63,824 nucleotides of DNA from Modestobacter caceresii (lineage in GTDB: Bacteria > Actinomycetota > Actinomycetes > Mycobacteriales > Geodermatophilaceae), in assembly GCF_000761485.1 (NCBI RefSeq), contig NZ_JPMX01000023.1:25601-89424 (forward strand), given 5' to 3'. Shown one piece after another: positions 1 through 63,824 of this stretch (positions are counted from its first letter, which is position 1; the number at the start of each line of letters is the position of its first letter). The position numbers and the translations under genes are program-made. The notes beneath the pieces were generated by a model. It was not told where the DNA came from. It did not search any database and saw only the letters and a program-made list of their open reading frames with translations.

Positions 1-1275
1 GGCGGTGCGGCGCAGCGGCGGCTGCTCGCCCCCGGTCTTCTGCAGCAGCACCTGGTTGACGCCCATGTCCCCGGCCTCGAAGGCCAGCGCGCAGGCGGCC
101 ATGTACAGCCGCCAGACCCGCGCACGCCCCTCGCTGGAGGCGGCGACGGCAGCGGACCAGTTCTGCTCCAGCAGCCGCACCCAGGCGCGCAGGGTGAGCG
201 CGTAGTGCTGGCGCAGCGCCTCGACGTCGAGCACCTCGAGATCAGCGGACTCCAGCAGGCCGACCGTCTCGCCCAGCCCGAGCAGCTCCCCGTCGGGGAA
301 GACGTAGCGCGAGATGAAGGTGTCCGGGTCGGGGGTGGTCGTGCCGGCGTTCCAGTTGATCGCGTGGTTGAGCAGCCGGCCGCCGGGGCGCAGCAGGGCG
401 CGCAGCTGGGCGACGTACTCGGGCATCTGGGCCCGGCCGACGTGCTCGGCCATGCCGATCGAGCTGATCGCGTCGAAGGGCTCGTCGTCGACGGACCGGT
501 AGTCCTGCACCCGGATGTCGATCCGGTCGGTCAGCCCGGCCTCGGCGACCCGCTTGCGGGCCATCCGGGCCTGCTCCTCCGACAGCGTGATCCCCACGAC
601 CTCGGCGCCGTACCGCTGGGCGGCGTGGATGGCCATCGAGCCCCAGCCGCAGCCGACGTCCAGCAGTCGCGCCCCCTCGGTGAGGCCCAGCTTGCGGCAG
701 ACCAGATCGAGCTTGGCCTCCTGGGCTGCGTCCAGCCCGGTCTCCGGGGTGGCCCAGACGGCGCAGGAGTAGACCATCGAGGGGCCGAGGACGAGCTCGT
801 AGAAGTCGTTGCCGACGTCGTAGTGGTGGGAGACCGCCGCCGCGTCGCGGGACCGGGAGTGTCGTCGTCCGGCCCGCCCCAGGTCGACCTCCTCGGCCGG
901 GGGTGCCGGTTCGGGGCCGAGGGCCCCCAGTGCCACCGCGGTGCCGAGCAGGCCGAGCCGTTCGCGCCAGGTGGGCGGGGCCATCGGGCCGGTCTCGGCC
1001 AGCCGGCCGGCGGAGCGCAGTGCGGCGAAGGTGGCGAAGACGTCGCCCTCGATGTCGATGTCCCCGGCGACGTAGGCCCGGGCCAGGCCGAGCTGGCTGG
1101 GTGACCACAGCAGCCGGCGCAGCGCCCGGCGGGAGCGGATCGCCAGCACCGGTGCGCCGGGCGGCCCGGCCAGGGAGCCGTCCCACCCGCGCAGGCGCAG
1201 GGGTGGCTGCGCCGTCCCCAGCACCGCTCCCAGTGCCGCTGCCAGCCGATCGGCCACCGTCCGCTGCCTCGTCAT
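1..1275 (-). CDS. cyclopropane-fatty-acyl-phospholipid synthase family methyltransferase (3' end beyond window)
   Basis: SAM-dependent methyltransferase that modifies acyl chains of membrane lipids (methylene or methyl transfer to the double bond). The reading frame is open from an ATG at 1275 to the left edge, about 425 codons, so only the last few residues of a roughly 430-440 aa family protein are missing. The SAM site LLDVGCGWGS lies near residue 207, and a later stretch reads GMAEHVGRAQMPEY, as in cyclopropane synthases. The visible C-terminal part (RLYMAACALAFEAGDMGVNQ) is typical of the family. Which product it makes (cyclopropane, mycolate-type or 10-methyl branch) cannot be told from sequence. 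The next gene lies upstream on the same strand, 140 bp away. Confidence 0.9.
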   Translation of the reverse strand, partial: MTRQRTVADRLAAALGAVLGTAQPPLRLRGWDGSLAGPPGAPVLAIRSRRALRRLLWSPSQLGLARAYVAGDIDIEGDVFATFAALRSAGRLAETGPMAPPTWRERLGLLGTAVALGALGPEPAPPAEEVDLGRAGRRHSRSRDAAAVSHHYDVGNDFYELVLGPSMVYSCAVWATPETGLDAAQEAKLDLVCRKLGLTEGARLLDVGCGWGSMAIHAAQRYGAEVVGITLSEEQARMARKRVAEAGLTDRIDIRVQDYRSVDDEPFDAISSIGMAEHVGRAQMPEYVAQLRALLRPGGRLLNHAINWNAGTTTPDPDTFISRYVFPDGELLGLGETVGLLESADLEVLDVEALRQHYALTLRAWVRLLEQNWSAAVAASSEGRARVWRLYMAACALAFEAGDMGVNQVLLQKTGGEQPPLRRTA

Positions 1276-1415
1276 GTCCACGCTCCTCACCCCGGCGGCA
1301 ACCAGCGGAGGTCCGGGGTCTGCTGCCCGACAGCTGGTTGCACACGCCAACCGATCCGCGCAACGCCGGGCGGATGCTTGATCATCCCGGACTCACCCGA
1401 TCAAGGGAACAGAGA

Positions 1416-3674
1416 TCAGGACGGCGTGGCTGCGTCCTCCGCGCCGACCAGGGCGACCGAGGTGATCCGGTGGACGGCGAAGGTGCGGCTCTCCCCGCGC
1501 CCCTCGTCGAACCCCTGCAGGAAGCCGCCGGCCAGCGAGACCGGCTGGACGACCCGCTGGCTGCCGCTGCCCTGCGCGTCGACGTAACCCAGCCAGACGG
1601 CCAGGCCCTCACGCACGGCCCGGCTCAGCAGTTCCAGCGTGCTCGCGGTGGTCACCCCGGGCACCTGGCGCACCGACTCGGTGCGCCGGGCGGCGAGGGC
1701 GGCGTCCCCGGCCCGGATCTCGCGCACCGTGGCGGCGACGTCGTCCGGGGCGAGCGGGCGGGGACCGACCGCAGCCACCGCACCAGGACGGCGACCGGCC
1801 GCCCGCGGTGGCGCCTTCGGGCGGGTCAGCACCGCGCCGCCGGAGGACTCCCCGGCCGGCGCGTACCCGGCGGCCCGCAGCACGGTGAGCACCTCGTCGG
1901 CGCCCAGCCCGCTGACCAGCACCCCCGGGGCCAGTCGGCGGAGCTCTGCGCCGGCGGTCCGCCGGTCGCTGAGCACCTGGGAGACCAGGCCGTGGTCGTC
2001 GGAGCGGACGTAGCACTCGATGGCGCCCACCCGCAGCCGCCCGTGCTGACGGGCCACGTCGTCGATCAGGAACTCCAGCGCCTGCGGCACCTGCGTGCGG
2101 GAGGCGCGGGTGAAGAGGTCCTGCAGCTCACCGGCCGACCAGCCGGAGTCCAGTGCCCGCCGGATGCTCGCGTCGGACACCCGGTACACCGTGGCCCCGC
2201 CCGAGGACTCGACGTCGGCGACGACCGCGAGCGTGGCGGCCAGGTCGGCCACCAGTGGCCCGGGGGCGATCAGCGACAGGTCGGGCTGGGCGAGCACGTG
2301 GTCGACCGGGGCCGGCAGCAGCCCACGCATCGCGTCCGCGGCGTCGTCCTCCCCGGCGGTGAGCAGGGCCCGCCCGCCGCTGCTCAGCACGCCGCCGACC
2401 AGCACTCCCAGGCGGTCGGCCTCGGCCAGCAGGTCGGGGACGGGGGCCAGCCGGTCGGCCCGCCGGGGGGTGCGCCAGCGCAGCAGCGCCACCAGCTCCG
2501 GTGCGGTCAGACCGTGCCCCGGCGGGAACTCGGCGAGCACGCCCAGCGCCGAGCGCCGCAGGGTGGGCGCGGTCTGCCGGACGACGTCGGGGGACAGCAC
2601 GTTGACCGCCTTGCCGGCCACGTCGCGCTGGCCCACCAGCGAGATCAGCCGGACGCTGGTCAGCCAACCGGCGGCGAGCAGCGCCCAGCGGTCGGCGAGG
2701 TCCTGCTCGCGCCACGCGTCGTACCCGCGGGTCGGCAGCCACTCGTCGCGCTGCGCGCCGCCGACGTCCAGCAGGCCGGCGGCGTGCGCGACCTCGACCA
2801 GGAAGGCGAGGTCGGCCTCGCCGATGCGCAGCTCCTTGGCCAGCCGCTTCTGGTCCCGCACGCCCAGCCCGCCGCTGCGCAGCAGCCCGGCCGGTTCCTC
2901 CTCCAGCGCGGTGAGCACGTCGTTCACCCGGCTGAGCACCTCGAGTGCGGCACCGGCGGCCTGCCGGTCGACGATCGCCGGGTCCCGCTCGCTGACCTCC
3001 GGCTCCGGACGCAGCCTCGGGGGGCCGAGCGGGCGGTCCCCGCGCAAGGCCAGGCCGATCTCGCGGGGCAGCTCCACGTTGACCGCGTCGATCCGGGCCA
3101 GCAGCCCGGCCTGCAGCAGCCGGCGGGCCGGGCTCAACGACCCGTCGGTGCTGTCGGGGAGGTGGCCGACCGGGCGGTCGCCGGCCAGCCGCTCGAGCAC
3201 CGTGCGCTCGTCGGCGGCCAGGTCGGCGAGCGTGTCGGGCAGGTCGCGGGGGAGCGGGACCCGCAGGTCGGTGGCCCGGCGGCCGAGCCCGGCGGGGTAG
3301 CGGACCGCCCGGCGCACCGGCTCGGGGGCGTGCAGGTCGGCGTCGCCCCAGAGCAGCGCCCGGCCGGTCAGCGTCTCGACGGCGGACTCGACCACCCCGG
3401 CCGGCACGTCGGGCAGCAGCCCGGGCAGCTCGGTGCGCGGGACGCCGTCGGTGGGGGAGAGCAGCACCGCGTCCAGCACCTGCAGGGTCGCGGCGTCCAG
3501 CTCGTCCAGCGCGCGGTCGACCGAGACGGGCACCGCGAGCCGCGTCGCGAGCCCCACCACGTCGGAGGGCGCCGGGCGTGCGACGTCGGGCCGGGCCGCC
3601 AGGAGGGCGCCCAGCTGCTCGTCGGTGCGGGTGCGCAGCCAGGCGGCGAGCGTGGCGGGCTGGTCCGTGGGCAT
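1416..3674 (-). CDS. helicase-associated / WYL-domain DNA-binding protein
   Basis: 752 aa, matching the length I recall for M. tuberculosis Rv0862c. The start is ATG (MPTDQPATLAAWLRTRTDEQ); the much longer upstream open frame is GC-rich shadow. The central part (about 250-560) resembles the XPB/Ssl2-associated winged-helix region, and the C-terminal 90 residues (VWLGYVDAQG, RVVQPVSL, FAVHRITSV) look like a WYL-type ligand or nucleic-acid domain. In mycobacteria the gene sits beside an XPB-type helicase. No such helicase is visible here; the downstream neighbour is the lipid methyltransferase. No catalytic motif is evident, so a regulatory or DNA-repair accessory role is inference. Confidence 0.85.
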   Translation of the reverse strand: MPTDQPATLAAWLRTRTDEQLGALLAARPDVARPAPSDVVGLATRLAVPVSVDRALDELDAATLQVLDAVLLSPTDGVPRTELPGLLPDVPAGVVESAVETLTGRALLWGDADLHAPEPVRRAVRYPAGLGRRATDLRVPLPRDLPDTLADLAADERTVLERLAGDRPVGHLPDSTDGSLSPARRLLQAGLLARIDAVNVELPREIGLALRGDRPLGPPRLRPEPEVSERDPAIVDRQAAGAALEVLSRVNDVLTALEEEPAGLLRSGGLGVRDQKRLAKELRIGEADLAFLVEVAHAAGLLDVGGAQRDEWLPTRGYDAWREQDLADRWALLAAGWLTSVRLISLVGQRDVAGKAVNVLSPDVVRQTAPTLRRSALGVLAEFPPGHGLTAPELVALLRWRTPRRADRLAPVPDLLAEADRLGVLVGGVLSSGGRALLTAGEDDAADAMRGLLPAPVDHVLAQPDLSLIAPGPLVADLAATLAVVADVESSGGATVYRVSDASIRRALDSGWSAGELQDLFTRASRTQVPQALEFLIDDVARQHGRLRVGAIECYVRSDDHGLVSQVLSDRRTAGAELRRLAPGVLVSGLGADEVLTVLRAAGYAPAGESSGGAVLTRPKAPPRAAGRRPGAVAAVGPRPLAPDDVAATVREIRAGDAALAARRTESVRQVPGVTTASTLELLSRAVREGLAVWLGYVDAQGSGSQRVVQPVSLAGGFLQGFDEGRGESRTFAVHRITSVALVGAEDAATPS

Positions 3675-3740
3675 CCGGTCCACGCTACGTCGCGCTCCGG
3701 CCCGCCCGCTCGGGCGGCCGGGCTCTGTCACCATCCGGGG

Positions 3741-4259
3741 GTGCCCGCGCTCGACGACCCGCAGACCCGCACCGACCTGGCCGCGCTCCGGGCGGGGGCG
3801 CTGCGCTGGCTGGCCGGTGGCGTGGTCGCCGTCGTCCTGGGGTGGCTGATGGGCGCCGCCGTCATCCGGATCACCGCCGACGGCGGGGCGCGGCCGCCGT
3901 TCGCCGGGCTGATGGTCGTGCTGCTCCTCGTCGGCGGGCTGGTCGTGGCCGTCATCGGGCTGGGCGCCTGGCTGCGCGCCCGCCGGTGGACCGCAGCCCT
4001 GGCCCGGGAGCCGTGGCAGCACGGGCGGTTGCGGATCGCCGGCCCGGCGCTGCTGCAGGTCGAGCCGGTCGGGTACGACGAGCTCACCGACGAGCCGCTG
4101 CGGCTGCAGCTGATGTCCACGGCCGTCTGGCGCACCCGCGCGGTGCAGCGGCTGGACGGCGCCGAGGTGCGCTACGCCGAGGTCTCCCCGCGGGAGTGGC
4201 TGCTGACGGCCGACGGTGCCGGCACGGTCTACGGCGCCCGGCGGGCCGGCGGGCGCTGA
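3741..4259 (+). CDS. small two-helix membrane protein of unknown function
   Basis: 172 aa from GTG 3741. Two hydrophobic segments (about residues 22-45 and 56-80: ALRWLAGGVVAVVLGWLMGA and LMVVLLLVGGLVVAVIGLGA) are followed by a basic patch and a soluble C-terminal half of about 90 residues rich in beta-type sequence, perhaps a PH-like domain. A CACCAT hexamer six bases before the GTG fits a leaderless promoter. It is divergent from the helicase-associated gene, with 66 bp between them. No function recognised. Confidence 0.75.
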   Translation: MPALDDPQTRTDLAALRAGALRWLAGGVVAVVLGWLMGAAVIRITADGGARPPFAGLMVVLLLVGGLVVAVIGLGAWLRARRWTAALAREPWQHGRLRIAGPALLQVEPVGYDELTDEPLRLQLMSTAVWRTRAVQRLDGAEVRYAEVSPREWLLTADGAGTVYGARRAGGR

Positions 4260-4375
4260 CCCCTCCCAGCGACACGGCCACCCCGCGGCGTGCGGAAGCC
4301 GGGTGCGACGCGGGAAGATGGCCGACGAGGCACCCGGGCAGCACTCCCGGGCCCGGCAGAGCAACTGGAGGCGTC

Positions 4376-4597
4376 ATGTCCAAGCGCAAGGCGAAGCACG
4401 CTCACCTGGTCGAGCCGACCTGGGGGCAGTCGAGCGGCGACGGTCCGCCGGTGACCGAGCTGGTCAGCGAGATGGCCGGCGGTCTCTCCCCGTTCGGTGA
4501 GGACCACGCCTTCCCGCTCCCGCCGGAGCGGCTGCGCTACGCCCACCCGGTCGACAAGCCCAACCGGGCCGGCCTGATGGCGGGCGAGGGCCGGTGA
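4376..4597 (+). CDS. small conserved hypothetical protein
   Basis: 73 aa, starting [17 protein letters not shown], preceded by a good ribosome-binding site (CTGGAGG, 4365-4371). No membrane segment, cysteine pair or known motif. Its stop overlaps the start of the following acyl-CoA synthetase in a GTGA, so the two are probably translationally coupled. Function unknown. Confidence 0.65.
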
Positions 4598-6249
4598 CGG
4601 TGCCCGCGCTGCCGTCCTACAGCAGCGGCGCCTCCACGGTGCCCCTGCTGGGCGACACGATCGGGGACGACCTCGACCGGACGGCAGCGCGGGTGGGCGA
4701 CCACGAGGCGCTCGTCGAGTGCGCCACGGGCCGCCGCTGGACCTATCCCGAGCTGGTCGCCGAGGTCGACGCCTGCGCGCTCGGCCTGGACGCCCTCGGC
4801 GTCGCCAAGGGCGACCGGGTGGGCATCTGGGCGCCGAACTGCGCCGAGTGGGTCTTCGTGCAGTACGGGACGGCGAAGCTCGGCGCCGTCCTGGTCAACA
4901 TCAACCCCGCCTACCGCACCCACGAGCTCTCCTACGTGCTGCGCCAGGCGGGCATCTCGGTGCTGGTGGCCGCGCCGGAGTTCAAGGGCAGCGATTACCG
5001 CGCCATGGTCGACGAGGTGCGCGGGGGCTGCCCTGACCTGCGCGATGTCGTGTTCCTCGGTGACGAGGAGTGGGCGCAGCTGCTGGAGACCGGCCGGGCG
5101 GGCGACCGGGTCCGGCTGGTCGAGCGGGCGGCGCAGCTCTCGCCCGACGACCCGATCAACATCCAGTACACCTCAGGGACGACGGGCTTCCCGAAGGGCG
5201 CCACGCTCACCCACCACAACCTGCTCAACAACGGGTTCTTCGTGGGCGAGGGCTGCGGCTACACCGAGGCCGACCGGGTCTGCATCCCGGTGCCCTACTA
5301 CCACTGCTTCGGCATGGGGATGGGCAACCTCGGCTGCACCTCGCACGGCGCGACGATGGTCATCCCGGCGCCCGGCTTCGACCCCGCCGCGACGCTGCGG
5401 GCGGTGCAGGAGGAACGGTGCACCTCGCTCTACGGCGTCCCGACGATGTTCATCGCCGAGCTGGCGTTGCCGGACTTCGCCTCTTACGACCTGTCCAGCC
5501 TGCGCACCGGGATCATGGCGGGCTCGCCGTGCCCGGTCGAGGTGATGAAGCGGGTGGTCGAGGAGATGGGGATGGCGGAGGTGACCATCTGCTACGGCAT
5601 GACCGAGACCTCCCCGGTGTCCACCCAGACCGGCGCCGACGACAACCTGGAGCGGCGGACGTCGACCGTCGGGCGGGTGCACCCGCACCTGGAGGTCAAG
5701 GTGGTCGACCCGGACACCGGGCTGACCGTCCCGCGCGGGCAACCCGGTGAGTTCTGCACCCGCGGCTACTCGGTGATGCTGGGCTACTGGGGCGAGCCGG
5801 AGAAGACCGCCGAGGTGCTCGACGCCGCCCGCTGGATGCACACCGGCGACCTGGCCGTGATGGACGACGCCGGCTACCTCAACATCGTCGGGCGGATCAA
5901 GGACATGGTCATCCGCGGCGGGGAGAACGTGTACCCGCGGGAGATCGAGGAGTTCCTCTTCACCCACCCCGACGTCGTCGAGGCCCAGGTGATCGGCGTC
6001 CCGGACGAGCGGTTCGGCGAGGAGCTGATGGCCTGGGTGCGCCTGCGCGCGGAGGCGGAGCCGCTCACCGCGGAGGGGTTGCGGGCCTTCTGTGCCGGCA
6101 AACTGGCCCACTACAAGGTGCCGCGGTACGTGAAGGTCGTCGACGCCTTCCCCATGACGGTCACCGGCAAGGTGCGCAAGGTCGAGATGCGCGAGGCGTC
6201 GATCGACGAGCTGGGCCTGCAGGCGGCAGCCGCACACCGGTTCGCCTGA
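4594..6249 (+). CDS. fatty-acyl-CoA synthetase (AMP-binding, FadD35/ACSF2-like)
   Basis: 551 aa acyl-adenylate/thioester-forming ligase that activates a carboxylic acid, probably medium- or long-chain, with ATP and CoA. The ATP/phosphate loop reads [14 protein letters not shown] near residue 193. The A5-type motif YGMTETSP is near 333, the hinge [20 protein letters not shown] near 433, and the catalytic lysine lies in [11 protein letters not shown] near the end. Its start GTG overlaps the stop of the small upstream gene. The closest relative from memory is M. tuberculosis FadD35 and animal ACSF2. Substrate is not determinable here. Confidence 0.88.
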
Positions 6250-6392
6250 GCCCCGCCGCCCGCTCCCGGCCCGAAAGCGGTGGCCGCGGGGTGGCTGGTC
6301 GTGGTTAACCTGGCGGGAGCGCAGCCCACCGCGGCTGCCGACGCCACCGGCCGCGACGGCCGGGACCAGGAACGACTGACTGAGGGATCGAC

Positions 6393-6776
6393 GTGCCCAG
6401 CGGCAAGGTGAAGTGGTTCAACGCGGAGAAGGGCTTCGGCTTCCTCGCCCACGCGGGCGGCCCGGACGTGTTCGTGCACAAGGACGCGCTGCCCGCCGGC
6501 ACCACCGAGCTCAAGCCCGGCCAGCGCGTGGAGTTCGGCATCGTCCAGGGCCGCCGGGGTGACCAGGCGCTGCAGGTGCAGGTGCTCGACCCGTTGCCGT
6601 CCGCGGTCGCCGGCACCCGCAAGAAGCCCGACGACCTGGTGCCGATCATCGAGGACCTGATCACCCTGCTGGACGGCGTCTCGGAGGGCCTGCGGCACGG
6701 ACGGCACCCCGACAAGCCGATGGCCCGCAAGGTCGCCGCGGTGCTGCGCGCGGTCGCCGACGACCTCGACGCCTGA
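6393..6776 (+). CDS. cspB: cold-shock domain protein CspB type
   Basis: 127 aa from GTG 6393. The first 65 residues are a cold-shock domain with RNP1 KGFGFL and RNP2 VFVHKDAL, binding single-stranded RNA or DNA. The remaining 60 residues (DDLVPIIEDLITLLDGV, MARKVAAVLRAVADDLDA) form an extra helical tail not found in 67-aa CspA proteins but recalled from M. tuberculosis CspB (Rv0871). It is probably an RNA chaperone, with the tail adding an unknown interaction. It is monocistronic, closed by a strong hairpin. Neighbouring gene order supports orthology to the mycobacterial gene. Confidence 0.9.
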   Translation: MPSGKVKWFNAEKGFGFLAHAGGPDVFVHKDALPAGTTELKPGQRVEFGIVQGRRGDQALQVQVLDPLPSAVAGTRKKPDDLVPIIEDLITLLDGVSEGLRHGRHPDKPMARKVAAVLRAVADDLDA

Positions 6777-6783
6777 CGGAGGA

Positions 6784-6810
6784 CCCCGCTGCCGGGCTCC
6801 TGCAGCGGGG
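6784..6810. terminator. bidirectional hairpin between cspB and the lipoprotein gene
   Basis: A 9-bp perfect stem (CCCCGCTGC / GCAGCGGGG) with a 9-nt loop lies between two convergent stop codons 38 bp apart. It can serve both strands. There is no T-run, as usual in this GC range. Confidence 0.7.
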
Positions 6811-6813
6811 CCG

Positions 6814-7320
6814 TCAGCCGGCGGGGCTGGTGGTCGTGTCGGCGCGGATGAACCCCACCGGCCAGGCGCCGGAGAGCCCCTCGCAGGCGTCGGTGTCGGA
6901 GTCCTCCACGACCACCAGGTAGTAGGTCGGGGGGACGACGTCAGAGGTGTTGATCTCGTCGAGGACAGCGGTGCCGGCCGGCACGTCGATGTCGCCGATC
7001 CGCTCCTCGAGCCGCTCGTCGAAGACCTGGACGCTCCAGCCGGCCTCGGCCACCACATCGGGCACCTCCAGCACGATCTCGGTGTCCGGCGCGACCTCCA
7101 GGTACGTCGGCTCGGTCCGGTAGCGCTGCCCCTCCCCGTCCAGGCAGTACTGGGTCGGGTCGACGGTGATCGGGTCCCCCCCGGCCTGCACGGTGACCGA
7201 GGGGACGGTCCCGCCGTCGTCCCCGGCACTTCCGCCGGAGCTGCCGGAGTCCCCGCACCCGGCGAGCAGCAGCACCCCGCTCAGCAGTGCCGTCCCCGAT
7301 GCTCGTCCTGCGCCGTTCAC
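6814..7320 (-). CDS. DUF2771-like lipoprotein
   Basis: 168 aa from a GTG at 7320. A signal peptide ends in the lipobox LLLAGC near residue 22, so the mature protein would be lipid-anchored at the outer face of the membrane. It is followed by a Ser/Gly/Asp linker and a compact beta-rich domain. Size and position near cspB fit the actinobacterial DUF2771 family. The start GTG overlaps the stop of the upstream MFS relic (GTGA), a leftover of the operon that used to hold both genes. Function unknown. Confidence 0.75.
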   Translation of the reverse strand: MNGAGRASGTALLSGVLLLAGCGDSGSSGGSAGDDGGTVPSVTVQAGGDPITVDPTQYCLDGEGQRYRTEPTYLEVAPDTEIVLEVPDVVAEAGWSVQVFDERLEERIGDIDVPAGTAVLDEINTSDVVPPTYYLVVVEDSDTDACEGLSGAWPVGFIRADTTTSPAG

Positions 7321-7440
7321 GGTGCCGCCTCCCGGTCGGTGGTGCGGATGACCCGGCGGCTGCGCAGGCTCCAGAGGGTGTGGCCGACGGCGAGCACCGG
7401 CAGCGCTGCAGCCACGGGGAGCCCCGCCGGCCGGTGATGG
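7317..7440 (-). pseudogene. relic of an MFS transporter gene (C-terminal tail only)
   Basis: In the frame ending at 7317, the last 40 residues read as a hydrophobic helix plus basic tail (LPVAAALPVLAVGHTLWSL, then RSRRVIRTTDREAAP), typical of the end of a major-facilitator transporter. Upstream there are only about 250 bp before the divergent DUF3027 gene, and the frame loses membrane character. In mycobacteria an MFS gene lies between the DUF2771 and DUF3027 genes, so the body of that gene seems to have been deleted here. The assignment rests on one helix and on gene order. Confidence 0.5.
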
Positions 7441-7584
7441 CCGGCGCGATCCCCAGCTCCCGGCGTGCGCGGGGCGGAGGCGTCGGGCACACGCCCATGG
7501 TGCCGCAGTCGCCTGTGCGCGCGGCGGGTGGAAGACGCCTCCCTGGCCGGGACGGCCTTGCCACCATCGGCGACAATGGGGGAC

Positions 7585-8397
7585 GTGTCCGACTCAACTC
7601 CTGCCGCCGCGTCCCCTGGCTCCTCTCCCGACGAGGTGCTGGCCGCTGCGGTCGAGCAGGCCCGGGCCGCTGCGATCGAGGTGGCCGGTGACCCGGCGGC
7701 GGTCGGCGAGCACCTGGGGGTGACCCCGGAGGCGCTCGGTGAGCAGGCCGACCCCGCGCTCGGCGTCGTCGGCACGCACTCCTTCGCCGCCACCCTGCTC
7801 GGCTACGCCGGGTGGCACTGGGCCGTGACACTGGCCACGGTGCCCGGCGCCGAGGAGGTCACCCTCGACGAGGTCGTGCTGCTCCCGGGTGACTCGGCGC
7901 TGCTCGCCCCCGCGTGGGTGCCGTGGCACGAGCGGCTGCGCCCCGGCGACCTGTCGGTGGGAGACGTCCTGCCCTCCACCGAGGACGACGCCCGGCTGGT
8001 GCCCGCGTACCTGGCCGACGACGACTCCGCCGAGGACCCGGCCGGCCGCGTCGTCGCCGAGGAGATGGGCATCGGCCGGGAGCGGGTGCTCTCACCCGAG
8101 GGGCGGATCGAGGCCGCGCAGCGCTGGCGCGACGGGGACTTCGGGCCGCGCTCGTCGATGGCCCGGCACGCCCCCGGCCCCTGCTCGACCTGCGGCTTCT
8201 ACCTGCCGCTGGCCGGTTCGCTCCGGCTCTCGCTCGGGGCCTGCAGCAACGCCTACGCCCCGGCCGACGGGCACGTCGTCACCGCCGACTACGGCTGCGG
8301 CGCGCACAGCCAGGCCAGCCTGGAGCGCACCGACGGCGAGCCGGCCGAGTTCACGCCCACGGCGCGCTACGACACCGCGGACTTCGACGTCATCTGA
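7585..8397 (+). CDS. DUF3027 family protein
   Basis: 270 aa. I chose GTG 7585 because GACAAT lies seven bases before it in the leaderless arrangement seen at many genes here; ATG 7576 in the same frame is the alternative. The protein is acidic and soluble. Its C-terminal third carries a cysteine cluster (CSTCGF, then single Cys residues in LGACSNAY and DYGCGAH) that could bind zinc. Gene order next to DUF2771, DUF2530 and marR matches the mycobacterial Rv0877 neighbourhood as I recall it. Molecular function unknown. Confidence 0.8.
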   Translation: MSDSTPAAASPGSSPDEVLAAAVEQARAAAIEVAGDPAAVGEHLGVTPEALGEQADPALGVVGTHSFAATLLGYAGWHWAVTLATVPGAEEVTLDEVVLLPGDSALLAPAWVPWHERLRPGDLSVGDVLPSTEDDARLVPAYLADDDSAEDPAGRVVAEEMGIGRERVLSPEGRIEAAQRWRDGDFGPRSSMARHAPGPCSTCGFYLPLAGSLRLSLGACSNAYAPADGHVVTADYGCGAHSQASLERTDGEPAEFTPTARYDTADFDVI

Positions 8398-8411
8398 GCG
8401 CGGCGCTGCGG

Positions 8412-8463
8412 CGCACTGCACGCTCTCCACCCGCCGTGCACGTCCTGCAGCACGTGCAGTGCG
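8412..8463. terminator. long inverted repeat between convergent genes
   Basis: CGCACTGCACG (8412-8422) is perfectly complementary to CGTGCAGTGCG (8453-8463), an 11-bp stem with a 30-nt loop that itself holds further GTGCACG and CTGCAG repeats. It lies between the DUF3027 stop (+) and the DUF2530 stop (-). Termination of both genes is the likely role. Confidence 0.5.
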
Positions 8464-8493
8464 TCCACTCGGCGTGCAAGGCAGCAGGTCGTC

Positions 8494-8703
8494 TCAGCGC
8501 TGGCCCTGCCAGCGCATGAGCGCCAGCCCGAGGCCGGGCAGCACGATGCCGGCCACGCAGGTCCAGGTCCAGACCGGGTCGACCCGGTCGCCGAGGAGGA
8601 GGAGCACCACCAGGGCGATCGCCCACAGCGCGGTACCCGTCAGGACCACCCGCACCGTGTCGACCTGCAGGGGCGGCGGAGAGGGCCGGGTCGGAGCGGG
8701 CAC
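8494..8703 (-). CDS. DUF2530-like small membrane protein
   Basis: 69 aa. It has a Pro-rich N-terminus, then two hydrophobic helices (VLTGTALWAIALVVLLLLG and WTCVAGIVLPGLGLALMRW) ending RWQGQR. Size, topology and position next to a marR gene match the DUF2530 family (Rv0879c in M. tuberculosis, from memory). Function unknown. Confidence 0.7.
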   Translation of the reverse strand: MPAPTRPSPPPLQVDTVRVVLTGTALWAIALVVLLLLGDRVDPVWTWTCVAGIVLPGLGLALMRWQGQR

Positions 8704-8868
8704 CCCCCGACCCTAGGCCGCTGAACCGCAGGTCGGAACGGTGGTCCGTCCGACGCGCCCGGGCGGTGTGGCACGCTGTCGCCGCTCGATGCCACCCGCA
8801 CCGGGCGGCCCGCCGGGGACGTCGACCCCGCCGGAGCCGTGCCGGTCGCCGTCCCCGGGGGTCCACCC

Positions 8869-10428
8869 ATGCCCGACAAGTCCCGCAAGCGTGCCCGCAA
8901 GGTCGTCAGTGGCACCGGTGCGACCGCAGTCGGCTCCGCGCCCGCACCGGCCGACGCCGGGACCCCCGCGGAGGTCGTGACCGGCCCCCGGCGCAGCCCC
9001 GGGCCGAGGGTGCGCCCCAAGAACGGGCTGGACCGCTACTTCTCGATCACCGAGCGGCGGTCCACGGTTGCCCGTGAGGTGCGTGGTGGCTTCACCACCT
9101 TCTTCGCGATGGCCTACATCGTCGTGCTGAACCCGATCATCCTGTCCGGCGCGGACGTCAACGGGAACACGCTGCCGTTCGCCTCGGTCGCCGCCGTCAC
9201 CGCGTTCGTGGCCGGCGTGATCACCATCGCGATGGGCGTCGTGGGGCGCTACCCGTTCGCGCTGGCCACCGGCCTGGGCATCAACGCGATCGTCGCCGTC
9301 TACGCCGCCACCCAGCTCACCTGGCCCGAGGTGATGGGGCTGGTCGTGCTGGAGGGCCTGCTGATCGCCGTGCTGGTGCTCACCGGCTTCCGCCGGGCGG
9401 TGTTCGAGGCGATCCCGGCCCAGCTGAAGATCGCCATCGCGGTCGGCATCGGCTTCTTCCTGACCATCATCGGGCTGGCCGACGCCGGCGTCATCCGGCC
9501 CGGTTTGCCGCTGATCAGCTTCGGTGTCGGTGGCCAGCTGGCGGGGTGGCCGATGCTCACCTTCGTCGTCGGCCTGCTGCTCACCAGCGTGCTCGTCGTC
9601 CGCAAGGTCCGGGGCGGGCTGCTCATCGGCATCGTGCTCACGACGCTGTTCGCCATCGTGGTCGAGGCGATCGCCGGCATCGGGCCGCGGGTGGGCCCCG
9701 ACGGCAACGAGCTGGACCCGCGGGGCTGGGCGCTGCAGGTGCCCTCCTGGCCCGACGACTGGTTCGGCCTGCCCGACCTGTCGTTGATCGGCAACTTCTC
9801 GCTGTTCGGGGGCTTCGACCGGATCGGTGTCCTGGCCGCTCTGCTCATCGTCTTCTCGATCATGATCGCCGACTTCTTCGACACCGTCGGCACCGTGACG
9901 GCGGTGGGCGCCGAGGGCGACCTGCTCGACGAGGACCGCAACCTGCCCCGCTCCCAGCCGGTCCTGCTGGTCGACTCGCTGGCCGCGGCGGCCGGTGGCG
10001 CGTCGAGCATCTCGTCGAACACCACCTACATCGAGAGCGCCGCTGGCGTCGGGGACGGCGCCCGCACCGGCCTGGCCAGCGTCGTCACCGGCCTGGTCTT
10101 CCTGGTGGCCGCCTTCTTCACACCGCTGGTGCAGGTGGTGCCCTCCGAGGCCGCCGCTCCGGTGCTGGTGATCGTGGGCGCCATGCTGATCAGCCAGATC
10201 CGCGACCTGTCCTGGGACGACATGTCGCTGGTCATCCCCGCCTTCCTGACGATCGCCCTCATGCCGTTCACCTACTCGATCACCAACGGGATCGGTGCCG
10301 GGGTGGTCAGCTTCGTGCTGCTGCGGCTGGCGGTCGGCCGCGGTCGCGACGTGCACCCCCTCATGTGGGTGGTGGCCGCCGTCTTCGTCGTCTACTTCGC
10401 GCTCGAGCCGATCCAGCAGCTCCTCTGA
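8869..10428 (+). CDS. NCS2-family purine permease (AzgA-like)
   Basis: 519 aa inner-membrane transporter with 12-14 hydrophobic segments after a 60-residue basic cytoplasmic N-terminus. Motifs of the AzgA/guanine-hypoxanthine branch are visible: GLDRYFSI, REVRGGFTTFFAMAYIVVLN near residue 75, ATGLGINAI, ADFFDTVGTVTAVG near 345 and SSNTTYIESAAGVGDGARTG near 390. It probably imports adenine, guanine or hypoxanthine with protons. ATG 8869 was chosen; an in-frame GTG at 8839 would add ten residues. It is followed by a stop-anchored repeat that should act as terminator. Confidence 0.88.
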   Translation: MPDKSRKRARKVVSGTGATAVGSAPAPADAGTPAEVVTGPRRSPGPRVRPKNGLDRYFSITERRSTVAREVRGGFTTFFAMAYIVVLNPIILSGADVNGNTLPFASVAAVTAFVAGVITIAMGVVGRYPFALATGLGINAIVAVYAATQLTWPEVMGLVVLEGLLIAVLVLTGFRRAVFEAIPAQLKIAIAVGIGFFLTIIGLADAGVIRPGLPLISFGVGGQLAGWPMLTFVVGLLLTSVLVVRKVRGGLLIGIVLTTLFAIVVEAIAGIGPRVGPDGNELDPRGWALQVPSWPDDWFGLPDLSLIGNFSLFGGFDRIGVLAALLIVFSIMIADFFDTVGTVTAVGAEGDLLDEDRNLPRSQPVLLVDSLAAAAGGASSISSNTTYIESAAGVGDGARTGLASVVTGLVFLVAAFFTPLVQVVPSEAAAPVLVIVGAMLISQIRDLSWDDMSLVIPAFLTIALMPFTYSITNGIGAGVVSFVLLRLAVGRGRDVHPLMWVVAAVFVVYFALEPIQQLL

Positions 10429-10483
10429 AGGACCCCGTCCTCCCCACCCTTCGCCGGCTCAGGGCGGGCCCCGGGACGGGGCC
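10426..10483 (+). repeat. stop-anchored intergenic repeat, copy A (terminator-like)
   Basis: The element begins with the TGA of the permease gene (TGAAGGACCCC). It contains a short hairpin GGCCCC-GGGAC-GGGGCC (10467-10483) and an outer pairing GGACCCCGTCC / GGACGGGG. Two related copies occur at 25881-25938 and 36243-36300. Confidence 0.75.
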
Positions 10484-10492
10484 GTTCCATCA

Positions 10493-10512
10493 CCTACCGT
10501 TCGTTAGGCAGG
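10493..10512. promoter_or_regulatory. candidate MarR operator
   Basis: An imperfect 20-bp palindrome with the pattern CCTnCC, CG at the centre, and GGnAGG (12 of 20 positions symmetric) lies 19 bp before the marR start. Size and position suit a MarR dimer repressing its own operon. No close match elsewhere in the window was noticed. Confidence 0.45.
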
Positions 10513-10530
10513 CTTTCTACTCCGGTTAAG

Positions 10531-10974
10531 GTGGCAGACGTGGCACGGACGACGCTGGACACCGCGGCGCTCGCCCACGACCTGCGGCTGGCCGTCATGC
10601 GGTTCTCCCGGCGGCTGCGCAACCAGCGGGTGGACACCTCGGTGACCCTCACCCACCTGGCGGCGCTGTCGACCCTCAAGCGGCACGGTCCGATGAGCCC
10701 GGGTGAGCTGGCCGCGCACGAGCGGGTGCAGCCGCCGTCGATGACCCGGGTGGTCGTCGCGCTGGAGTCCCGTGGGCTGGTCACCCGCACCCCGCACCCC
10801 ACCGACGGCCGGCAGGTGGTCATCGACCTGACCGCGGAGGCCGAGGAGCTCCTGACCGAGGAGATCCGGGCCCGCGAGGCGTGGTTGGCCGGCCGGCTCC
10901 AGGAGCTGTCCGCCGAGGACCGCACCGTGCTGCGCGAGGCCGCGGTGATCATGGAGAAGCTCGCCAGTGGGTGA
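10531..10974 (+). CDS. MarR-family transcriptional regulator
   Basis: 147 aa winged-helix repressor. The recognition region reads MSPGELAAHERVQPPSMTRVVVALESRGLV (residues about 51-80) and the wing RTPHPTDGRQVVIDLT. Flanking helices form the dimer interface. It is coupled to the following MFS gene by a GTGA overlap, so it probably controls efflux in response to a small ligand. In M. tuberculosis Rv0880 occupies the same place. GTG 10531 or GTG 10540 could be the start. Confidence 0.88.
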   Translation: MADVARTTLDTAALAHDLRLAVMRFSRRLRNQRVDTSVTLTHLAALSTLKRHGPMSPGELAAHERVQPPSMTRVVVALESRGLVTRTPHPTDGRQVVIDLTAEAEELLTEEIRAREAWLAGRLQELSAEDRTVLREAAVIMEKLASG

Positions 10975-12350
10975 CCTCGACGCCTCCTGACCGCACGGAA
11001 CGCGCCGGCATGTTCCGCGCGCTGCGCGTCCGCAACTTCCGGCTCTACGTCTCGGCCAACCTGGTCAGCCAGACCGGTACCTGGATGCAGCGCATCGGTC
11101 AGGACTGGCTGGTGCTGCAGCTGTCGGGGGACAGCGGCGTCGCACTGGGCATCACCACCGCCCTGCAGTTCGGGCCGACGCTGTTCTTCAGCTTCTACGG
11201 CGGGGTGCTGGCCGACCGGTACGACAAGCGCCGGGTGCTGATGCTCACCCAGGCCGTCATGGGCGTGCTCGCCCTGACGCTGGGCCTGATGGTCGCCGCC
11301 GACGCGATCGCGCTGTGGCACGTCTACCTGCTGGCCCTGGGCCTGGGCGTGGTGTCCTCGCTCGACGTCCCGGTGCGCCAGTCGTTCGTCTCGGAGATGG
11401 TCGGCTCGGACCTGCTGGCCAACGCGGTGAGCCTGAACTCCACGGTCTTCAACAGCGCCCGGCTGGTGGGCCCCGCGGTGGCCGGGGCGCTGATCGCGGT
11501 CTCGGGCGGCGACACCGCCCCGGCGTTCCTGGTCAACGCCGCCACGTACGCGTCCACCATCGCCGCGCTGGCCGCCATGCGGGTCGGGGAGCTCAGCCGC
11601 AGCACGCCGGTCGCCCGCTCGCGCGGCCAGCTGCGGGAGACGCTGGTCTACACCCGACAGCACCCGGACCTGCAGCTGGCGATGCTGCTCGCGTTCTGCG
11701 TGGGCACCTTCGGCTTCAACTCCCAGATCACCATCGCACTGATGGCCCGGGAGGTGTTCGACCTCGGCGCCGGCGCATTCGGGCTGCTCTCCACCGCCTA
11801 CGCCGTCGGCTCGCTGTCCGGTGCACTGCTGTCGACCCGGCGCAGCGCGCGGCCGCTGCAGCGCTTCCTCATCGTCTCCGCCGTCGCGTTCGGGTTGCTG
11901 CTCGTGGTCAGCGGGCTGATGGGCAACTACTACGCGTTCACCGCCGTCCTCATCCCGACCGGCGCAGCGGCGCTGGTGTTCAGCGTGGCCTGCAACAGCT
12001 TCGTGCAGCTGGGCGTGGACCCGCACATGCGCGGCCGGGTGCTGGCGCTCTACTTCATGTGCTTCATGGGCGGGACGCCGGTCGGTGCGCCGCTGATCGG
12101 CTGGGTCTCCGAGCGTTTCGGTGCGCCCTGGGGGTTCATCGGCGGCGGCCTGGTCGTCGTGGTGACGGCGGTCGCGGCGGGGGCGGTGCTCTCCCGGGGC
12201 CGGCGGGTGCGCCTGGAGCTGCACGTCCGCCCACCCAGCATGCAGCTGCACGTCGCGGCTGCCACGTCGCCGACCCGCGCCGCCGGGCTGGCTGCGGTGA
12301 CCGACGGCGAGCGGCCTGGGGAGCAGGGGGCGCGCGACCAGGAGCGCTGA
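10971..12350 (+). CDS. MFS transporter (MFS_3/EntS-like exporter)
   Basis: 459 aa with about 12 membrane helices. The GTG start at 10971 overlaps the marR stop, and the protein opens VTSTPPDRTERAGMFRALRV. The loop after helix 2 carries GGVLADRYDKRRVLM, the classic MFS A motif. SLNSTVFNSARLVGP follows helix 4, as in the enterobactin-exporter-like MFS_3 family. The C-terminal 45 residues are polar. The MarR partner suggests inducible drug or metabolite export; substrate unknown. Confidence 0.85.
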   Translation: MTSTPPDRTERAGMFRALRVRNFRLYVSANLVSQTGTWMQRIGQDWLVLQLSGDSGVALGITTALQFGPTLFFSFYGGVLADRYDKRRVLMLTQAVMGVLALTLGLMVAADAIALWHVYLLALGLGVVSSLDVPVRQSFVSEMVGSDLLANAVSLNSTVFNSARLVGPAVAGALIAVSGGDTAPAFLVNAATYASTIAALAAMRVGELSRSTPVARSRGQLRETLVYTRQHPDLQLAMLLAFCVGTFGFNSQITIALMAREVFDLGAGAFGLLSTAYAVGSLSGALLSTRRSARPLQRFLIVSAVAFGLLLVVSGLMGNYYAFTAVLIPTGAAALVFSVACNSFVQLGVDPHMRGRVLALYFMCFMGGTPVGAPLIGWVSERFGAPWGFIGGGLVVVVTAVAAGAVLSRGRRVRLELHVRPPSMQLHVAAATSPTRAAGLAAVTDGERPGEQGARDQER

Positions 12351-12361
12351 GACGCGCGCAT

Positions 12362-12387
12362 CCGGGTGATTGACTGATTACACCCGG
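12362..12387 (+). terminator. hairpin after the MFS gene
   Basis: CCGGGTG and CACCCGG form a 7-bp stem around an AT-rich 12-nt loop (ATTGACTGATTA). It lies 12 bp after the MFS stop and upstream of the next promoter. Confidence 0.55.
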
Positions 12388-12417
12388 CAACCGACGCGGT
12401 AGCGCTCAGCGTTCGCA

Positions 12418-12446
12418 TTGTCACAGGGCGGTGTCCGACGTAGCTT
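12418..12446 (+). promoter_or_regulatory. sigma-70-type promoter, leaderless
   Basis: TTGTCA (12418-12423) and TAGCTT (12441-12446) are separated by 17 bp, and the GTG start of the next gene lies 6 bp further, so transcription should begin at or next to the start codon. It is the clearest promoter in the window. Confidence 0.65.
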
Positions 12447-12452
12447 CGGTAC

Positions 12453-13001
12453 GTGCCCTTGGGAGGGTCTGTCTCCGCGCAAGCCGGGGCGTCGTTGCTG
12501 CAGCTGAGTGGCACCGTCGCCCTGTTGGTCGTGGGCGTGGCCGTCCTGGTCCTGCTGCTCCGCTGGGCCACCGGCCAGCTCCAGGCCGACCGGGCGGCCC
12601 GCCGCCGAGCCCGGGCCGTCCCCGAGTCCGCCGCCCGCCCGGCCGCACCCCTCCCCGCTACGGCACCGCCCCGCCGCCGGGCCACCGGCTCCCACCCCGC
12701 CGGGCGTCGCGTGCCGCGGAACACGGTGGCGAGCGGGCCGACCGAGCGCCCACATCGGCCGCTGGAGCGGGTCGCGGCCGACCTGCGCCGGCTCGCCCGC
12801 GAGCTCGCCATGGTGCCCGGCGGCATGCCGATGGAGCGGCGCCGCGGCCTGCTGGCCGCCTACGACGACCTGCTCGTGGAGACCGCTGTGCTGCTCGAGG
12901 TGCCCCAGCAGCTGACCGAGGTCCCCGAGGAGGCCCGCGAGCTCGAGCGGATCCGGCTGCTCGGGGCGCTGGAGGCCGCCGGGCTGGTGGTGACCGACTG
13001 A
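12453..13001 (+). CDS. membrane-anchored protein of unknown function
   Basis: 182 aa from GTG 12453. One hydrophobic segment (residues about 17-38, GTVALLVVGVAVLVLLLRWA) is followed by a long Arg/Ala/Pro-rich linker and a helical C-terminal domain (about 105-182, ERVAADLRRLARELAMVPGG, then LLAAYDDLLVETAVLLEV). It is probably anchored with its C-terminus in the cytoplasm. The next gene starts inside its stop codon. No family recognised. Confidence 0.75.
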   Translation: MPLGGSVSAQAGASLLQLSGTVALLVVGVAVLVLLLRWATGQLQADRAARRRARAVPESAARPAAPLPATAPPRRRATGSHPAGRRVPRNTVASGPTERPHRPLERVAADLRRLARELAMVPGGMPMERRRGLLAAYDDLLVETAVLLEVPQQLTEVPEEARELERIRLLGALEAAGLVVTD

Positions 13002-13579
13002 CCGAGTCGGCACCCCGGCTCCCCTCGGCCGGCCGGCTGTTCCTCGCCGTCGACCCGCCCGCACCGGCCGTCAGCGACCTCGACCGGGCGCTCCAGCCAC
13101 TGCGTCCGACCCCCGGGGCGCCGCGGTGGACGCCGACGTCCCGCTGGCACCTGACCCTGGCGTTCCTCGACGAGGTGCCGGCGCCGCTGCTGACCCCCTT
13201 GCGCGCGGCGGTGGCCCCTGCGGTCGCCCGCACGCCGCCCATGTCCCTGCAGCTGGCCGGTGGTGGGCGGTTCGGGTCGCGCCGTCGTCCGTCGGTCTGC
13301 TGGGTCGGGCTGGGCGGCGACGTGCCGGAGCTGACCGCGCTCGCCGGGCGGCTGTCCGCCGCCGCCCGGGCCGTCGGCCTCCCCGTCGAGGACCGGCCGT
13401 TCCGGGCGCACCTGACAGTGGGGCGGTGGCGGCCCGGCCAGCCGGCGGACGGCGACCTGCCCGACCGGCTCGCCGGGTACCGCGGGCCGGTCTGGCCGGT
13501 GCGTGAGGTGGTGCTGTGGCGCAGCCACCTCGGCCCCGAGCCGCGCTACGAGCGGACGGCGGCCTGGCCGGTCGGCTGA
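12998..13579 (+). CDS. thpR: RNA 2',3'-cyclic phosphodiesterase / 2'-5' RNA ligase family (ThpR)
   Basis: 193 aa if it starts at CTG 12998. Two HxTx catalytic motifs of the 2H phosphoesterase fold are present: HLTL in SRWHLTLAFLDE and HLTV in FRAHLTVGRWR. There is no ATG, GTG or TTG in frame close to the domain start (GRLFLAVDPP), and CTG overlaps the upstream stop as CTGA, so a CTG start by translational coupling is proposed. Automated calls would extend the gene far upstream. The family hydrolyses 2',3'-cyclic phosphates on RNA ends; the biological role is unclear. Confidence 0.8.
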   Translation: MTESAPRLPSAGRLFLAVDPPAPAVSDLDRALQPLRPTPGAPRWTPTSRWHLTLAFLDEVPAPLLTPLRAAVAPAVARTPPMSLQLAGGGRFGSRRRPSVCWVGLGGDVPELTALAGRLSAAARAVGLPVEDRPFRAHLTVGRWRPGQPADGDLPDRLAGYRGPVWPVREVVLWRSHLGPEPRYERTAAWPVG

Positions 13580-13622
13580 GCCCTCGACCTGCGGTGGTGG
13601 TCGGCCTGGCACTCTGTCCGCC

Positions 13623-14450
13623 GTGCCGCAGCCCGAACCCCGTTCCGCGTTCGACACCGCGACCGCCGTCGCCCGCACCGAGGGCGGTGGCCTGGTCGCC
13701 GAGCTCGACCCGGGGTGGGACGTCGGCGGCGGCATCCTGAACGGTGGGTACCTGCTGTCCGTCGCCGGCCGGGCCGCCGTCCTGGAGTCGCCGCACGCCC
13801 ACCCGGTCGCGCTGTCGGCCAGCTACCTGCACGCCGCCGCGGCCGGGCCGGCGACGCTCACCGTCACCCCGGGGCCGGCCGGCCGGACGCTGGCCCACTC
13901 GGCCGTCGTGCTGGCCGACGCCGCCGGGCCGGCGGTGACCGTCCAGGCGACGACGGCGACGCTCACGGCCGACGCCGCGGCCTTCTCCTCGCCGATGCCG
14001 ACCGCGACCCCCGTGCAGGACTGCTTCTCCATCGCGGAGAACGCCCACCTGGCGCCGCCGTCGGTGTCGGTGCCGGGGCTCACCCAGCGGGTCGACGTCC
14101 GGCTGGACCCGCTGACCGCCGGCTGGGCGCTGGGGCAGCCGGGCGAGGAGCCGATGATGCGGGCCTGGCTGCGGTTCGCCGACGGCCGCGAGCCCGACCC
14201 GCTGGCGCTGGTCACCTTCGCCGACGCGCTGCCGCCGACGTCGTGGGCGATCGGGGTGTTCGGCTGGGCGCCCACGGTGCAGCTGCAGGTGCTGGTCCGT
14301 GCGCTGCCGGCACCGGGCTGGTGCCTGGTCGAGGCGCGGGCGAACGAGATCGCCGGCGGCTGGCTGGACGAGGACTACCGGATCTGGGACTCCACCGGCC
14401 GGCTCGTGGCGCAGAGCCGCCAGCTCGCCCGGGCGCCGCGCACACGGTGA
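13623..14450 (+). CDS. acyl-CoA thioesterase, TesB/4HBT_3 double hot-dog type
   Basis: 275 aa from GTG 13623, with CACTCT seven bases upstream. The N-terminal hot dog carries PGWDVGGGILNGGYLLSVAG near residue 30. The C-terminal one has MMRAWLRFADGREPDPLALV and a tail WLDEDYRIWDSTGRLVAQSRQ, as in TesB-like thioesterases of the 4HBT_3 family. It likely hydrolyses acyl-CoA esters; chain length unknown. Its TGA lies inside the first palindrome of a dispersed intergenic repeat. Confidence 0.82.
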   Translation: MPQPEPRSAFDTATAVARTEGGGLVAELDPGWDVGGGILNGGYLLSVAGRAAVLESPHAHPVALSASYLHAAAAGPATLTVTPGPAGRTLAHSAVVLADAAGPAVTVQATTATLTADAAAFSSPMPTATPVQDCFSIAENAHLAPPSVSVPGLTQRVDVRLDPLTAGWALGQPGEEPMMRAWLRFADGREPDPLALVTFADALPPTSWAIGVFGWAPTVQLQVLVRALPAPGWCLVEARANEIAGGWLDEDYRIWDSTGRLVAQSRQLARAPRTR

Positions 14451-14529
14451 TCAGGTCACCTGATCCACAGCTGTCCTCCCGCACCAACGTCGGTGCAGGG
14501 GGACAGCCATTGATCAGGTCACCTGATCA
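14448..14529. repeat. palindrome-hairpin-palindrome element, copy 1
   Basis: Two near-identical palindromes (14448-14465 and 14511-14529, the latter TGATCAGGTCACCTGATCA) flank a stem-loop at 14471-14506 whose arms read CTGTCCTCCCGCACC and GGTGCAGGGGGACAG. The first palindrome contains the TGA stop of the thioesterase. It lies between convergent genes and so probably terminates both. A second copy is at 44994-45078. Confidence 0.85.
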
Positions 14530-14553
14530 CTGCTGTCCGCAGGGGACCGAGGC

Positions 14554-17247
14554 TCAGGCGTCCTCGCGGAGCACGCTCGCCGGGTCGGCGCGGTCGGCGG
14601 CCCGCTGGGCGTACAGCGCCGCGAGCCCGGCGACGGCGACGGTGGCCACCGCGGTGCCGGCGATCGCCGGCCAGGGCACGTCCAGCAGCGGCGTGGGCGG
14701 CCGCAGCAGGTCGACGTCCAGCCGCCGGTACACCAGCGCCACGGCCCCCGCCGCCAGCAGGGCGCCCAGCAGCAGCCCGGCCACGGCCACCCCGACCAGC
14801 TCGACGAGCAGCGAGCGCAGGTGCGCGCCCCGGGAGAGCCCGAGCCGGCGGGCCATCACGTAGCCGGAGACGCGGCTGCGGGAACGCGCCTCCAGGTACA
14901 GCAGCAGCCCGCCGACGGCGATCACCCCGACGAAGACGGCGAGGGCGGAGAGGTAGCCGAAGGTCCACGTGATGCCCAGGAAGTTGGCACTCTCCTGCAC
15001 CCCGCCGGGGGTGAGGACGCGGATGTTCTGCGCGCCGGCGTCGGTGAGGGCGTCGATCCCGGCGCCGAGGTCACCGTTCGTCCACAGCTCGGCGGCGGGC
15101 GCGGCCCCGGCGTTCCGGGTGATCTCCGGCAGCCGATCGGCATGGACGAGCACGACCGGGTCGTCGCTGCGGCGTCCGGGGAGGACCCGGGCCGTGGCGG
15201 TCACCTCCGCCGGCACCTCCGTGCTGCCCAGTCGGAGGTCGGGGTCGCCGGCCGGGAGCCCGGCGGCGACCACCGGCAGCCGGCCGTCGACCTCCGGTCC
15301 GGTGAGTGCGGCCATCAGCTCCGGCAGCGAGCGGTCGGCGAAGGAGTCGTCCCAGAAGGCGGTGTCGGCGAAGTCGTCGGGGTCGACGGCCAGCACCTGG
15401 ACGTCCGTGCGCCCGCCGTCGTCGCCGGCCGCCTCGGCGCTGCCGTCGTAGCGGACGACGTAGGTGCCGGCCGCCTCCAGTGCCGGGGTCACCTGGAACC
15501 GGGTGACCGTGGCGGCCGCCGCAGCCGCGCCGATCTGTACGCCGACCTTGGCGTCCAAGGTGGTCTGGGCACTGGCGGTCAACGTCGCGGTGTAGCCCAG
15601 CACGGCGACCGGGAGGGTGACCGCGACCAGCAGCGTCGCGCTGGCCAGCCGGGCGGCGGTGAGCCGGTTGACGGCGAGGAAGACGGCGGGGGAGCGGCGT
15701 CCCGCCCAGCGGCGCAGCCGAGGCAGCAGCGCGGTGATCAGTCGGCCGAGCAGGACGGCGGTGCCGGCGATCGCCAGCAGCGGGAAGGCGACCAGCAACC
15801 CGTTCACCTGGGCCACGTAGGCCACGCTCACGACCGCGTCGCGGGACTGCAGCAACAGCCAGCACCAACCGGCTCCGAGCAGCAGGGCCAGCTCCCACGG
15901 CACCCGGGCCGGCCACCTCGGGGCCGCACCGAGCGGTCGCTCGGCGGTGCCGCGGGCCCGCAGCCCGGCCACGGCCGAGGCCGCGCCCAGCCCGACCGCG
16001 AAGGCGGCGACCCCGGCCCAGGCGGCCGTGGTGGTGGCCGAGGGGTCGAGGTCGTCTGCGGGGCCGAGCCCGGCGATCAACACCCGCGACGCCGCCCAGC
16101 CCAGGGCCGCCCCGACCAGCGCGGGCAGCCCGAGTTCCAGCGCGGCCTTGCCGGCCAGCGGCACTGGTCCCACCCCGCGGGCGGCGAGCAGCCGCACCTC
16201 GGTGGCCCGCCGGTCGGCCCAGAAGCTCCCGGCGGCGGCGACCAGCACGAGGGCGAGCAGTGCACCGGCCACCGCGACCGGGACGACCGGGCCACGCAGC
16301 CCGGACTCGATCAGGGCAGCGCGCTCCAGCACGTCGGGCAGCCGGTCGTTGGGCACGGCGATCCCCACACCGGTGCCGTCGAACTCCAGCGGCAGGCCGG
16401 TGCCCGCGGTGATCCGTTGCTGGACGTCCTGCTGACGGCGCACGTCGCTGACCGACAGCGACGCAGCGTCCACCGGCGCCTGCTGGAGCCGGGTCGCCCA
16501 GCCCCACGAGGCGGTGGCGAGCCGGTAGAAGGTGCGTTCGTCCGAGGCGAGCAGCAGCGCCGGTGGGGCGGTGTTCGCGGAGGCCTCGTTGGAGAAGAGC
16601 AGCCGGTAGTCGCACCACCAGGGGTCGTCGGCGCTGGCGACGGCGAGGTCGCGGTAGACGCCGGCGACCGGTGCGGTCTGGGTGTTGAAGGTCAGCGGGT
16701 CACCGACCGCGAGGCCCTCCTGCTCGGCCACGGACTCCGGTACCCAGATCCCGGGTTCCTCGCCACGGTCGACCACCTCGACGTGCTCGAGGGCAGCCGG
16801 GCGGTGGAAGAGGCTGACCTGCGCGGAGAGTGGGAACCCGTCCGGACCGCCGATGACGGCCGGCTCGGAACGGGGGGAGGACGAGCCGATGGAGGCGGTG
16901 GCCAGCACCGGCTCGGCCGCGAGCCCGTCGTCCGTCCAGGCCTGCAGCAGCGACCCGTCGAGCTCCGGCCGGGTGCTGCCGTCCCCGCCGTCCAGCGGCT
17001 GGAACTGCTCGTCCACGAGAGCCGACTGGACGCCGGTCTGCGGGCGGGCCACCTCGTCGCAGCGCTGGGAGAGCTGCTGCTGCAGCGCCGCGGAGCGGGC
17101 GGAGGAGAGGAACAGCTGGGCGGAGGCGACCGCGCAGGCCAGGATCGCCGAGGTCACCAGGACGGCGATGACGGCGGCCGGCTGGCGCAGACCGAGCCAC
17201 GGCGCGCGGGTCCACGGCGCCAGGCGCCACAGCGGTGGCCGGCTCAC
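14554..17247 (-). CDS. ABC transporter permease, FtsX/MacB-like
   Basis: 897 aa. It has one N-terminal helix (AAVIAVLVTSAILACAVASA), a long extracytoplasmic domain, then three helices around residues 325-430, more helices in the middle, a second extracytoplasmic region and three C-terminal helices. This is the duplicated FtsX arrangement of MacB/LolCE-type permeases, which use ATP to move envelope substrates rather than to import. Its GTG start overlaps the stop of the second ATPase gene. With the two ATPase genes it forms one operon. Substrate unknown. Confidence 0.82.
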   Translation of the reverse strand: MSRPPLWRLAPWTRAPWLGLRQPAAVIAVLVTSAILACAVASAQLFLSSARSAALQQQLSQRCDEVARPQTGVQSALVDEQFQPLDGGDGSTRPELDGSLLQAWTDDGLAAEPVLATASIGSSSPRSEPAVIGGPDGFPLSAQVSLFHRPAALEHVEVVDRGEEPGIWVPESVAEQEGLAVGDPLTFNTQTAPVAGVYRDLAVASADDPWWCDYRLLFSNEASANTAPPALLLASDERTFYRLATASWGWATRLQQAPVDAASLSVSDVRRQQDVQQRITAGTGLPLEFDGTGVGIAVPNDRLPDVLERAALIESGLRGPVVPVAVAGALLALVLVAAAGSFWADRRATEVRLLAARGVGPVPLAGKAALELGLPALVGAALGWAASRVLIAGLGPADDLDPSATTTAAWAGVAAFAVGLGAASAVAGLRARGTAERPLGAAPRWPARVPWELALLLGAGWCWLLLQSRDAVVSVAYVAQVNGLLVAFPLLAIAGTAVLLGRLITALLPRLRRWAGRRSPAVFLAVNRLTAARLASATLLVAVTLPVAVLGYTATLTASAQTTLDAKVGVQIGAAAAAATVTRFQVTPALEAAGTYVVRYDGSAEAAGDDGGRTDVQVLAVDPDDFADTAFWDDSFADRSLPELMAALTGPEVDGRLPVVAAGLPAGDPDLRLGSTEVPAEVTATARVLPGRRSDDPVVLVHADRLPEITRNAGAAPAAELWTNGDLGAGIDALTDAGAQNIRVLTPGGVQESANFLGITWTFGYLSALAVFVGVIAVGGLLLYLEARSRSRVSGYVMARRLGLSRGAHLRSLLVELVGVAVAGLLLGALLAAGAVALVYRRLDVDLLRPPTPLLDVPWPAIAGTAVATVAVAGLAALYAQRAADRADPASVLREDA

Positions 17248-17930
17248 GAGGCGGCGCCTTCGGTGACCACACCGTCGCGCATGGACAGCACCCGGTCGGC
17301 GCGGCCCCAGGCGATCTCGTCGTGCGTGGCGATCAGCACCGCCGACCCCTCGCGGGCCGCGTCGGTGACGGCGTCGAGCAGCCGGTCGGCGTGGCCGCGG
17401 TCCTGGTGGGCGGTCGGTTCGTCGGCCAGCAGCACCGCCGGGCGGAGCAGCAGCGCCCGGGCGACGGCGACCCGCTGCTGCTCGCCGAGGGAGGCCTGGT
17501 GCGGGTAGCGGTCGGCGAGGTGGTCGACGCCGAAGGCGGTCAGCAGCGACCGGGCGCGGGGCTCCTCGGCGGCCAGGGTGCCGCTCAGCCGGGCCGGCAG
17601 CAGCACGTTGTCGGCCAGGCTGAGGTCGGCGACCAGCCCGAGGGCCTGGGGCACCAGCGCCAGGTCCCGCCAGCCGAAGGCGTCGGGACGGCGGTCGGCG
17701 AGCGGGCCCAGGTAGGCGAGCTCGCCCTCGTCGGCGGTCTCCCAGCCACAGAGCAGCGCGAGGAGGGTGCTCTTCCCGGACCCGGAGGGGCCGACGAGGG
17801 CCACGAACTCCCCGGGGTCTACCCGCAGGTCGACCCCGGCCAGCGCCGAGACGGTCTCCGCGCCGCGCCGGAACCGCTTGACCAGCCCGGTGCCGGTGAA
17901 CCCGCCGGCGGGCTGCAGGCGCGGCGTCAC
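17244..17930 (-). CDS. ABC transporter ATP-binding protein (LolD/MacB-like), second ATPase
   Basis: 228 aa from GTG 17930, which overlaps the stop of the first ATPase (GTGA). Walker A is GPSGSGKST, Walker B VLLADEPTAHQD, and the His switch lies in LIATHDE. The signature reads ASLGEQQRV instead of the usual LSGGQ: Leu and the Gln survive but the first Gly is missing. This may weaken its half of the ATP site and make it an asymmetric partner to the first ATPase. Confidence 0.85.
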   Translation of the reverse strand: MTPRLQPAGGFTGTGLVKRFRRGAETVSALAGVDLRVDPGEFVALVGPSGSGKSTLLALLCGWETADEGELAYLGPLADRRPDAFGWRDLALVPQALGLVADLSLADNVLLPARLSGTLAAEEPRARSLLTAFGVDHLADRYPHQASLGEQQRVAVARALLLRPAVLLADEPTAHQDRGHADRLLDAVTDAAREGSAVLIATHDEIAWGRADRVLSMRDGVVTEGAAS

Positions 17931-18670
17931 GAGGCCACCAGCCGGCCGTGGTCCAGCCGCACGAAACCGTCGGCGATGGCCATCACCCGGGGGTCGTGCG
18001 AGGAGATGACGAAGCCGACCCCGGCCGCGGCGAGGTCCTCCATCGCGACGAGCACCCGCTCGGCGGCCGCGGTGTCCAACTCGGCCGTGGGCTCGTCGGC
18101 GACGACCAGCGCCGGGTCGCCGACGACGCCGCAGGCCACCGCCAGGCGCTGCTGCTCCCCGCCGGAGAGCTGCGCGGGGTGGTGGTCGGCGCGCTCGCGC
18201 AGCCCCAGCCGGTCGAGCAGGACGAGCGCCGCGGCCACGGTGACCGGGGCGCCCCGCAGCGAGGCGGCCAGCCGGACCTGGGCGACGGCGTCCAGGTAGG
18301 GGAGCAGGTTCTCGCCGGGGCGCTGGAAGAGGTAGGCGACCTGCCGCTGCCGCAGCGCCCGGCGGGCCCGGGCGCCCAGTTGGTCGACCCGCCGGCCGGC
18401 GATGAGCACCTCCCCGGCGTCGGGGGAGTCGATGCAGGCCAGCAAGCGCAGCAGCGAGGACTTGCCCGACCCGGACGGGCCGACGACCACGGTCACCTGG
18501 GCGCGGGGGATCGTCACGCTGACGTCGTCCAACGCGGTCACCGACTCGCTCGCCGTCCGGTAGGTCTTGCGCACGCTGCGGCACACGGCTGCCGGCGGCG
18601 TCTCGGGCGCGGTGAACACCGGGTCGGCCAGCGGGTCGGAGGCGAAGGAGAAGGCCTCGTCGCTGGTCAT
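17927..18670 (-). CDS. ABC transporter ATP-binding protein (LolD/MacB-like), first ATPase
   Basis: 247 aa. Walker A is GPSGSGKSS, signature LSGGEQQRL, Walker B ALVVADEPTAELD and switch ISSHD, all canonical. The pattern is that of LolD/MacB-type ATPases that drive FtsX permeases. A 40-residue N-terminal extension precedes the ATPase core. It is first gene of the three-gene operon, and its start lies only 12 bp from the stop of the convergently placed tetR frame on the same strand, so read-through from tetR is possible. Confidence 0.88.
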   Translation of the reverse strand: MTSDEAFSFASDPLADPVFTAPETPPAAVCRSVRKTYRTASESVTALDDVSVTIPRAQVTVVVGPSGSGKSSLLRLLACIDSPDAGEVLIAGRRVDQLGARARRALRQRQVAYLFQRPGENLLPYLDAVAQVRLAASLRGAPVTVAAALVLLDRLGLRERADHHPAQLSGGEQQRLAVACGVVGDPALVVADEPTAELDTAAAERVLVAMEDLAAAGVGFVISSHDPRVMAIADGFVRLDHGRLVAS

Positions 18671-18682
18671 CGAGGCGAGAGC

Positions 18683-19330
18683 CTAGGTGCTGGGCGCAAC
18701 GACACCAGGGAGGTCGACGTCCCCGGTCAGGTACCGCTGCACCGTGGGGCCGATCGCGGCGACCAGCTCGTCGGCCGACGCCGACGCCAGCGGCTCCACC
18801 CGCAGCACGTAGCGGGCCATCACCACCCCGATCAGCTGGGACGCGACCAGGGAGCCCCGGGCCTCGCCCTCGGCGCGGGGCAGTCCGAGCGTGCCGACCA
18901 CCCGGCGCAGCACCTGGGAGACCAGGAACTCCCGGAGCAGTCGCGCGGTCCACTCGTTGGTCACGGCCGACCGGACCAGGGCGAGCCCCGCCGCCCGGCC
19001 GGGGCCGTCCCACACCTGCAGCAGCAGCCGGACGACGCTGGCGCCGAGGTCCGCCGTCCCGCCGGCGAGCAGCTCGGGCAGCAGCTCCTCGGGGTCGGCC
19101 GGGGCCTCGATGGCGGCGAGGAAGAGCTTGTCCTTGCTGCCGAAGTAGTGGTGCACCAGCGCCGGGTCGACCCCTGCCGCGGTGGCGATCACCCGGATCG
19201 AGGCGCCGTCGAACCCACGCTCGGCGAAGGTGGCCCGGGCCGCGGCGAGCACCGCCTCCCGGGTGTCGGGGTTGCCCGGACGTCGTCCGGTCGGGCGGGT
19301 GCGCCGTGGTCGTGCCGCCGGGTCGCTCAG
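18683..19330 (-). CDS. TetR-family transcriptional regulator
   Basis: 215 aa if it starts at CTG 19330. The HTH region reads TFAERGFDGASIRVIATAAGVDPALVHHYFGSKDKLF (residues about 36-70), split here only for reading; the C-terminal ligand domain resembles TetR_C_17-type regulators. No ATG, GTG or TTG is near. The CTG overlaps the permease stop (CTGA) and has GGAGGAGGA four bases upstream, the best ribosome-binding site in the operon, so a CTG start is strongly suggested. It is last gene of the ABC exporter operon, hence probably its autoregulator. Confidence 0.85.
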   Translation of the reverse strand: MSDPAARPRRTRPTGRRPGNPDTREAVLAAARATFAERGFDGASIRVIATAAGVDPALVHHYFGSKDKLFLAAIEAPADPEELLPELLAGGTADLGASVVRLLLQVWDGPGRAAGLALVRSAVTNEWTARLLREFLVSQVLRRVVGTLGLPRAEGEARGSLVASQLIGVVMARYVLRVEPLASASADELVAAIGPTVQRYLTGDVDLPGVVAPST

Positions 19331-20094
19331 CTGGTCCTCCTCCGCAGGGTGGCCGCCGCGAGCCCGAGGGCGAGCAGCGTCGCGCCGGCCACCACGCCGA
19401 CGTCGACCCACATGGTGCCCGTCGCCTCCACCGAGGCGCCCACCTCCTGCAGTGCCGCCACCGCGTAGCTCAGCGGCAGGACGTCGCTGACCGCCTGCAG
19501 CCAGCCGGCCAGCTGGTCCCGCGGCACCAGCAGCCCGCAGAGGAAGAACTGGGGCAGCACGACCACCGGCATGAGCTGCACCGCCTGGAACTCGCTGCGG
19601 GCGAACGCACTGGCCAGCAGGCCCAGCGCCACGCCCAGGGCGGCGTCGACGACGGCGATGAGCACGACCAGGGACAGCGAACCGGTGACGTCCAGGTCGT
19701 AGACCGTGGTCGCGATCGCCACGGTGACCACCGCCTGCGCCGCCGCGGCCAGGCCGAAGGCGAGGCCGTAGCCGAGCAGCAGGTCCAGCCGGGACAGCGG
19801 GGTGGTGAGCAGCCGTTCCAACGTGCCGGAGGTGCGCTCCCGCAGCATGGCGATGCTGGTCACCAGGAACATGACCACGAACGGGAAGACCCCGAGCATC
19901 GTCAGCCCGACCCGGTCGAACGTCTCCGGCTGCCCGGGTGGGGTCGGCACGTCGGCCCACAGCAGGTAGAGCAGTCCGAGCAGGGCGCTGGGCAGCACCA
20001 GCAGCATCGCCACCGTGCGGTGGTCGTGCCGCAGCTGGCGGAGCACCCGGCCAGCGGTGGCGGAGGTCAACCTCGGGGAGAGCGCGGTGGTCAT
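19327..20094 (-). CDS. ABC-2 type permease (drug exporter DrrB-like)
   Basis: 255 aa with six hydrophobic segments, ABC2_membrane type. The motif SGTLERLLTTPLSRLDLLLG near residue 90 is characteristic of DrrB/NodJ-like exporters. The start ATG overlaps the stop of the ATPase gene (ATGA). It pairs with the upstream ATPase for drug or lipid export under TetR control. Confidence 0.87.
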   Translation of the reverse strand: MTTALSPRLTSATAGRVLRQLRHDHRTVAMLLVLPSALLGLLYLLWADVPTPPGQPETFDRVGLTMLGVFPFVVMFLVTSIAMLRERTSGTLERLLTTPLSRLDLLLGYGLAFGLAAAAQAVVTVAIATTVYDLDVTGSLSLVVLIAVVDAALGVALGLLASAFARSEFQAVQLMPVVVLPQFFLCGLLVPRDQLAGWLQAVSDVLPLSYAVAALQEVGASVEATGTMWVDVGVVAGATLLALGLAAATLRRRTS

Positions 20095-20801
20095 GCCGCC
20101 ACCTCCTGCACCAGCGAGAGGAACGCCTGCTCCAGGTCGTCGGTGCCGGTCCGGGCGCGCAGCTCGGCCGGGGTGGAGTCGCTGAGCAGCCGGCCGTCGC
20201 GGAGCAGGAGCAGCCGGTCGCAGCGACCGGCCTCGTCCATCACGTGGCTGGAGACGACCAACGTCGTCCCGGCCGCGGCCAGGGCGTGGAAGCGGCTCCA
20301 CAACTCCACCCGGAGCACAGGGTCCAGCCCGACGGTGGGCTCGTCCAGCACGAGCAGCTCCGGTTCGCCGACCAGGGCGCAGGCCAGCGAGGCCCGGCCC
20401 TGCTGGCCGCCGGAGAGGTCACCGACCAGCTGGCCGGCGGCGTCGGCCAGCCCGACGTCGGCGATCGCTGCGTCGGCGGCCGCCGCTCCCCGCCCGTACA
20501 GGGCGGCGAAGTGGCGGGCGTTCTCCCGCACCGTGAGGTCGGCGTAGACGCTGGGCGCCTGGGTGACGTAGCCGACCCGGGACCGCAGCGCGGCCGAACC
20601 GGCGGGCCGGCCGAGCACGGTCACGGTGCCCGACCGGATCCGCTGGGCGCCGACGACGGCGCGCAGCAGCGTGCTCTTCCCGCTCCCGCTTGGTCCGAGC
20701 AGGCCGGTGACCTGCCCGGACGGGACCGAGCAGCCCACCTCGTGCAGGACCTGCCGGGCACCGCGGTGCACGACGAGATCGGTGACGGTGACGGCGTCCA
20801 T
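20091..20801 (-). CDS. ABC exporter ATP-binding protein (DrrA-like)
   Basis: 236 aa from ATG 20801, preceded by GGAGG five bases away. Walker A is GPSGSGKST, signature LSGGQQGRA, Walker B LLVLDEPTVGLD and switch VSSHVMDEA, all intact. It opens the ATPase-permease-TetR operon. A palindromic operator lies directly upstream of the ribosome-binding site, so repression by the co-encoded TetR is likely. Confidence 0.88.
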   Translation of the reverse strand: MDAVTVTDLVVHRGARQVLHEVGCSVPSGQVTGLLGPSGSGKSTLLRAVVGAQRIRSGTVTVLGRPAGSAALRSRVGYVTQAPSVYADLTVRENARHFAALYGRGAAAADAAIADVGLADAAGQLVGDLSGGQQGRASLACALVGEPELLVLDEPTVGLDPVLRVELWSRFHALAAAGTTLVVSSHVMDEAGRCDRLLLLRDGRLLSDSTPAELRARTGTDDLEQAFLSLVQEVAA

Positions 20802-20814
20802 GACGGCCTCCGAA

Positions 20815-20852
20815 GAACTCAACGGATGATGAACTCAACGGTAGGTGAGTTC
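20815..20852. promoter_or_regulatory. candidate TetR operator, doubled half-sites
   Basis: On the + strand, GAACTCAACGG occurs twice with a 16-bp period (20815 and 20831), and GAGTTC follows at 20847-20852. The second and third half-sites form a 22-bp dyad GAACTCA-N8-TGAGTTC (20831-20852). It sits 14-51 bp upstream of the ATPase start in an operon that ends with tetR. Confidence 0.65.
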
Positions 20853-20888
20853 TTCCTCGAGCGTCAAGGCCCGCCCGTGCGGGACGGC

Positions 20889-22967
20889 TCAGGAGCGGTC
20901 GGCGGGGGAGCGGGCGGCGCTGCGCAGCCAGTCGGTGACGTCGCCGGCCGTCCGGGGCACGGAGAACAGGTGGCCCTGGACGACGTCGCACCGCAGGGAG
21001 ACCAGCGCCTCGGCGGTGAGCGTGTCCTCCACGCCCTCGGCCACGACCGTCATCCCCAGCTCGTGGCCCAGGTCGATGACCGACCGGACCACGGCAGCGT
21101 CCTCGGTCGAGGAGGTCATCTCGGCCACGTAGCTGCGGTCGACCTTGATCTCGCTGACGGGGAGGTGCTTGAGGTGGCTCATCGCGGAGAAGCCGGTGCC
21201 GAAGTCGTCGATCGAGATCGCCACCCCGGCGGCGTGCAGCCGCCCCAGCACCTCCCGGGCCCTCTCCGGCTCGGTCAGCAGTGCGCTCTCGGTCACCTCC
21301 AGCCGCAGCATCGCCGCAGGGACGCCGTGCGTGCGCAGCCGGCTCAGCACCCGGTCGGGCAGGTCCGCGCGGATCAGCGAACGCGCCGACAGGTTCACCG
21401 ACACGGGTACGGCGATCCCCTCCGCGCACCACTCCCGCAGCTGCGCCAGGACGGCGTCCAGCACGGCGTCGGTGAGCGGCTCGATCAGCGCGGTCCGCTC
21501 GACGGCCGGGAGGAACTCCGCGGGGCCCAGCAGGCCGCGGACCGGGTGCTGCCAGCGGACCAGCGCCTCCACGCCGGTCACCCGGCCGGAGCCCAGCGAC
21601 AGCTGCGGCTGGTAGTGCACGACCAGCTGGCTCTCGGCCAGCCCGAGGCGCAGCTCGGAGAGCAGCAGCAGCCGGCTCCGGTCGTGGTCGTCGGCGCTGG
21701 GGTCGTAGAGCTGCACCCCGCTCTGCCGCTCCTTGGCCGTGTACATGGCGATGTCGGCCTGGCGCAGCAGCGCACCGATGTCCAGCGACTCGGCACCGGC
21801 CACGGCCACCCCGATGCTGACGTCGACGTCGAGGGCGAGGCCGTCGACCAGGAACGGCGTCCCGAGGGCGGCCTGCAGGCGTGCGGCTGCGGCGCAGGCT
21901 TCGGCCGCGGTGACGCCGGGGAGCAGCACGGCGAACTCGTCGCCACCGAGCCGGGCGACCAGGTCGACGTCGCGCACCAGCGGTCGCAGCCGCGGGCCGA
22001 CCTGGGCGAGCAGCCGGTCGCCGTAGCTGTGCCCCAGGGTGTCGTTGACCTCCTTGAACCGGTCGAGGTCCATCAGCAGCACGGCGAGCCGGGCCGGCCC
22101 GGTGAGCAGCTCCGCGCCCCGGGCCAGCAGGGCCGCGCGGTTGGGCAGCCCGGTGAGCGCGTCATGGGTGGCCTGGAAGGCCAGCCGCTGCTGCAGCTCC
22201 AGCCGGTCGGTCACGTCCCGGGCGGTGATCAGCAGGCCCCCGATGACCGGGTCGCCGCGACGGTCGGAGGAGCTGACCTCCAGGTGCCGCCAGCTGCCGT
22301 CCCGGTGCCGGGCCTGGACGAGGAACACCTGGGACAGCGCGTGACCCTCCGGGGCGATCGGTGCGCCCGAGTCGGTGAACAGGTCGGCGTCCTCGACGTG
22401 CAGCAGCTCGCCGGCGTGTCGGCCCAGCAGCTCCTCGCGGGTCCAGCCGAGCACGTCGGCGACCGAGTCGGAGAGGAAGGAGATCTCCCCGGTCGGCGTC
22501 AGCAGGGCCATGACGTCGTTGCTCGCGTGCACGGCCGACCGGAAGCGGCGCTCGTGGTCCAGGGCGGCCAGCAGGGCGTTGAACGCGGCCGCCGTGATGC
22601 CCAGGTCGTCGCGCGAGCCGACCGGGAGCGCCAGGTCGGCGGCCGGCCGCGCCGGGCCCTGCGCCGAGGCAACCGGGTTGCCGACGGTGGTCGCGATGTC
22701 GGACAGCCGGCCGGCCAGCACCCGCAGCCGGGAGCCGATGACCTGCCGGACGAGCAGCCAGTTGGCGCAGCCCAGCACGAGACCGGCGGCCAGGCAGGCC
22801 GCCCGGAACGTGGGCGCGCCGGTGTACCGGGCGGGTACGCCGAGCAGTTCGGCGAAGGACGGGAAGACCGCACCGACGGCCAGGCCCAGCAGCGCCATGC
22901 CCACGGCGAGGACGGTGAACGCCGACCAGCGGGCCGGGGTCGCCCCGTCGTCGGTCGTCCGCTCCAT
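20889..22967 (-). CDS. membrane GGDEF-EAL protein with PAS domain (c-di-GMP turnover)
   Basis: 692 aa. It has two N-terminal membrane helices (about 15-37 and 52-70), a HAMP-like linker, a PAS domain (about 130-240, RFRSAVHASNDVMALLTPTG), a GGDEF domain and an EAL domain. The diguanylate cyclase motif GGDEF is intact and is preceded by the inhibitory RxxD site (RDVD, five residues before). The phosphodiesterase motifs EALVRW, NLSARSL, EVTESALL and DDFGTG are also intact, so both activities are possible. PAS/membrane input probably decides the direction. It is monocistronic. Confidence 0.9.
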   Translation of the reverse strand: MERTTDDGATPARWSAFTVLAVGMALLGLAVGAVFPSFAELLGVPARYTGAPTFRAACLAAGLVLGCANWLLVRQVIGSRLRVLAGRLSDIATTVGNPVASAQGPARPAADLALPVGSRDDLGITAAAFNALLAALDHERRFRSAVHASNDVMALLTPTGEISFLSDSVADVLGWTREELLGRHAGELLHVEDADLFTDSGAPIAPEGHALSQVFLVQARHRDGSWRHLEVSSSDRRGDPVIGGLLITARDVTDRLELQQRLAFQATHDALTGLPNRAALLARGAELLTGPARLAVLLMDLDRFKEVNDTLGHSYGDRLLAQVGPRLRPLVRDVDLVARLGGDEFAVLLPGVTAAEACAAAARLQAALGTPFLVDGLALDVDVSIGVAVAGAESLDIGALLRQADIAMYTAKERQSGVQLYDPSADDHDRSRLLLLSELRLGLAESQLVVHYQPQLSLGSGRVTGVEALVRWQHPVRGLLGPAEFLPAVERTALIEPLTDAVLDAVLAQLREWCAEGIAVPVSVNLSARSLIRADLPDRVLSRLRTHGVPAAMLRLEVTESALLTEPERAREVLGRLHAAGVAISIDDFGTGFSAMSHLKHLPVSEIKVDRSYVAEMTSSTEDAAVVRSVIDLGHELGMTVVAEGVEDTLTAEALVSLRCDVVQGHLFSVPRTAGDVTDWLRSAARSPADRS

Positions 22968-23128
22968 GCGGACGGATCGGCGCCCTGAGCTGCGCACTTC
23001 AGCGCGGCGGTGCGTGTCTCCCCCAGGAGGGTGGGTCACCGTGACCTGCAGTGCGCAGCGCTCCGCGGCGAGGGCACGGCGCTCCCTTCCGGGGTGGTCC
23101 GGTCCGGCGGGGAGGGCCGGTGCTGAGG

Positions 23129-24103
23129 TCAGGCGGGCGGCCGGCCGGCCAGCGCCCGGCCCAGCGCGTCGCCAGACTGCCATGCGCCGGCGACCTTCGA
23201 CGGCGCCGACCAGCCGTCACCGCACAGACCCACCCCGTCGACCAGGGCGAACGGCTCGTCCCGGGGAGCCGTCGGCTTCGCCATGCTCCACCGGTGGACG
23301 TGGGTCCACTCCGGCTCCTCGTCGATGCCGAGCAGGGTGCGCACGGCGGCGACCACCGCCGGGACGGCGTCCTCGGGGGCATCCAGGTGTGCGGCGGCGG
23401 TCTCGGGTGTCGTGTGCGCGACGAGCACCGGGGCGCCGTCCCCGCGCCGGTCGCCGTCGTCGGCCAGCCAGTCCAGCACCGGGGAGTCGTGCACGAAGAC
23501 GCCATGCAGGTCGGCGGGCCAGCGGCGGTCGGGCCAGCCGAGCGCCACGGCGAGCGTCGGCTGCCAGCCGCCGGTGTCCAGGGAGCCGGCGGTGGCCGAG
23601 CCGGTGGGCAGCAGCCGGGCCGCCTGCGGGTCGGGCATGGCCAGGACGACGGCGGCCGCCGGGTCGCCGTCGACGGCCGGGTGCCCGCCGGATCCGGGGG
23701 TCACGGCCTGCACCGTGCGATCCAGCTGCACGTCCAGCCCGGTGGCGAGGTCGACGACCAGGCCGCGGAGGCCGCCGGCGGTGCCGTACCGCAGCGGCCC
23801 GGACGTCGTCCGCTCGATGCCGGCCGGGCCGGCGACCGCGAAGGTGTCGGTCCACGGCCGGGCCAGACCACGGTCCACCCACCCCGCGACGACCCGGGCG
23901 AACCCGTCGTCCTCACCCACGGTGAAGTAGGAGGCGCCCAGGTCGACGGCGCGGCCGTGCAGGGTCCGGCCGCCCATCCGGCCGCCGAGCCGGCGACCCC
24001 GGTCCAAGACCTGCACCGGCAGCCCCCGGTCGGCCAGGGCCCGGGCGCAGGCGATGCCGGCGATGCCGCCGCCGACGACGGTCGTGGTCTCCGCGTTGCT
24101 CAC
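23129..24103 (-). CDS. FAD-dependent NAD(P)-binding oxidoreductase (renalase/amine-oxidase-like)
   Basis: 324 aa from GTG 24103 (CAGGAT lies seven bases upstream, a leaderless arrangement). The dinucleotide-binding motif VVGGGIAGIACARALADRG starts at residue 9 and is followed by LDRGRRLGGRMGGRT, the second FAD contact. The C-terminal FAD motif reads ALVDGVGLCGDGWSAPSKVAGAW, divided here by gene context only. It resembles renalase-like flavoproteins of the NAD(P)/FAD-dependent oxidoreductase family; substrate unknown. It is divergent from the trmH-like gene with 62 bp between start codons. Confidence 0.82.
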   Translation of the reverse strand: MSNAETTTVVGGGIAGIACARALADRGLPVQVLDRGRRLGGRMGGRTLHGRAVDLGASYFTVGEDDGFARVVAGWVDRGLARPWTDTFAVAGPAGIERTTSGPLRYGTAGGLRGLVVDLATGLDVQLDRTVQAVTPGSGGHPAVDGDPAAAVVLAMPDPQAARLLPTGSATAGSLDTGGWQPTLAVALGWPDRRWPADLHGVFVHDSPVLDWLADDGDRRGDGAPVLVAHTTPETAAAHLDAPEDAVPAVVAAVRTLLGIDEEPEWTHVHRWSMAKPTAPRDEPFALVDGVGLCGDGWSAPSKVAGAWQSGDALGRALAGRPPA

Positions 24104-24165
24104 CCGGTCGATCCTGCTGGCGGCCACCGGATCGTGCGCGTCGGGGGCCGGGGATGATCGTCGGC

Positions 24166-24975
24166 GTGCCCGTCCCCCCTGTGCTGATCACCGACCCGGC
24201 CGACGAGCGGGTCGCCGACTTCCGCGACCTGATCGCCGGCGACCGCAAGCCCGGGACCGAACGCGGCACCGGACCGGTGATCGTGGAGGGGGTGCCGGCG
24301 GTCCAGCGGCTGCTCGCCTCGCCCTACCCGGTGCGCAGCGTCTTCGGCATCCCCGGGCGGGTGGCCGACCTGCAGCTGCCCGACGACGTGCCGGCCTACG
24401 AGGCCGACCGGTGGGTGCTCTCCGACGTCATCGGGTTCCGGCTGACCCGGGGCGTGCTCGCCTCCGCCGACCGGCTGCCGCCGGCGGACCTGGACGAGCT
24501 GCTGGCCGGCCCCGACCCGGCCGCGCCGCGCCGGCTGGCGGTGCTCGAGGGGCTCAACGACCACGAGAACATCGGGTCGATCGCCCGGTCGGCGATGGCC
24601 CTCGGGGTCGACGGCCTGCTGCTGGACCCCACCTGCGCGGACCCGCTGTACCGGCGGTGCGTGCGGGTGTCGATGGGGCACGTGCTGTCCTTGCCGATCG
24701 CGGTCCTGGGCGACTGGCCCACGGACCTGGACCGGCTGCACGGCGCCGGCTACCTCACGGTGGCGCTGACCCCGGCGGCCGACGCCGTGGACCTGGGCGA
24801 CGTCGACCTCGCCGCCCACCCGCGCACCGCCGTCCTGCTCGGCGCCGAGGGCCCCGGGCTCACCGACGCGGCCAAGGCGGCCGCCCGGGTACGCGCCCGG
24901 ATCCCGATGCGCAGCGGGGTGGACTCCCTCGGCGTGGCCGCCGCTGCGGCGGTCGCCTTCGCCACGCTGCGCTGA
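24166..24975 (+). CDS. TrmH/SpoU-family RNA 2'-O-methyltransferase
   Basis: 269 aa from GTG 24166, with GATGAT seven bases upstream; ATG 24154 is the alternative. SPOUT motifs are visible: motif 1 LNDHENIGSIARSAMALGVD (Asn and Arg conserved), motif 2 LLGAEGPGLT and motif 3 IPMRSGVDSLGVAAAAAVAF. It methylates a ribose in rRNA or tRNA using SAM in a trefoil-knot fold. Position beside sepH and a small membrane protein matches M. tuberculosis Rv0881 as I recall. Confidence 0.88.
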   Translation: MPVPPVLITDPADERVADFRDLIAGDRKPGTERGTGPVIVEGVPAVQRLLASPYPVRSVFGIPGRVADLQLPDDVPAYEADRWVLSDVIGFRLTRGVLASADRLPPADLDELLAGPDPAAPRRLAVLEGLNDHENIGSIARSAMALGVDGLLLDPTCADPLYRRCVRVSMGHVLSLPIAVLGDWPTDLDRLHGAGYLTVALTPAADAVDLGDVDLAAHPRTAVLLGAEGPGLTDAAKAAARVRARIPMRSGVDSLGVAAAAAVAFATLR

Positions 24976-25028
24976 CCTCGCGCGGCGAGGCGCTCCCGCT
25001 GCGACGTTCCGGCCCCTACCGTTCCGCC

Positions 25029-25262
25029 ATGACGTTCTTGATCGTGACCGGCGTCCTGCTGGTGGCGCTGCTCGCGGCGGCGGCCCTGTTGGACCACCGC
25101 GCCAAGGCCCGCCGTGCCCGGATGTCCGCTGACGGTCCCCGGCTGCCCGGTGACGCGGGCTCCAGGCTCCGTGGGGCCGCCGTGCACGGCAACGCCGACG
25201 CCTACCGCGGCATCGACGGCCCGGGGCAGCGCACGGGGTCGGGGGGCACCGGCGGCACGTGA
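25029..25262 (+). CDS. small single-span membrane protein
   Basis: 77 aa. It has one hydrophobic helix at the N-terminus (FLIVTGVLLVALLAAAALL), then a basic, Gly-rich tail. TACCGT ends six bases before the ATG, consistent with a leaderless transcript of its own. A similarly small membrane protein (Rv0882) follows the trmH-like gene in M. tuberculosis, from memory. Function unknown. Confidence 0.7.
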   Translation: MTFLIVTGVLLVALLAAAALLDHRAKARRARMSADGPRLPGDAGSRLRGAAVHGNADAYRGIDGPGQRTGSGGTGGT

Positions 25263-25284
25263 TGCCGGCGGTGCGCCCGCTGCC

Positions 25285-25758
25285 TCAGCCGCGCAGCGAG
25301 AGCTTGGCGAGCTCGGCGCGGGCCTGCTCGGCGTGCTGCGGCGCGCACATCACGTCGTAGCGGCTGGCCACCACCTTGCTGGTGCTGGTGAAGTCACGCT
25401 GCCCGCGGCTGGTCGAGTACCCGACCGCCCCGAAGACCGCGCCGAACACCAGCCCGATCAGCAGGCCGGTGAGCACCGAGCCGATCCAGCCGCCGCCGTC
25501 CGCGGCGAAGATGCCCAGCAGCAGGCCCACGAAGAGCCCGAACCACGCGCCGCTGGCCGCACCGGCGGCGATCGCCCGGCCCCAGCTGAGCCGGCCGGTG
25601 ACCCGCTCGACCATCCGCAGGTCGGTGCCGATGATCGTCACGTTCTCGACCGGGAACTTCTCGTCGGAGAGGAAGTCCACCGCCCGCTGGGCCTGCTCGT
25701 AGTCCTCGTAGGACCCGACCTGGACGCCGCCGAGCGGCATGGACACCGAAGCTGACAT
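25285..25758 (-). CDS. general stress protein 17M-like membrane protein
   Basis: 157 aa. The N-terminal 55 residues (VQVGSYEDYEQAQRAVDFLS, then FPVENVTIIGTDLRMVERVTGR) match the YflT/general stress protein 17M fold. Two glycine-rich membrane helices follow (GAWFGLFVGLLLGIFA and VLTGLLIGLVFGAVFGAVGY), then a short soluble tail. ATG 25740 is an alternative start. A GGCCGGA-CGT-TCCGGCC hairpin lies upstream at 25793-25809 and may be regulatory. Role inferred: envelope stress response. Confidence 0.78.
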   Translation of the reverse strand: MSASVSMPLGGVQVGSYEDYEQAQRAVDFLSDEKFPVENVTIIGTDLRMVERVTGRLSWGRAIAAGAASGAWFGLFVGLLLGIFAADGGGWIGSVLTGLLIGLVFGAVFGAVGYSTSRGQRDFTSTSKVVASRYDVMCAPQHAEQARAELAKLSLRG

Positions 25759-25880
25759 GTCTGTCTCCGTTCCGCGCCGGCCTGCTGGCGGAGGCCGGAC
25801 GTTCCGGCCACCCCTCGCATCCCGCAGGGCGACGACCGGCGTACTACCCGGAACGACCTCCGCGGACCCCCTGTTCCTGC

Positions 25881-25938
25881 GGCCCCCTCCCGGGTACCGC
25901 CGCGAGCTTGCTCGTGGTGGGGAGGAGGGGGTCCTTCA
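25881..25938 (-). repeat. stop-anchored intergenic repeat, copy B (terminator-like)
   Basis: Read on the minus strand, it starts TGAAGGACCCCC immediately after the TGA of the ABC exporter gene and ends GGGAGGGGGCC. The outer arms GGACCCCCTCC and GGAGGGGGCC pair; the middle holds a CGAGCAAGCTCG hairpin. It matches copies at 10426-10483 and 36243-36300 in order and spacing. Confidence 0.75.
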
Positions 25939-27807
25939 TCAGACGAGACTGTCGGCCCAGGCGCGGTGCAGGTCGGCGAACCGCCCGGCCCCGCCCACGA
26001 GCTCGGCGGGGGACCCGTCCTCGACGACCCGGCCGGCCTCCATCACCAGCACCCGGTCGGCGATCTCCACCGTGGACAGCCGGTGGGCGATGATCAGCGC
26101 CGTCCGGTCGGCCAGCAGCGTCTGCAGTGCCCGCTGCACCAGCACCTCGCTGGGCACGTCGAGGGAGCTGGTGGCCTCGTCGAGCACCAGCACCGCGGGG
26201 TCGGCGAGGAACGCCCGGGCGAAGCTGACCAGCTGGCGCTGACCGGCGGACAGCCGCCCGCCCCGCTTGGCGACCTCGGTGTCGTAGCCCTCCGGCAGCG
26301 CCCGGATGAAGGCGTCGGCCCCGATCGCCCGGGCCGCCGCCTCGATCTCGGCCCGGGTGGCGTCCGGCTTGCCGAAGGAGATGTTGTCGGCGATCGACCC
26401 GGAGAACAGGAAGCTCTCCTGGGTCACCATCACCACCGCCCGGCGCAGGTCGGCGTCGGCGAGCCGGTCCAGCGGGACGCCGTCCAGCCGCACCTGCCCG
26501 GCGCCCGGGTCGTAGAACCGGGCGGCCAGCCGGGCCAGGGTGGACTTGCCCGCGCCGGTCGCCCCCACGAGCGCGACGGTCTGCCCGGCCGGGATCGTCA
26601 GGTCCAGCTGCGGGAGCACGGTCGCGCCGCCGTAGCCGAACCGGACGCCGTCGAAGACGACCTCCCCGGCGGTCGGCGAGGGCAGCGGCAGCGGATCGGC
26701 GGGCTCCGGCACGCTGGAGCGCTCCTCGAGGACGCCGGACAGCTTCTCCAGCGCCGCACTCGCCGACTGGTAGCTGTTGTAGAACATCGCGATGTCCTGC
26801 AGCGGGTCGAAGAAGCGGCGCAGGTAGACCAGGAACGACAGCAGGAAGCCGACCTCCAGGTCACCGTCCATCACCCGCAGCGCGCCGTAGCCGAGCACCG
26901 CGACGGTGACCAGGTTGCCGATCATGGTCACCGTCGGCACGAAGACGGCGATCAGCCAGAAGGCGCGGTGGTGGGCCTTCCGGTTGGCCTCGTTCAGCTC
27001 GGCGTGCAGGCCGTCGTTGCGCGGCTCCCGGCGGAACGCGTGCACCGCCCGGATGCCGCCGAAGGTCTCGGTGAACTGGACGATCAGGGCGGCGATGGTC
27101 TGCCGGGTGCGCCGGTAGGCCACCGTGGAGCTGCGCTGGAACCAGCGGCCGACGAGGTAGAGCGCCGGGAGGCCGAGCAGCGCGACCAGGCCCAGGGGCA
27201 GGTCGAGCACCAGCATCAGGACGCCGATGGACACCACGCTGAACAGGGCGGTGAGCAGCCCGTCGAGCCCCTCGTCCAGCAGTTCGGCGAGCGCCTCGAC
27301 GTCGCTGGTGAGCCGGCTGATCGTCTTGCCCGACGTGTACCGCTCGTGGAAGGACAGCGGCAGCCCCTGGACATGGGTGAACACCCGCCGCCGCAGGGTG
27401 AGCAGCACCGCCTGGCCGACCCGCCCGGAGCCGATGAGGAACCGGTAGCGCAGTGCGGCGTCCAGCACGGCCGCGGCGACCATGGCCGCCGTCGTCCAGA
27501 CCAGCGGCCAGGGATCGCCGTCCAGCAGCGCCGGGACGGCGACGTCGATGCCGATCCCGATCAGCAGCGGGCCGGCCAGCCAGGCCAGGTTCTGCACGAC
27601 GATCACGGCCAGCAGCTGCCACAGCACCCGCCGGTGGGGCCGCAGCAGCTCGCCGAGCAGCCGACGGGAGCGGCCGCGGAGGAAGGAGCTGGCGGAGGTG
27701 TCGAGGTCGTCGGCGTCCTCTCCGGCCACGCCCCGCCAGTCGGCGTGCGCGTCGGCCGGTGCGCCGGTGGTGGTGGTCACGGCGGCGCCGGTGCCCGGGG
27801 TGGTCAT
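25939..27807 (-). CDS. heterodimeric ABC exporter, subunit with catalytic Walker B
   Basis: 622 aa half-transporter: six membrane helices (about 75-345) then a nucleotide-binding domain. Walker A is GATGAGKST, Walker B VLVLDEATSSLD (catalytic Glu present) and the switch IIAHR. Its signature is non-canonical, LSAGQRQL instead of LSGGQ. ATG 27807 overlaps the stop of the partner gene (ATGA). Together they form a TmrAB/BmrCD-type exporter with one degenerate ATP site. Substrate (drug, lipid or peptide) unknown. A stop-anchored repeat follows. Confidence 0.88.
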   Translation of the reverse strand: MTTPGTGAAVTTTTGAPADAHADWRGVAGEDADDLDTSASSFLRGRSRRLLGELLRPHRRVLWQLLAVIVVQNLAWLAGPLLIGIGIDVAVPALLDGDPWPLVWTTAAMVAAAVLDAALRYRFLIGSGRVGQAVLLTLRRRVFTHVQGLPLSFHERYTSGKTISRLTSDVEALAELLDEGLDGLLTALFSVVSIGVLMLVLDLPLGLVALLGLPALYLVGRWFQRSSTVAYRRTRQTIAALIVQFTETFGGIRAVHAFRREPRNDGLHAELNEANRKAHHRAFWLIAVFVPTVTMIGNLVTVAVLGYGALRVMDGDLEVGFLLSFLVYLRRFFDPLQDIAMFYNSYQSASAALEKLSGVLEERSSVPEPADPLPLPSPTAGEVVFDGVRFGYGGATVLPQLDLTIPAGQTVALVGATGAGKSTLARLAARFYDPGAGQVRLDGVPLDRLADADLRRAVVMVTQESFLFSGSIADNISFGKPDATRAEIEAAARAIGADAFIRALPEGYDTEVAKRGGRLSAGQRQLVSFARAFLADPAVLVLDEATSSLDVPSEVLVQRALQTLLADRTALIIAHRLSTVEIADRVLVMEAGRVVEDGSPAELVGGAGRFADLHRAWADSLV

Positions 27808-29627
27808 GGGCAGCCCGCCCCGCTCAGGTCGGTGCGGCTCCGGTCGGCGTCGATCGACCCCGCCAGCTCCGACTCCGAGGAGAGCAGCGCCCGGTAGGCG
27901 GGCACCTGCGCGAGCAGGTCGGTGTGCCGCCCGACGGCGGTGATCCGGCCCTCCTCCAGCAGGGCCACCCGGTCGGCGAGCACCACCGTGGAGGCCCGGT
28001 GGGCGACCACCAACGCCGTCGTCTCGGCGAGGACCTCCCGCAGCGCGCGCTCGACGAGGGCCTCGGTGTGCACGTCGAGGGCGGACAGCGGGTCGTCGAG
28101 CACCAGCACCGACGGCCGGCCGAGCACCGCCCGGGCCAGCGCCAGCCGCTGCCGTTGCCCGCCGGACAGCGACAGGCCCTGCTCGCCGATCCGGGTGTCC
28201 AGGCCCCACGGCAGCTCGTGCACGAAGTCGGCCTGGGCCACCCGCAGCGCCTCGGCCACGTCCGCGTCCCCGGCGTCCGGGCGGCCCAGCGTGACGTTCT
28301 CCCGGACGCTCATCGAGAACAGCGTCGCCTCCTCGAACGCCGTGGCCACCACGGTGCGCAGCTGGGCCAGCGGGAGGTCGCGGACGTCGTGGCCGTCGAG
28401 GGTGATCCGCCCGCTCGTGACGTCGTAGAGCCGGGCGACCAGCGCGGTCATCGTCGTCTTGCCCGACCCGGTGGCGCCGACCAGCGCGATCGTCTCGCCG
28501 GGCTCGACCTCGAGGTCGACGTCGGTGAGCACCGGGTCGCCGGCCCCGGGGAAGCGGAACCCGACGTGCTCGAAGCGCAACCGGGCCGGTGTGCCCACCG
28601 GGGCGGGCCGGGCGCCGGGGGAGTCGGTGACGGTCAGCGGGGCGTCGAGCAGCTCGCCGATCCGGTCACAGGCGCTGGCCGTCTCCTGGGCCTGGGCGAG
28701 CAGGAAGCCCAGGGAGAGGATCGGCCACAGCAGCACGGTGAACAGCGCGACGAAGCCGATCAGCCCGCCGACGGTCAGGGCGCCGCTGCCGACCGCCAGC
28801 GAGCCGCCCACCAGGATCACCGCCAGGGTGATCTGCGGCTGGAACTCGAACAGGCACCAGATCAGCGCCAGCGTGCGGACCTTGCCCAGTTCCATGTCGC
28901 GCAGCCGCAGCGCCTTGCGGTCGTAGCGGCCGAAGACCATCCCGCTGCGGCCGAGGGACTTGACCACCCGGATGCCCTGGACGGCCTCCTCCACGTCGGT
29001 GGCCAGCTCGCCCTGCTCGTCCTGCACCAGCCGGGACTCGGCGTTGTACCGCTTCTCCAGGCGCAGTCCGAAGAAGACCAGCGGCAGGGTCGTGGCCAGC
29101 ACCGCGACGCCCAGCGGCCAGTAGGTGACCACCAGCAGCACGCCGACGACGACGCAGGTGAGCAGGTTGACGATCAGGAAGACCGCGCCGAAGCCGACGA
29201 AGCGCCGGATGGTGGAGACGTCGGAGGTCGCCCGGGACAGCAGCTGACCGGAGGACCAGTGGTCGTGGAAGGTGACCGGCAGCCGCTGCAGCCGCTGGTA
29301 CAGGGTGTCGCGGAGGTCGCGCTCGATCTGCAGGCTGCTGATGTTCATCGCCCAGCGGCGCAGGAAGAACAGGGCCGCCTCGGCGACACCGAAGAGCAGC
29401 GCCAGGGCGAGCAGCGGGATGAGTGCGGACCGGTCGCCGCGGGCGATCGGCCCCTCGACGATAGCCGGCGTGAGCAGCGGGACGGCCAGCTGGGCGAGGG
29501 TGGCGAGCAGTGCGCCGGTGAAGGTCAGCGCGATGAGCCCGCGGTAGGGACGGGCGAAGGGCAGCAGCCGGGTGAGGGCCGACAGCCGGCCCCGGGTGTC
29601 GTCGGCGGGGGCGGCGGTCTCGGTCAT
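27804..29627 (-). CDS. heterodimeric ABC exporter, subunit with degenerate Walker B
   Basis: 607 aa half-transporter with six membrane helices (about 32-310) and a C-terminal ATPase. Walker A is GATGSGKTT, the signature LSLSGGQRQR is canonical, but Walker B ends VLVLDDPLSALD, with Asp in place of the catalytic Glu, and the switch reads VVAHR. The Asp sits in the same composite site as the partner's deviant LSAGQ signature, so one site should hydrolyse ATP and the other mainly bind it. It is first gene of the pair. Confidence 0.88.
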   Translation of the reverse strand: MTETAAPADDTRGRLSALTRLLPFARPYRGLIALTFTGALLATLAQLAVPLLTPAIVEGPIARGDRSALIPLLALALLFGVAEAALFFLRRWAMNISSLQIERDLRDTLYQRLQRLPVTFHDHWSSGQLLSRATSDVSTIRRFVGFGAVFLIVNLLTCVVVGVLLVVTYWPLGVAVLATTLPLVFFGLRLEKRYNAESRLVQDEQGELATDVEEAVQGIRVVKSLGRSGMVFGRYDRKALRLRDMELGKVRTLALIWCLFEFQPQITLAVILVGGSLAVGSGALTVGGLIGFVALFTVLLWPILSLGFLLAQAQETASACDRIGELLDAPLTVTDSPGARPAPVGTPARLRFEHVGFRFPGAGDPVLTDVDLEVEPGETIALVGATGSGKTTMTALVARLYDVTSGRITLDGHDVRDLPLAQLRTVVATAFEEATLFSMSVRENVTLGRPDAGDADVAEALRVAQADFVHELPWGLDTRIGEQGLSLSGGQRQRLALARAVLGRPSVLVLDDPLSALDVHTEALVERALREVLAETTALVVAHRASTVVLADRVALLEEGRITAVGRHTDLLAQVPAYRALLSSESELAGSIDADRSRTDLSGAGCP

Positions 29628-29696
29628 GGCCGAGTCAGGCTATGCCGGGGGACCGACCGGGACGAACGGATTAGGAGCCCGGCCGAGTCGCTGGGT

Positions 29697-30710
29697 TCAG
29701 CGGTTCCGGCGGACCCCGAAGACGATGTCCTCCCAGGCGGGGATGCGGGCGCGCGGGTCCTCGTCCTCGCCGTCGAGCAGCGAGCCCAGCACCGCGGTGT
29801 CCTGGTTGTCGGGGTCGACCTCGTCGTAGGCGCTGCGGCGGGGGAGCCCGTCGTCCGGGCCGTCGCCGGCGGGCAGCCCGCCGGTGTGGAGCACCTCGGC
29901 GGGGAGCGCGTCGACCTGGTCGCCCTCGGCCAGGACGGCGTCCCGAGCCCCGTCGTCCCGGGTCCCGTCGGCTGGCCCCTGGTCGTCCGCGTCGCCGTGG
30001 TCGTCGGCCGGCTCGGGGTCGGGCTGCGCCTCGTCCTCGCTGTGCTCGTCGCCGCGGACCACGGAGATGCCCCGGCGGTCGACCGGTGCGGCGGGCAGAC
30101 CGGCCGGGACGTCCGGGACGACCCGGACCAGCCGGGTGCCCTCGGCGAAGTCCATCGTCGTGGCGTCGACCGGGGTCACCGTGCGGGCCGGGATGTCATA
30201 GCTCCAGCGGGTGCTGCCGGACTTGTGCCCGGCCTGCCAGTCCGCACGCACCTGCCAGGTGCCGTCCTCGGCGCGGTGCGCGTCCCAGCCGACGGTCTCC
30301 AGGTCGGTGCCGAGCAGCCGCAGCCGCTCGGACATGAACTGGTCCAGGGGCACGCTGGGCGTGCCCTCGGACAGCCGCACCCGCGCGCCGCGGGCCTGCT
30401 CGGCGACCCGGGCACGCTCCTGGAGCACCGGGTGGGCGAAGCGCATGATCCGCTCGACCCGGGTGCCGGAGGCGTGCGCCACCTGCTCGGGGGTCTCGCC
30501 GGCCCGGATGCGGGCCTGGATGACCCGCGGGGGCAGGTCGTCGGCCACCTCGGCCGCGGGCTGGGCCGGGGCGTCAGCCCGCAGCAGCTGCCGCAGCCGG
30601 TCGTCCACGGGCAGCTCGAAGCGCTCGCCGTCGGTCGAGTCGGGCGCATCCGCGGCGAGCACCAGGTGCCTGCCGTCCTCGGAGAGCGCCACGAGGCGCA
30701 GTGAGCGCAT
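29697..30710 (-). CDS. sepH: septation protein SepH
   Basis: 337 aa from ATG 30710, with GGAGG nine bases upstream. The N-terminal DUF3071 region (MRSLRLVALSEDGRHLVLA) runs to about residue 170 and contains an HTH-like stretch RIRAGETPEQVAHASGTRVE. A long acidic, disordered linker follows, and the C-terminus carries the conserved peptide IPAWEDIVFGVRR. SepH in Streptomyces and mycobacteria binds FtsZ and stimulates its assembly at division sites. Location next to trmH and serC matches Rv0883c. Confidence 0.9.
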   Translation of the reverse strand: MRSLRLVALSEDGRHLVLAADAPDSTDGERFELPVDDRLRQLLRADAPAQPAAEVADDLPPRVIQARIRAGETPEQVAHASGTRVERIMRFAHPVLQERARVAEQARGARVRLSEGTPSVPLDQFMSERLRLLGTDLETVGWDAHRAEDGTWQVRADWQAGHKSGSTRWSYDIPARTVTPVDATTMDFAEGTRLVRVVPDVPAGLPAAPVDRRGISVVRGDEHSEDEAQPDPEPADDHGDADDQGPADGTRDDGARDAVLAEGDQVDALPAEVLHTGGLPAGDGPDDGLPRRSAYDEVDPDNQDTAVLGSLLDGEDEDPRARIPAWEDIVFGVRRNR

Positions 30711-30997
30711 GGGAGCGACCTCCAGGAGGGTTCGGCGCGGTTCGCAGACCGACGCAACGCTAACGGCGGACCCTCGGGCCCGCGCCGCCGACACGCCCGG
30801 TACGGCGCGTCGGCTCGACAGCGGCCCCCGAGGCCTCCTCGCGCTCACCGGGAGGCCCGGTCGCCGCACCCCGCCGCAACGACCAGAATGGACACTTCGG
30901 CAGCCCCGGACCCGCTCGGCCACGTGCCGAGGGGGACGGCGGGACAGCGAGCCGGCGCAGCGCGGCGCCGCACCACAGGAACAGGGGAGGGGCGCAC

Positions 30998-32782
30998 GTG
31001 TGCGGCATCTCGGGTGAGGTCCGGTTCGACGGCGGCGTCGCGGACATGGCGGCGGTCAGCGCGATGTGCGACCAGCTCCAGCGACGAGGGCCCGACGGCT
31101 CGGGCGGCTGGCAGGCCGGGCCGGTCGCACTCGGGCACCGGCGGCTGAAGATCATCGACCTGACCGACGCCGGCGCCCAGCCGATGGTCGACGCAGAGCT
31201 CGGGCTGACGATGGTCTTCAACGGGATCATCTACAACTACAAGGAGCTGCGCGCCGAGCTCCAGGGCGTCGGCTACCGCTTCTTCTCCACCTCCGACACC
31301 GAGGTGGTGCTGAAGGCCTACCACCGGTGGGGCGCGGCCTGCGTCGAGCGGTTCCTGGGGATGTTCGCGTTCGCCGTCGTCGAGCGGGACTCCGGCCGGG
31401 TGGTGCTGGCCCGCGACCGCTTCGGGATCAAGCCGCTGTACCTCAGCCGCGGGCCGGGCCGGGTGCGGTTCGCCTCCTCGCTGCCCGCGCTCGTCCGTGC
31501 CGGGGGCGTGGACACCAGTATCGACCCGGTCGCGCTGCACCACTACATGTCCTTCCACGCCGTCGTCCCGGCGCCGCGCACGATCCTGGCCGGGGTGGGC
31601 AAGCTGCCACCGGCCACGGTGCGCACCTACGAGGCCGACGGCCGGGAGTCCGACTGGGAGTACTGGCGCCCGGTGCACGAGCGGCGGGCCGAGTTCGCCG
31701 GCCTGTCCGCCGGGGAGTGGCAGGAGCGGGTGCTGGAGTCGCTGCGCGTGGCGGTGCGCCGGCGGATGGTCGCCGACGTCCCGGTGGGCGTGCTGCTGTC
31801 CGGGGGCATCGACTCCAGCCTCGTCGTCGGCCTGCTGGCCGAGGAGGGGCAGAAGGGCCTGGCCACGTTCTCCATCGGCTTCGAGGCGGTGGGCGAGCGG
31901 TCCGGTGACGAGTTCGCGTACTCCGACGTGGTGGCCGAGACCTTCGGCACCGACCACCACCGGCTGATGGTGCCCAGCGCCGACGTGCACGCCGGTCTCG
32001 ACGGCGCGGTGGCGGCGATGAGCGAGCCGCAGGTCAGCCACGACGCGGTCGCCTTCTACCTGCTCTCCCAGCAGGTCAGCCAGCACGTCAAGGTGGTGCA
32101 GAGCGGGCAGGGCGCCGACGAGGTGCTCGCCGGCTACGACTGGTACCCGCCGTTGGACGGCGTCCCGGCCGAGCAGGCCGTCGACGCCTACGCGCGGGGC
32201 TTCGTCGACCGGTCGCACGCCGAGCTGGCCACCCAGCTCGCCGACCGCTGGATGGTGACCGACGACGTCAGCCGGGCGCTGATCGCCGAGCACTTCGGCC
32301 GGCCCGGCGCGGAGACGACGCTGGACAAGGCGCTGCGGCTGGACTCGACGATCATGCTGGTCGACGACCCGGTCAAGCGCGTGGACAACATGACGATGGC
32401 CTGGGGCCTGGAGGCCCGGGTGCCGTTCCTGGACCACGAGTTCGTGGAGCTGGCCGCCGCCGTCCCGCCGGAGCTCAAGCTCGCCCACGGCGGCAAGGGC
32501 GTGCTCAAGGACGCCGCCCGCAAGGTCATCCCCGCGGACGTGATCGACCGGCCGAAGGGCTACTTCCCGGTGCCGGCGATCACCGACCTGCACGGCGACT
32601 ACCTGGAGACGGTGCGCGCGGCGCTGCACGCACCGGAGGCTCGGGAACGCGGCCTGTTCCGCACCGACTACGTGGAACGGCTGCTCGCCGACCCGAACAG
32701 CCACCGCACGACCCTGGGCGCCAACCAGCTGTGGCAGGTCGGTCTGCTCGAGCTGTGGCTGCAGCGGCACGGCATCCGCTGA
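30998..32782 (+). CDS. N-acetylglutaminylglutamine amidotransferase (AsnB/AsnO family)
   Basis: 594 aa from GTG 30998, behind GGGGAGGGG. The mature N-terminus begins with the Cys nucleophile (MCGISGEVRFDG) of class II glutamine amidotransferases. The synthetase half carries the ATP loop LLSGGIDSSL near residue 270. The stretches VDDPVKRVDNMTMAWGLEAR and VIDRPKGYFPVPAITDL are, as I recall, diagnostic of the NAGGN branch (TIGR03104) rather than asparagine synthetase. That enzyme amidates N-acetylglutaminylglutamine to an osmolyte. The usual partners, a GNAT/ATP-grasp dipeptide synthetase and an M42 peptidase, are not in this window; an S9 peptidase and a permuted ATP-grasp gene follow instead. 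Confidence 0.85.
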   Translation: MCGISGEVRFDGGVADMAAVSAMCDQLQRRGPDGSGGWQAGPVALGHRRLKIIDLTDAGAQPMVDAELGLTMVFNGIIYNYKELRAELQGVGYRFFSTSDTEVVLKAYHRWGAACVERFLGMFAFAVVERDSGRVVLARDRFGIKPLYLSRGPGRVRFASSLPALVRAGGVDTSIDPVALHHYMSFHAVVPAPRTILAGVGKLPPATVRTYEADGRESDWEYWRPVHERRAEFAGLSAGEWQERVLESLRVAVRRRMVADVPVGVLLSGGIDSSLVVGLLAEEGQKGLATFSIGFEAVGERSGDEFAYSDVVAETFGTDHHRLMVPSADVHAGLDGAVAAMSEPQVSHDAVAFYLLSQQVSQHVKVVQSGQGADEVLAGYDWYPPLDGVPAEQAVDAYARGFVDRSHAELATQLADRWMVTDDVSRALIAEHFGRPGAETTLDKALRLDSTIMLVDDPVKRVDNMTMAWGLEARVPFLDHEFVELAAAVPPELKLAHGGKGVLKDAARKVIPADVIDRPKGYFPVPAITDLHGDYLETVRAALHAPEARERGLFRTDYVERLLADPNSHRTTLGANQLWQVGLLELWLQRHGIR

Positions 32783-32820
32783 CCTGACGTGGCCGCGCTC
32801 ACGGCGCGGCGAGGAACACC

Positions 32821-32866
32821 ACCACGCCGTCCGTCTGCTCCACTCGGGGCCGACGGACGGCGTGGT
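32821..32866 (+). terminator. strong hairpin between the amidotransferase and S9 peptidase genes
   Basis: A perfect 15-bp stem (ACCACGCCGTCCGTC / GACGGACGGCGTGGT) with a 16-nt loop lies 38 bp after the amidotransferase stop. It suggests termination or attenuation before the peptidase gene, so the downstream pair may be expressed at a different level. Confidence 0.7.
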
Positions 32867-32920
32867 GCGGTGTGGCACCCGTCGCGCCGCCCGACCGATC
32901 CCCGACCGAGGAGGTGTGCC

Positions 32921-34777
32921 GTGACCGACGTCCTGCGCCAGACCGGACTGTCCACCGAGGTGCGCCTCGCCGTCGCCGAGATCGCCGGCGCCCCGGGTGC
33001 CTGGTGCCCCAGCCTGGCGCCGACGGGGGACCGGGTGGCCTACGTGAGCGACCGCTCCGGCGTCCCCCGGCTGGAGGTCGCCGCGCTCGACCAGCAGACC
33101 CCGCCGGCGGTGCTGTCCGGTGCCGACGAGGAGGTCGTCTCGGTCGCGTGGTCGCCGGACGGCGGGTGGCTGGCCTACCTGGTGAGCCCCGGCGGCTCGA
33201 TCTGCGCGCAGTTGTGGGCGGTCCGGCCCGACGGCACCGAGCGGCACCTGGTGGCCGGGGAGGACCCGCGGGCCACCGTCTTCGCCGGCGGGTGGACCGC
33301 AGGTGGCCACTACGTCTGCTCGATCGCCCCGGGTGACGGCCCGGGCGCCGACGTCGTCCTGGTCGACGTGGTCAGTGGCGCCCACCGCACCCTGGCCACC
33401 GGCGGCTTCCTCGCCGTCACCGCGGTCTCCGCCGACGAGCGGACGGTGCTGGCCCGGCGGGGTCCGCGCGGGCACCGGCACATCGTGCTGGTCGACGTCG
33501 CCAGCGGCGCCCAGCAGCGGGTCATCCCGCTCGACGCCCCGGGTGGCGGCGCCTCCGAGGACGGCCGGTTCGCCCCGGACGGCTCGGCCGTCTTCCTCCG
33601 CGCCGCGCTCCCGGCCCGGCCCGGGCTGCCGCGCAGCGACCGCACGGCGCTGGTCCGGGTCCCGGTGGACGCCGGTCGGCAGCCGGGCCCGGCCCAGGTG
33701 CTCATCACCCGGCCCGACGCCGACCTGGAGTCCTACGCCGTCCGCGCCGACGGCACGGTGCTGTGCGTGTGGAACGCCGACGGGGTCACCGAGCTGGAGC
33801 TGCGGGACCTGGCCGAGGGCGGCCTGCTGCGCACCGTGCGGCTACCGCAGCCGGTCATGCCCGGCTGGTCGCTGTCGGCCGACGGCGGCACGCTGCTGGC
33901 CGAGCTGACCGGCCCCACGTCCCCCCGCTCGCTGTGGTCGGTACCGCTGGACGTCGACGGGGAGCCGGTGCCGCTGCTCAGCACGCCCCGCCACCCCGAC
34001 CCGCACCTGCTGGTGACGCCGGTCCGGCTGCGCTACCCGGCCGCCGACGGCACCGAGCTGGACGGCTGGCTGTACGCCCCGCCGGGGGTGGACGGCCCCA
34101 ACCGCACGGTGGTGAGCTTCCACGGCGGCCCAGAAGGGCAGGAACGCCCGGACTACCACCCGGTGGCGCAGTCGCTGGTCGCGGCCGGGCTGACCGTCTT
34201 CGCGCCGAACGTGCGCGGTTCGGGCGGGCACGGCCGGGCGTTCATGGCCGCCGACGACCTCGCTGCCCGGGAGGAGTCGTTCACCGACGTCGTCGCCACC
34301 GTCGACCACCTGGTGGCCGAGGGGATCGCGCTGCCGGGGCAGGTCGGTTCGCACGGCTGGTCCTACGGCGGCTACCTGACGCTGGTGGCGCTCACCCGCT
34401 GGCCGGACCTGTTCGCCGCCGGCGCCACGCTGGCCGGGATGAGCGACCTGCGCACCTTCTTCGCGGGCACCGAGCCGTGGATGGCGGCGGCCTCGGTCAC
34501 CGAGTACGGCGACCCGGTCACCGACCGGGACATGCTGGCCGCGATCTCCCCGATGACCGTGCTGGACCGGCTGCGGTCGCCGGTGCTGCTCACCCACGGC
34601 GACCGGGACACCAACGTGCCGGTGCTGGAGTCGATCCAGGCGCACCAGGAGCTGACCGCGCTCGGTGCGCCGGCCGAGCTGCTCCTCCTGCGGGGCGAGG
34701 GTCACACGATCGTGGGACGGGAGAACGTGCTGCACCTGTCGGAGCGGGTCGCCGAGTGGTTCGATCGCTGGTTGTGA
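32921..34777 (+). CDS. S9-family peptidase (prolyl oligopeptidase / acylaminoacyl peptidase type)
   Basis: 618 aa from GTG 32921, behind GAGGAGG. The N-terminal 370 residues form repeated beta-propeller strands (VAYVSDRSGVPRLEV, VAWSPDGGWLAYLV). The C-terminal 250 residues are an alpha/beta hydrolase with nucleophile motif GWSYGGY, the Asp in THGDRDTNVP and the His in GEGHTI. No signal peptide is seen, so it is cytoplasmic. It cleaves short peptides; specificity unknown. Only 7 bp separate it from the permuted ATP-grasp gene, so those two are one operon. Confidence 0.87.
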   Translation: MTDVLRQTGLSTEVRLAVAEIAGAPGAWCPSLAPTGDRVAYVSDRSGVPRLEVAALDQQTPPAVLSGADEEVVSVAWSPDGGWLAYLVSPGGSICAQLWAVRPDGTERHLVAGEDPRATVFAGGWTAGGHYVCSIAPGDGPGADVVLVDVVSGAHRTLATGGFLAVTAVSADERTVLARRGPRGHRHIVLVDVASGAQQRVIPLDAPGGGASEDGRFAPDGSAVFLRAALPARPGLPRSDRTALVRVPVDAGRQPGPAQVLITRPDADLESYAVRADGTVLCVWNADGVTELELRDLAEGGLLRTVRLPQPVMPGWSLSADGGTLLAELTGPTSPRSLWSVPLDVDGEPVPLLSTPRHPDPHLLVTPVRLRYPAADGTELDGWLYAPPGVDGPNRTVVSFHGGPEGQERPDYHPVAQSLVAAGLTVFAPNVRGSGGHGRAFMAADDLAAREESFTDVVATVDHLVAEGIALPGQVGSHGWSYGGYLTLVALTRWPDLFAAGATLAGMSDLRTFFAGTEPWMAAASVTEYGDPVTDRDMLAAISPMTVLDRLRSPVLLTHGDRDTNVPVLESIQAHQELTALGAPAELLLLRGEGHTIVGRENVLHLSERVAEWFDRWL

Positions 34778-34784
34778 CCCTGCG

Positions 34785-36245
34785 ATGACCGACGCCTCCG
34801 GCGTCTTCGCGCGCTACCCGGGCTCGGCGGACGACGAGGCGACGGGTGCGCGGCGGTCGGCCTACCGCCCGGTGCTGCAGGCGATGGACGACCTCGGTGC
34901 CGACGGGATCGGCGCGGTCGTCGACGCCATCGACCGGGAACGCCGGTCGCGCGGGGTGGTGGCCGGCAGCTACGTCGACGGCCGGCTGCAGGAGCGGTCG
35001 CTCCCGCTCTGCCCGGTGCCGCGCGTCGTCCCGACCGCCGACTGGGCGCACGTCGCCCGCGGCGCCGAACAGCGGCTCCGGGCGCTGAACGCCTTCCTCG
35101 CCGACGTCTACCGCCCGGCCGGACGGCGCCGCACCGACCCCGACCGGCACCCGGAGGTGGTCCGCGCCGGCATCGTGCCGGCGTGGGTCGTCGCCGCCAG
35201 CCCGGGGCTCCGCGCGTCGGCGGCCGGGCTGGCCGTGCCCGGGCAGCAGCGGGCCACCGTCGCGGCTCTGGACCTGCGGCACGGCCCCAGGGGCTGGGTG
35301 GCGGTCTCGGACCACCTGCGGACGCCGTCGGGCATCGGGTACGCCCTCAGCGACCGGGCCAGCAGCCGGGCGGCGCTGCCGGAGCTGCACGCCACGGCCG
35401 ACGCCGCCGGGCTCGCCGACCCGGGCGAGGCGGTGCCGCTGCTGCGGGCGGCGCTGGCCGAGGCCGCACCGTCGGCGTGCACCGGGACGCCGCAACTGGC
35501 CCTGCTGTCGGAGGGGCCGCGCAGCACCAGCTGGTTCGAGCACCGGCAGCTGGCCGCGGCGATGGGCGTCCCGATCGCCACGCCGGACACGCTCTGGCCG
35601 ACCCGCGGTGGGGGAGTCGCGGTGCAGGTGGACGGGCAGCGGCTGCAGGTCGACGTCCTCCACCTGCGGCTGGACGAGGCCGGGCTGGCCGCCCACCTGA
35701 CGCCGAGCGGGGCGGCACTGGACGTGCTGCTCGGTGCCGCGGTGCGGGCCGGGGAGCTGGCGCTGGCCAACGTGCCGGGCAACGGCGTGGCCGACGGCGA
35801 GGCCACCTACCGGTACGTGCCGGAGCTGATCCGGTTCTACCTGGGGGAGGAGCCGGTGCTGGACACCGTGCGCACCTGGTTGCTGGCCGACGACGCCGAC
35901 CTCGCCGAGGTGCGCGACCGGCTGCACGAGCTGGTCGTGACGCCGGTCGACGGGTACGGCGGTCGCGGGGTGGTGGTCGGTCCGCGCTGCTCGGCGGCCG
36001 AGCTGGCCGAGCTGCACGCCGAGGTGGCGGCCGCCCCACACCGCTTCACGGCCCAGGAACCGCTCGACGTCTCCACGGTGCCCACCGTCGTCGACGGCTC
36101 GCTGGCGCCGCGCGTCGCCGGCCTGCGGGTGTCCACCGTCGCCGGCGCGACCACCCGGGCGCTGCCCGCACCGTGGACCCGGGTGGAGCTGGTCGAGGGC
36201 TCCGGCGTGCTGGACGGCAGCAAGGACACCTGGCTGCTGCCCTGA
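34785..36245 (+). CDS. circularly permuted type 2 ATP-grasp protein
   Basis: 486 aa. It opens with the DUF404-like region (SAYRPVLQAMDDLGADGIGA, then RALNAFLADVYRPAG). The middle carries LRTPSGIGYALSDR and STSWFEHRQLAAAMGVPI, and the end NVPGNGVADGEATYRYVPEL and VVTPVDGYGGRGVV, in the order of the circularly permuted ATP-grasp family (DUF404/DUF407). Such proteins are predicted to join amino acids or peptides through an acyl phosphate. The usual alpha-E and transglutaminase partners are absent here; it is instead coupled to an S9 peptidase and downstream of an amidotransferase. Confidence 0.83.
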   Translation: MTDASGVFARYPGSADDEATGARRSAYRPVLQAMDDLGADGIGAVVDAIDRERRSRGVVAGSYVDGRLQERSLPLCPVPRVVPTADWAHVARGAEQRLRALNAFLADVYRPAGRRRTDPDRHPEVVRAGIVPAWVVAASPGLRASAAGLAVPGQQRATVAALDLRHGPRGWVAVSDHLRTPSGIGYALSDRASSRAALPELHATADAAGLADPGEAVPLLRAALAEAAPSACTGTPQLALLSEGPRSTSWFEHRQLAAAMGVPIATPDTLWPTRGGGVAVQVDGQRLQVDVLHLRLDEAGLAAHLTPSGAALDVLLGAAVRAGELALANVPGNGVADGEATYRYVPELIRFYLGEEPVLDTVRTWLLADDADLAEVRDRLHELVVTPVDGYGGRGVVVGPRCSAAELAELHAEVAAAPHRFTAQEPLDVSTVPTVVDGSLAPRVAGLRVSTVAGATTRALPAPWTRVELVEGSGVLDGSKDTWLLP

Positions 36246-36299
36246 AGGACCCCGAGGCCCATCCCTCGCGAGCTCGGGACGAGCCTCGGGACGGTGCCC

Positions 36300-36300
<1 letters not shown>
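36243..36300 (+). repeat. stop-anchored intergenic repeat, copy C (terminator-like)
   Basis: It starts at the TGA of the ATP-grasp gene (TGAAGGACCCCGAGG) and ends GGGACGGTGCCCC against the serC stop codon. It contains a CTCGCGAGCTCGGGACGAG dyad. It is the most diverged of three copies and lies between convergent genes. Confidence 0.65.
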
Positions 36301-38575
<2,275 letters not shown>

Positions 38576-38718
38576 CTCGCATGCTCCTCTGCGCGCGGGT
38601 GGGGACGGACGCTGGTCAGCGCACGACGAGCCTCAACTTAGGGGCTGGCCGGCCCGGGGGTGCACCCCGGCTCCCGGCCAGCGGGCGGTGCGCGCTGCAA
38701 CGGTGACAGCATGGGCCG

Positions 38719-39366
38719 GTGGCCGACCTGATCCGCATGCGCAGGGACTACGACGACAGCGGCTTCGGCGAGGAGGGCCTCGCGGCCACCTGGGTGGAGC
38801 AGTTCGACCGCTGGTTCGCCGACGCCGTCGCCGCCGAGCTGCCCGAGCCCAACGCCATGGTGGTGGCCACCGCGGACGCCGACGGCATGCCGGATGCCCG
38901 CGTCGTGCTGATGAAGGGCTACGACGTCGACGGGTTCGTCTTCGGCACCAACTACGCCTCGGCCAAGGCCGCCCAGCTGGCCGTCAACCCCCGGGCGGCA
39001 CTGGTCTTCCCCTGGCACGCCCAGCAGCGGCAGGTCCGGGTGGCCGGTGCTGTCGAGCGGATCGGTCCGACCGCGTCGGACCTGCTGTGGGACCCCCGGC
39101 CCCGCGGCTCGCAGCTGGCCGCCGCCGCCTCGATCCAGTCGACGGTGGTGGAGTCCCGCGAGCTGCTGCGCACCCGGGTGACCGAGTTGGATGCCCAGAC
39201 CCCGCCCGGGCAGCTGCCGCGTCCGGAGAACTGGGGCGGCTACCGGGTGCTGCCGGAGCGGGTGGAGTTCTGGCAGGGCGGCCATGACCGCCTGCACGAC
39301 CGGCTGGTGTTCGTGCGCGATGACGAGGAAGGCGGCGGCTGGGTCGTGCAGCGCCTGGCCCCGTGA
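38719..39366 (+). CDS. pdxH: pyridoxamine 5'-phosphate oxidase
   Basis: 215 aa FMN enzyme that makes pyridoxal phosphate. FMN contacts are in DARVVLMKGYDVDGFVFGTN and RAALVFPWHAQQRQVRVAG; the substrate site is RPENWGGYRVLPERVEFWQG, and the terminal HDRLHDRL is typical. The N-terminal IRMRRDY motif also matches. GTG 38719 is the start. It lies beside serC, a PLP enzyme, on the other strand. Confidence 0.93.
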   Translation: MADLIRMRRDYDDSGFGEEGLAATWVEQFDRWFADAVAAELPEPNAMVVATADADGMPDARVVLMKGYDVDGFVFGTNYASAKAAQLAVNPRAALVFPWHAQQRQVRVAGAVERIGPTASDLLWDPRPRGSQLAAAASIQSTVVESRELLRTRVTELDAQTPPGQLPRPENWGGYRVLPERVEFWQGGHDRLHDRLVFVRDDEEGGGWVVQRLAP

Positions 39367-39394
39367 AGGGCCCGAATCACCCCGACAACCCCGA

Positions 39395-39418
39395 CCACCA
39401 AAATGGCCATTTTGGTGG
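39395..39418. repeat. 24-bp perfect palindrome
   Basis: Arms CCACCAAAATGG and CCATTTTGGTGG abut with no loop. It lies 29 bp after the pdxH stop and directly before the GTG start chosen for the MFS gene. It could be a terminator for pdxH or an operator for the transporter. A related TGGCCA-centred hairpin follows the photolyase gene at 52780-52817. Confidence 0.7.
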
Positions 39419-39419
39419 C

Positions 39420-40784
39420 GTGGAGCCGGTGGATCCGGTCGAGGGGGGTCTGCCGGTCGAGCAGCCGCAGCCGGTGAACCGCCGGCGCGGCTGGGCGCTG
39501 GACACCGCGCCGCTGCGCAACCGCGCCTTCCGCCGGGTCTTCGGTGGTGTCGCGGTGACGATGCTCGGCCAGCAGATGACACTGGTCGCCGTCCCGTACC
39601 AGGTCTACGAGCTGACCGGCTCCTCCCTGATGGTCGGGCTCACCTCGGTCGTCGCGCTGGTGCCGCTGGTCGTCTTCGGCCTGCTCGGCGGGGCGATCGC
39701 CGACGCCATGGACCGCCGCCTGCTGATGCTGATCAGCTCGACGGGTGCGGCGGTCACCAGCGCGCTGCTGGCCGTCCAGGCGCTGCTGCCCGGGGACGGG
39801 CACATCAGCGTGCTGTGGGTGCTGGCCGCCGCCGTCTCCGGATTCGCCGCGGTCAACCAGCCCGCCCGCAGCGCGGTGATCCCGGCGCTGGTGGGGCGGG
39901 ACCAGGTCGCGGCGGCCAACGCGCTGGCGATGACGGTGCGCCAGGCGGGCGTGATCGTCGGGCCGCTGCTGGCCGGCCTGCTCATCGGCCTGGGCGACCT
40001 CTCGATCGTCTACACGATCGACGCCCTCGGCTTCGTCGCCGCCGTGCTGCTGCTGCGCGGGCTGCCGCCACTGCCGCCGGAAGGGGTCTCCGGTCCGCTG
40101 CGGCTCGGCGCGGCCGTGCGCGGGGTCGGGGAGGGCTTCGCCTTCCTGCGCACCCAGCCGGTGCTGCTGATGACCTTCGTCGTCGACGTCATCGCGATGC
40201 TCTTCGCCTGGCCGCAGGCGGTCTTCCCCGAGCTGTCCCAGACGGTCTACCGGGGTGACGCCAACAGCCTGGGTTGGTTGTTCGCCGGGGTGTCGATCGG
40301 CTCGCTGCTGATGGGCCTGACCTCGGGGTGGGTCAGCCGGGTCGACCGGCAGGGCGCCGTCGTGCTGGCCGCCATCGCGGTGTGGGGCGTGGCGATCATC
40401 GGCTTCGGGCTGGCCTCGACGCTGTGGCTGGCGGTGCTCTGCCTCGCCGTCGCAGGCGCCGGCGACATGGTCAGCGCGGTGCTCCGTTCGGCGATGCTGC
40501 AGACGGCGGCGCCGGACGAGATGCGCGGCCGGATGCAGGGCGTGTTCATCGTGGTCGTCGCCGGCGGGCCACGGCTGGGCGACCTGCGCGCCGGCCTGAT
40601 GGCCAGCAGCGTCGGCGTCACCGCGGCGATGGTCTCCGGTGGCGTGGTGATCGTGGTGGCGATGGCCGTGGTCGCCGTCGCGGTGCCGTCGTTCTGGCTG
40701 TTCCGGGCGTCCCGGGCCGACGAGGTGGCCCGCGACGCCCGCCGTCGGCTGGCCGAGGAGCACGCCGCGCCGCCCGAGGGGTGA
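39420..40784 (+). CDS. MFS transporter (MFS_3 family)
   Basis: 454 aa with about 12 membrane helices. Motif A is GGAIADAMDRRLLMLI, and FAAVNQPARSAVIPALVGRD follows helix 4, as in the EntS-like family. The C-terminus is basic. GTG 39420 is used; GTG 39363, overlapping the pdxH stop as GTGA, would add 19 residues encoded across the 24-bp palindrome (PDNPDHQNGHFGG), which looks like non-coding repeat. Substrate unknown. Confidence 0.83.
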   Translation: MEPVDPVEGGLPVEQPQPVNRRRGWALDTAPLRNRAFRRVFGGVAVTMLGQQMTLVAVPYQVYELTGSSLMVGLTSVVALVPLVVFGLLGGAIADAMDRRLLMLISSTGAAVTSALLAVQALLPGDGHISVLWVLAAAVSGFAAVNQPARSAVIPALVGRDQVAAANALAMTVRQAGVIVGPLLAGLLIGLGDLSIVYTIDALGFVAAVLLLRGLPPLPPEGVSGPLRLGAAVRGVGEGFAFLRTQPVLLMTFVVDVIAMLFAWPQAVFPELSQTVYRGDANSLGWLFAGVSIGSLLMGLTSGWVSRVDRQGAVVLAAIAVWGVAIIGFGLASTLWLAVLCLAVAGAGDMVSAVLRSAMLQTAAPDEMRGRMQGVFIVVVAGGPRLGDLRAGLMASSVGVTAAMVSGGVVIVVAMAVVAVAVPSFWLFRASRADEVARDARRRLAEEHAAPPEG

Positions 40785-40813
40785 GCCGCCCGCGCCCGGG
40801 TACGTGGGCGGCC

Positions 40814-41995
40814 ATGGCACTCCCGCGGGTCCTCGTCCTCGTCCTCGCCGGTGGCAAGGGCAGCCGCCTCGAACTGCTGACGGAGACCCGGGCCAAGCCC
40901 GCCGTCCCGTTCGCCGGGGTCTACCGGCTCATCGACTTCCCGCTGTCCAACTGCGAGCACTCACAGATCCCCGACGTCTGGGTGTCCGAGCAGTACCAGC
41001 CGCAGTCGGTCAACGAGCACCTGGCCAACGGCCGCCCGTGGGACCTGGACCGCACCACCGGCGGGCTGATGATGCTGCCGCCGTTCCAGGGCAGTGAGCG
41101 GGGCGGCTTCACCATGGGCACCGCCGACGGGCTCTGGCGGCAGGCCGAGCTCATCCGGCAGTTCGGCGCCGACGCGCTCGTGGTGGTCAGCTCCGACGCG
41201 GTCTACAAGCTCGACTACCGCGACGTCGTCGAGGCCCACCTGGGCTCCGGGGCCGAGGTCACCATGGTCACCACAGAGGTCGAGGACGACGACGCCAGCC
41301 GCTACGGCATCGTCCAGGCCGCGGACGACGGCAGGGTCACCGACTACGCCTACAAGCCCGACGAGCCGGCGACGACGACCGCCACCAACGAGGTCTTCGT
41401 CTTCTCCCCGAACGAGACCCTGGACCGGCTCGAGGCGATCAGCGACGAGGTCGGCGACGACGGCCTGGAGGACCTGGGCACCCACCTGCTGCCGGCGCAG
41501 ACGAAGGACGGGCTGGCCCGGGCCTACCCGCTGAACGGCTACTGGCGGGACGTCGGCACCATCGAGTCCTACTGGGAGTCCCACCGCGAGTTCCGCTGCG
41601 AGGAGCCGCCGATCGACCTGGACAAGCCGAGCTGGCCGATCCACACCCGCGGCGGCCGGCACAGCGCGGCCCGCCTGCTGAGCGGCGCGGTGGTCGAGGA
41701 CAGCCTGGTGTCCGGGGGCACCCGGGTGGCCGGCGAGGTGCGCGGCTCGGTGCTGTCGCCGGGGGTGATCGTCGAGCCGGGGGCGACCGTCATCGACTCG
41801 GTGCTGCTGCCCGGCTCCCGGGTGCGCGCGGGGGCCACCGTCACCCGCACCGTCCTGGACGACGGGGTGACGGTGGGGGAGCGGGCCACAGTCGGTGGGG
41901 ACGGCGCGGTCACCCTGGTCGGCCGCCGGGCGACGGTGGAGGCCGGGACCGAGCTCTCCGCCGGGGCCCGCCACCCCGAGCCCGAGGACGACTGA
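40814..41995 (+). CDS. glgC: glucose-1-phosphate adenylyltransferase
   Basis: 393 aa nucleotidyltransferase making ADP-glucose for glycogen or trehalose-type glucans. The N-terminal loop reads LVLAGGKGSRLELLTETRAK and continues PAVPFAGVYRLIDFPLSNC. SARPWDLDR-type sequence is here NGRPWDLDRT, and later YPLNGYWRDVGTIESYWES. The C-terminal 100 residues form a left-handed beta-helix (hexapeptide repeats: VVEDSLVSGG, VLSPGVIVEPGATV). ELLTE in place of the usual PLT in the loop is a small deviation. It ends with a large palindromic terminator. Confidence 0.88.
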   Translation: MALPRVLVLVLAGGKGSRLELLTETRAKPAVPFAGVYRLIDFPLSNCEHSQIPDVWVSEQYQPQSVNEHLANGRPWDLDRTTGGLMMLPPFQGSERGGFTMGTADGLWRQAELIRQFGADALVVVSSDAVYKLDYRDVVEAHLGSGAEVTMVTTEVEDDDASRYGIVQAADDGRVTDYAYKPDEPATTTATNEVFVFSPNETLDRLEAISDEVGDDGLEDLGTHLLPAQTKDGLARAYPLNGYWRDVGTIESYWESHREFRCEEPPIDLDKPSWPIHTRGGRHSAARLLSGAVVEDSLVSGGTRVAGEVRGSVLSPGVIVEPGATVIDSVLLPGSRVRAGATVTRTVLDDGVTVGERATVGGDGAVTLVGRRATVEAGTELSAGARHPEPEDD

Positions 41996-42004
41996 CCCCT
42001 CCGG

Positions 42005-42034
42005 GAGGGGCCAAAGTCGCGACTTTGGCCCCTC
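42005..42034. terminator. 30-bp perfect palindrome between convergent glgC and udgX
   Basis: Arms GAGGGGCCAAAGTCGC and its exact complement meet without a spacer, inside a weaker outer pair (CCCCTCCGGG / CTCAGGGGT). It is a symmetric bidirectional terminator, 9 bp after the glgC stop and 8 bp from the udgX stop. Confidence 0.8.
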
Positions 42035-42041
42035 AGGGGTG

Positions 42042-42722
42042 TCAGGCGAGGGCGTGGGCGACGACCCGGAGGTCGGCCACGAGCGCGTCGTACGCGGCGG
42101 CCCGGGCGTCGTCCGGCGTCCGGAGCACGGCGGAGGGGTGCGCCGTGGCGAGCACCCAGGTCTGGTGCGGGGCGTCCTCGTCCTGGTCGGCGTCGGCCAG
42201 CGACGCCTCCGCGGCACGTACGCCCGGCGGCGTCCACGGCAGCAGCTGCCCCCGCTCGCGGGTGATCCGGAACGACGGTGAGATCAGCGCCTTGGCCGCC
42301 ACCGCGCCCAGGCAGACCACCACCTCCGGCTGGAGGACGGCGAACTCCGCCTCCAGCCACGGGCGGCAGGCCCGCAGGTGCTCCGCGCCCGGGGACTGGT
42401 GGATCCGCCGCTTGGGCGTGGGCGTGAACCGGAAGTGCTTCACCGAGTTCGTCACGTAGGCGTCGCGCCGGTCGATGCCGGCGTCGGTCAGCGCTCGGTC
42501 CAGCAGCTTCCCGGCCGGGCCGACGAACGGCTCGCCCGCGCGGTCCTCCTGGTCGCCGGGCTGCTCGCCGACGAAGACGACCCGCGCGGTCTCCGGGCCC
42601 TCGCCGAAGACGGTCTGGGTGGCCGGCTCCCACAGCTCGCAGGCTCGGCAGCCGGCCGCCGCCTCGCGCAGCCCGGCCAGGCCCACGTCGCTGGGCACCT
42701 GTGCTGGGTGGTTCTCCGTCAT
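42042..42722 (-). CDS. udgX: uracil-DNA glycosylase UdgX (DNA-crosslinking type)
   Basis: 226 aa family-4-like glycosylase. Motif A is GEQPGDQED and is followed by GEPFVGPAGKLLDRAL; the 4Fe-4S cysteines begin CRAC at residues 25-28. The loop KRRIH at residues 104-108 is the hallmark of UdgX, whose histidine attacks the abasic site after uracil removal and leaves the protein covalently bound to DNA (shown for the M. smegmatis enzyme). C-terminal ATAHPSAVLR supplies the second catalytic motif. ATG 42722 start. Confidence 0.92.
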   Translation of the reverse strand: MTENHPAQVPSDVGLAGLREAAAGCRACELWEPATQTVFGEGPETARVVFVGEQPGDQEDRAGEPFVGPAGKLLDRALTDAGIDRRDAYVTNSVKHFRFTPTPKRRIHQSPGAEHLRACRPWLEAEFAVLQPEVVVCLGAVAAKALISPSFRITRERGQLLPWTPPGVRAAEASLADADQDEDAPHQTWVLATAHPSAVLRTPDDARAAAYDALVADLRVVAHALA

Positions 42723-42873
42723 GCCCCGATCCCACCTGACCGAGGGCGCCGGCGCAGCACGAACGGGAGGACGCACCGCGCTGTTCACTTGACGGGTTGG
42801 AAAGTCATGCGACAGGCTCCCACTCGTTGCGGATGGCAAGGGCTGCACGCACACGACGGACACCGGAGGAGCA

Positions 42874-43782
42874 GTGCTCGAGTTCGACGGCCTGTACAAG
42901 GCCTACGACAGCAACCAGGTGCTCGAGGGGGTGAGCTTCACCGTGGCCCCGGGCCAGATGTTCGGCTTCTGCGGGTCCAACGGGGCGGGGAAGACCACCA
43001 CCATGCGGATCGCCATGGGCCTCGCGCGCGCCGATGCCGGGGAGGTGCGCTGGACGGGGCGGCCGGTCGACGAGGTCGTCCGCCGCCGGATCGGCTACAT
43101 GCCCGAGGAGCGCGGCCTCTACCCGAAGATGAAGGTCGGCGAGCAGCTGGCCTACTTCGCCCGGCTGCACGGCCTGGACGCCCGGGCCGCCGGCCGCGCC
43201 GCCGAGCACTGGGCCGAGCGGCTCGGGCTGGGGGAGCGGCGCAACGACCGGGTGGAGAAGCTGTCGCTGGGCAACCAGCAGCGCGTGCAGCTGGCCGCCG
43301 CCCTGGTCAGCGAGCCCGACGTGCTGATCCTCGACGAGCCCTTCTCCGGGTTGGACCCGGTGGGCGTCGACTCGCTGGCCGAGGCGCTGCTCGAGCAGTG
43401 CCGGCGCGGCGTGCCCGTCGTCTTCTCCAGCCACCAGCTGGACCTGGTGGAACGGCTCTGCGACGCGGTCGGCATCCTCGCCCGCGGCAAGATCGTCGCC
43501 AGCGGCACGGTCGACGAGCTGCGCTCCGCGGCCGCCGGTCGCCAACTGCGCGTCGTGGTCCCGGACGCGTCGGTCGGCTGGGCCGCCGCCGTGCCCGGCG
43601 TGCGAGTGGTCTCCGAGCAGCGCGGCGACACCGTGCTCGAGCTGGCTCCCGGCGCCGACGACCAGCAGGTGCTGGCCGCCGCCCTGGCCACCGGCCGGGT
43701 CGCCCACTTCGCCTGGCGGGAACCGACGCTGGTCGAGCTCTTCCGCCACGCCGTCACCGACACCCGGGAGGTGGCGGCATGA
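42874..43782 (+). CDS. ABC exporter ATP-binding protein (NatA-like)
   Basis: 302 aa from GTG 42874, behind GGAGGA. Walker A reads GSNGAGKTT, signature LSLGNQQRV (Gly-Asn replaces Gly-Gly), Walker B VLILDEPFSGLD and switch FSSHQ. The additional C-terminal 80 residues are typical of NatA/DUF4162 ATPases. The following permease overlaps by ATGA. Probably ATP-driven efflux of Na+ or a small molecule. Confidence 0.87.
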   Translation: MLEFDGLYKAYDSNQVLEGVSFTVAPGQMFGFCGSNGAGKTTTMRIAMGLARADAGEVRWTGRPVDEVVRRRIGYMPEERGLYPKMKVGEQLAYFARLHGLDARAAGRAAEHWAERLGLGERRNDRVEKLSLGNQQRVQLAAALVSEPDVLILDEPFSGLDPVGVDSLAEALLEQCRRGVPVVFSSHQLDLVERLCDAVGILARGKIVASGTVDELRSAAAGRQLRVVVPDASVGWAAAVPGVRVVSEQRGDTVLELAPGADDQQVLAAALATGRVAHFAWREPTLVELFRHAVTDTREVAA

Positions 43783-44981
43783 CCGCGCCCGCATCCACCG
43801 ACATCAAGCCGCACAGCCCGACCCAGCTCGTCCGGCTCGTGGCCGGCCGGGAGATCTCCACCCGGATCCGGGACAAGGGCTTCCTGGTCAGCTCCGCGGT
43901 GCTGATCGTCCTGATCATCGGCCTGATGCTGTTCCAGGTGCTCCTCGGCGGCGGGGAGTCGACCAGCCGGATCGGCCTGGTCGGCGGCGACCGGGCCGTC
44001 GAGCAGGTCCTGCAGCAGCAGGGCGATGCGCTGGGCACCGAGGTGACGGTGGTCGAGCTGGCCGACGAGGCCGCCGCCCGCACCGCCGTCGCGGAGGAGG
44101 ACGTCGACGCCGCCCTGCTGGACCCGACGGGCAGCCGGCCCGAGCTCCTGGTGCAGTCCGCGGGCGGGAGCACCGAGGACCTCGTGCGGAGCGCACTGGC
44201 CGCCCTCTCGGTGGCCGACCAGCTCACCGAGGCCGGGGTGCAGCTCGAGCCCGCCCCCGCGGTCGACGTCGTCGCCCTGGAGGCGGACGAGGCGGACCGG
44301 ACGCAGGCCACGGTCGTCGCGCTGCTCGGGGTGGGCCTGCTGTACTTCCTCTTCATCCTGTTCGGGCAGTTCGTCGCGCAGGGCGTGGTCGAGGAGAAGT
44401 CCAGCCGGGTGGTCGAGCTGCTGCTGGCCACCATGCGCCCGTGGCAGCTGCTGGCCGGGAAGATCATCGGCCTGGGTGCCCTCGGGCTGCTGCAGACCGC
44501 GGTGATCGCCGTGGTCGGGGTGGCCGGGGCGCTGGCCTTCGACGTCATCGACCTGCCGGGCCAGCTGATCGGCACCGTGTTGAACGTGCTCGCCTGGTTC
44601 GTGATCGGCTACGCGTTCTACGCGGCGGTGTTCGCGGTCGCCGCCTCGCTGGTCAGCCGGCAGGAGGACCTGGGCAGCGTGCTGACGCCGACGACCATCC
44701 TGCTCGTGGTCGGGTTCATCGTCGCGATCCAGGCCGCCCAGGACCCGGGCAGCACGCTGGCCACGGTGACCTCCTACGTCCCCGGTCTGTCGCCGATGGT
44801 GATGCCGGTACGGCAGGCCGCCGGCGAGGCCGCGTGGTGGGAGGTCGGGCTCGCCGTCCTGCTGATGGTCCTGGCGATCGCAGTCATCGTCCGGATCGGT
44901 GGGCGGATCTACTCCGGGGCGCTGCTGCGCACCGGCGGCCGGCTCAAGCTCCGCGAGGCCCTGGCCGCCGAGAAGGCCTGA
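43779..44981 (+). CDS. ABC-2 permease (NatB-like)
   Basis: 400 aa. One helix at residues about 30-53 is followed by a 130-residue extracytoplasmic domain, then a block of five helices from about 180 (VALLGVGLLYFLFILFGQFV, later ILLVVGFIVAIQ) and the motif VEEKSSRVVELLLATMRPWQ, diagnostic of NatB/YhaP-type permeases. It is translationally coupled to the ATPase gene. A palindrome-hairpin-palindrome repeat follows the stop. Confidence 0.87.
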   Translation: MTAPASTDIKPHSPTQLVRLVAGREISTRIRDKGFLVSSAVLIVLIIGLMLFQVLLGGGESTSRIGLVGGDRAVEQVLQQQGDALGTEVTVVELADEAAARTAVAEEDVDAALLDPTGSRPELLVQSAGGSTEDLVRSALAALSVADQLTEAGVQLEPAPAVDVVALEADEADRTQATVVALLGVGLLYFLFILFGQFVAQGVVEEKSSRVVELLLATMRPWQLLAGKIIGLGALGLLQTAVIAVVGVAGALAFDVIDLPGQLIGTVLNVLAWFVIGYAFYAAVFAVAASLVSRQEDLGSVLTPTTILLVVGFIVAIQAAQDPGSTLATVTSYVPGLSPMVMPVRQAAGEAAWWEVGLAVLLMVLAIAVIVRIGGRIYSGALLRTGGRLKLREALAAEKA

Positions 44982-44993
44982 CGCCGCTCGCAG

Positions 44994-45078
44994 CGTTGAT
45001 CAGGTGACCTGATCAACGACTGTCCCCCTGCACCAGCGTTGGTGCGGGGGGACAGTGTCCGATCAGGTCACCTGATCA
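44994..45078. repeat. palindrome-hairpin-palindrome element, copy 2
   Basis: A 25-nt palindrome (44994-45018, CGTTGATCAGGT-G-ACCTGATCAACG) and a second one (45061-45077) flank a stem-loop at 45020-45055 with arms CTGTCCCCCTGCACC and GGTGCGGGGGGACAG. Layout and sequence match copy 1 at 14448-14529. It lies between the natB-like stop and the SMP-30 gene stop, so it can terminate both. Confidence 0.85.
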
Positions 45079-45083
45079 CTGCG

Positions 45084-45134
45084 GCGGTGCAGGGACGACG
45101 GCGGTGCAGGGACGACGGCGGTGCAGGGACGACG
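45084..45134. repeat. three tandem 17-bp repeats
   Basis: The unit GCGGTGCAGGGACGACG occurs three times without change at 45084, 45101 and 45118, ending 4 bp before the SMP-30 stop codon. It directly follows the second palindrome element. No coding frame. Confidence 0.85.
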
Positions 45135-45138
45135 GCGG

Positions 45139-46056
45139 TCAGCGCTGGCGGAGGGCGCCGAGGGGGCCGCGGTAGGGGTTCGCCGGCGGGCCGCTGACCC
45201 CGGGTCGCACGGTGAACAGCCGGCCGGCGTCCGGCTGGGCGGCCCGGGCGGCGTCGTCCATGCCGTGCACCGACGTGCTGATCACCAGCAGGTCGCCGGC
45301 GAACGCGCAGCTGGTGGTGTTCTGGGCGGCGACCTCGACGACCGCGAGCAGCTCGCCCTCGGGCGACCACCGCCGCACCTGGGCACCGCCCCACAGCGCC
45401 GTCCAGAGACAGCCCTCGTCGTCGACGGTGAGGCCGTCGGCGACGCCGGCCGGGTCGTCGCTGAAGTCCAGCAGCACCCGGCGCTCGCCGAAGGCGCCGC
45501 TGTCCAGGTCGTACTCGAACGCCCACACCGTCTTCGCGCCGGAGTCGGAGAGGTACACGGTGCGGTCGTCGGGTGACCAGCCCAGCCCGTTGGAGATGGT
45601 GAGGCCGTCGAGCACGGTGCTGACCGTGCCGTCGAGGTCCAGCCGGTAGAGGCTGCCGGCGCCGGGCCGCTCGTCGAAGGCCATCGTCCCGGCGAAGAAC
45701 CGGCCGGCCCGGTCGCAGGCGCCGTCGTTCATCCGGGTGCCGCCCGCGGACTCCGAGCCGCCCTCTCCGGTGAGCTCGATCAGCACCTGTGCGTCGCTCT
45801 CGGCGGTCAGCCGGGTGATGCCGGCCCCGGCGCCCAGCAGCCAGCCGCCGGCGGCCGCCGGGGCGACGAACCCCACCGTGTCACCGCCCCGGTGCGAGGC
45901 CACCGGGACGACGTCGTCCCCGGCGATCGTGCCGCGCCGGACCAGCCCCGCGGTGATGTCCACCCAGAGCAGTTCCTGCGCGGCGGCGTCGAAGACAGGG
46001 CCCTCTCCGTGCTCGGCCGGGACGGGGCTGGTCGGTGTCGCCTGCAGTCGGATCAC
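45139..46056 (-). CDS. SMP-30/gluconolactonase family protein
   Basis: 305 aa beta-propeller lactonase from GTG 46056, with GGGAGG nine bases upstream. Metal-binding residues of the family are seen in [20 protein letters not shown] (Glu), [20 protein letters not shown] (Asn, Asp), [20 protein letters not shown] (Asn) and [19 protein letters not shown] (Asp). It hydrolyses a sugar lactone such as gluconolactone. It stands alone between convergent and divergent neighbours. Confidence 0.88.
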
Positions 46057-46111
46057 CCGCCCATCCTCCCCGGGACACCCGACCGTCACACCGGTTGCGG
46101 ATACTGCCCCC

Positions 46112-48916
46112 GTGTCCGAAGCCACCGTCGACGTTGCCGACCTACGCCCCTCCGGGAGTCCCACCGACCCGGACGACCGCACCGACGAGCCCTTGCGGGC
46201 CGACATCCGACTGCTGGGCCGAGTGCTCGGGGAGGTGATCGGCGAGCAGGCCGGCGCCGACGTCCTCGAGCTGGTCGAGGCCACCCGGGTCGAGGCCTTC
46301 CGGATCCGACGCTCCGAGGTGGGCCGCTCCGAGCTCGCCGACCGGCTGGCCCAGCTCGACCTGCACGAGGCCAACCACGTCGTCCGGGCGTTCAGCCACT
46401 TCTCGCTGCTGGCCAACATCGCCGAGGACGTGCACCACGAGCGCCGCCGCCGGCACCACCGGCGGGAGGGCTCACCCCCGCAGAAGGGGAGCCTGGCGGC
46501 GTCGCTGGACCTGCTGGACGAGGCAGGTCTCGACGGCGACGTGGTGGCCCGGGAACTGGCCGGGGCGCTCGTCGTCCCAGTGGTGACCGCGCACCCGACC
46601 GAGGTGCGCCGCCGGACGATCTCCCAGGTGCAGCAACAGGTCACCGACCTGATCCGGCAGCGGGACGACGCCGGGCCGTACGGGATCGACGAGCGGGCCT
46701 GGGCGGCGCACCTGTCCCGCGAGGTGCTCACCCTCTGGCAGACGGCGCTGCTGCGGCTGTCCCGGCTGCGGCTGGCCGACGAGATCGACGAGGCGCTGCG
46801 CTACTACGACCTGTCGCTGTTCGAGGTCGTCCCGGCGATCAACACCGAGCTCCGCCAGGCCCTGCGCGCGCGCTGGCCGGACGCCGACCTGCTGGCCACC
46901 CCGATGCTGCAGCCGGGCTCCTGGATCGGCGGTGACCGGGACGGCAACCCGTTCGTCACCGCCGACGCCGTCCGCCGGGCGACCACCCGACAGGCCGAGA
47001 CGGCGCTGCGGCACCACCTCGCCGAGCTCATCTGCCTGGCCGACGAGCTGTCGATGTCCGACCGGCTGGTGACGCCGACCGACGAGCTGTACGCCCTGGC
47101 CGAGGCCTCCGGTGACGACTCCCCGTTCCGCGGCGACGAGCCCTACCGGCGGGCCCTGCGCGGGGTTTACCGGCGGCTGGCCGCGACCGCGCGGCGGGTC
47201 CTGGGCTCGGTGCCGGGGGAGGAGCCGGACGTCGAGCTGTCGCCCTACGAGCTGCCCGAGGAGCTGATCGCCGACCTCACGACGGTCGACGCCTCGCTGC
47301 GCAGCCACGGGGCGGGTGCGCTGGCCGACGACCGGCTGGCCCGGCTGCGTGACGCGGTGGAGGTCTTCGGCTTCCACCTGTGCGGGCTGGACATGCGGCA
47401 GAACTCCGCGGTGCACGAGGAGGTGCTGGGCGAGCTGCTGGCCTGGGCCGGGGTGTGCGAGGACTACGCCGCCCTCGACGAGACCGCCCGGGTCGAGCTG
47501 CTCACCGGCGAGCTGCAGCTGCGCCGACCGCTGGTGCGCCCCGGCGCCGAGCTCTCCGAGCTGGCCCGCGGCGAGCTGGACCTCCTGGTGGCGGCCGCCG
47601 AGCAGGTGGCGCTGCTCGGCCCACGGGCGATCCCGAACTACGTGATCAGCATGTGCGAGTCGGTCAGCGACGTGCTGGAGGTCGCCGTCCTGCTCAAGGA
47701 GGTCGGGCTGCTCGACCCGGGCGCAGAGGGTGGCCCCACCTGCTCGGTGGGCATCTCCCCGCTGTTCGAGACGATCGGCGACCTGCAGGCCGCCGGCACG
47801 ATCCTGGCCGCGATGCTGGACCAGCCGCTGTACCGGGCGCTGGTGGCCAACCGCGGCGACGACCAGGAGGTGATGCTCGGCTACAGCGACAGCAACAAGG
47901 ACGGCGGCTACCTGGCCGCCAACTGGGCGCTGTACCGGGCCGAGCTGGCGTTGGTCGAGGTCGCCCGCGCCAACGGCATCCGGCTGCGGCTCTTCCACGG
48001 CCGCGGCGGCACCGTCGGCCGGGGCGGCGGCCCCAGCTACGAGGCGATCCGGGCCCAGCCGCCGGGCTCGGTCGCCGGGGCGCTGCGGATCACCGAGCAG
48101 GGCGAGGTGATCGCGGCCAAGTACGCCTCACCCGACCTGGCCCGCCGGAACCTGGAGGCGCTGGTCGCGGCCACCCTGGAGTCGACGCTGCTGGACATCG
48201 AGGGGCTCGGCACCGAGGCCGAGGACGCCTACACGCTGCTCGACGACCTGGCGGCCCGTGCGCAGGGCGCCTACCGGGCGCTGGTGCACGAGACGCCCGG
48301 CTTCGTCGAGTGGTTCCGCGCCGCGACCCCGATCCGGGAGCTGGCCGAGCTGAACATCGGCAGCCGGCCGCCGTCCCGCAAGGCCGGGGACAAGATCACC
48401 GACCTCCGGGCGATCCCGTGGGTGTTCAGCTGGTCGCAGGCCCGGATCATGCTGCCCGGCTGGTACGGCACCGGGACGGCGCTGGAGTCCTGGGTCGACG
48501 GGGACCCCGGCCGGCTGGCCCAGCTGCAGGACCTGCACGAGCGGTGGCCGTTCTTCCGCACCGTGCTGTCCAACATGGGCATGGTGCTGGCCAAGACCGA
48601 CCTGGAGCTGGCCGCCCGGTACGCCGAGCTGGTGCCCGACCCCGAACTGCGTGACCGGGTGTTCAGCCAGATCACCGCCGAGCACGAGCGCACGGTGCGG
48701 ATGCTGCTGGCGGTCACCGGCGACGACCAGCTGCTGGCCGACAACCCGTCGCTGGCCCGGTCGATCCGCAACCGGTTCCCCTACCTGGAGCCGCTGCACC
48801 ACCTGCAGGTGGAGATGCTGCGCCGCCGCCGCGAGGGGGACGACGACGAGCTGGTGCGCCGCTGCATCCAGCTGAGCGTCAACGGCGTCGCCACCGCTCT
48901 GCGGAACTCCGGCTGA
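46112..48916 (+). CDS. ppc: phosphoenolpyruvate carboxylase
   Basis: 934 aa enzyme adding bicarbonate to PEP to refill oxaloacetate. Motifs: [13 protein letters not shown] near residue 155 (catalytic His), [11 protein letters not shown] near 272, [14 protein letters not shown] near 629, GSRPPSRK near 750 and the conserved C-terminal NSG. GTG 46112 is preceded by GATACT with a six-base gap, suggesting a leaderless message. Supplies oxaloacetate for citA-type citrate synthesis. Confidence 0.95.
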
Positions 48917-48964
48917 TGTGCGCTGACGGCGGGTTCCACCTCCGGGACCCGCCGTCAGCGCACA
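48917..48964. terminator. bidirectional terminator after ppc
   Basis: A perfect 18-bp stem (arms 48917-48934 and 48947-48964, beginning TGTGCGCTGACGGCGGGT) with a 12-nt loop lies between the convergent ppc and aminotransferase stops, touching both. Confidence 0.8.
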
Positions 48965-48968
48965 GTGC

Positions 48969-50099
48969 TCAGGAGCGGGCGGCCTCGATGGCGGCGGCCA
49001 GCCGGCGGACGCCCTCGTCGACGTCGCCGGGCTGCACGGCCGAGTAGGCCAGCCGGAACGAGTTCTCCCCGCCCTCGAGCAGGAAGTCGGTGCCCGGCAC
49101 GATCGCCACCCCGCGGGCGGCTGCCTCGGTGGTGATCCGGGCGACGTCGTGGCCCTCGCCCTCGGGGAGCGACACCCACAGGAAGTACCCGCCCTCGGGA
49201 CGGCGGAAGGACGCCTGCGGCAGGCGCTCGCGGAGCGCGTCGTCCAGCAGCCCGACCCGCTCGGCCAGCGCCGACTTCACCCGCTCCAGCGCGGCCGGGA
49301 ACCGCTCGCCCTGCAGGTAGGCGTAGACCGTGCCCTGGGCGACCATGTTCGGCGCGATGTAGGTGTTCGTGGCCCGGACCTGGATCTTCTTGATCAGCGC
49401 CGGCGGCCCCACCAGGTAGCCCACCCGGATGCCCGGGCAGACCGTCTTGGAGAACGACGAGGCGTAGACGACGTGCTCGCTGGCCGCGCCGCCGTCCAGC
49501 TCCAGCATCCGCGGCAGCGGCTCCCCGCTGAACCGGATGTCGACGTACGGGTCGTCCTCGAACAGCACGAAGTCGTGCTCGCGGGCCAGCTCCAGCAGTC
49601 GCTCACGCTTGGCCAGCGAGAGCGTGTAGCCGGCCGGGTTCTGGAAGTTGGGGATGACGTGCGCCAGCGTCGGCCGGAGCCCACCCTCGAGCAGGGCGGC
49701 GAGCTCGTCGACGGAGATGCCGTCCTCCTCCAGCGTCACCAGGTGCACGTCGGCGCCGCGGTTGCGCAGCCCGAGCAGGGTGCGGTCGTAGGTGGGCCGC
49801 TCGGTCACCACCGCGGCGCCCGGCGTGGCCAGCTCGTCGAAGAGGAAGGCATCGGCCTGCATCGAGCCGTTGGTCACCAGCACGTGCTCGACCGGGACGC
49901 CGTGCTTCTCGGCGATCCACGCGCGCAGCGGCACGTAGCCGACCGCCGTCCCGTAGCCGGTCATCCCGGCCGGGTCGGAGTCGAACGCGGCGACGGCGGC
50001 CTGCTTGAGGCCCTCGACGTCGACGATGTCGGTGGACGGGGCACCGCGGGCGAAGGAGATCATCGTGGTGGCGGGCGAGGTCTGTGCTGAGCCGGTCAC
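48969..50099 (-). CDS. PLP-dependent aminotransferase, MocR/2-aminoadipate type (class I/II)
   Basis: 376 aa from GTG 50099 (CAGACT seven bases upstream; GTG 50126 is an alternative). PLP-site marks are NGSMQADAFLFDEL, IPNFQNPAGYTLS, FEDDPYVDIRFSG and the lysine in YASSFSKTVCPGIRVGYLVG. This is fold type I, close to LysN and KatB-like or MocR-type aminotransferase domains without the GntR DNA-binding part. It may act on 2-aminoadipate, aromatic or branched amino acids; specificity unknown. Confidence 0.85.
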   Translation of the reverse strand: MTGSAQTSPATTMISFARGAPSTDIVDVEGLKQAAVAAFDSDPAGMTGYGTAVGYVPLRAWIAEKHGVPVEHVLVTNGSMQADAFLFDELATPGAAVVTERPTYDRTLLGLRNRGADVHLVTLEEDGISVDELAALLEGGLRPTLAHVIPNFQNPAGYTLSLAKRERLLELAREHDFVLFEDDPYVDIRFSGEPLPRMLELDGGAASEHVVYASSFSKTVCPGIRVGYLVGPPALIKKIQVRATNTYIAPNMVAQGTVYAYLQGERFPAALERVKSALAERVGLLDDALRERLPQASFRRPEGGYFLWVSLPEGEGHDVARITTEAAARGVAIVPGTDFLLEGGENSFRLAYSAVQPGDVDEGVRRLAAAIEAARS

Positions 50100-50132
50100 G
50101 TCACCGAGTCTGCCGTACCGCGCCACCCCACC

Positions 50133-51515
50133 TCAGCCCTCCTGCGCTGCCGCGGCGGCCCGGACGGCGGCGAGCAGCGACTCCCGCTCGTGCAGCGTGG
50201 TGCGGGCCCGGCCGTGCACCGCACCCAGCGCGATCTCGGCGGCGTCGATCGCCCGCCAGTCGGCCAGCAGCACCGGGTGCCCGCCGCGGGCGAGCAGGGT
50301 GTCGACCCAGTCGTCGTCCCCACCGGGCTGCAGCACCCCGGACGCGACGTCGGCCAGCAGCGAGGCGACGGTCTCCCGGGCGTCGTGCTTGTTGGTGCCG
50401 ACGACGCCGGTCGGGCCCCGCTTGATCCACCCGGCCACGTACTCGCCGCGGCTGACCTCGCCGTCCCGGACCACCCGGCCGGCGTCGTGCGGCACGGTGC
50501 CCCCGTCCAGCGGCAGCCCGGGCAGCGCGTGCCCGCGGTAGCCGACCGAGCGCACCACCAGGTCGGCCGGGACGACGTCGAGCTCGCCGGTCCCGACCGC
50601 CCGGCCGTCCGCGTCGACCCGGGTGCGCTCCACCTCCACCCCGATGACCCGGTCGGTGCCGAGCAGCCGCACCGGCCGGGCGTGGAAGCGCAGCCGCACG
50701 CTGACCGTGCCGGGCGCGGCCTCGTGGCCGGCGTAGTCGGCGAGTGCGGCGAGGTTGCGGGCGACGTGTCGGTCCTCGGCGGCCAGGGCGGCGTCCCCTG
50801 CGTCGGTGAGGTCGGCCGGGTCGACGAGCACGGTGGCTGCGGCGAGGTGGCCCAGCTCGCGCAGCTCCTGGGTGGTGAAGCTGGCCTGGGCCGGGCCGCG
50901 GCGACCGAGCACGGTGATCCGCTCGACCGGTGCGGCGGCCAGGGTGTCGAGCACGTGGTGCGGCATCTCGGTGGGGTGCAGCTCGGCGGGGGAGCGGGCC
51001 AGCACCCGGGCCACGTCGAGCGCCACGTTGCCCACCCCGACCACCACGACGTCCCGGGCCCGGGACACCAGCTCCTCGACCCGGCCCCGGTCGGCGTCGG
51101 GGTGCCCGCAGTACCAGGCGACGACGTCGGTGGCGGCCAGGCTGCCGGGCAGCTCCTCGCCGGGGATGCCCAGTGCGCGGTCACCGGCCGCGCCGTAGGT
51201 GTAGACGACGGCGTCGACGTGCCGGCGCAGCTCGTCCAGGGCCAGGTCGGTGCCGATCTCCACGTTGCCGACGAAGCGCACCCGCTCGTGGTCCAGGGTG
51301 TGGTGCAGCGTCTCGCGCAGCGCCCGCATCTTCAGGTGGTCCGGGGCGATGCCGTGCCGCACCAGGCCGAACGGGGTGGGCAGCCGGTCGATCAGGTCGA
51401 CGGCGACCGGGACGTCGTCCTGTCCGGCGAGCGCGTCGGCGGCGTAGATGCCCGCCGGCCCGGCACCGACGACGGCGACGCGCAGCGGGCGTCCGGGCAC
51501 AGCGGGTTGGGCCAC
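50133..51515 (-). CDS. ferredoxin/adrenodoxin-type NADP+ reductase (FprA-like)
   Basis: 460 aa flavoenzyme from GTG 51515, with GACGAT six bases upstream. The FAD motif is VAVVGAGPAGIYAADAL and the NADPH motif VVVGVGNVALDVARVLARSP near residue 165. PTPFGLVRHGIAPDHLKMR and GWIKRGPTGVVGTNKHDARE are hallmarks of the adrenodoxin-reductase family. Length fits M. tuberculosis FprA (456 aa) and not the ferredoxin-fused FprB. It passes electrons from NADPH to ferredoxins serving P450s or other oxidases. Confidence 0.92.
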   Translation of the reverse strand: MAQPAVPGRPLRVAVVGAGPAGIYAADALAGQDDVPVAVDLIDRLPTPFGLVRHGIAPDHLKMRALRETLHHTLDHERVRFVGNVEIGTDLALDELRRHVDAVVYTYGAAGDRALGIPGEELPGSLAATDVVAWYCGHPDADRGRVEELVSRARDVVVVGVGNVALDVARVLARSPAELHPTEMPHHVLDTLAAAPVERITVLGRRGPAQASFTTQELRELGHLAAATVLVDPADLTDAGDAALAAEDRHVARNLAALADYAGHEAAPGTVSVRLRFHARPVRLLGTDRVIGVEVERTRVDADGRAVGTGELDVVPADLVVRSVGYRGHALPGLPLDGGTVPHDAGRVVRDGEVSRGEYVAGWIKRGPTGVVGTNKHDARETVASLLADVASGVLQPGGDDDWVDTLLARGGHPVLLADWRAIDAAEIALGAVHGRARTTLHERESLLAAVRAAAAAQEG

Positions 51516-51596
51516 GCCCGCATCGTCGTCCCGATGGCGGGTAGGCGCCAGGGTGAACCCGGGCAGCCGTGCCCGGTCACCGCTGAGGAGCCCTGC

Positions 51597-51905
51597 GTGT
51601 CCATCACGATCGTCGCCACCATCTCGCCCAAGCCCGGCCGGGCCGACGCCGTCCGGGAGGCGTTCACCGCGGCGATCCCGAGGGTGCACGAGGAGCCCGG
51701 CTGCGAGCTCTACGCGTTGCACGAGGACGGCTACGGCTTCGTGATGATCGAGCGATGGGCCACCCAGGACGACGTCAAGGCCCACGGGGCGGGCGAGACG
51801 TTCAACCAGCTCACCGAGGCCGTCAAGGACGACCTGACCGAGCCGATCGGCGTCCGGCTGCTGCACGCCCTGCCCGCCGGCGACGAGGCCAAGGGCGCCC
51901 TCTAG
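51597..51905 (+). CDS. antibiotic-biosynthesis-monooxygenase (ABM) domain protein
   Basis: 102 aa from GTG 51597, behind GAGGAG. A single ferredoxin-like ABM domain: ITIVATISPKPGRADAVREA, PRVHEEPGCELYALHED and FVMIERWATQDDVKAHG. Family members are small cofactor-free monooxygenases (YgiN-like, acting on quinols) or heme-degrading proteins; which applies is unclear. Its stop overlaps the stop of the convergent nei gene in a palindromic CTAG. Confidence 0.83.
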   Translation: MSITIVATISPKPGRADAVREAFTAAIPRVHEEPGCELYALHEDGYGFVMIERWATQDDVKAHGAGETFNQLTEAVKDDLTEPIGVRLLHALPAGDEAKGAL

Positions 51906-52711
51906 ACCGCCTGGCAGGTGGGGCACCAGAAGAGGTTGCGGCCGACCATGACCTCGGTGCGCACCTCGGTGCCGCAGATCCGGCAGGGCAGCCCGGCGCG
52001 CCGGTAGACGTAGTGGGCGTCCTCCCGGAGCGCCGGACCGCGCCGGCGTTCGCGGTCGGTGCGCTCGGTGGTGACGATCCGGCCCGCCTTCACCCCGGCC
52101 TTCATCAGCGTCACCAGGTCCGCCCACAGCCGGTCCCAGAGGTCGGCGTCGACGTCCCGGCCGAGCCGGAACGGGCTCAGTCGCTGCCGGAACAGGACCT
52201 CTGCCCGGTAGACGTTCCCGACACCGGCGAGCACGGCCTGGTCCATCAGCAGCGCGCCGATGGTGGTCCGGCTGCGGGAGATGCGGGCGAACGCCTTCGC
52301 CGGATCCGAGCGCCGGCGCAGCGGGTCCGGGCCGAGCCGGTCGAGGATCAGCTGCACCTCGCCGTCGGTGATCAGGTCGCAGGCGGTGGCGCCGCGCAGG
52401 TCGGTCCACACGCCCTCGCCGTCCTCACCCGGGCCTTCCCAGCGCATCCGCAGGGCGCCGCGGGGAACCGGGGGCAGCCCGGTGCCGGAGGTGAACTTCC
52501 CGTAGAGACCCAGGTGGACGTGGACGACGTCCGGGCCGAAGAAGGCGAACAGGTGCTTGCCGTAGGAGGTGACCTCGTCGAGGACCCGGCCGTCGAGCAG
52601 CTCGGCCTGCCCGGCGAAGCGGCCCTGCGGGCTGGTCACGTGCACCTCGCGGCCGGCGAACGCGGCCTGCTGCTCGCGGGCCAACCGGAACAGGGTGTGG
52701 CCCTCAGGCAC
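51902..52711 (-). CDS. nei: Fpg/Nei-family DNA glycosylase (endonuclease VIII)
   Basis: 269 aa base-excision enzyme for oxidised bases. The N-terminus MPEGHTLFRLA supplies the catalytic Pro2 and Glu3. The H2TH region reads DQAVLAGVGNVYRAEVLFRQ, and the C-terminal zinc finger has Cys pairs CRIC and CPTC. Gly-His after Glu3 points to the Nei branch rather than MutM. GTG 52711 is the start. The photolyase gene lies upstream on the same strand. Confidence 0.92.
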   Translation of the reverse strand: MPEGHTLFRLAREQQAAFAGREVHVTSPQGRFAGQAELLDGRVLDEVTSYGKHLFAFFGPDVVHVHLGLYGKFTSGTGLPPVPRGALRMRWEGPGEDGEGVWTDLRGATACDLITDGEVQLILDRLGPDPLRRRSDPAKAFARISRSRTTIGALLMDQAVLAGVGNVYRAEVLFRQRLSPFRLGRDVDADLWDRLWADLVTLMKAGVKAGRIVTTERTDRERRRGPALREDAHYVYRRAGLPCRICGTEVRTEVMVGRNLFWCPTCQAV

Positions 52712-52779
52712 CGACGATCACGCCGTCCAGCTTCACCCGCCGGGGCCCCGCTCGCCACGACGGCACCGGTGACCCAGCC

Positions 52780-52817
52780 GACACCTCGACAGAAGTGGCC
52801 ATTTCTGTCGAGGTGTC
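52780..52817 (-). terminator. hairpin terminator after the photolyase gene
   Basis: A perfect 15-bp stem (GACACCTCGACAGAA / TTCTGTCGAGGTGTC) with the loop GTGGCCAT lies between the photolyase stop codon (which it touches) and the nei start, so the two repair genes are probably transcribed separately. Confidence 0.75.
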
Positions 52818-54183
52818 AGCGGGCGCGGAGGGCGGCGTAGCGGTCCAGGGACACCTGGCGCTCATGGGCGTGGTCGACGACCGGCTCGGGGTAGCCGGCC
52901 GGGACGCCGCCGGGCGCCGTCCACGGTTCGTGCACGTGCTTCGGGTCGAGATCGCGCAGCTCGGGCACCCAGCGCTTCACGTAGCTGCCGTCCGGGTCGA
53001 ACTTCTTGCCCTGGGTGATCGGGTTGAACACCCGGTAGTACGGCGAGGCGTCGGTGCCGGTGCCGGCCACCCACTGCCAGCCGTGGTTGTTGCTGGCCAG
53101 GTCGCCGTCGACCAGGTGCTCCATGAAGTACTTCGCGCCCAGCGTCCACTCCTGGTGCAGGTCCTTGACCAGGAAGGAGGCGACGATCATCCGCACCCGG
53201 TTGTGCACGTAGGCCTCACCGAGCAGCTGCCGCATCCCGGCGTCGACGATCGGGAAGCCGGTGCGGCCGGTCTCCCAGGCGCGCACCAGCTCCTCGGCGT
53301 CCGGCCCGGAGTCGTAGCCCATGCTCTGCAGTTCGGGCTTGAGGTACTCGCGGGCCGAGTCGGGCCGGTGCCACAGGACGTCGGCGTAGAAGTCGCGCCA
53401 GGCGAGCTCGTCGGTGTAGCGGCGCACCGACTCCGAACCCTCCTCGGCGGCCAGGTCGGCGAGCAGCGTGCGCGGGTGGATGCAGCCGTACTTCAGGTAG
53501 GCCGACAACCGGCTCGTCCCGTTGGTCGCCGGCCGGTCGCGGCCCTCGTCGTAGCCGCGCAGCCGTTCGTCGCGGAACCGGTGCCAGGCCTCCAGGGCCG
53601 CGGCCTCGCCGGCGGTGGGCAGCTGGACGTCGCCCAGGGCCGGTCGCGGTGGGCGGTCGTCGGAGCGGACGTCGCGCTGCCACGGGACCGGGTCCGGGCG
53701 GACGGCGGGGGAGTGCCAGCCGTGTTCCCGCCAGGCGCGGGCGAACGGGGTGAACACCTGGAACGGCGTGCCGTCCCGCTTGACCACCCGCCCGGGAGCG
53801 ACCGCGTACGGCGAGCCGGTGCGCACCAGCGGGATGTCGCCCAGCGCCCGCTCGACCGCCTGGTCCCGGCGCCGTCCGTACGGGCCGGCGTCGGCGGTGA
53901 CGTGCACGCTCACCGCGCCCAGCTCTGCCGCCAGCCGGGGGAGGACGGCGGTCGGGTCGCCGGTGCGCGTGACGAGGGCGCCGCCGGTCGCGGTGTCGAG
54001 CTCGGCGAGGCAGTCGAGCAGGAACCGCCGGCGCGGCTCGCCCGAGGGGCCGTAGAGCCGGTCGTCGAAGACGAAGACGGGGACGACGCTGCCTTGGGGC
54101 CCGGCGGCGTCGATGGCGGCGAGCAGGGCCGGGTGGTCGTCCAGGCGCAGGTCACGGCGGAACCAGAGCAGCGCGGTGGGCAC
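52816..54183 (-). CDS. phrB: deoxyribodipyrimidine photolyase, class I
   Basis: 455 aa light-driven repair enzyme for pyrimidine dimers. The N-terminal antenna domain opens LLWFRRDLRLDDHPALL. FAD and DNA contacts appear in TSRLSAYLKYGCIHPRTLL, DELAWRDFYADVLWHRPD, GFPIVDAGMRQLLGEAYVHN and NNHGWQWVAGTGTDASPYYR, all characteristic of class I CPD photolyases. GTG 54183 has TAGGCT seven bases upstream, one of the best leaderless promoters in the window. Confidence 0.94.
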   Translation of the reverse strand: MPTALLWFRRDLRLDDHPALLAAIDAAGPQGSVVPVFVFDDRLYGPSGEPRRRFLLDCLAELDTATGGALVTRTGDPTAVLPRLAAELGAVSVHVTADAGPYGRRRDQAVERALGDIPLVRTGSPYAVAPGRVVKRDGTPFQVFTPFARAWREHGWHSPAVRPDPVPWQRDVRSDDRPPRPALGDVQLPTAGEAAALEAWHRFRDERLRGYDEGRDRPATNGTSRLSAYLKYGCIHPRTLLADLAAEEGSESVRRYTDELAWRDFYADVLWHRPDSAREYLKPELQSMGYDSGPDAEELVRAWETGRTGFPIVDAGMRQLLGEAYVHNRVRMIVASFLVKDLHQEWTLGAKYFMEHLVDGDLASNNHGWQWVAGTGTDASPYYRVFNPITQGKKFDPDGSYVKRWVPELRDLDPKHVHEPWTAPGGVPAGYPEPVVDHAHERQVSLDRYAALRAR

Positions 54184-54241
54184 CCGACCGAGCCTAGGAA
54201 GCCACGACCGGCGCCGCTGGGTGGACCAGCTGCCGGGTGGC

Positions 54242-54562
54242 TCAGCTGTGGGCGGGCGCGAGGCCGAAGGTGGGCCGGTCGGCCTCGGCGACGAGGTCGA
54301 GCTGCTCGGGGTGGTCGACCAGGTACTTGCGGATGAACGAGCAGTAGGGGAGCACGTGCAGGCCCCGCTCGCGCGCGGCGGTGAGGACGGCGGACACCAG
54401 CTGGGTGCCCAGACCTCGACCGCCCATCGTCGGGTCGATCTCGGTGTGCGGCAGGGTCATCACGCCCTGGTCGACGTGGTAGCTGGCCAGGCCGACGACT
54501 CGCTCGCCGTCCCGGATCTCGAAGCGGCCCCGCTCGGGGACGTCGACGACCGTGATCTCCAT
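54242..54562 (-). CDS. small GNAT-family acetyltransferase (Acetyltransf_CG)
   Basis: 106 aa from ATG 54562, behind GGAGGTGGAG. The short GNAT-like domain has acetyl-CoA loop MGGRGLGTQLVSAVLTAARE and LHVLPYCSFIRKYLVDHPEQ, typical of the YidJ/Gcn5-related family PF14542. Substrate unknown. The 680 bp beyond its start on the right hold no gene. Confidence 0.83.
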   Translation of the reverse strand: MEITVVDVPERGRFEIRDGERVVGLASYHVDQGVMTLPHTEIDPTMGGRGLGTQLVSAVLTAARERGLHVLPYCSFIRKYLVDHPEQLDLVAEADRPTFGLAPAHS

Positions 54563-54970
54563 CGGTGCTCTCCACCTCCCGCGCCTCCGGCGCCCTTGCC
54601 GGGGCTCGTATGTGCTGACACAAGGTAACGGTTGCGACACGGTGTCGCCCGCATCTCCTCCCACGCGTCGGGGACCCCAGAGGTTCCCCGTCCCACGCGC
54701 ACCACAGTCGCCGATGCGGTGATCGGCCGGGGGTGAATTGCACTCAAGTTGGTGTCACATGGAGATCTGATGACGATCCCATGACAGCGTGGCAACACAT
54801 TTCTCGGTTGCCCTCGGGCCGCGCCCGAGTACGTGTACCCGCAGTTCAGGCGGGTGACACCTACCGGACGGTGCCGATCTCGACCGAGCGGCGGAATTGT
54901 CGTTGTGCTGTTCGACACCCCGTGCGAGTCACGACGACATAACGGAATTGCCCGATGGGCTGAAAGTGTC

Positions 54971-54998
54971 ATTTGTGTCCGCCATCCGCTGTTAGCGT
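54971..54998 (+). promoter_or_regulatory. candidate promoter for proVWX
   Basis: ATTTGT (54971-54976) and TAGCGT (54993-54998) are separated by 16 bp in the less GC-rich part of the 681-bp gap between the GNAT gene and proV. If used, it gives a leader of about 240 nt. No other clear hexamer pair was seen in the gap. Confidence 0.35.
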
Positions 54999-55165
54999 CC
55001 TGTTCCGAGATGGGAGCGGGCCCTGCCTGCCCCACCCCGGCTCGCTGACCGGCGCACCGCGACGTGCGTGCCGACGCCCTGGCGTCGTGGCCGGTGAGCC
55101 GCACCCGCGCCCCGTGGCGCCCGCTCCAGGAGCGGTGCGCCCGGCGGGACGACACGGCAGGTGGT

Positions 55166-55185
55166 GACCGCTCCGCGGAGCGGTC
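55166..55185. promoter_or_regulatory. 20-bp perfect palindrome in the proV leader
   Basis: GACCGCTCCGCGGAGCGGTC lies 58 bp before the proV start, inside the presumed transcript leader. It could be an operator or form a hairpin that affects translation. The rest of the gap 54563-55243 holds smaller dyads (GCGACAC-G-GTGTCGC at 54633; CTCGGGC-CGC-GCCCGAG at 54814) but no gene. Confidence 0.5.
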
Positions 55186-55243
55186 GCCCGCCTGCTCGTC
55201 GTGCCGCCAGGCCCGGGCCGTGTCCGCTGACGAGAGGTTGCCC

Positions 55244-56503
55244 GTGCCCGCAGTACATGCCGAGGGGTTGTTCAAGGTCTTCGGCCGGCGCACCGCCGAG
55301 GCGGTCGACCGGCTCCGGGACGGCGCCTCTGTCGCAGAGGTGCGGGACCGTGGCGCCATCCCGGCCGTCATCGACGTCAGCTTCACCGTCGAGCCGGGCG
55401 AGATCTTCGTGGTCATGGGGCTGTCCGGCTCGGGGAAGTCGACGTTGCTGCGGATGCTCAACGGGCTGCTGGAGGCCACCGCCGGGACCGTGCGGGTGGG
55501 CGACGACGAGCTGACCGCGCTGGACGACAAGGCGCTGCGCCGGCTCCGGCAGGAGCGGATGAGCATGGTGTTCCAGCACTTCGCGCTCTTCCCGCACCGC
55601 AGCGTGCTGGACAACGCCGCCTACGCCCTCGAGGTGCGCGGCGTCGACCGCGCCACCCGCCGGGCCAAGGCGCAGGAGGCCCTCGCGCTCGTCGGGCTCG
55701 AGCAGTGGGCCGACCAGGAGCCGGGGCAGCTCTCCGGTGGCATGAAGCAGCGGGTCGGCCTGGCCCGCGCGCTCGCCGCCGACACCGACCTGCTGCTGAT
55801 GGACGAGGCGTTCAGCGCGCTGGACCCGTTGATCCGCCGCGAGATGCAGGACCAGCTGCTGGAGCTGCAGGCCTCGCTGGGCAAGACGATCGTCTTCATC
55901 ACCCACGACCTCAACGAGGCCATGCGCCTGGGTGACCGGATCGCGATCATGCGCGACGGGCGGATCGTGCAGATCGGCACGCCCGACCAGATCCTCGAGA
56001 CCCCGGCCGACGACTACGTCCGCCAGTTCCTCGCCGACGTCGACCGTGGGCGGGTGTTCACCGCCCGGCACGTGATGGTCGAGGCGCCCACGCTGGTCTC
56101 CCCGACGGCTGCGCCCGCGCAGGTGCTGCAGGCGATGCAGGACCACCGCTCCGGTTCCGTGCTCGTCGGGGACGGTGACGGCCGGGTGGCCGGCGTGGCC
56201 ACCGAGGACGCCGTCCGGGCCGCCGTCGCGGCCGGGGCGCCGTCGCTGGCCGGCCTCCCCCTGCTGCCCCCGGTCGACGTCCGGGCGACGACCACGCTGA
56301 GCGAGCTGCTCGCCCCCGCCGCCCAGGACGAGGTGCCGGTGACCGTCGTGGACGACGCCGGCCGGCTGCTGGGGGTGGTGCCCCGAGGCGCGGTCCTGGC
56401 TGCACTGGGGGGCGTGCCGCGCCCCGCACCGTCCCTCTCGCGGGCACCGGCCGACCCGGTGGGCGCCACCGCCGTGACGACGAAGGAGGCCGTCCGTGGC
56501 TGA
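55244..56503 (+). CDS. proV: glycine betaine/proline ABC transporter ATP-binding protein
   Basis: 419 aa from GTG 55244 (GAGAGG six bases upstream; GTG 55220 also possible). Walker A is GLSGSGKST, signature LSGGMKQRV, Walker B LLLMDEAFSALD and switch ITHDLNEA. AEAVDRLRDG and RDRGAIPAVIDVSF are typical of ProV/OpuAA. The C-terminal 140 residues hold two CBS domains that sense ionic strength or nucleotides in OpuA systems. Uptake of compatible solutes under osmotic stress. Confidence 0.92.
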   Translation: MPAVHAEGLFKVFGRRTAEAVDRLRDGASVAEVRDRGAIPAVIDVSFTVEPGEIFVVMGLSGSGKSTLLRMLNGLLEATAGTVRVGDDELTALDDKALRRLRQERMSMVFQHFALFPHRSVLDNAAYALEVRGVDRATRRAKAQEALALVGLEQWADQEPGQLSGGMKQRVGLARALAADTDLLLMDEAFSALDPLIRREMQDQLLELQASLGKTIVFITHDLNEAMRLGDRIAIMRDGRIVQIGTPDQILETPADDYVRQFLADVDRGRVFTARHVMVEAPTLVSPTAAPAQVLQAMQDHRSGSVLVGDGDGRVAGVATEDAVRAAVAAGAPSLAGLPLLPPVDVRATTTLSELLAPAAQDEVPVTVVDDAGRLLGVVPRGAVLAALGGVPRPAPSLSRAPADPVGATAVTTKEAVRG

Positions 56504-57491
56504 GACCGTGCTCCGGGCCGCCGAGGACGGCGCCCTGCCGCAGATCCCGGTGGGCGACTGGATCGACACCGGCTTCGACTGGGTCACCGAGAACTTCTCC
56601 CCGGTCTTCGACGTGATCAGCGCCGGGACCGAGACCGGTGTGGAGGGCCTGCGCGACGCGCTGCTGTTCCCCCCGCCGGTCCTGCTGGCCGTGCTGCTGG
56701 CCGTGCTCGGTGGCGTCGTGCGGTCGGTGCGCTTCGCCGTCGTGTCGCTGCTGGGCCTGCTGCTGTTGATCAGCATGCGGATGTGGGAGCCGGCCATGGC
56801 GACGCTGGCACTGGTGCTGGTGTCCGCGGTCATCGCGGTCGCCATCGGCATCCCGATCGGGGTGTCGGCCGCCAAGAGCGACCGGGTCAGCGCCGTCCTC
56901 CGACCGGTGCTCGACTTCATGCAGACGATGCCGGCGTTCGTCTACCTCGTGCCTGCGGTGACCTTCTTCGGCATCGGCCTCGTCCCGGGTGTCGTCACCA
57001 CGATCATCTTCGCCATGCCGCCCGGCGTCCGGCTCACCGAGCTGGGCATCCGGCAGGTCGATCAGGAGCTGGTGGAGGCCGGGCACGCCTTCGGCAGCCC
57101 GCCGGGTCGCATCCTGCGCGGGATCCAGCTGCCCCTGGCCCTGCCGACGATCATGGCCGGGGTCAACCAGGTGATCATGCTGGCGCTGTCCATGGCGGTC
57201 ATCGCCGGGCTGATCGGGGCCGGGGGCCTGGGTGGCGTCGTCGTCACCAGCATCTCCCGGCTCGACGTCGGGCTCGGCTTCGAGGGCGGCCTCTCCGTCG
57301 TCGTCCTGGCCATCTACCTCGACCGGCTGACCAGCGCGTTCGGTCAGCGGCGCGGGCGGCTGTCCGGCTTCCCGTCCTTCCTCAGCCGCGGTGGCACCGT
57401 CACCGCGAGCCCCGTCGCCACGAGCCGCGCCACCGACGCGGCGCTGCCCGGCGCGACCACCCAGAACTCACCGACCGAACCTGCCCGGTAG
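56496..57491 (+). CDS. proW: glycine betaine/proline ABC transporter permease
   Basis: 331 aa from GTG 56496, overlapping proV by 8 bp, with GAAGGAGG inside the end of proV. There are about seven membrane helices; the ATPase contact loop reads EAGHAFGSPPGRILRGIQLP, and VLDFMQTMPAFVYLVPAVTF is the OpuAB/ProW signature. An extra N-terminal amphipathic stretch and a polar 40-residue tail are present. Confidence 0.92.
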   Translation: MAETVLRAAEDGALPQIPVGDWIDTGFDWVTENFSPVFDVISAGTETGVEGLRDALLFPPPVLLAVLLAVLGGVVRSVRFAVVSLLGLLLLISMRMWEPAMATLALVLVSAVIAVAIGIPIGVSAAKSDRVSAVLRPVLDFMQTMPAFVYLVPAVTFFGIGLVPGVVTTIIFAMPPGVRLTELGIRQVDQELVEAGHAFGSPPGRILRGIQLPLALPTIMAGVNQVIMLALSMAVIAGLIGAGGLGGVVVTSISRLDVGLGFEGGLSVVVLAIYLDRLTSAFGQRRGRLSGFPSFLSRGGTVTASPVATSRATDAALPGATTQNSPTEPAR

Positions 57492-57590
57492 CCGACCGGC
57501 GCGGCCCTCCCAGGCCGTCGCCACGGAGCCGGAGCACCGACGGTGCGCGGGGCAGTCGACCGCCACCAGATGTAGGAGAGGAACGACCGC

Positions 57591-58517
57591 ATGAACAAGC
57601 ACCTGACCACCCGAGGCGCGCGCCTCGCCGCCGGACTCGCCGCCGTCGCCCTCACCGCCACCGCCTGCGGCGGGGACGCCGAGGAGGAGACCACCGCAGC
57701 CGGTGGGACGTCGTCCGGCAGCGGCTGCGAGACCGTCAACCTGGGCTTCATCCCCTCCTGGACCGACGGCCTGAGCATGGCCCACCTGTGGGACAGCGTC
57801 CTCGGCGAGCAGGGCATCGAGGTCGAGATGACCGAGATCTCCGAGGCGGCTCCGCTGTACGCCGGCCTGGCCGGGGGCGACGTCGACGTCTACCCGTCCG
57901 CCTGGTCCGAGGTCACCCACGCGGCCTACATGGAGGAGTACGGCGACCAGCTCGAGGACCTCGGTGCCTGGTACGAGGGCGCCAAGCTGACCTTCGCCGT
58001 CCCGGAGTACACCGACATCGAGTCGATCGCCGACCTGGCCGGCAACGCCGAGATGTTCGACGGCCGGATCGTCGGGATCGAGCCCGGTGCCGGCCTCACC
58101 GCCACCACCAAGGACAGCGTCATGCCGACCTACGGGCTGGAGGAGGACTACACGCTGGTCGAGTCCTCCACCACCGCGATGCTGGCCGAGCTGCAGGCGG
58201 CGACCGACGCCAACGAGGACATCGTCGTCACCCTGTGGCGCCCGTTCTGGGCCAACAGCGAGTTCCCGGTCAAGGACCTGGCCGACCCCGAGGGCGCGCT
58301 GGGCGGGTCCGAGGGTCTGCACACGCTGGCCCGTGAGGGCTTCTCCGCCGACTGCGCCGATGTGGCGTCGATGATGGAGAACGCGGCCCTCACCGACGAG
58401 CAGTACGGCTCGCTGGAGAACATGGTCGTCAACGAGTACGGCGAGGGCCGGTACGACGAGGCCGTCGACGCCTGGCTCGAGGAGAACCCGGACTTCATGG
58501 AGTCCCTGCAGGTCTGA
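57591..58517 (+). CDS. proX: glycine betaine/proline ABC transporter substrate-binding lipoprotein
   Basis: 308 aa. Signal peptide ends in the lipobox ALTATAC near residue 26, so it is a lipid-anchored binding protein outside the membrane. An OpuAC-type domain follows: NLGFIPSWTDGLSMAHLWDS, GDVDVYPSAWSEVTHAAYME and VVTLWRPFWANSEFPVKDLA. Trp residues in these stretches could make the aromatic cage for the quaternary amine. It is last gene of proVWX, with a 99-bp gap after proW and a strong terminator behind it. Confidence 0.92.
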   Translation: MNKHLTTRGARLAAGLAAVALTATACGGDAEEETTAAGGTSSGSGCETVNLGFIPSWTDGLSMAHLWDSVLGEQGIEVEMTEISEAAPLYAGLAGGDVDVYPSAWSEVTHAAYMEEYGDQLEDLGAWYEGAKLTFAVPEYTDIESIADLAGNAEMFDGRIVGIEPGAGLTATTKDSVMPTYGLEEDYTLVESSTTAMLAELQAATDANEDIVVTLWRPFWANSEFPVKDLADPEGALGGSEGLHTLAREGFSADCADVASMMENAALTDEQYGSLENMVVNEYGEGRYDEAVDAWLEENPDFMESLQV

Positions 58518-58558
58518 TCGGTGCGCACCGCCGCTCGCTGAGCGACCGGAGCACACGC

Positions 58559-58596
58559 CCGAGGGGCCCGACGGCGCGTGCCGTCGGGCCCCTCGG
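58559..58596 (+). terminator. strong terminator after proX
   Basis: A perfect 17-bp stem (CCGAGGGGCCCGACGGC / its complement) with the tetraloop GCGT lies 42 bp after the proX stop and 72 bp before the tRNA gene. Confidence 0.85.
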
Positions 58597-58668
58597 TCGT
58601 CCGATACCCTCTCGTCGGCAACCGGCCCGCGCGCAGCGGCCCGGTGGTGGTGCAGCCGCACCGCCGCA

Positions 58669-58744
58669 GCCCCCGTAGCTCAGGGGATAGAGCATCGGTT
58701 TCCTAAACCGTGTGTCGCAGGTTCGAATCCTGCCGGGGGCACCA
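58669..58744 (+). tRNA. tRNA-Arg (anticodon CCT)
   Basis: The full cloverleaf is readable. Acceptor arms are GCCCCCG and CGGGGGC, the D arm GCTC-AGGGGAT-AGAGC, the anticodon loop TTCCTAA with CCT at 58702-58704, the T arm GCAGG-TTCGAAT-CCTGC, discriminator A and an encoded CCA. It reads the rare AGG codon. The 3' end of such genes is a common integration site, and accessory DNA begins directly after it. Confidence 0.96.
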
Positions 58745-59179
58745 GTACGACCGCAGGTCAGGCGCTCGTCGAGGTTGTCGCCGCGTGGGGACGAGCACTG
58801 GCATGACAAGACGGTGTCACTTTGGGCCGTAGATCCGCTTGCGCCGACGCAGCGCATGCAAGGAAGTGCAGGGAGCGGCACGGACCGGCCCTGGGTGGCG
58901 CCAGGCCCGAAGACGATGCGGTCTGGGCGCGCACTGGCCTCGCCAGCACCGGGGCCGCATGCCGCGGACGTCCGAGCCGCGCGAACCAGGAGACCTGAGT
59001 GGCTCGCCGGGACTGCTGACGCGCTCCTCAACGACCGTGCGTGACAGTCTGTACGCACACGAGCATCGCTCTTTGGTGGCCGACCAGATTGTCGTCGGAG
59101 CAGCCTGAGCAACCGCTCGGCTGTCGGTCAAGCAGCACTGCGCCTCAAGGGCTGAGAGCGGGGAACTGGGAGTTTGCGG
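58745..59179. other. 435 bp without a convincing gene, right of the tRNA
   Basis: Open frames here are short and mutually overlapping. A + frame ending at 59108 finishes with a plausible protein-like stretch (VRDSLYAHEHRSLVADQIVV) but has no supporting start or domain, so it may be a decayed fragment. No repeat of the tRNA 3' end was seen. Confidence 0.5.
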
Positions 59180-59381
59180 ATGCGCGAGCAGTCATCAGGC
59201 GAAGGCAACCTGCTGGACAACGCCATCGCGAGTGTTGGTGACCCGGGCCTGAGGACCACGCTGGCACAAGAAGTGGAGCGGCTGCGCGGCGCCCGCCACT
59301 TTGGCCTCGTCTTCGACCGGCATCTGCCCGAATCGGCCAGGCTGCCTCACCATCCGATCCGAAAGGGCGCCACGGGATTGC
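59180..59381 (+). pseudogene. truncated N-terminus of a site-specific DNA methyltransferase, cut by an IS
   Basis: From ATG 59180, 67 codons read as a helical start followed by LRTTLAQEVERLRGARHFGL and VFDRHLPESARLPHHPIRKG. This resembles the N-terminal segment of large type III-like DNA methyltransferases as I recall them (a KALSSRRAFGLNFERH-type start). The frame runs into the left end of the IS element, and no continuation was found right of the IS. The assignment is from pattern memory and needs a database search. Confidence 0.45.
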
Positions 59382-59438
59382 TGTCGGTCCAGTTGACACT
59401 CGATCTGCGGGACGTGGTCCCGCGGGGAGGATGTCACT

Positions 59439-59721
59439 GTGCCCAAGAAGTTCCCGCCCGAGTTCAAGCGTGACGTCGTTCGGGTCGCCCGTCGGGGCGA
59501 TCTGAGCCACGCCGAGGTCGCGGCCGATTTCGACATCTCGGTGGAGTCGGTCCGTCGCTGGTGCCGGCAGGCCGACATCGATGACGGCGTCATGTGGGCA
59601 GACCAGCAGCGAGCAGAACGAGTTGGTGCAGCTGCGCCGCCAGATGCGGCGGCTGGAGATGGAGAACGAAATCTTGCGCCGTGCCGCGGCCTATTTCGCC
59701 GCGGGCAGCCTCCCAAAATGA
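59439..59721 (+). pseudogene. IS3-family OrfA with a one-base frameshift
   Basis: The N-terminal 51 residues (VPKKFPPEFKRDVVRVARRG, HTH FDISVESVRRWCRQADI) are in one frame. The leucine-zipper half (TSSEQNELVQLRRQMRRLEM, then ENEILRRAAAYFAAGSLPK and TGA at 59719) is in the +1 frame. Removing one base near 59595 (ATGTGGG) would restore a normal OrfA. In the present sequence the first frame instead runs through 40 unrelated residues straight into OrfB, giving one 386-codon open frame that has lost the zipper. Confidence 0.7.
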
Positions 59722-60599
59722 GCTACCCGCTGGTCCGTGACCTGGCCGCCGAGGGCATTCCGGTGCGGCTGACCTGCGGGGTGCTCGGACATTCGAGACA
59801 GGCCTACTACGCGTGGCTGTCCAACCCGGTCAGCGACCGTGAGTTGCAGGACGCCTACCTGACCAACGCCCTGATCGACACCTACAGCGATGACCCTGAG
59901 TTCGGCTACCGGTTGCTCGCTGACGAGCTCGAGCGCGCAGGCCACGCAGTCGGCGAGCGCCGGGTGTGGCGGCTGTGCTCGCAGCAGAAGCTGTGGTCGA
60001 ACACCGTGCGCAAGGGGCGCCGGGGGGCAGGCAAGACCCCGGGCCCGGCGGTGCACGACGACCACGTCCAGCGCGACTTCACCGCGCCCGCGCCTGATCG
60101 CGTGTGGCTGACCGACATCACCGAGCACCCCACGGCGGAAGGAAAGCTGTACTGCTGCGCCATCAAGGACGTGTTCAGCAACCGCATCGTTGGCTACGCG
60201 ATCGACGAGCGGATGACCGCACAGCTGGCCGTTACCGCGCTCCGCACCGCGGTTGCTCGGCGCCAGCCGGTCGGTGTGGTGGTGGTTCACAGCGACCGCG
60301 GATCGCACTTCCGAGCCCGATCATTTCGGGCCGTGCTGACCGCTGCCGGGCTGCAGGGATCCATGGGCCGCGTCGCCTCGGCCGGCGACGACGCGGCGAT
60401 GGAGTCCTGGCATGCGCTGCTGCAGAAGAATGTCCTCGACCGCCGCCGCTGGCGCACCCGCGACGAGCTCCACGCCGCGATCGTGTTCTGGACCGAACAC
60501 ACCTACAACCGCCGCCGACGCCAGCGAGCCCTCGGCAAGCTCACCCCGGTCGAGTACGAACTCGCCTTCACGACCCAAGCCGCGGCCATCGCGGCATGA
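59718..60599 (+). CDS. IS3-family transposase OrfB (DDE integrase domain)
   Basis: 293 aa. ATG 59718 overlaps the OrfA stop inside AAAATGA, the place where IS3 elements normally make OrfAB by -1 frameshifting. It has an HTH_21-like N-terminus (GVLGHSRQAYYAWLSNPVSD) and the retroviral-integrase core. Catalytic residues are Asp in VWLTDITEHP, Asp in VVVHSDRGSHF and Glu in AAMESWHALLQ, with exactly 35 residues between the second Asp and Glu. OrfB is intact, but transposition may fail because OrfA is broken. Confidence 0.88.
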   Translation: MSYPLVRDLAAEGIPVRLTCGVLGHSRQAYYAWLSNPVSDRELQDAYLTNALIDTYSDDPEFGYRLLADELERAGHAVGERRVWRLCSQQKLWSNTVRKGRRGAGKTPGPAVHDDHVQRDFTAPAPDRVWLTDITEHPTAEGKLYCCAIKDVFSNRIVGYAIDERMTAQLAVTALRTAVARRQPVGVVVVHSDRGSHFRARSFRAVLTAAGLQGSMGRVASAGDDAAMESWHALLQKNVLDRRRWRTRDELHAAIVFWTEHTYNRRRRQRALGKLTPVEYELAFTTQAAAIAA

Positions 60600-60639
60600 T
60601 CACCACTCACCCCGTGTCAACTGAACCTGCAGCAGTCCC

Positions 60640-61598
60640 AGACGGCAACCACGGGGACGTACCTCGGGCAGCGCACACAGTCGGGCTCTTGGCGCGGCGG
60701 CGGGCGTCCGCCGAGAACGCCCGGCCCCTCTTGAGGGAGGGACATGGAGCGTCTCGCAACGGGCCGCTTTGAGGGACGCCGCGCTACGAGGCACGGGCTT
60801 ACCCCTGATGCGAGTGGGTCGTGACGACTTGATTTCGCCCCTGATTTCACCCCTGATTTCGGAATCAGGGGTAGTCCGACGACGGCACGCCGTTGACCTG
60901 GGAAAACGTCCACTCATGAGCGCTCGGCGGAGTGCAACTAAATGTAGTGCAAATGGGGACCGCGCAGATAGTGAGTTGGATGCTCCGCCTCGGCCGCCGG
61001 ACAGCGCCCGAATGACGGTTCGACGGTGCCACATTGTGGTGCGCGATAGCGATCGAAACGCTGGGCGAGGAGGGGACGCAAACGAAGCCGAGTGCCCCGC
61101 TGGGGCATGACGAGTAGCCCCAGGAGGTGCGGCTCCACCTCCTCATGGACGGCGGTCTGGCTTGGCGCCGACCTGCTCGACCCGGAGATCCAGGGGCCTC
61201 GTTGCTGAGTTTTGCCCGGGTCTGACGCGGGCCATTTGTCGGATGGCCATGGCGCTGGAGGGCACACAGCCGAAAAGGTGGCAGGTGTCGCAGTGTGTGT
61301 GGGGCGGCCATGGCCCCGATAGCAAGTCCTCAAGCGCCAGGACTGCGCTGAGGCATCGAGGGCCGGGCCGCGAGGCGCAACTTCCTCGCGCGGTCGTGGC
61401 GGGCCTGAAGTGCGCGCTCGTCGTCGCTTCAAGGTGAACCATGTACGCGCGCACACCCTCGCGGTGCAACGGAGACACTCTCGCTACCGGTACAGACTGC
61501 CCGGCCCGGCTCCGACACGTACAGGGTCAGCGTCATCGGGCCCGAGGCAGACAGTCTGTCCCGCTTCCCGTGGCTCCCCCATCCTGAAGGGACAGGTT
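60640..61598. other. about 960 bp without a convincing gene
   Basis: No frame here shows a credible start, domain or consistent codon use on either strand. Notable items are the direct repeat of CCCCTGATTTC and hairpin at 60827-60872 and a GGAGGTG-CGGCTC-CACCTCC hairpin at 61123-61142. It may be decayed coding DNA of the island. Confidence 0.5.
60849..60872. terminator. hairpin with TCGG loop and direct repeats
   Basis: ACCCCTGATT and AATCAGGGGT form a 10-bp stem with the tetraloop TCGG. The left arm is the last of two CCCCTGATTTC units (60838-60860) preceded by a partial third (GATTTCG at 60831). Confidence 0.5.
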
Positions 61599-62084
61599 GT
61601 GGCCAGGCAGAAGCGCGAGAAGCGGCAGGAGCCTCCGATCCTCCGCCTGGAGAAGGCAGACTCGGAGTGGGCTCAGAAGGTGCTCGCGGAGATCGACCAC
61701 GTCGTCCGCGGAATCGAGGGCAGCCCCAAGCGCACCCAGTTCGTCTCAATGTTGATCGACCCAGGCACCAAGACGGGCAGAGCGCAGTGGCGGGATGACC
61801 ATGATCGACCCAAGACGGAGCAGCGCGCGGCATCCCGGGTCGCTCGTGCCCGCCTGCGTGTGATCAGCACGCTGCGCGATTCGGGGATGTCCCGGAAATC
61901 CGTCGGCGACGTGATGGGGCTGACCGGAGACGCGGTCAAGGCCCTGGAGGACCGGGCGGCTCAGACGCGAGCGACGCAGGTACGGATCTCCCGCCGGGAC
62001 GCCGCCCTCCTGGCTCAGGCCAAGGAAGCGGCAAGGGGAGGCGATGGCGACGTGCGCTGGTCGAACACGGACGTTGCCCGCTGA
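61599..62084 (+). CDS. putative HTH DNA-binding protein of the island
   Basis: 161 aa from GTG 61599, behind GAAGGGA. It is strongly charged, with two helical blocks. The stretch LRDSGMSRKSVGDVMGLTGD (about residues 97-116) reads as a helix-turn-helix of sigma-region-4 or MarR-like type, preceded by RVARARLRVISTLRDS. Codon use is less extreme in GC than the backbone. No family recognised. It is convergent with the next gene pair, a 26-bp palindrome lying between them. Confidence 0.6.
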   Translation: MARQKREKRQEPPILRLEKADSEWAQKVLAEIDHVVRGIEGSPKRTQFVSMLIDPGTKTGRAQWRDDHDRPKTEQRAASRVARARLRVISTLRDSGMSRKSVGDVMGLTGDAVKALEDRAAQTRATQVRISRRDAALLAQAKEAARGGDGDVRWSNTDVAR

Positions 62085-62106
62085 CCGCGCCAGCGCCCGA
62101 GTCAGA

Positions 62107-62132
62107 CATCCGTCTACAGATGTAGACGGATG
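62107..62132. repeat. 26-bp near-perfect palindrome
   Basis: CATCCGTCTACA and TGTAGACGGATG are exact complements around the two bases GA; outer GTCA / TGAC pairs follow beyond a small bulge. It lies 22 bp after the HTH gene stop and 49 bp before the stop of the convergent gene. It may be a terminator or a site bound by an island protein. Confidence 0.7.
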
Positions 62133-62180
62133 CTGACCGACGGTCCGACGTGCACCCCACTTGCTCAGGAAGCACTCGGA

Positions 62181-62492
62181 TCAAGACTGACCTCCCACGT
62201 GCTCCGGGACGCCCATAGACATGACCCAGTCCTGGAGTGCGGGAACCATCGCAGCGGCGTGGTCACTCACCTGGAGTTCCACAGTCAGGCGTTCGAACAC
62301 ATCGTCTGTTGGGTCGCCACAGAACGCCTGGAGCGCGTTGAGACCGAGATCGGCTGCGTCGAGCAAGCGGTGGAGGTATCCGCATGCGCATCCCAGCGCG
62401 ACTACATCGAACGGCTTCATCCAGCAATCGATCTCGACCAGGCGACCACCGTCGATGCGCAAAGGCACCGTCGTCATGTAATGGCTGATCAT
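62181..62492 (-). CDS. unknown protein, second gene of a coupled pair
   Basis: 103 aa. The start ATG overlaps the stop of the upstream gene (ATGA), which argues that both are real. Soluble; the N-terminal half reads VPLRIDGGRLVEIDCWMKPF and LGCACGYLHRLLDAADLGLN, the C-terminal half is helical. Four cysteines (one CAC pair) but no clear metal motif. No family recognised. Confidence 0.6.
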   Translation of the reverse strand: MISHYMTTVPLRIDGGRLVEIDCWMKPFDVVALGCACGYLHRLLDAADLGLNALQAFCGDPTDDVFERLTVELQVSDHAAAMVPALQDWVMSMGVPEHVGGQS

Positions 62493-62902
62493 CGGTGCGG
62501 GCGGGGGACGCGCGTGGAGTCGAACATAGGGAGGCCGTGCACGATGACGGGCACCCCGGTGAGCGCGCCGAGCGCATACCAGTACGAGATCAGGTTCCTC
62601 GCCTCGCGCTCTTCGTTCGGATGAACCATCTGCTCGTACGGCAACCGCGCCGCCTCTTCGCGGAATGCCTCGCTCTTCTCCCAGCAGGCGTCACAGCCGC
62701 GCGGCTGTCCCGGCCGACACGGCAGATGAGAGTCAGGGTGATCACCGGCCTCGGCCCACAGCAGATAGTGCGCCAGTGCCACCGGGTCAGTCGGCCGTTC
62801 GCGCAAGTACGGCGGGAGCACCGCTGCCAGCGCCTCCGGCGGAAGCGACTGGATCCGTCGGTGGAACTCGTCCATCAAGACCTCACTTCGAAGGCCCACC
62901 AT
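62489..62902 (-). CDS. unknown protein, first gene of a coupled pair
   Basis: 137 aa from ATG 62902 (TTGAGG upstream); ATG 62875 with GTGAGG five bases upstream and ATG 62929 are alternatives. Helical and soluble. A central segment LPCRPGQPRGCDACWEKSEA has three cysteines that might bind a metal. The C-terminus ISYWYALGALTGVPVIVHGL is moderately hydrophobic. It shares an ATGA overlap with the next gene. Function unknown; an island cargo gene is the simplest reading. Confidence 0.6.
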   Translation of the reverse strand: MVGLRSEVLMDEFHRRIQSLPPEALAAVLPPYLRERPTDPVALAHYLLWAEAGDHPDSHLPCRPGQPRGCDACWEKSEAFREEAARLPYEQMVHPNEEREARNLISYWYALGALTGVPVIVHGLPMFDSTRVPRPHR

Positions 62903-63438
62903 GGGCGCCTCAAGATCATCGTCTCGCATGGGACTGACAGTTCCGGAACGTCGGAACGGGGTGCCCGGACGACGAGGGCACGGGGCGCGGCGATGGGGAC
63001 TGACCCGTCATCGTGGGCAGCAGTCCCACGCGCCAGGCGCTGCTGCGGTGCGGCCGGGTCGCGCCGCCGTCCGCCTCGCTGACGACACAGAGATGGCCTT
63101 GCTGCGAACTGCGGGCGCGCGAACCAACCGGACGAACACTGCGCACCAACCCAGAAGGCCGCTAAGCCACGCGGCAGGGCCAGTCGCTTGCCCGCACAGT
63201 CAGCCCGCCGGGCACGCAGTGTGACGAGTGGCGCAGGACGGGGGCGGACGTTGGCGTCCGTGGCCGTCCCGCGCCCCAGCATCCTTACTCTACGTAATCG
63301 CATGTCAGCCGATCAGGCGTTCTTCTTGCGAACTCAAAGATGCTTCTGCGAGTCGACCGAATCGGTCATGCACTGGCCGATTGCAGGGCGGCACTGACCG
63401 GAAGAGCCGGGCAGGACGACGCCTTGGAGGGCAACAAA
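62903..63438. other. about 535 bp without a convincing gene
   Basis: Frames on both strands are short and look like GC shadow. The stretch 63283-63310 (CTTACTCTACGTAATCGCA) is locally AT-richer and could hold a promoter for the downstream excisionase-like gene, but no clear hexamer pair was identified. Confidence 0.45.
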
Positions 63439-63684
63439 ATGCACGGGTTGGACCAAATCGAGCCGGGGGACCTCGGTAACGGCCGTCGGCTTATCGACGT
63501 CGCGGAGGCAGCGCAGCGGCTTGGCATCTGTGAGCGCCATCTGCGGAGCGAGATCGCCTTGGGGCGCATGCCACACCGGCGCCTTGGCGGCAAGGGCGGG
63601 GCGCGTGGGCGGATCAAGGTCCTTTTCCCCGACGACGTCAACGCCTATCTGCGGGAGACCGCGGCGGGACCGGCCGCCGCCTGA
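63439..63684 (+). CDS. excisionase-like MerR/HTH_17 DNA-binding protein
   Basis: 81 aa from ATG 63439, behind GGAGG eight bases upstream. The core RRLIDVAEAAQRLGICERHL, then IALGRMPHRRLGGKGGARGR and IKVLFPDDVNAYL, is the winged-helix pattern of HTH_17/excisionase proteins, which bend DNA at attachment sites or regulate mobile elements. In actinobacterial integrative elements such a gene usually sits beside the integrase, which would lie past the right edge. Alternatively it is a simple regulator. Confidence 0.72.
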   Translation: MHGLDQIEPGDLGNGRRLIDVAEAAQRLGICERHLRSEIALGRMPHRRLGGKGGARGRIKVLFPDDVNAYLRETAAGPAAA

Positions 63685-63824
63685 GGCGGCCAACAATCTA
63701 CGAAGAACCTGGACGGTAGCGTTTCCCATGACCAAGTCATTCAAGAAGTCAATGCCGCGTGAGCCGCGAGTGGCGTCCACCAAGGTGGTGTGCCAAGGGG
63801 CCCGGTGAGGGCGTCGGCGTAGAC
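63685..63824. other. right end of window, no assignable gene
   Basis: A 26-codon frame (63729-63809, starting MTKSFKKSMPREPRVASTKV) has no clear ribosome-binding site and ends before the edge. It may be a small real peptide or chance. Confidence 0.35.

Follow-up and report, generated by a model that had tools for sequence, protein, structure and literature searches.

One of the closest described systems to the locus studied here is the NAGGN pathway, encoded as asnO-ngg(-M42), in which an amidotransferase (AsnO) is combined with a GNAT/ATP-grasp ligase (Ngg) and an M42 peptidase. Micromonospora provocatoris MT25 is a NAGGN producer whose authors, in an excerpt of their report, predict asnO and ngg (PMC8146288). 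For Frankia, an excerpt of another paper describes an 'asnO-ngg' cluster with a dipeptidase between asnO and a downstream gene called Ngg, the product of which shares <15% identity with other Ngg proteins (PMC5563000). Circularly permuted (CP) ATP-grasp proteins of the Pfam families PF04174/PF14403 belong to the CP-ATP-grasp/alpha-E/transglutaminase/Anbu systems covered by extracts of two further papers (PMC6376114, PMC3597751).

The stretch of 63,824 nt from Modestobacter caceresii that we analyzed (hereafter the window) resembles the NAGGN pathway in having an amidotransferase of the same family over its cut-off, an Ngg in the same genome, and a layout of ligase, amidotransferase, and peptidase. 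It differs in that its asnO does not adjoin ngg and belongs to another asnO branch, with an S9 peptidase in place of M42 and a CP-ATP-grasp protein in place of the GNAT/ATP-grasp Ngg. The three window genes (asnO, S9, and CP) are adjacent, fall in the branches of a wider GCS2-CP-ATP-grasp/asnO/S9 set found across Actinomycetota, and are the local form of that set, with no GCS2 domain at the locus. We found no description of the set in the part of the literature that we searched, and we make no claim that it is unpublished. Iyer et al. 2009 reportedly concerns CP-ATP-grasp/alpha-E/transglutaminase/Anbu systems and would be the likeliest place for such a description.

Amidotransferase and peptidase of the window

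Amidotransferase. The window asnO (30998..32782, + strand) encodes a glutamine-dependent amidotransferase, assigned from its motifs, trees, and a profile match to TIGR03104 of 982 bits against a curated cut-off of 570, and the NAGGN-type marks claimed for it in the original prediction were borne out. The gene starts with GTG, immediately followed by Cys2. Cys2, SGGIDSS, and KGYFP are all found in the protein. At a diagnostic cluster the window protein carries R570/T572/G574, whereas Ngg-paired AsnO proteins have L/P/R. Since the two types are unlike at 570–574, they may have different acceptors. In trees the window asnO grouped with the S9/CP-linked branch, outside the Ngg-paired branch; S9-linked asnO formed a separate branch with modest support (87/86).

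Peptidase and hairpin. The S9 serine peptidase gene (32921..34777, + strand; PF00326, 153 bits) has a GTG start behind GAGGAGG. Its triad of Ser481/Asp563/His595 was unchanged in 11/11 aligned members, the window protein has all three residues, and the closest solved structure is 5l8s, 'Amino acyl peptidase'. S9 and CP were predicted to lie downstream of asnO with 7 bp between them, and the PF00326 and PF14403 matches and the measured spacing agree. Between asnO and S9 lies a hairpin with a perfect 16-bp stem and no T-run (32820..32867, + strand); the fold of 32783–32908 had an MFE of −78.2 kcal/mol (z = −4.3), which 0/200 shuffles equaled. The strong hairpin said to divide asnO from S9 and CP is thus real, but it is not a conserved divider: among 13 relatives folded, its sequence recurred only in G006, and the spacer of G009 also folded strongly (−75 kcal/mol) with a different sequence. 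We ruled out a conserved terminator based on this recurrence, the missing T-run, and the hairpin's absence from the terminator scan.

Altered ligase sites and the Ngg gene of the genome

CP-ATP-grasp protein. The CP gene (34785..36245, + strand; PF14403, 319 bits, and PF04174) encodes a protein altered at 11/24 conserved ATP-grasp sites, among them E, N, K, and NSS. Residues 175–177 (35307..35315, +) are S-D-H rather than the E-D-N of intact CP proteins, residues 338–339 (35796..35801, +) are G-E rather than D-K, residue 386 (35940..35942, +) is T where intact CP has the K preceding a glycine-rich loop, and the C-terminal region (36204..36224, +) is without the conserved NSSxGGG stretch. Structure 3n6x retains the LEDN, DDK, and NSS motifs. 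By analogy with glutathionylspermidine synthetase, we take the conserved sites to be those of ATP and Mg binding. Judged by these residues, the active site of the window CP seems to be gone, and the protein would be a pseudo-ligase. The dN/dS of CP was 0.39–0.47 (three pairs including the window) vs 0.09–0.14 for asnO and 0.21–0.24 for S9, while decayed CP in other genera had values of 0.14–0.30, overlapping the intact range. The gene would persist as a pseudo-ligase under selection that is relaxed yet still purifying.

Ngg, M42, and GCS2. A profile search found Ngg (TIGR03103) at C16:8546–10192, beside trehalose genes, with 805 bits against a cut-off of 569, ruling out its absence from the genome. 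The same genome gave 0 matches to the TIGR03106 M42 peptidase. The claim that neither the NAGGN synthetase nor M42 is present therefore holds within the window and, genome-wide, for M42 alone. Our M42 search covered this genome plus a single neighboring gene per locus at 10 Ngg loci, and the family flanked ngg in 3/10 of these actinobacterial loci. The genome has a single TIGR03104 member over the cut-off (asnO, contig C23) and a single Ngg (C16), located apart. A single ngg with otsA nearby occurred in 9/10 Ngg-bearing genomes of the genus, and otsA was also near asnO-ngg in 4/4 longer loci from other genera. A tblastn search of nine single-ngg loci for a remnant of Ngg-type asnO returned chance-level matches only. 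GCS2 genes of the genome were also considered as the missing partner: those at C38 and C3 fell outside the system GCS2 branch and were rejected, and the one at C111 was a partial match (34 bits), too distant for the tree.

Given the Ngg at C16 and the loss of CP sites, Ngg is likely the working ligase in this genome. Read literally, the original prediction has CP acting as the ligase in a variant osmolyte pathway here, with Ngg absent; the gene content of the window alone suits that reading, but the Ngg gene and the 11 changed sites leave it with very little credibility. We consider it probable instead that the CP system and Ngg are non-orthologous counterparts serving a NAGGN-like product, and that in this genome Ngg serves as the ligase, asnO and S9 were kept, and CP is a pseudo-ligase. 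The resident asnO is retained where Ngg has no asnO of its own, which suggests that window-type asnO accepts the product of Ngg. The dipeptide in this organism would then come from the Ngg encoded beside otsA, the window asnO would amidate it, and S9 would replace the missing M42 peptidase. The window locus would be a derived version of an actinobacterial route to amidated dipeptides whose ligase is a CP-ATP-grasp enzyme, not Ngg: CP, with or without GCS2, would join two amino acids, AsnO would amidate the terminal carboxylate with glutamine as the nitrogen donor, as its family implies, and the S9 peptidase would hydrolyze the product, balancing the pool. We infer this chemistry, the direction of events, and a product that is NAGGN or close to it.

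Conservation and ligase integrity in Geodermatophilaceae

Gene order. asnO, S9, and CP were side by side in 16/56 family genomes, of which 12 lacked Ngg, so the three-gene order proved to be conserved among relatives. In the remaining 28 family genomes with asnO over the cut-off, asnO adjoined Ngg. For asnO coverage, the gene would fall past contig ends in G461 and G462, G463 was partial, and G464 was left out. Synteny is fixed by a conserved upstream DUF3071 gene (29697..30635, − strand), which we take to be sepH-like. Downstream, the conserved neighbors are a class-V aminotransferase gene (36300..37415, − strand), presumably serC-like, and a citrate synthase gene (37445..38575, − strand; PF00285 in the relative at L134). 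Synteny of the site held across genera in the sepH-serC comparison, from which genus g5 was left out, and asnO was absent from the site in 11/11 loci of genomes with asnO-ngg elsewhere.

CP integrity and Ngg. The state of CP matched Ngg status in 46/49 genomes, a count that omits the CP pieces of G054 (37–47% identity) and less similar CP proteins per genome. CP had 5–12 of the 24 sites changed in 26/27 Ngg-bearing family genomes and ≤1 changed in 20/22 Ngg-less ones. The exceptions were G463, with an intact CP and Ngg, and G047 and G459, with neither. The 24 sites were our choice among invariant columns of 18 CP proteins, which included five from Ngg-less trios (G003, G009, G022, G042, and G052); minus these five, the Ngg-less intact count was 15/17. 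An independent column list built without trio or pair CP proteins contained nearly all 24 sites. A sign test on the CP tree had 2–3 informative pairs, with which 0.05 is unreachable, and independent events were few. The family ancestor probably had both sepH-asnO-S9-CP-serC and asnO-ngg-otsA with interchangeable ligases; Ngg-less lineages would mostly have kept CP intact, and in Ngg-bearing lineages CP would have decayed or been lost and one of two asnO genes kept. One genus is a natural experiment in which the ligase is intact or decayed, with and without Ngg, offering a route to the product and substrate.

In four family genomes, asnO-ngg coexisted with an intact GCS2-CP-asnO set, and each of the two had a separate asnO; this suggests that their products or uses differ. 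Accordingly, the trio and the GCS2-CP-asnO-S9 operon could make another amidated peptide (e.g. an acyl dipeptide amide, such as a gamma-glutamyl one) with a use unrelated to NAGGN, the decay of CP with Ngg being coincidence or osmolyte replacement. The diagnostic differences at 570–574 and the closest solved relatives of GCS2, which are YbdK-type proteins, are compatible with such a peptide, as is the coexistence in these four genomes, but the tracking of Ngg by CP and the retention of the resident asnO argue against it, and we regard it as rather unlikely.

The wider GCS2-CP/asnO/S9 set in Actinomycetota

Among the best 80 of 480 loci, all from named actinobacteria, GCS2-CP-asnO-S9 was found in 61 and Ngg on the locus in 0/80. 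Only GCS2, CP, asnO, and S9 recurred in most of these 80; a search for another recurrent gene gave next families in ≤17 loci that were lineage-specific. In the phylum sample, 13/13 asnO genes of Ngg-less genomes were beside GCS2, CP, and/or S9, and neighbors were read at 7/32 Ngg-bearing loci (own genome aside). The label 'N-acetylglutaminylglutamine amidotransferase' thus does not imply Ngg, as many actinobacteria pair the same family with a different ligase set. GCS2 and CP are usually one polypeptide in other actinobacteria, and in trees the trio asnO and trio CP grouped with the GCS2-CP-asnO-S9 set. The trio CP grouped with GCS2-fused CP, apart from other sampled CP of the family, which differs from the alpha-E/transglutaminase/Anbu systems; none of those three components was among the five window proteins scanned. 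The wider set shares the GCS2 domain with YbdK/glutamate-cysteine ligase family 2, but the system GCS2 formed its own branch (99/97).

The three genes might instead be neighbors by descent only, in which case asnO would be a standard NAGGN amidotransferase serving the distant Ngg, and S9 and CP would be parts of an unrelated peptide system. An Ngg is in the genome, and S9-CP pairs without asnO occur in genera g3, g7, g11, and g12 and in G454. Against this, asnO, S9, and GCS2-CP were linked anew in other gene orders and taxa, and S9-linked asnO has its own branch, modestly supported as above; we consider descent alone improbable. With the three-gene order in 16/56 family genomes and homologous sets common in Actinomycetota, a non-homologous ligase and peptidase set around the window-type amidotransferase is well supported in relatives. 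The proposed non-homologous replacement is accordingly supported in part; in this genome the CP sites are lost and Ngg is likely the ligase. CP-ATP-grasp and GCS2 proteins without an assigned function gain a testable role. It is possible, though we put it forward tentatively, that the fused GCS2-CP-ATP-grasp is a second, unrelated NAGGN/NAGG-type synthetase that is widespread across Actinomycetota and whose annotation has until now come only via the shared amidotransferase; the ancestry of Geodermatophilaceae would have had both routes, with nearly all lineages that kept Ngg letting CP decay or losing it and those that dropped Ngg keeping CP.

No acetyltransferase was recognized adjoining the window genes among the five window proteins scanned. 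A GNAT acetyltransferase gene followed S9 in 3 Frankia-type loci, and 7/10 genes scanned downstream of S9 were not GNAT. The Frankia loci that we analyzed, with GCS2-CP, asnO, S9, and, where scanned, the GNAT gene, resemble the 'asnO-ngg' cluster in the excerpt of PMC5563000, although GCS2 goes unmentioned in that excerpt. The Frankia gene called Ngg there is probably this GNAT gene.

The trio and its host genome

As originally predicted, three genes stand together on the forward strand of the window: asnO (30998-32782), an S9 peptidase gene (32921-34777), and a gene for a circularly permuted ATP-grasp protein, CP (34785-36245). AsnO scored 982 bits to TIGR03104 (cut-off 570) and retained Cys2 after the start, SGGIDSS, and KGYFP. 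The S9 peptidase retained Ser481, Asp563, and His595, which were invariant in 11/11 aligned members. CP was missing SS..GG and carried S, H, G, E, T, G, and D in place of E, N, D, K, K, D, and N; its nearest solved structure, 3n6x, retained the LEDN, DDK, and NSS motifs. G+C was ~0.68 at 58001-62000 and 0.71-0.78 in the rest of the window.

The Modestobacter caceresii genome (139 contigs, 100% complete) contained one TIGR03104 protein over the cut-off by profile search. The standard N-acetylglutaminylglutamine amide (NAGGN) synthetase and M42 peptidase had been thought missing. A whole-genome profile search returned no match to TIGR03106 for M42, but the TIGR03103 synthetase, Ngg, was present once, on contig C16 (8546-10192; 805 bits, cut-off 569), upstream of an otsA-like glycosyltransferase-20 gene and a trehalose-phosphatase gene. 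The main premise of the variant pathway therefore fails for this genome. The observation behind it was right and the interpretation half right. The best reading of the window locus is that it is what remains of a second ligase system, in which asnO and S9 are presumably used and CP, decayed here, is a putative pseudo-ligase; in most relatives that have no Ngg, all three genes are present and the ligase is intact.

CP dN/dS was 0.24-0.47 in four pairs from the window's clade, with 0.39-0.47 in the three pairs to which the window's own CP belongs. Four pairs of intact CP gave 0.11-0.27, and four pairs of decayed CP from other genera gave 0.14-0.30. These ranges indicate relaxed constraint in the window's clade and no clear relaxation in the other genera; some constraint persists everywhere, so decayed CP may still serve a non-catalytic function.

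CP decay and asnO loss within Geodermatophilaceae

Among 56 family genomes, TIGR03104 was found over cut-off in 44 and Ngg in 32. By position, asnO adjoined Ngg in 28 genomes and S9-CP in 16, placing the three genes side by side in relatives too, and the two kinds of asnO formed separate branches. Twelve of those 16 were missing Ngg, while four (M. caceresii, G006, G017, and G025) had it at another site. Four genomes (G013, G019, G038, and G043) contained a second asnO behind a fusion of CP to the carboxylate-amine ligase domain GCS2, with S9 recognised after it in 2/4. Those of their GCS2-CP sequences that entered our trees grouped with Microbacteriaceae (Naasia, Herbiconiux), which suggests horizontal transfer. 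In G022, a Fic-domain gene lay between CP and serC (L132:11257-12438) and a GCS2 gene (G022:C1:347388-348227, locus L289) was broken by a TAA stop.

CP integrity followed Ngg. We read 24 sites in 49 genomes, having picked them from columns that did not vary across 18 CP proteins from intact systems; a column list built without trio or S9-CP pair proteins contained nearly all of these sites. With Ngg present, 5-12 sites were changed in 26/27 genomes; with Ngg absent, at most one was changed in 20/22, or 15/17 without the five that helped define the sites. Fifteen genomes were added once the pattern was known from 34, and 13/15 agreed. The misfits were G463 (80% complete; Ngg plus intact CP), G459 (70% complete; no Ngg, three sites changed), and G047, among the first 34 (no Ngg, three sites changed). 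Fisher's exact test gave p = 2e-10 but takes no account of the relatedness of the genomes: five changes of state are required on the CP tree, and an independent-pairs test with 2-3 informative pairs cannot be significant. In G047, CP stood alone (locus L137, contig C111; CP at 7110-8591) between sepH and serC, and asnO and S9 were not found there.

The site sepH-(asnO)-S9-(CP)-serC-citrate synthase was retained across genera. In genomes with asnO-ngg at another site, asnO was gone from the sepH-serC site in 11/11 loci read, which leave out genus g5, itself a carrier of asnO-ngg; CP was decayed in eight and gone in three (genus g2). Within the window's genus, 9/10 Ngg genes had otsA nearby and no adjacent asnO. 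Seven of these nine genomes kept the resident asnO at the trio; that of G463 was partly on the contig and that of G464 outside the sequences analysed. The tenth, G454, had asnO-ngg and was missing the resident asnO. Outside the window's genus, otsA was also near asnO-ngg in 4/4 longer loci; the asnO-ngg of G454 had no otsA nearby. Either asnO type can therefore survive beside Ngg. We read the two types as probably interchangeable, which would imply a similar acceptor. Against this, positions 570/572/574 were L/P/R in Ngg-paired and R/T/G in S9-CP-linked proteins, and four genomes held an intact GCS2-CP set together with asnO-ngg.

A wider actinobacterial set

TIGR03104 exceeded its cut-off in 46 of 396 genomes sampled from the phylum, and 13 of the 46 had no Ngg match at E 1e-100. 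GCS2, CP, and/or S9 lay beside asnO in 13/13, as GCS2-CP-asnO-S9 (3), GCS2-asnO-S9 (4), CP-asnO (4, one cut at a contig end and one with a broken CP), asnO-S9 (1), and asnO with a distant GCS2 (1). Seven control loci with Ngg had no GCS2 or CP; one had an S9 piece of 26 bits. Searching named genomes with the GCS2 of this set gave 480 relatives. The best 80, some stopping at contig ends, comprised GCS2-CP-asnO-S9 (61), GCS2-asnO-S9 (5), GCS2-CP-asnO (4), GCS2-CP (4), and GCS2 alone (6), with Ngg on 0/80 loci. Full-set hosts among them included Micromonospora, Actinoplanes, Frankia, Streptosporangium, Mycobacterium, Herbiconiux, and Nitriliruptorales. GCS2 and CP shared one open frame in 16/16 measured loci having both, four of which were domain-scanned.

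S9-linked asnO genes formed one branch with modest support (87/86), and trio CP clustered with GCS2-fused CP, away from the family's other CP proteins (92/97). These placements argue that the wider set is homologous to the window trio, which is without the set's GCS2: the M. caceresii GCS2 genes on C38 and C3 fell outside the set's branch, and the C111 copy was too distant to place. In four relatives (L177-L180) the locus was GCS2-asnO-S9 with no CP, complementary to the window, where asnO-S9-CP stands with no GCS2. Four loci from Streptosporangiaceae and Micromonospora (L228, L233, L234, and L206) had a second, different GCS2 (296-323 bits, own branch) near the system GCS2 or beyond the operon end. 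The NCBIfam 'equivalog' TIGR03104 scored 900-970 bits on 8/8 tested asnO proteins without an Ngg neighbour, so its name may mislabel them.

Predicted function

In the known pathway as outlined in PMC8070244, Ngg carries out both the acetylation and the joining of two glutamines, and the resulting product is amidated by AsnO. In the system proposed here, CP would take the place of Ngg at the ligase step, AsnO would carry out amidation, and S9 would act as the hydrolase. S9 would suit an N-acetylated dipeptide by analogy, because its nearest structures include acylamino-acid-releasing enzymes. No acetyltransferase was recognised among the scanned window proteins. Ten genes downstream of S9 were scanned; three, from Frankia-type loci, were GNAT acetyltransferases and the other seven were not GNAT. 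For Frankia, PMC5563000 reports asnO together with a dipeptidase and a so-called 'Ngg' that is <15% identical to other Ngg proteins. NAGGN production by Micromonospora provocatoris MT25 is reported from NMR in PMC8146288. The GCS2-CP-asnO-S9 set is tied to NAGGN only loosely through Micromonospora, as asnO and ngg in MT25 are those authors' prediction. Micromonospora made up 11 of the best 80 of 480 loci, ten with GCS2-CP-asnO-S9 (asnO split over two frames in one) and one with GCS2-CP-asnO.
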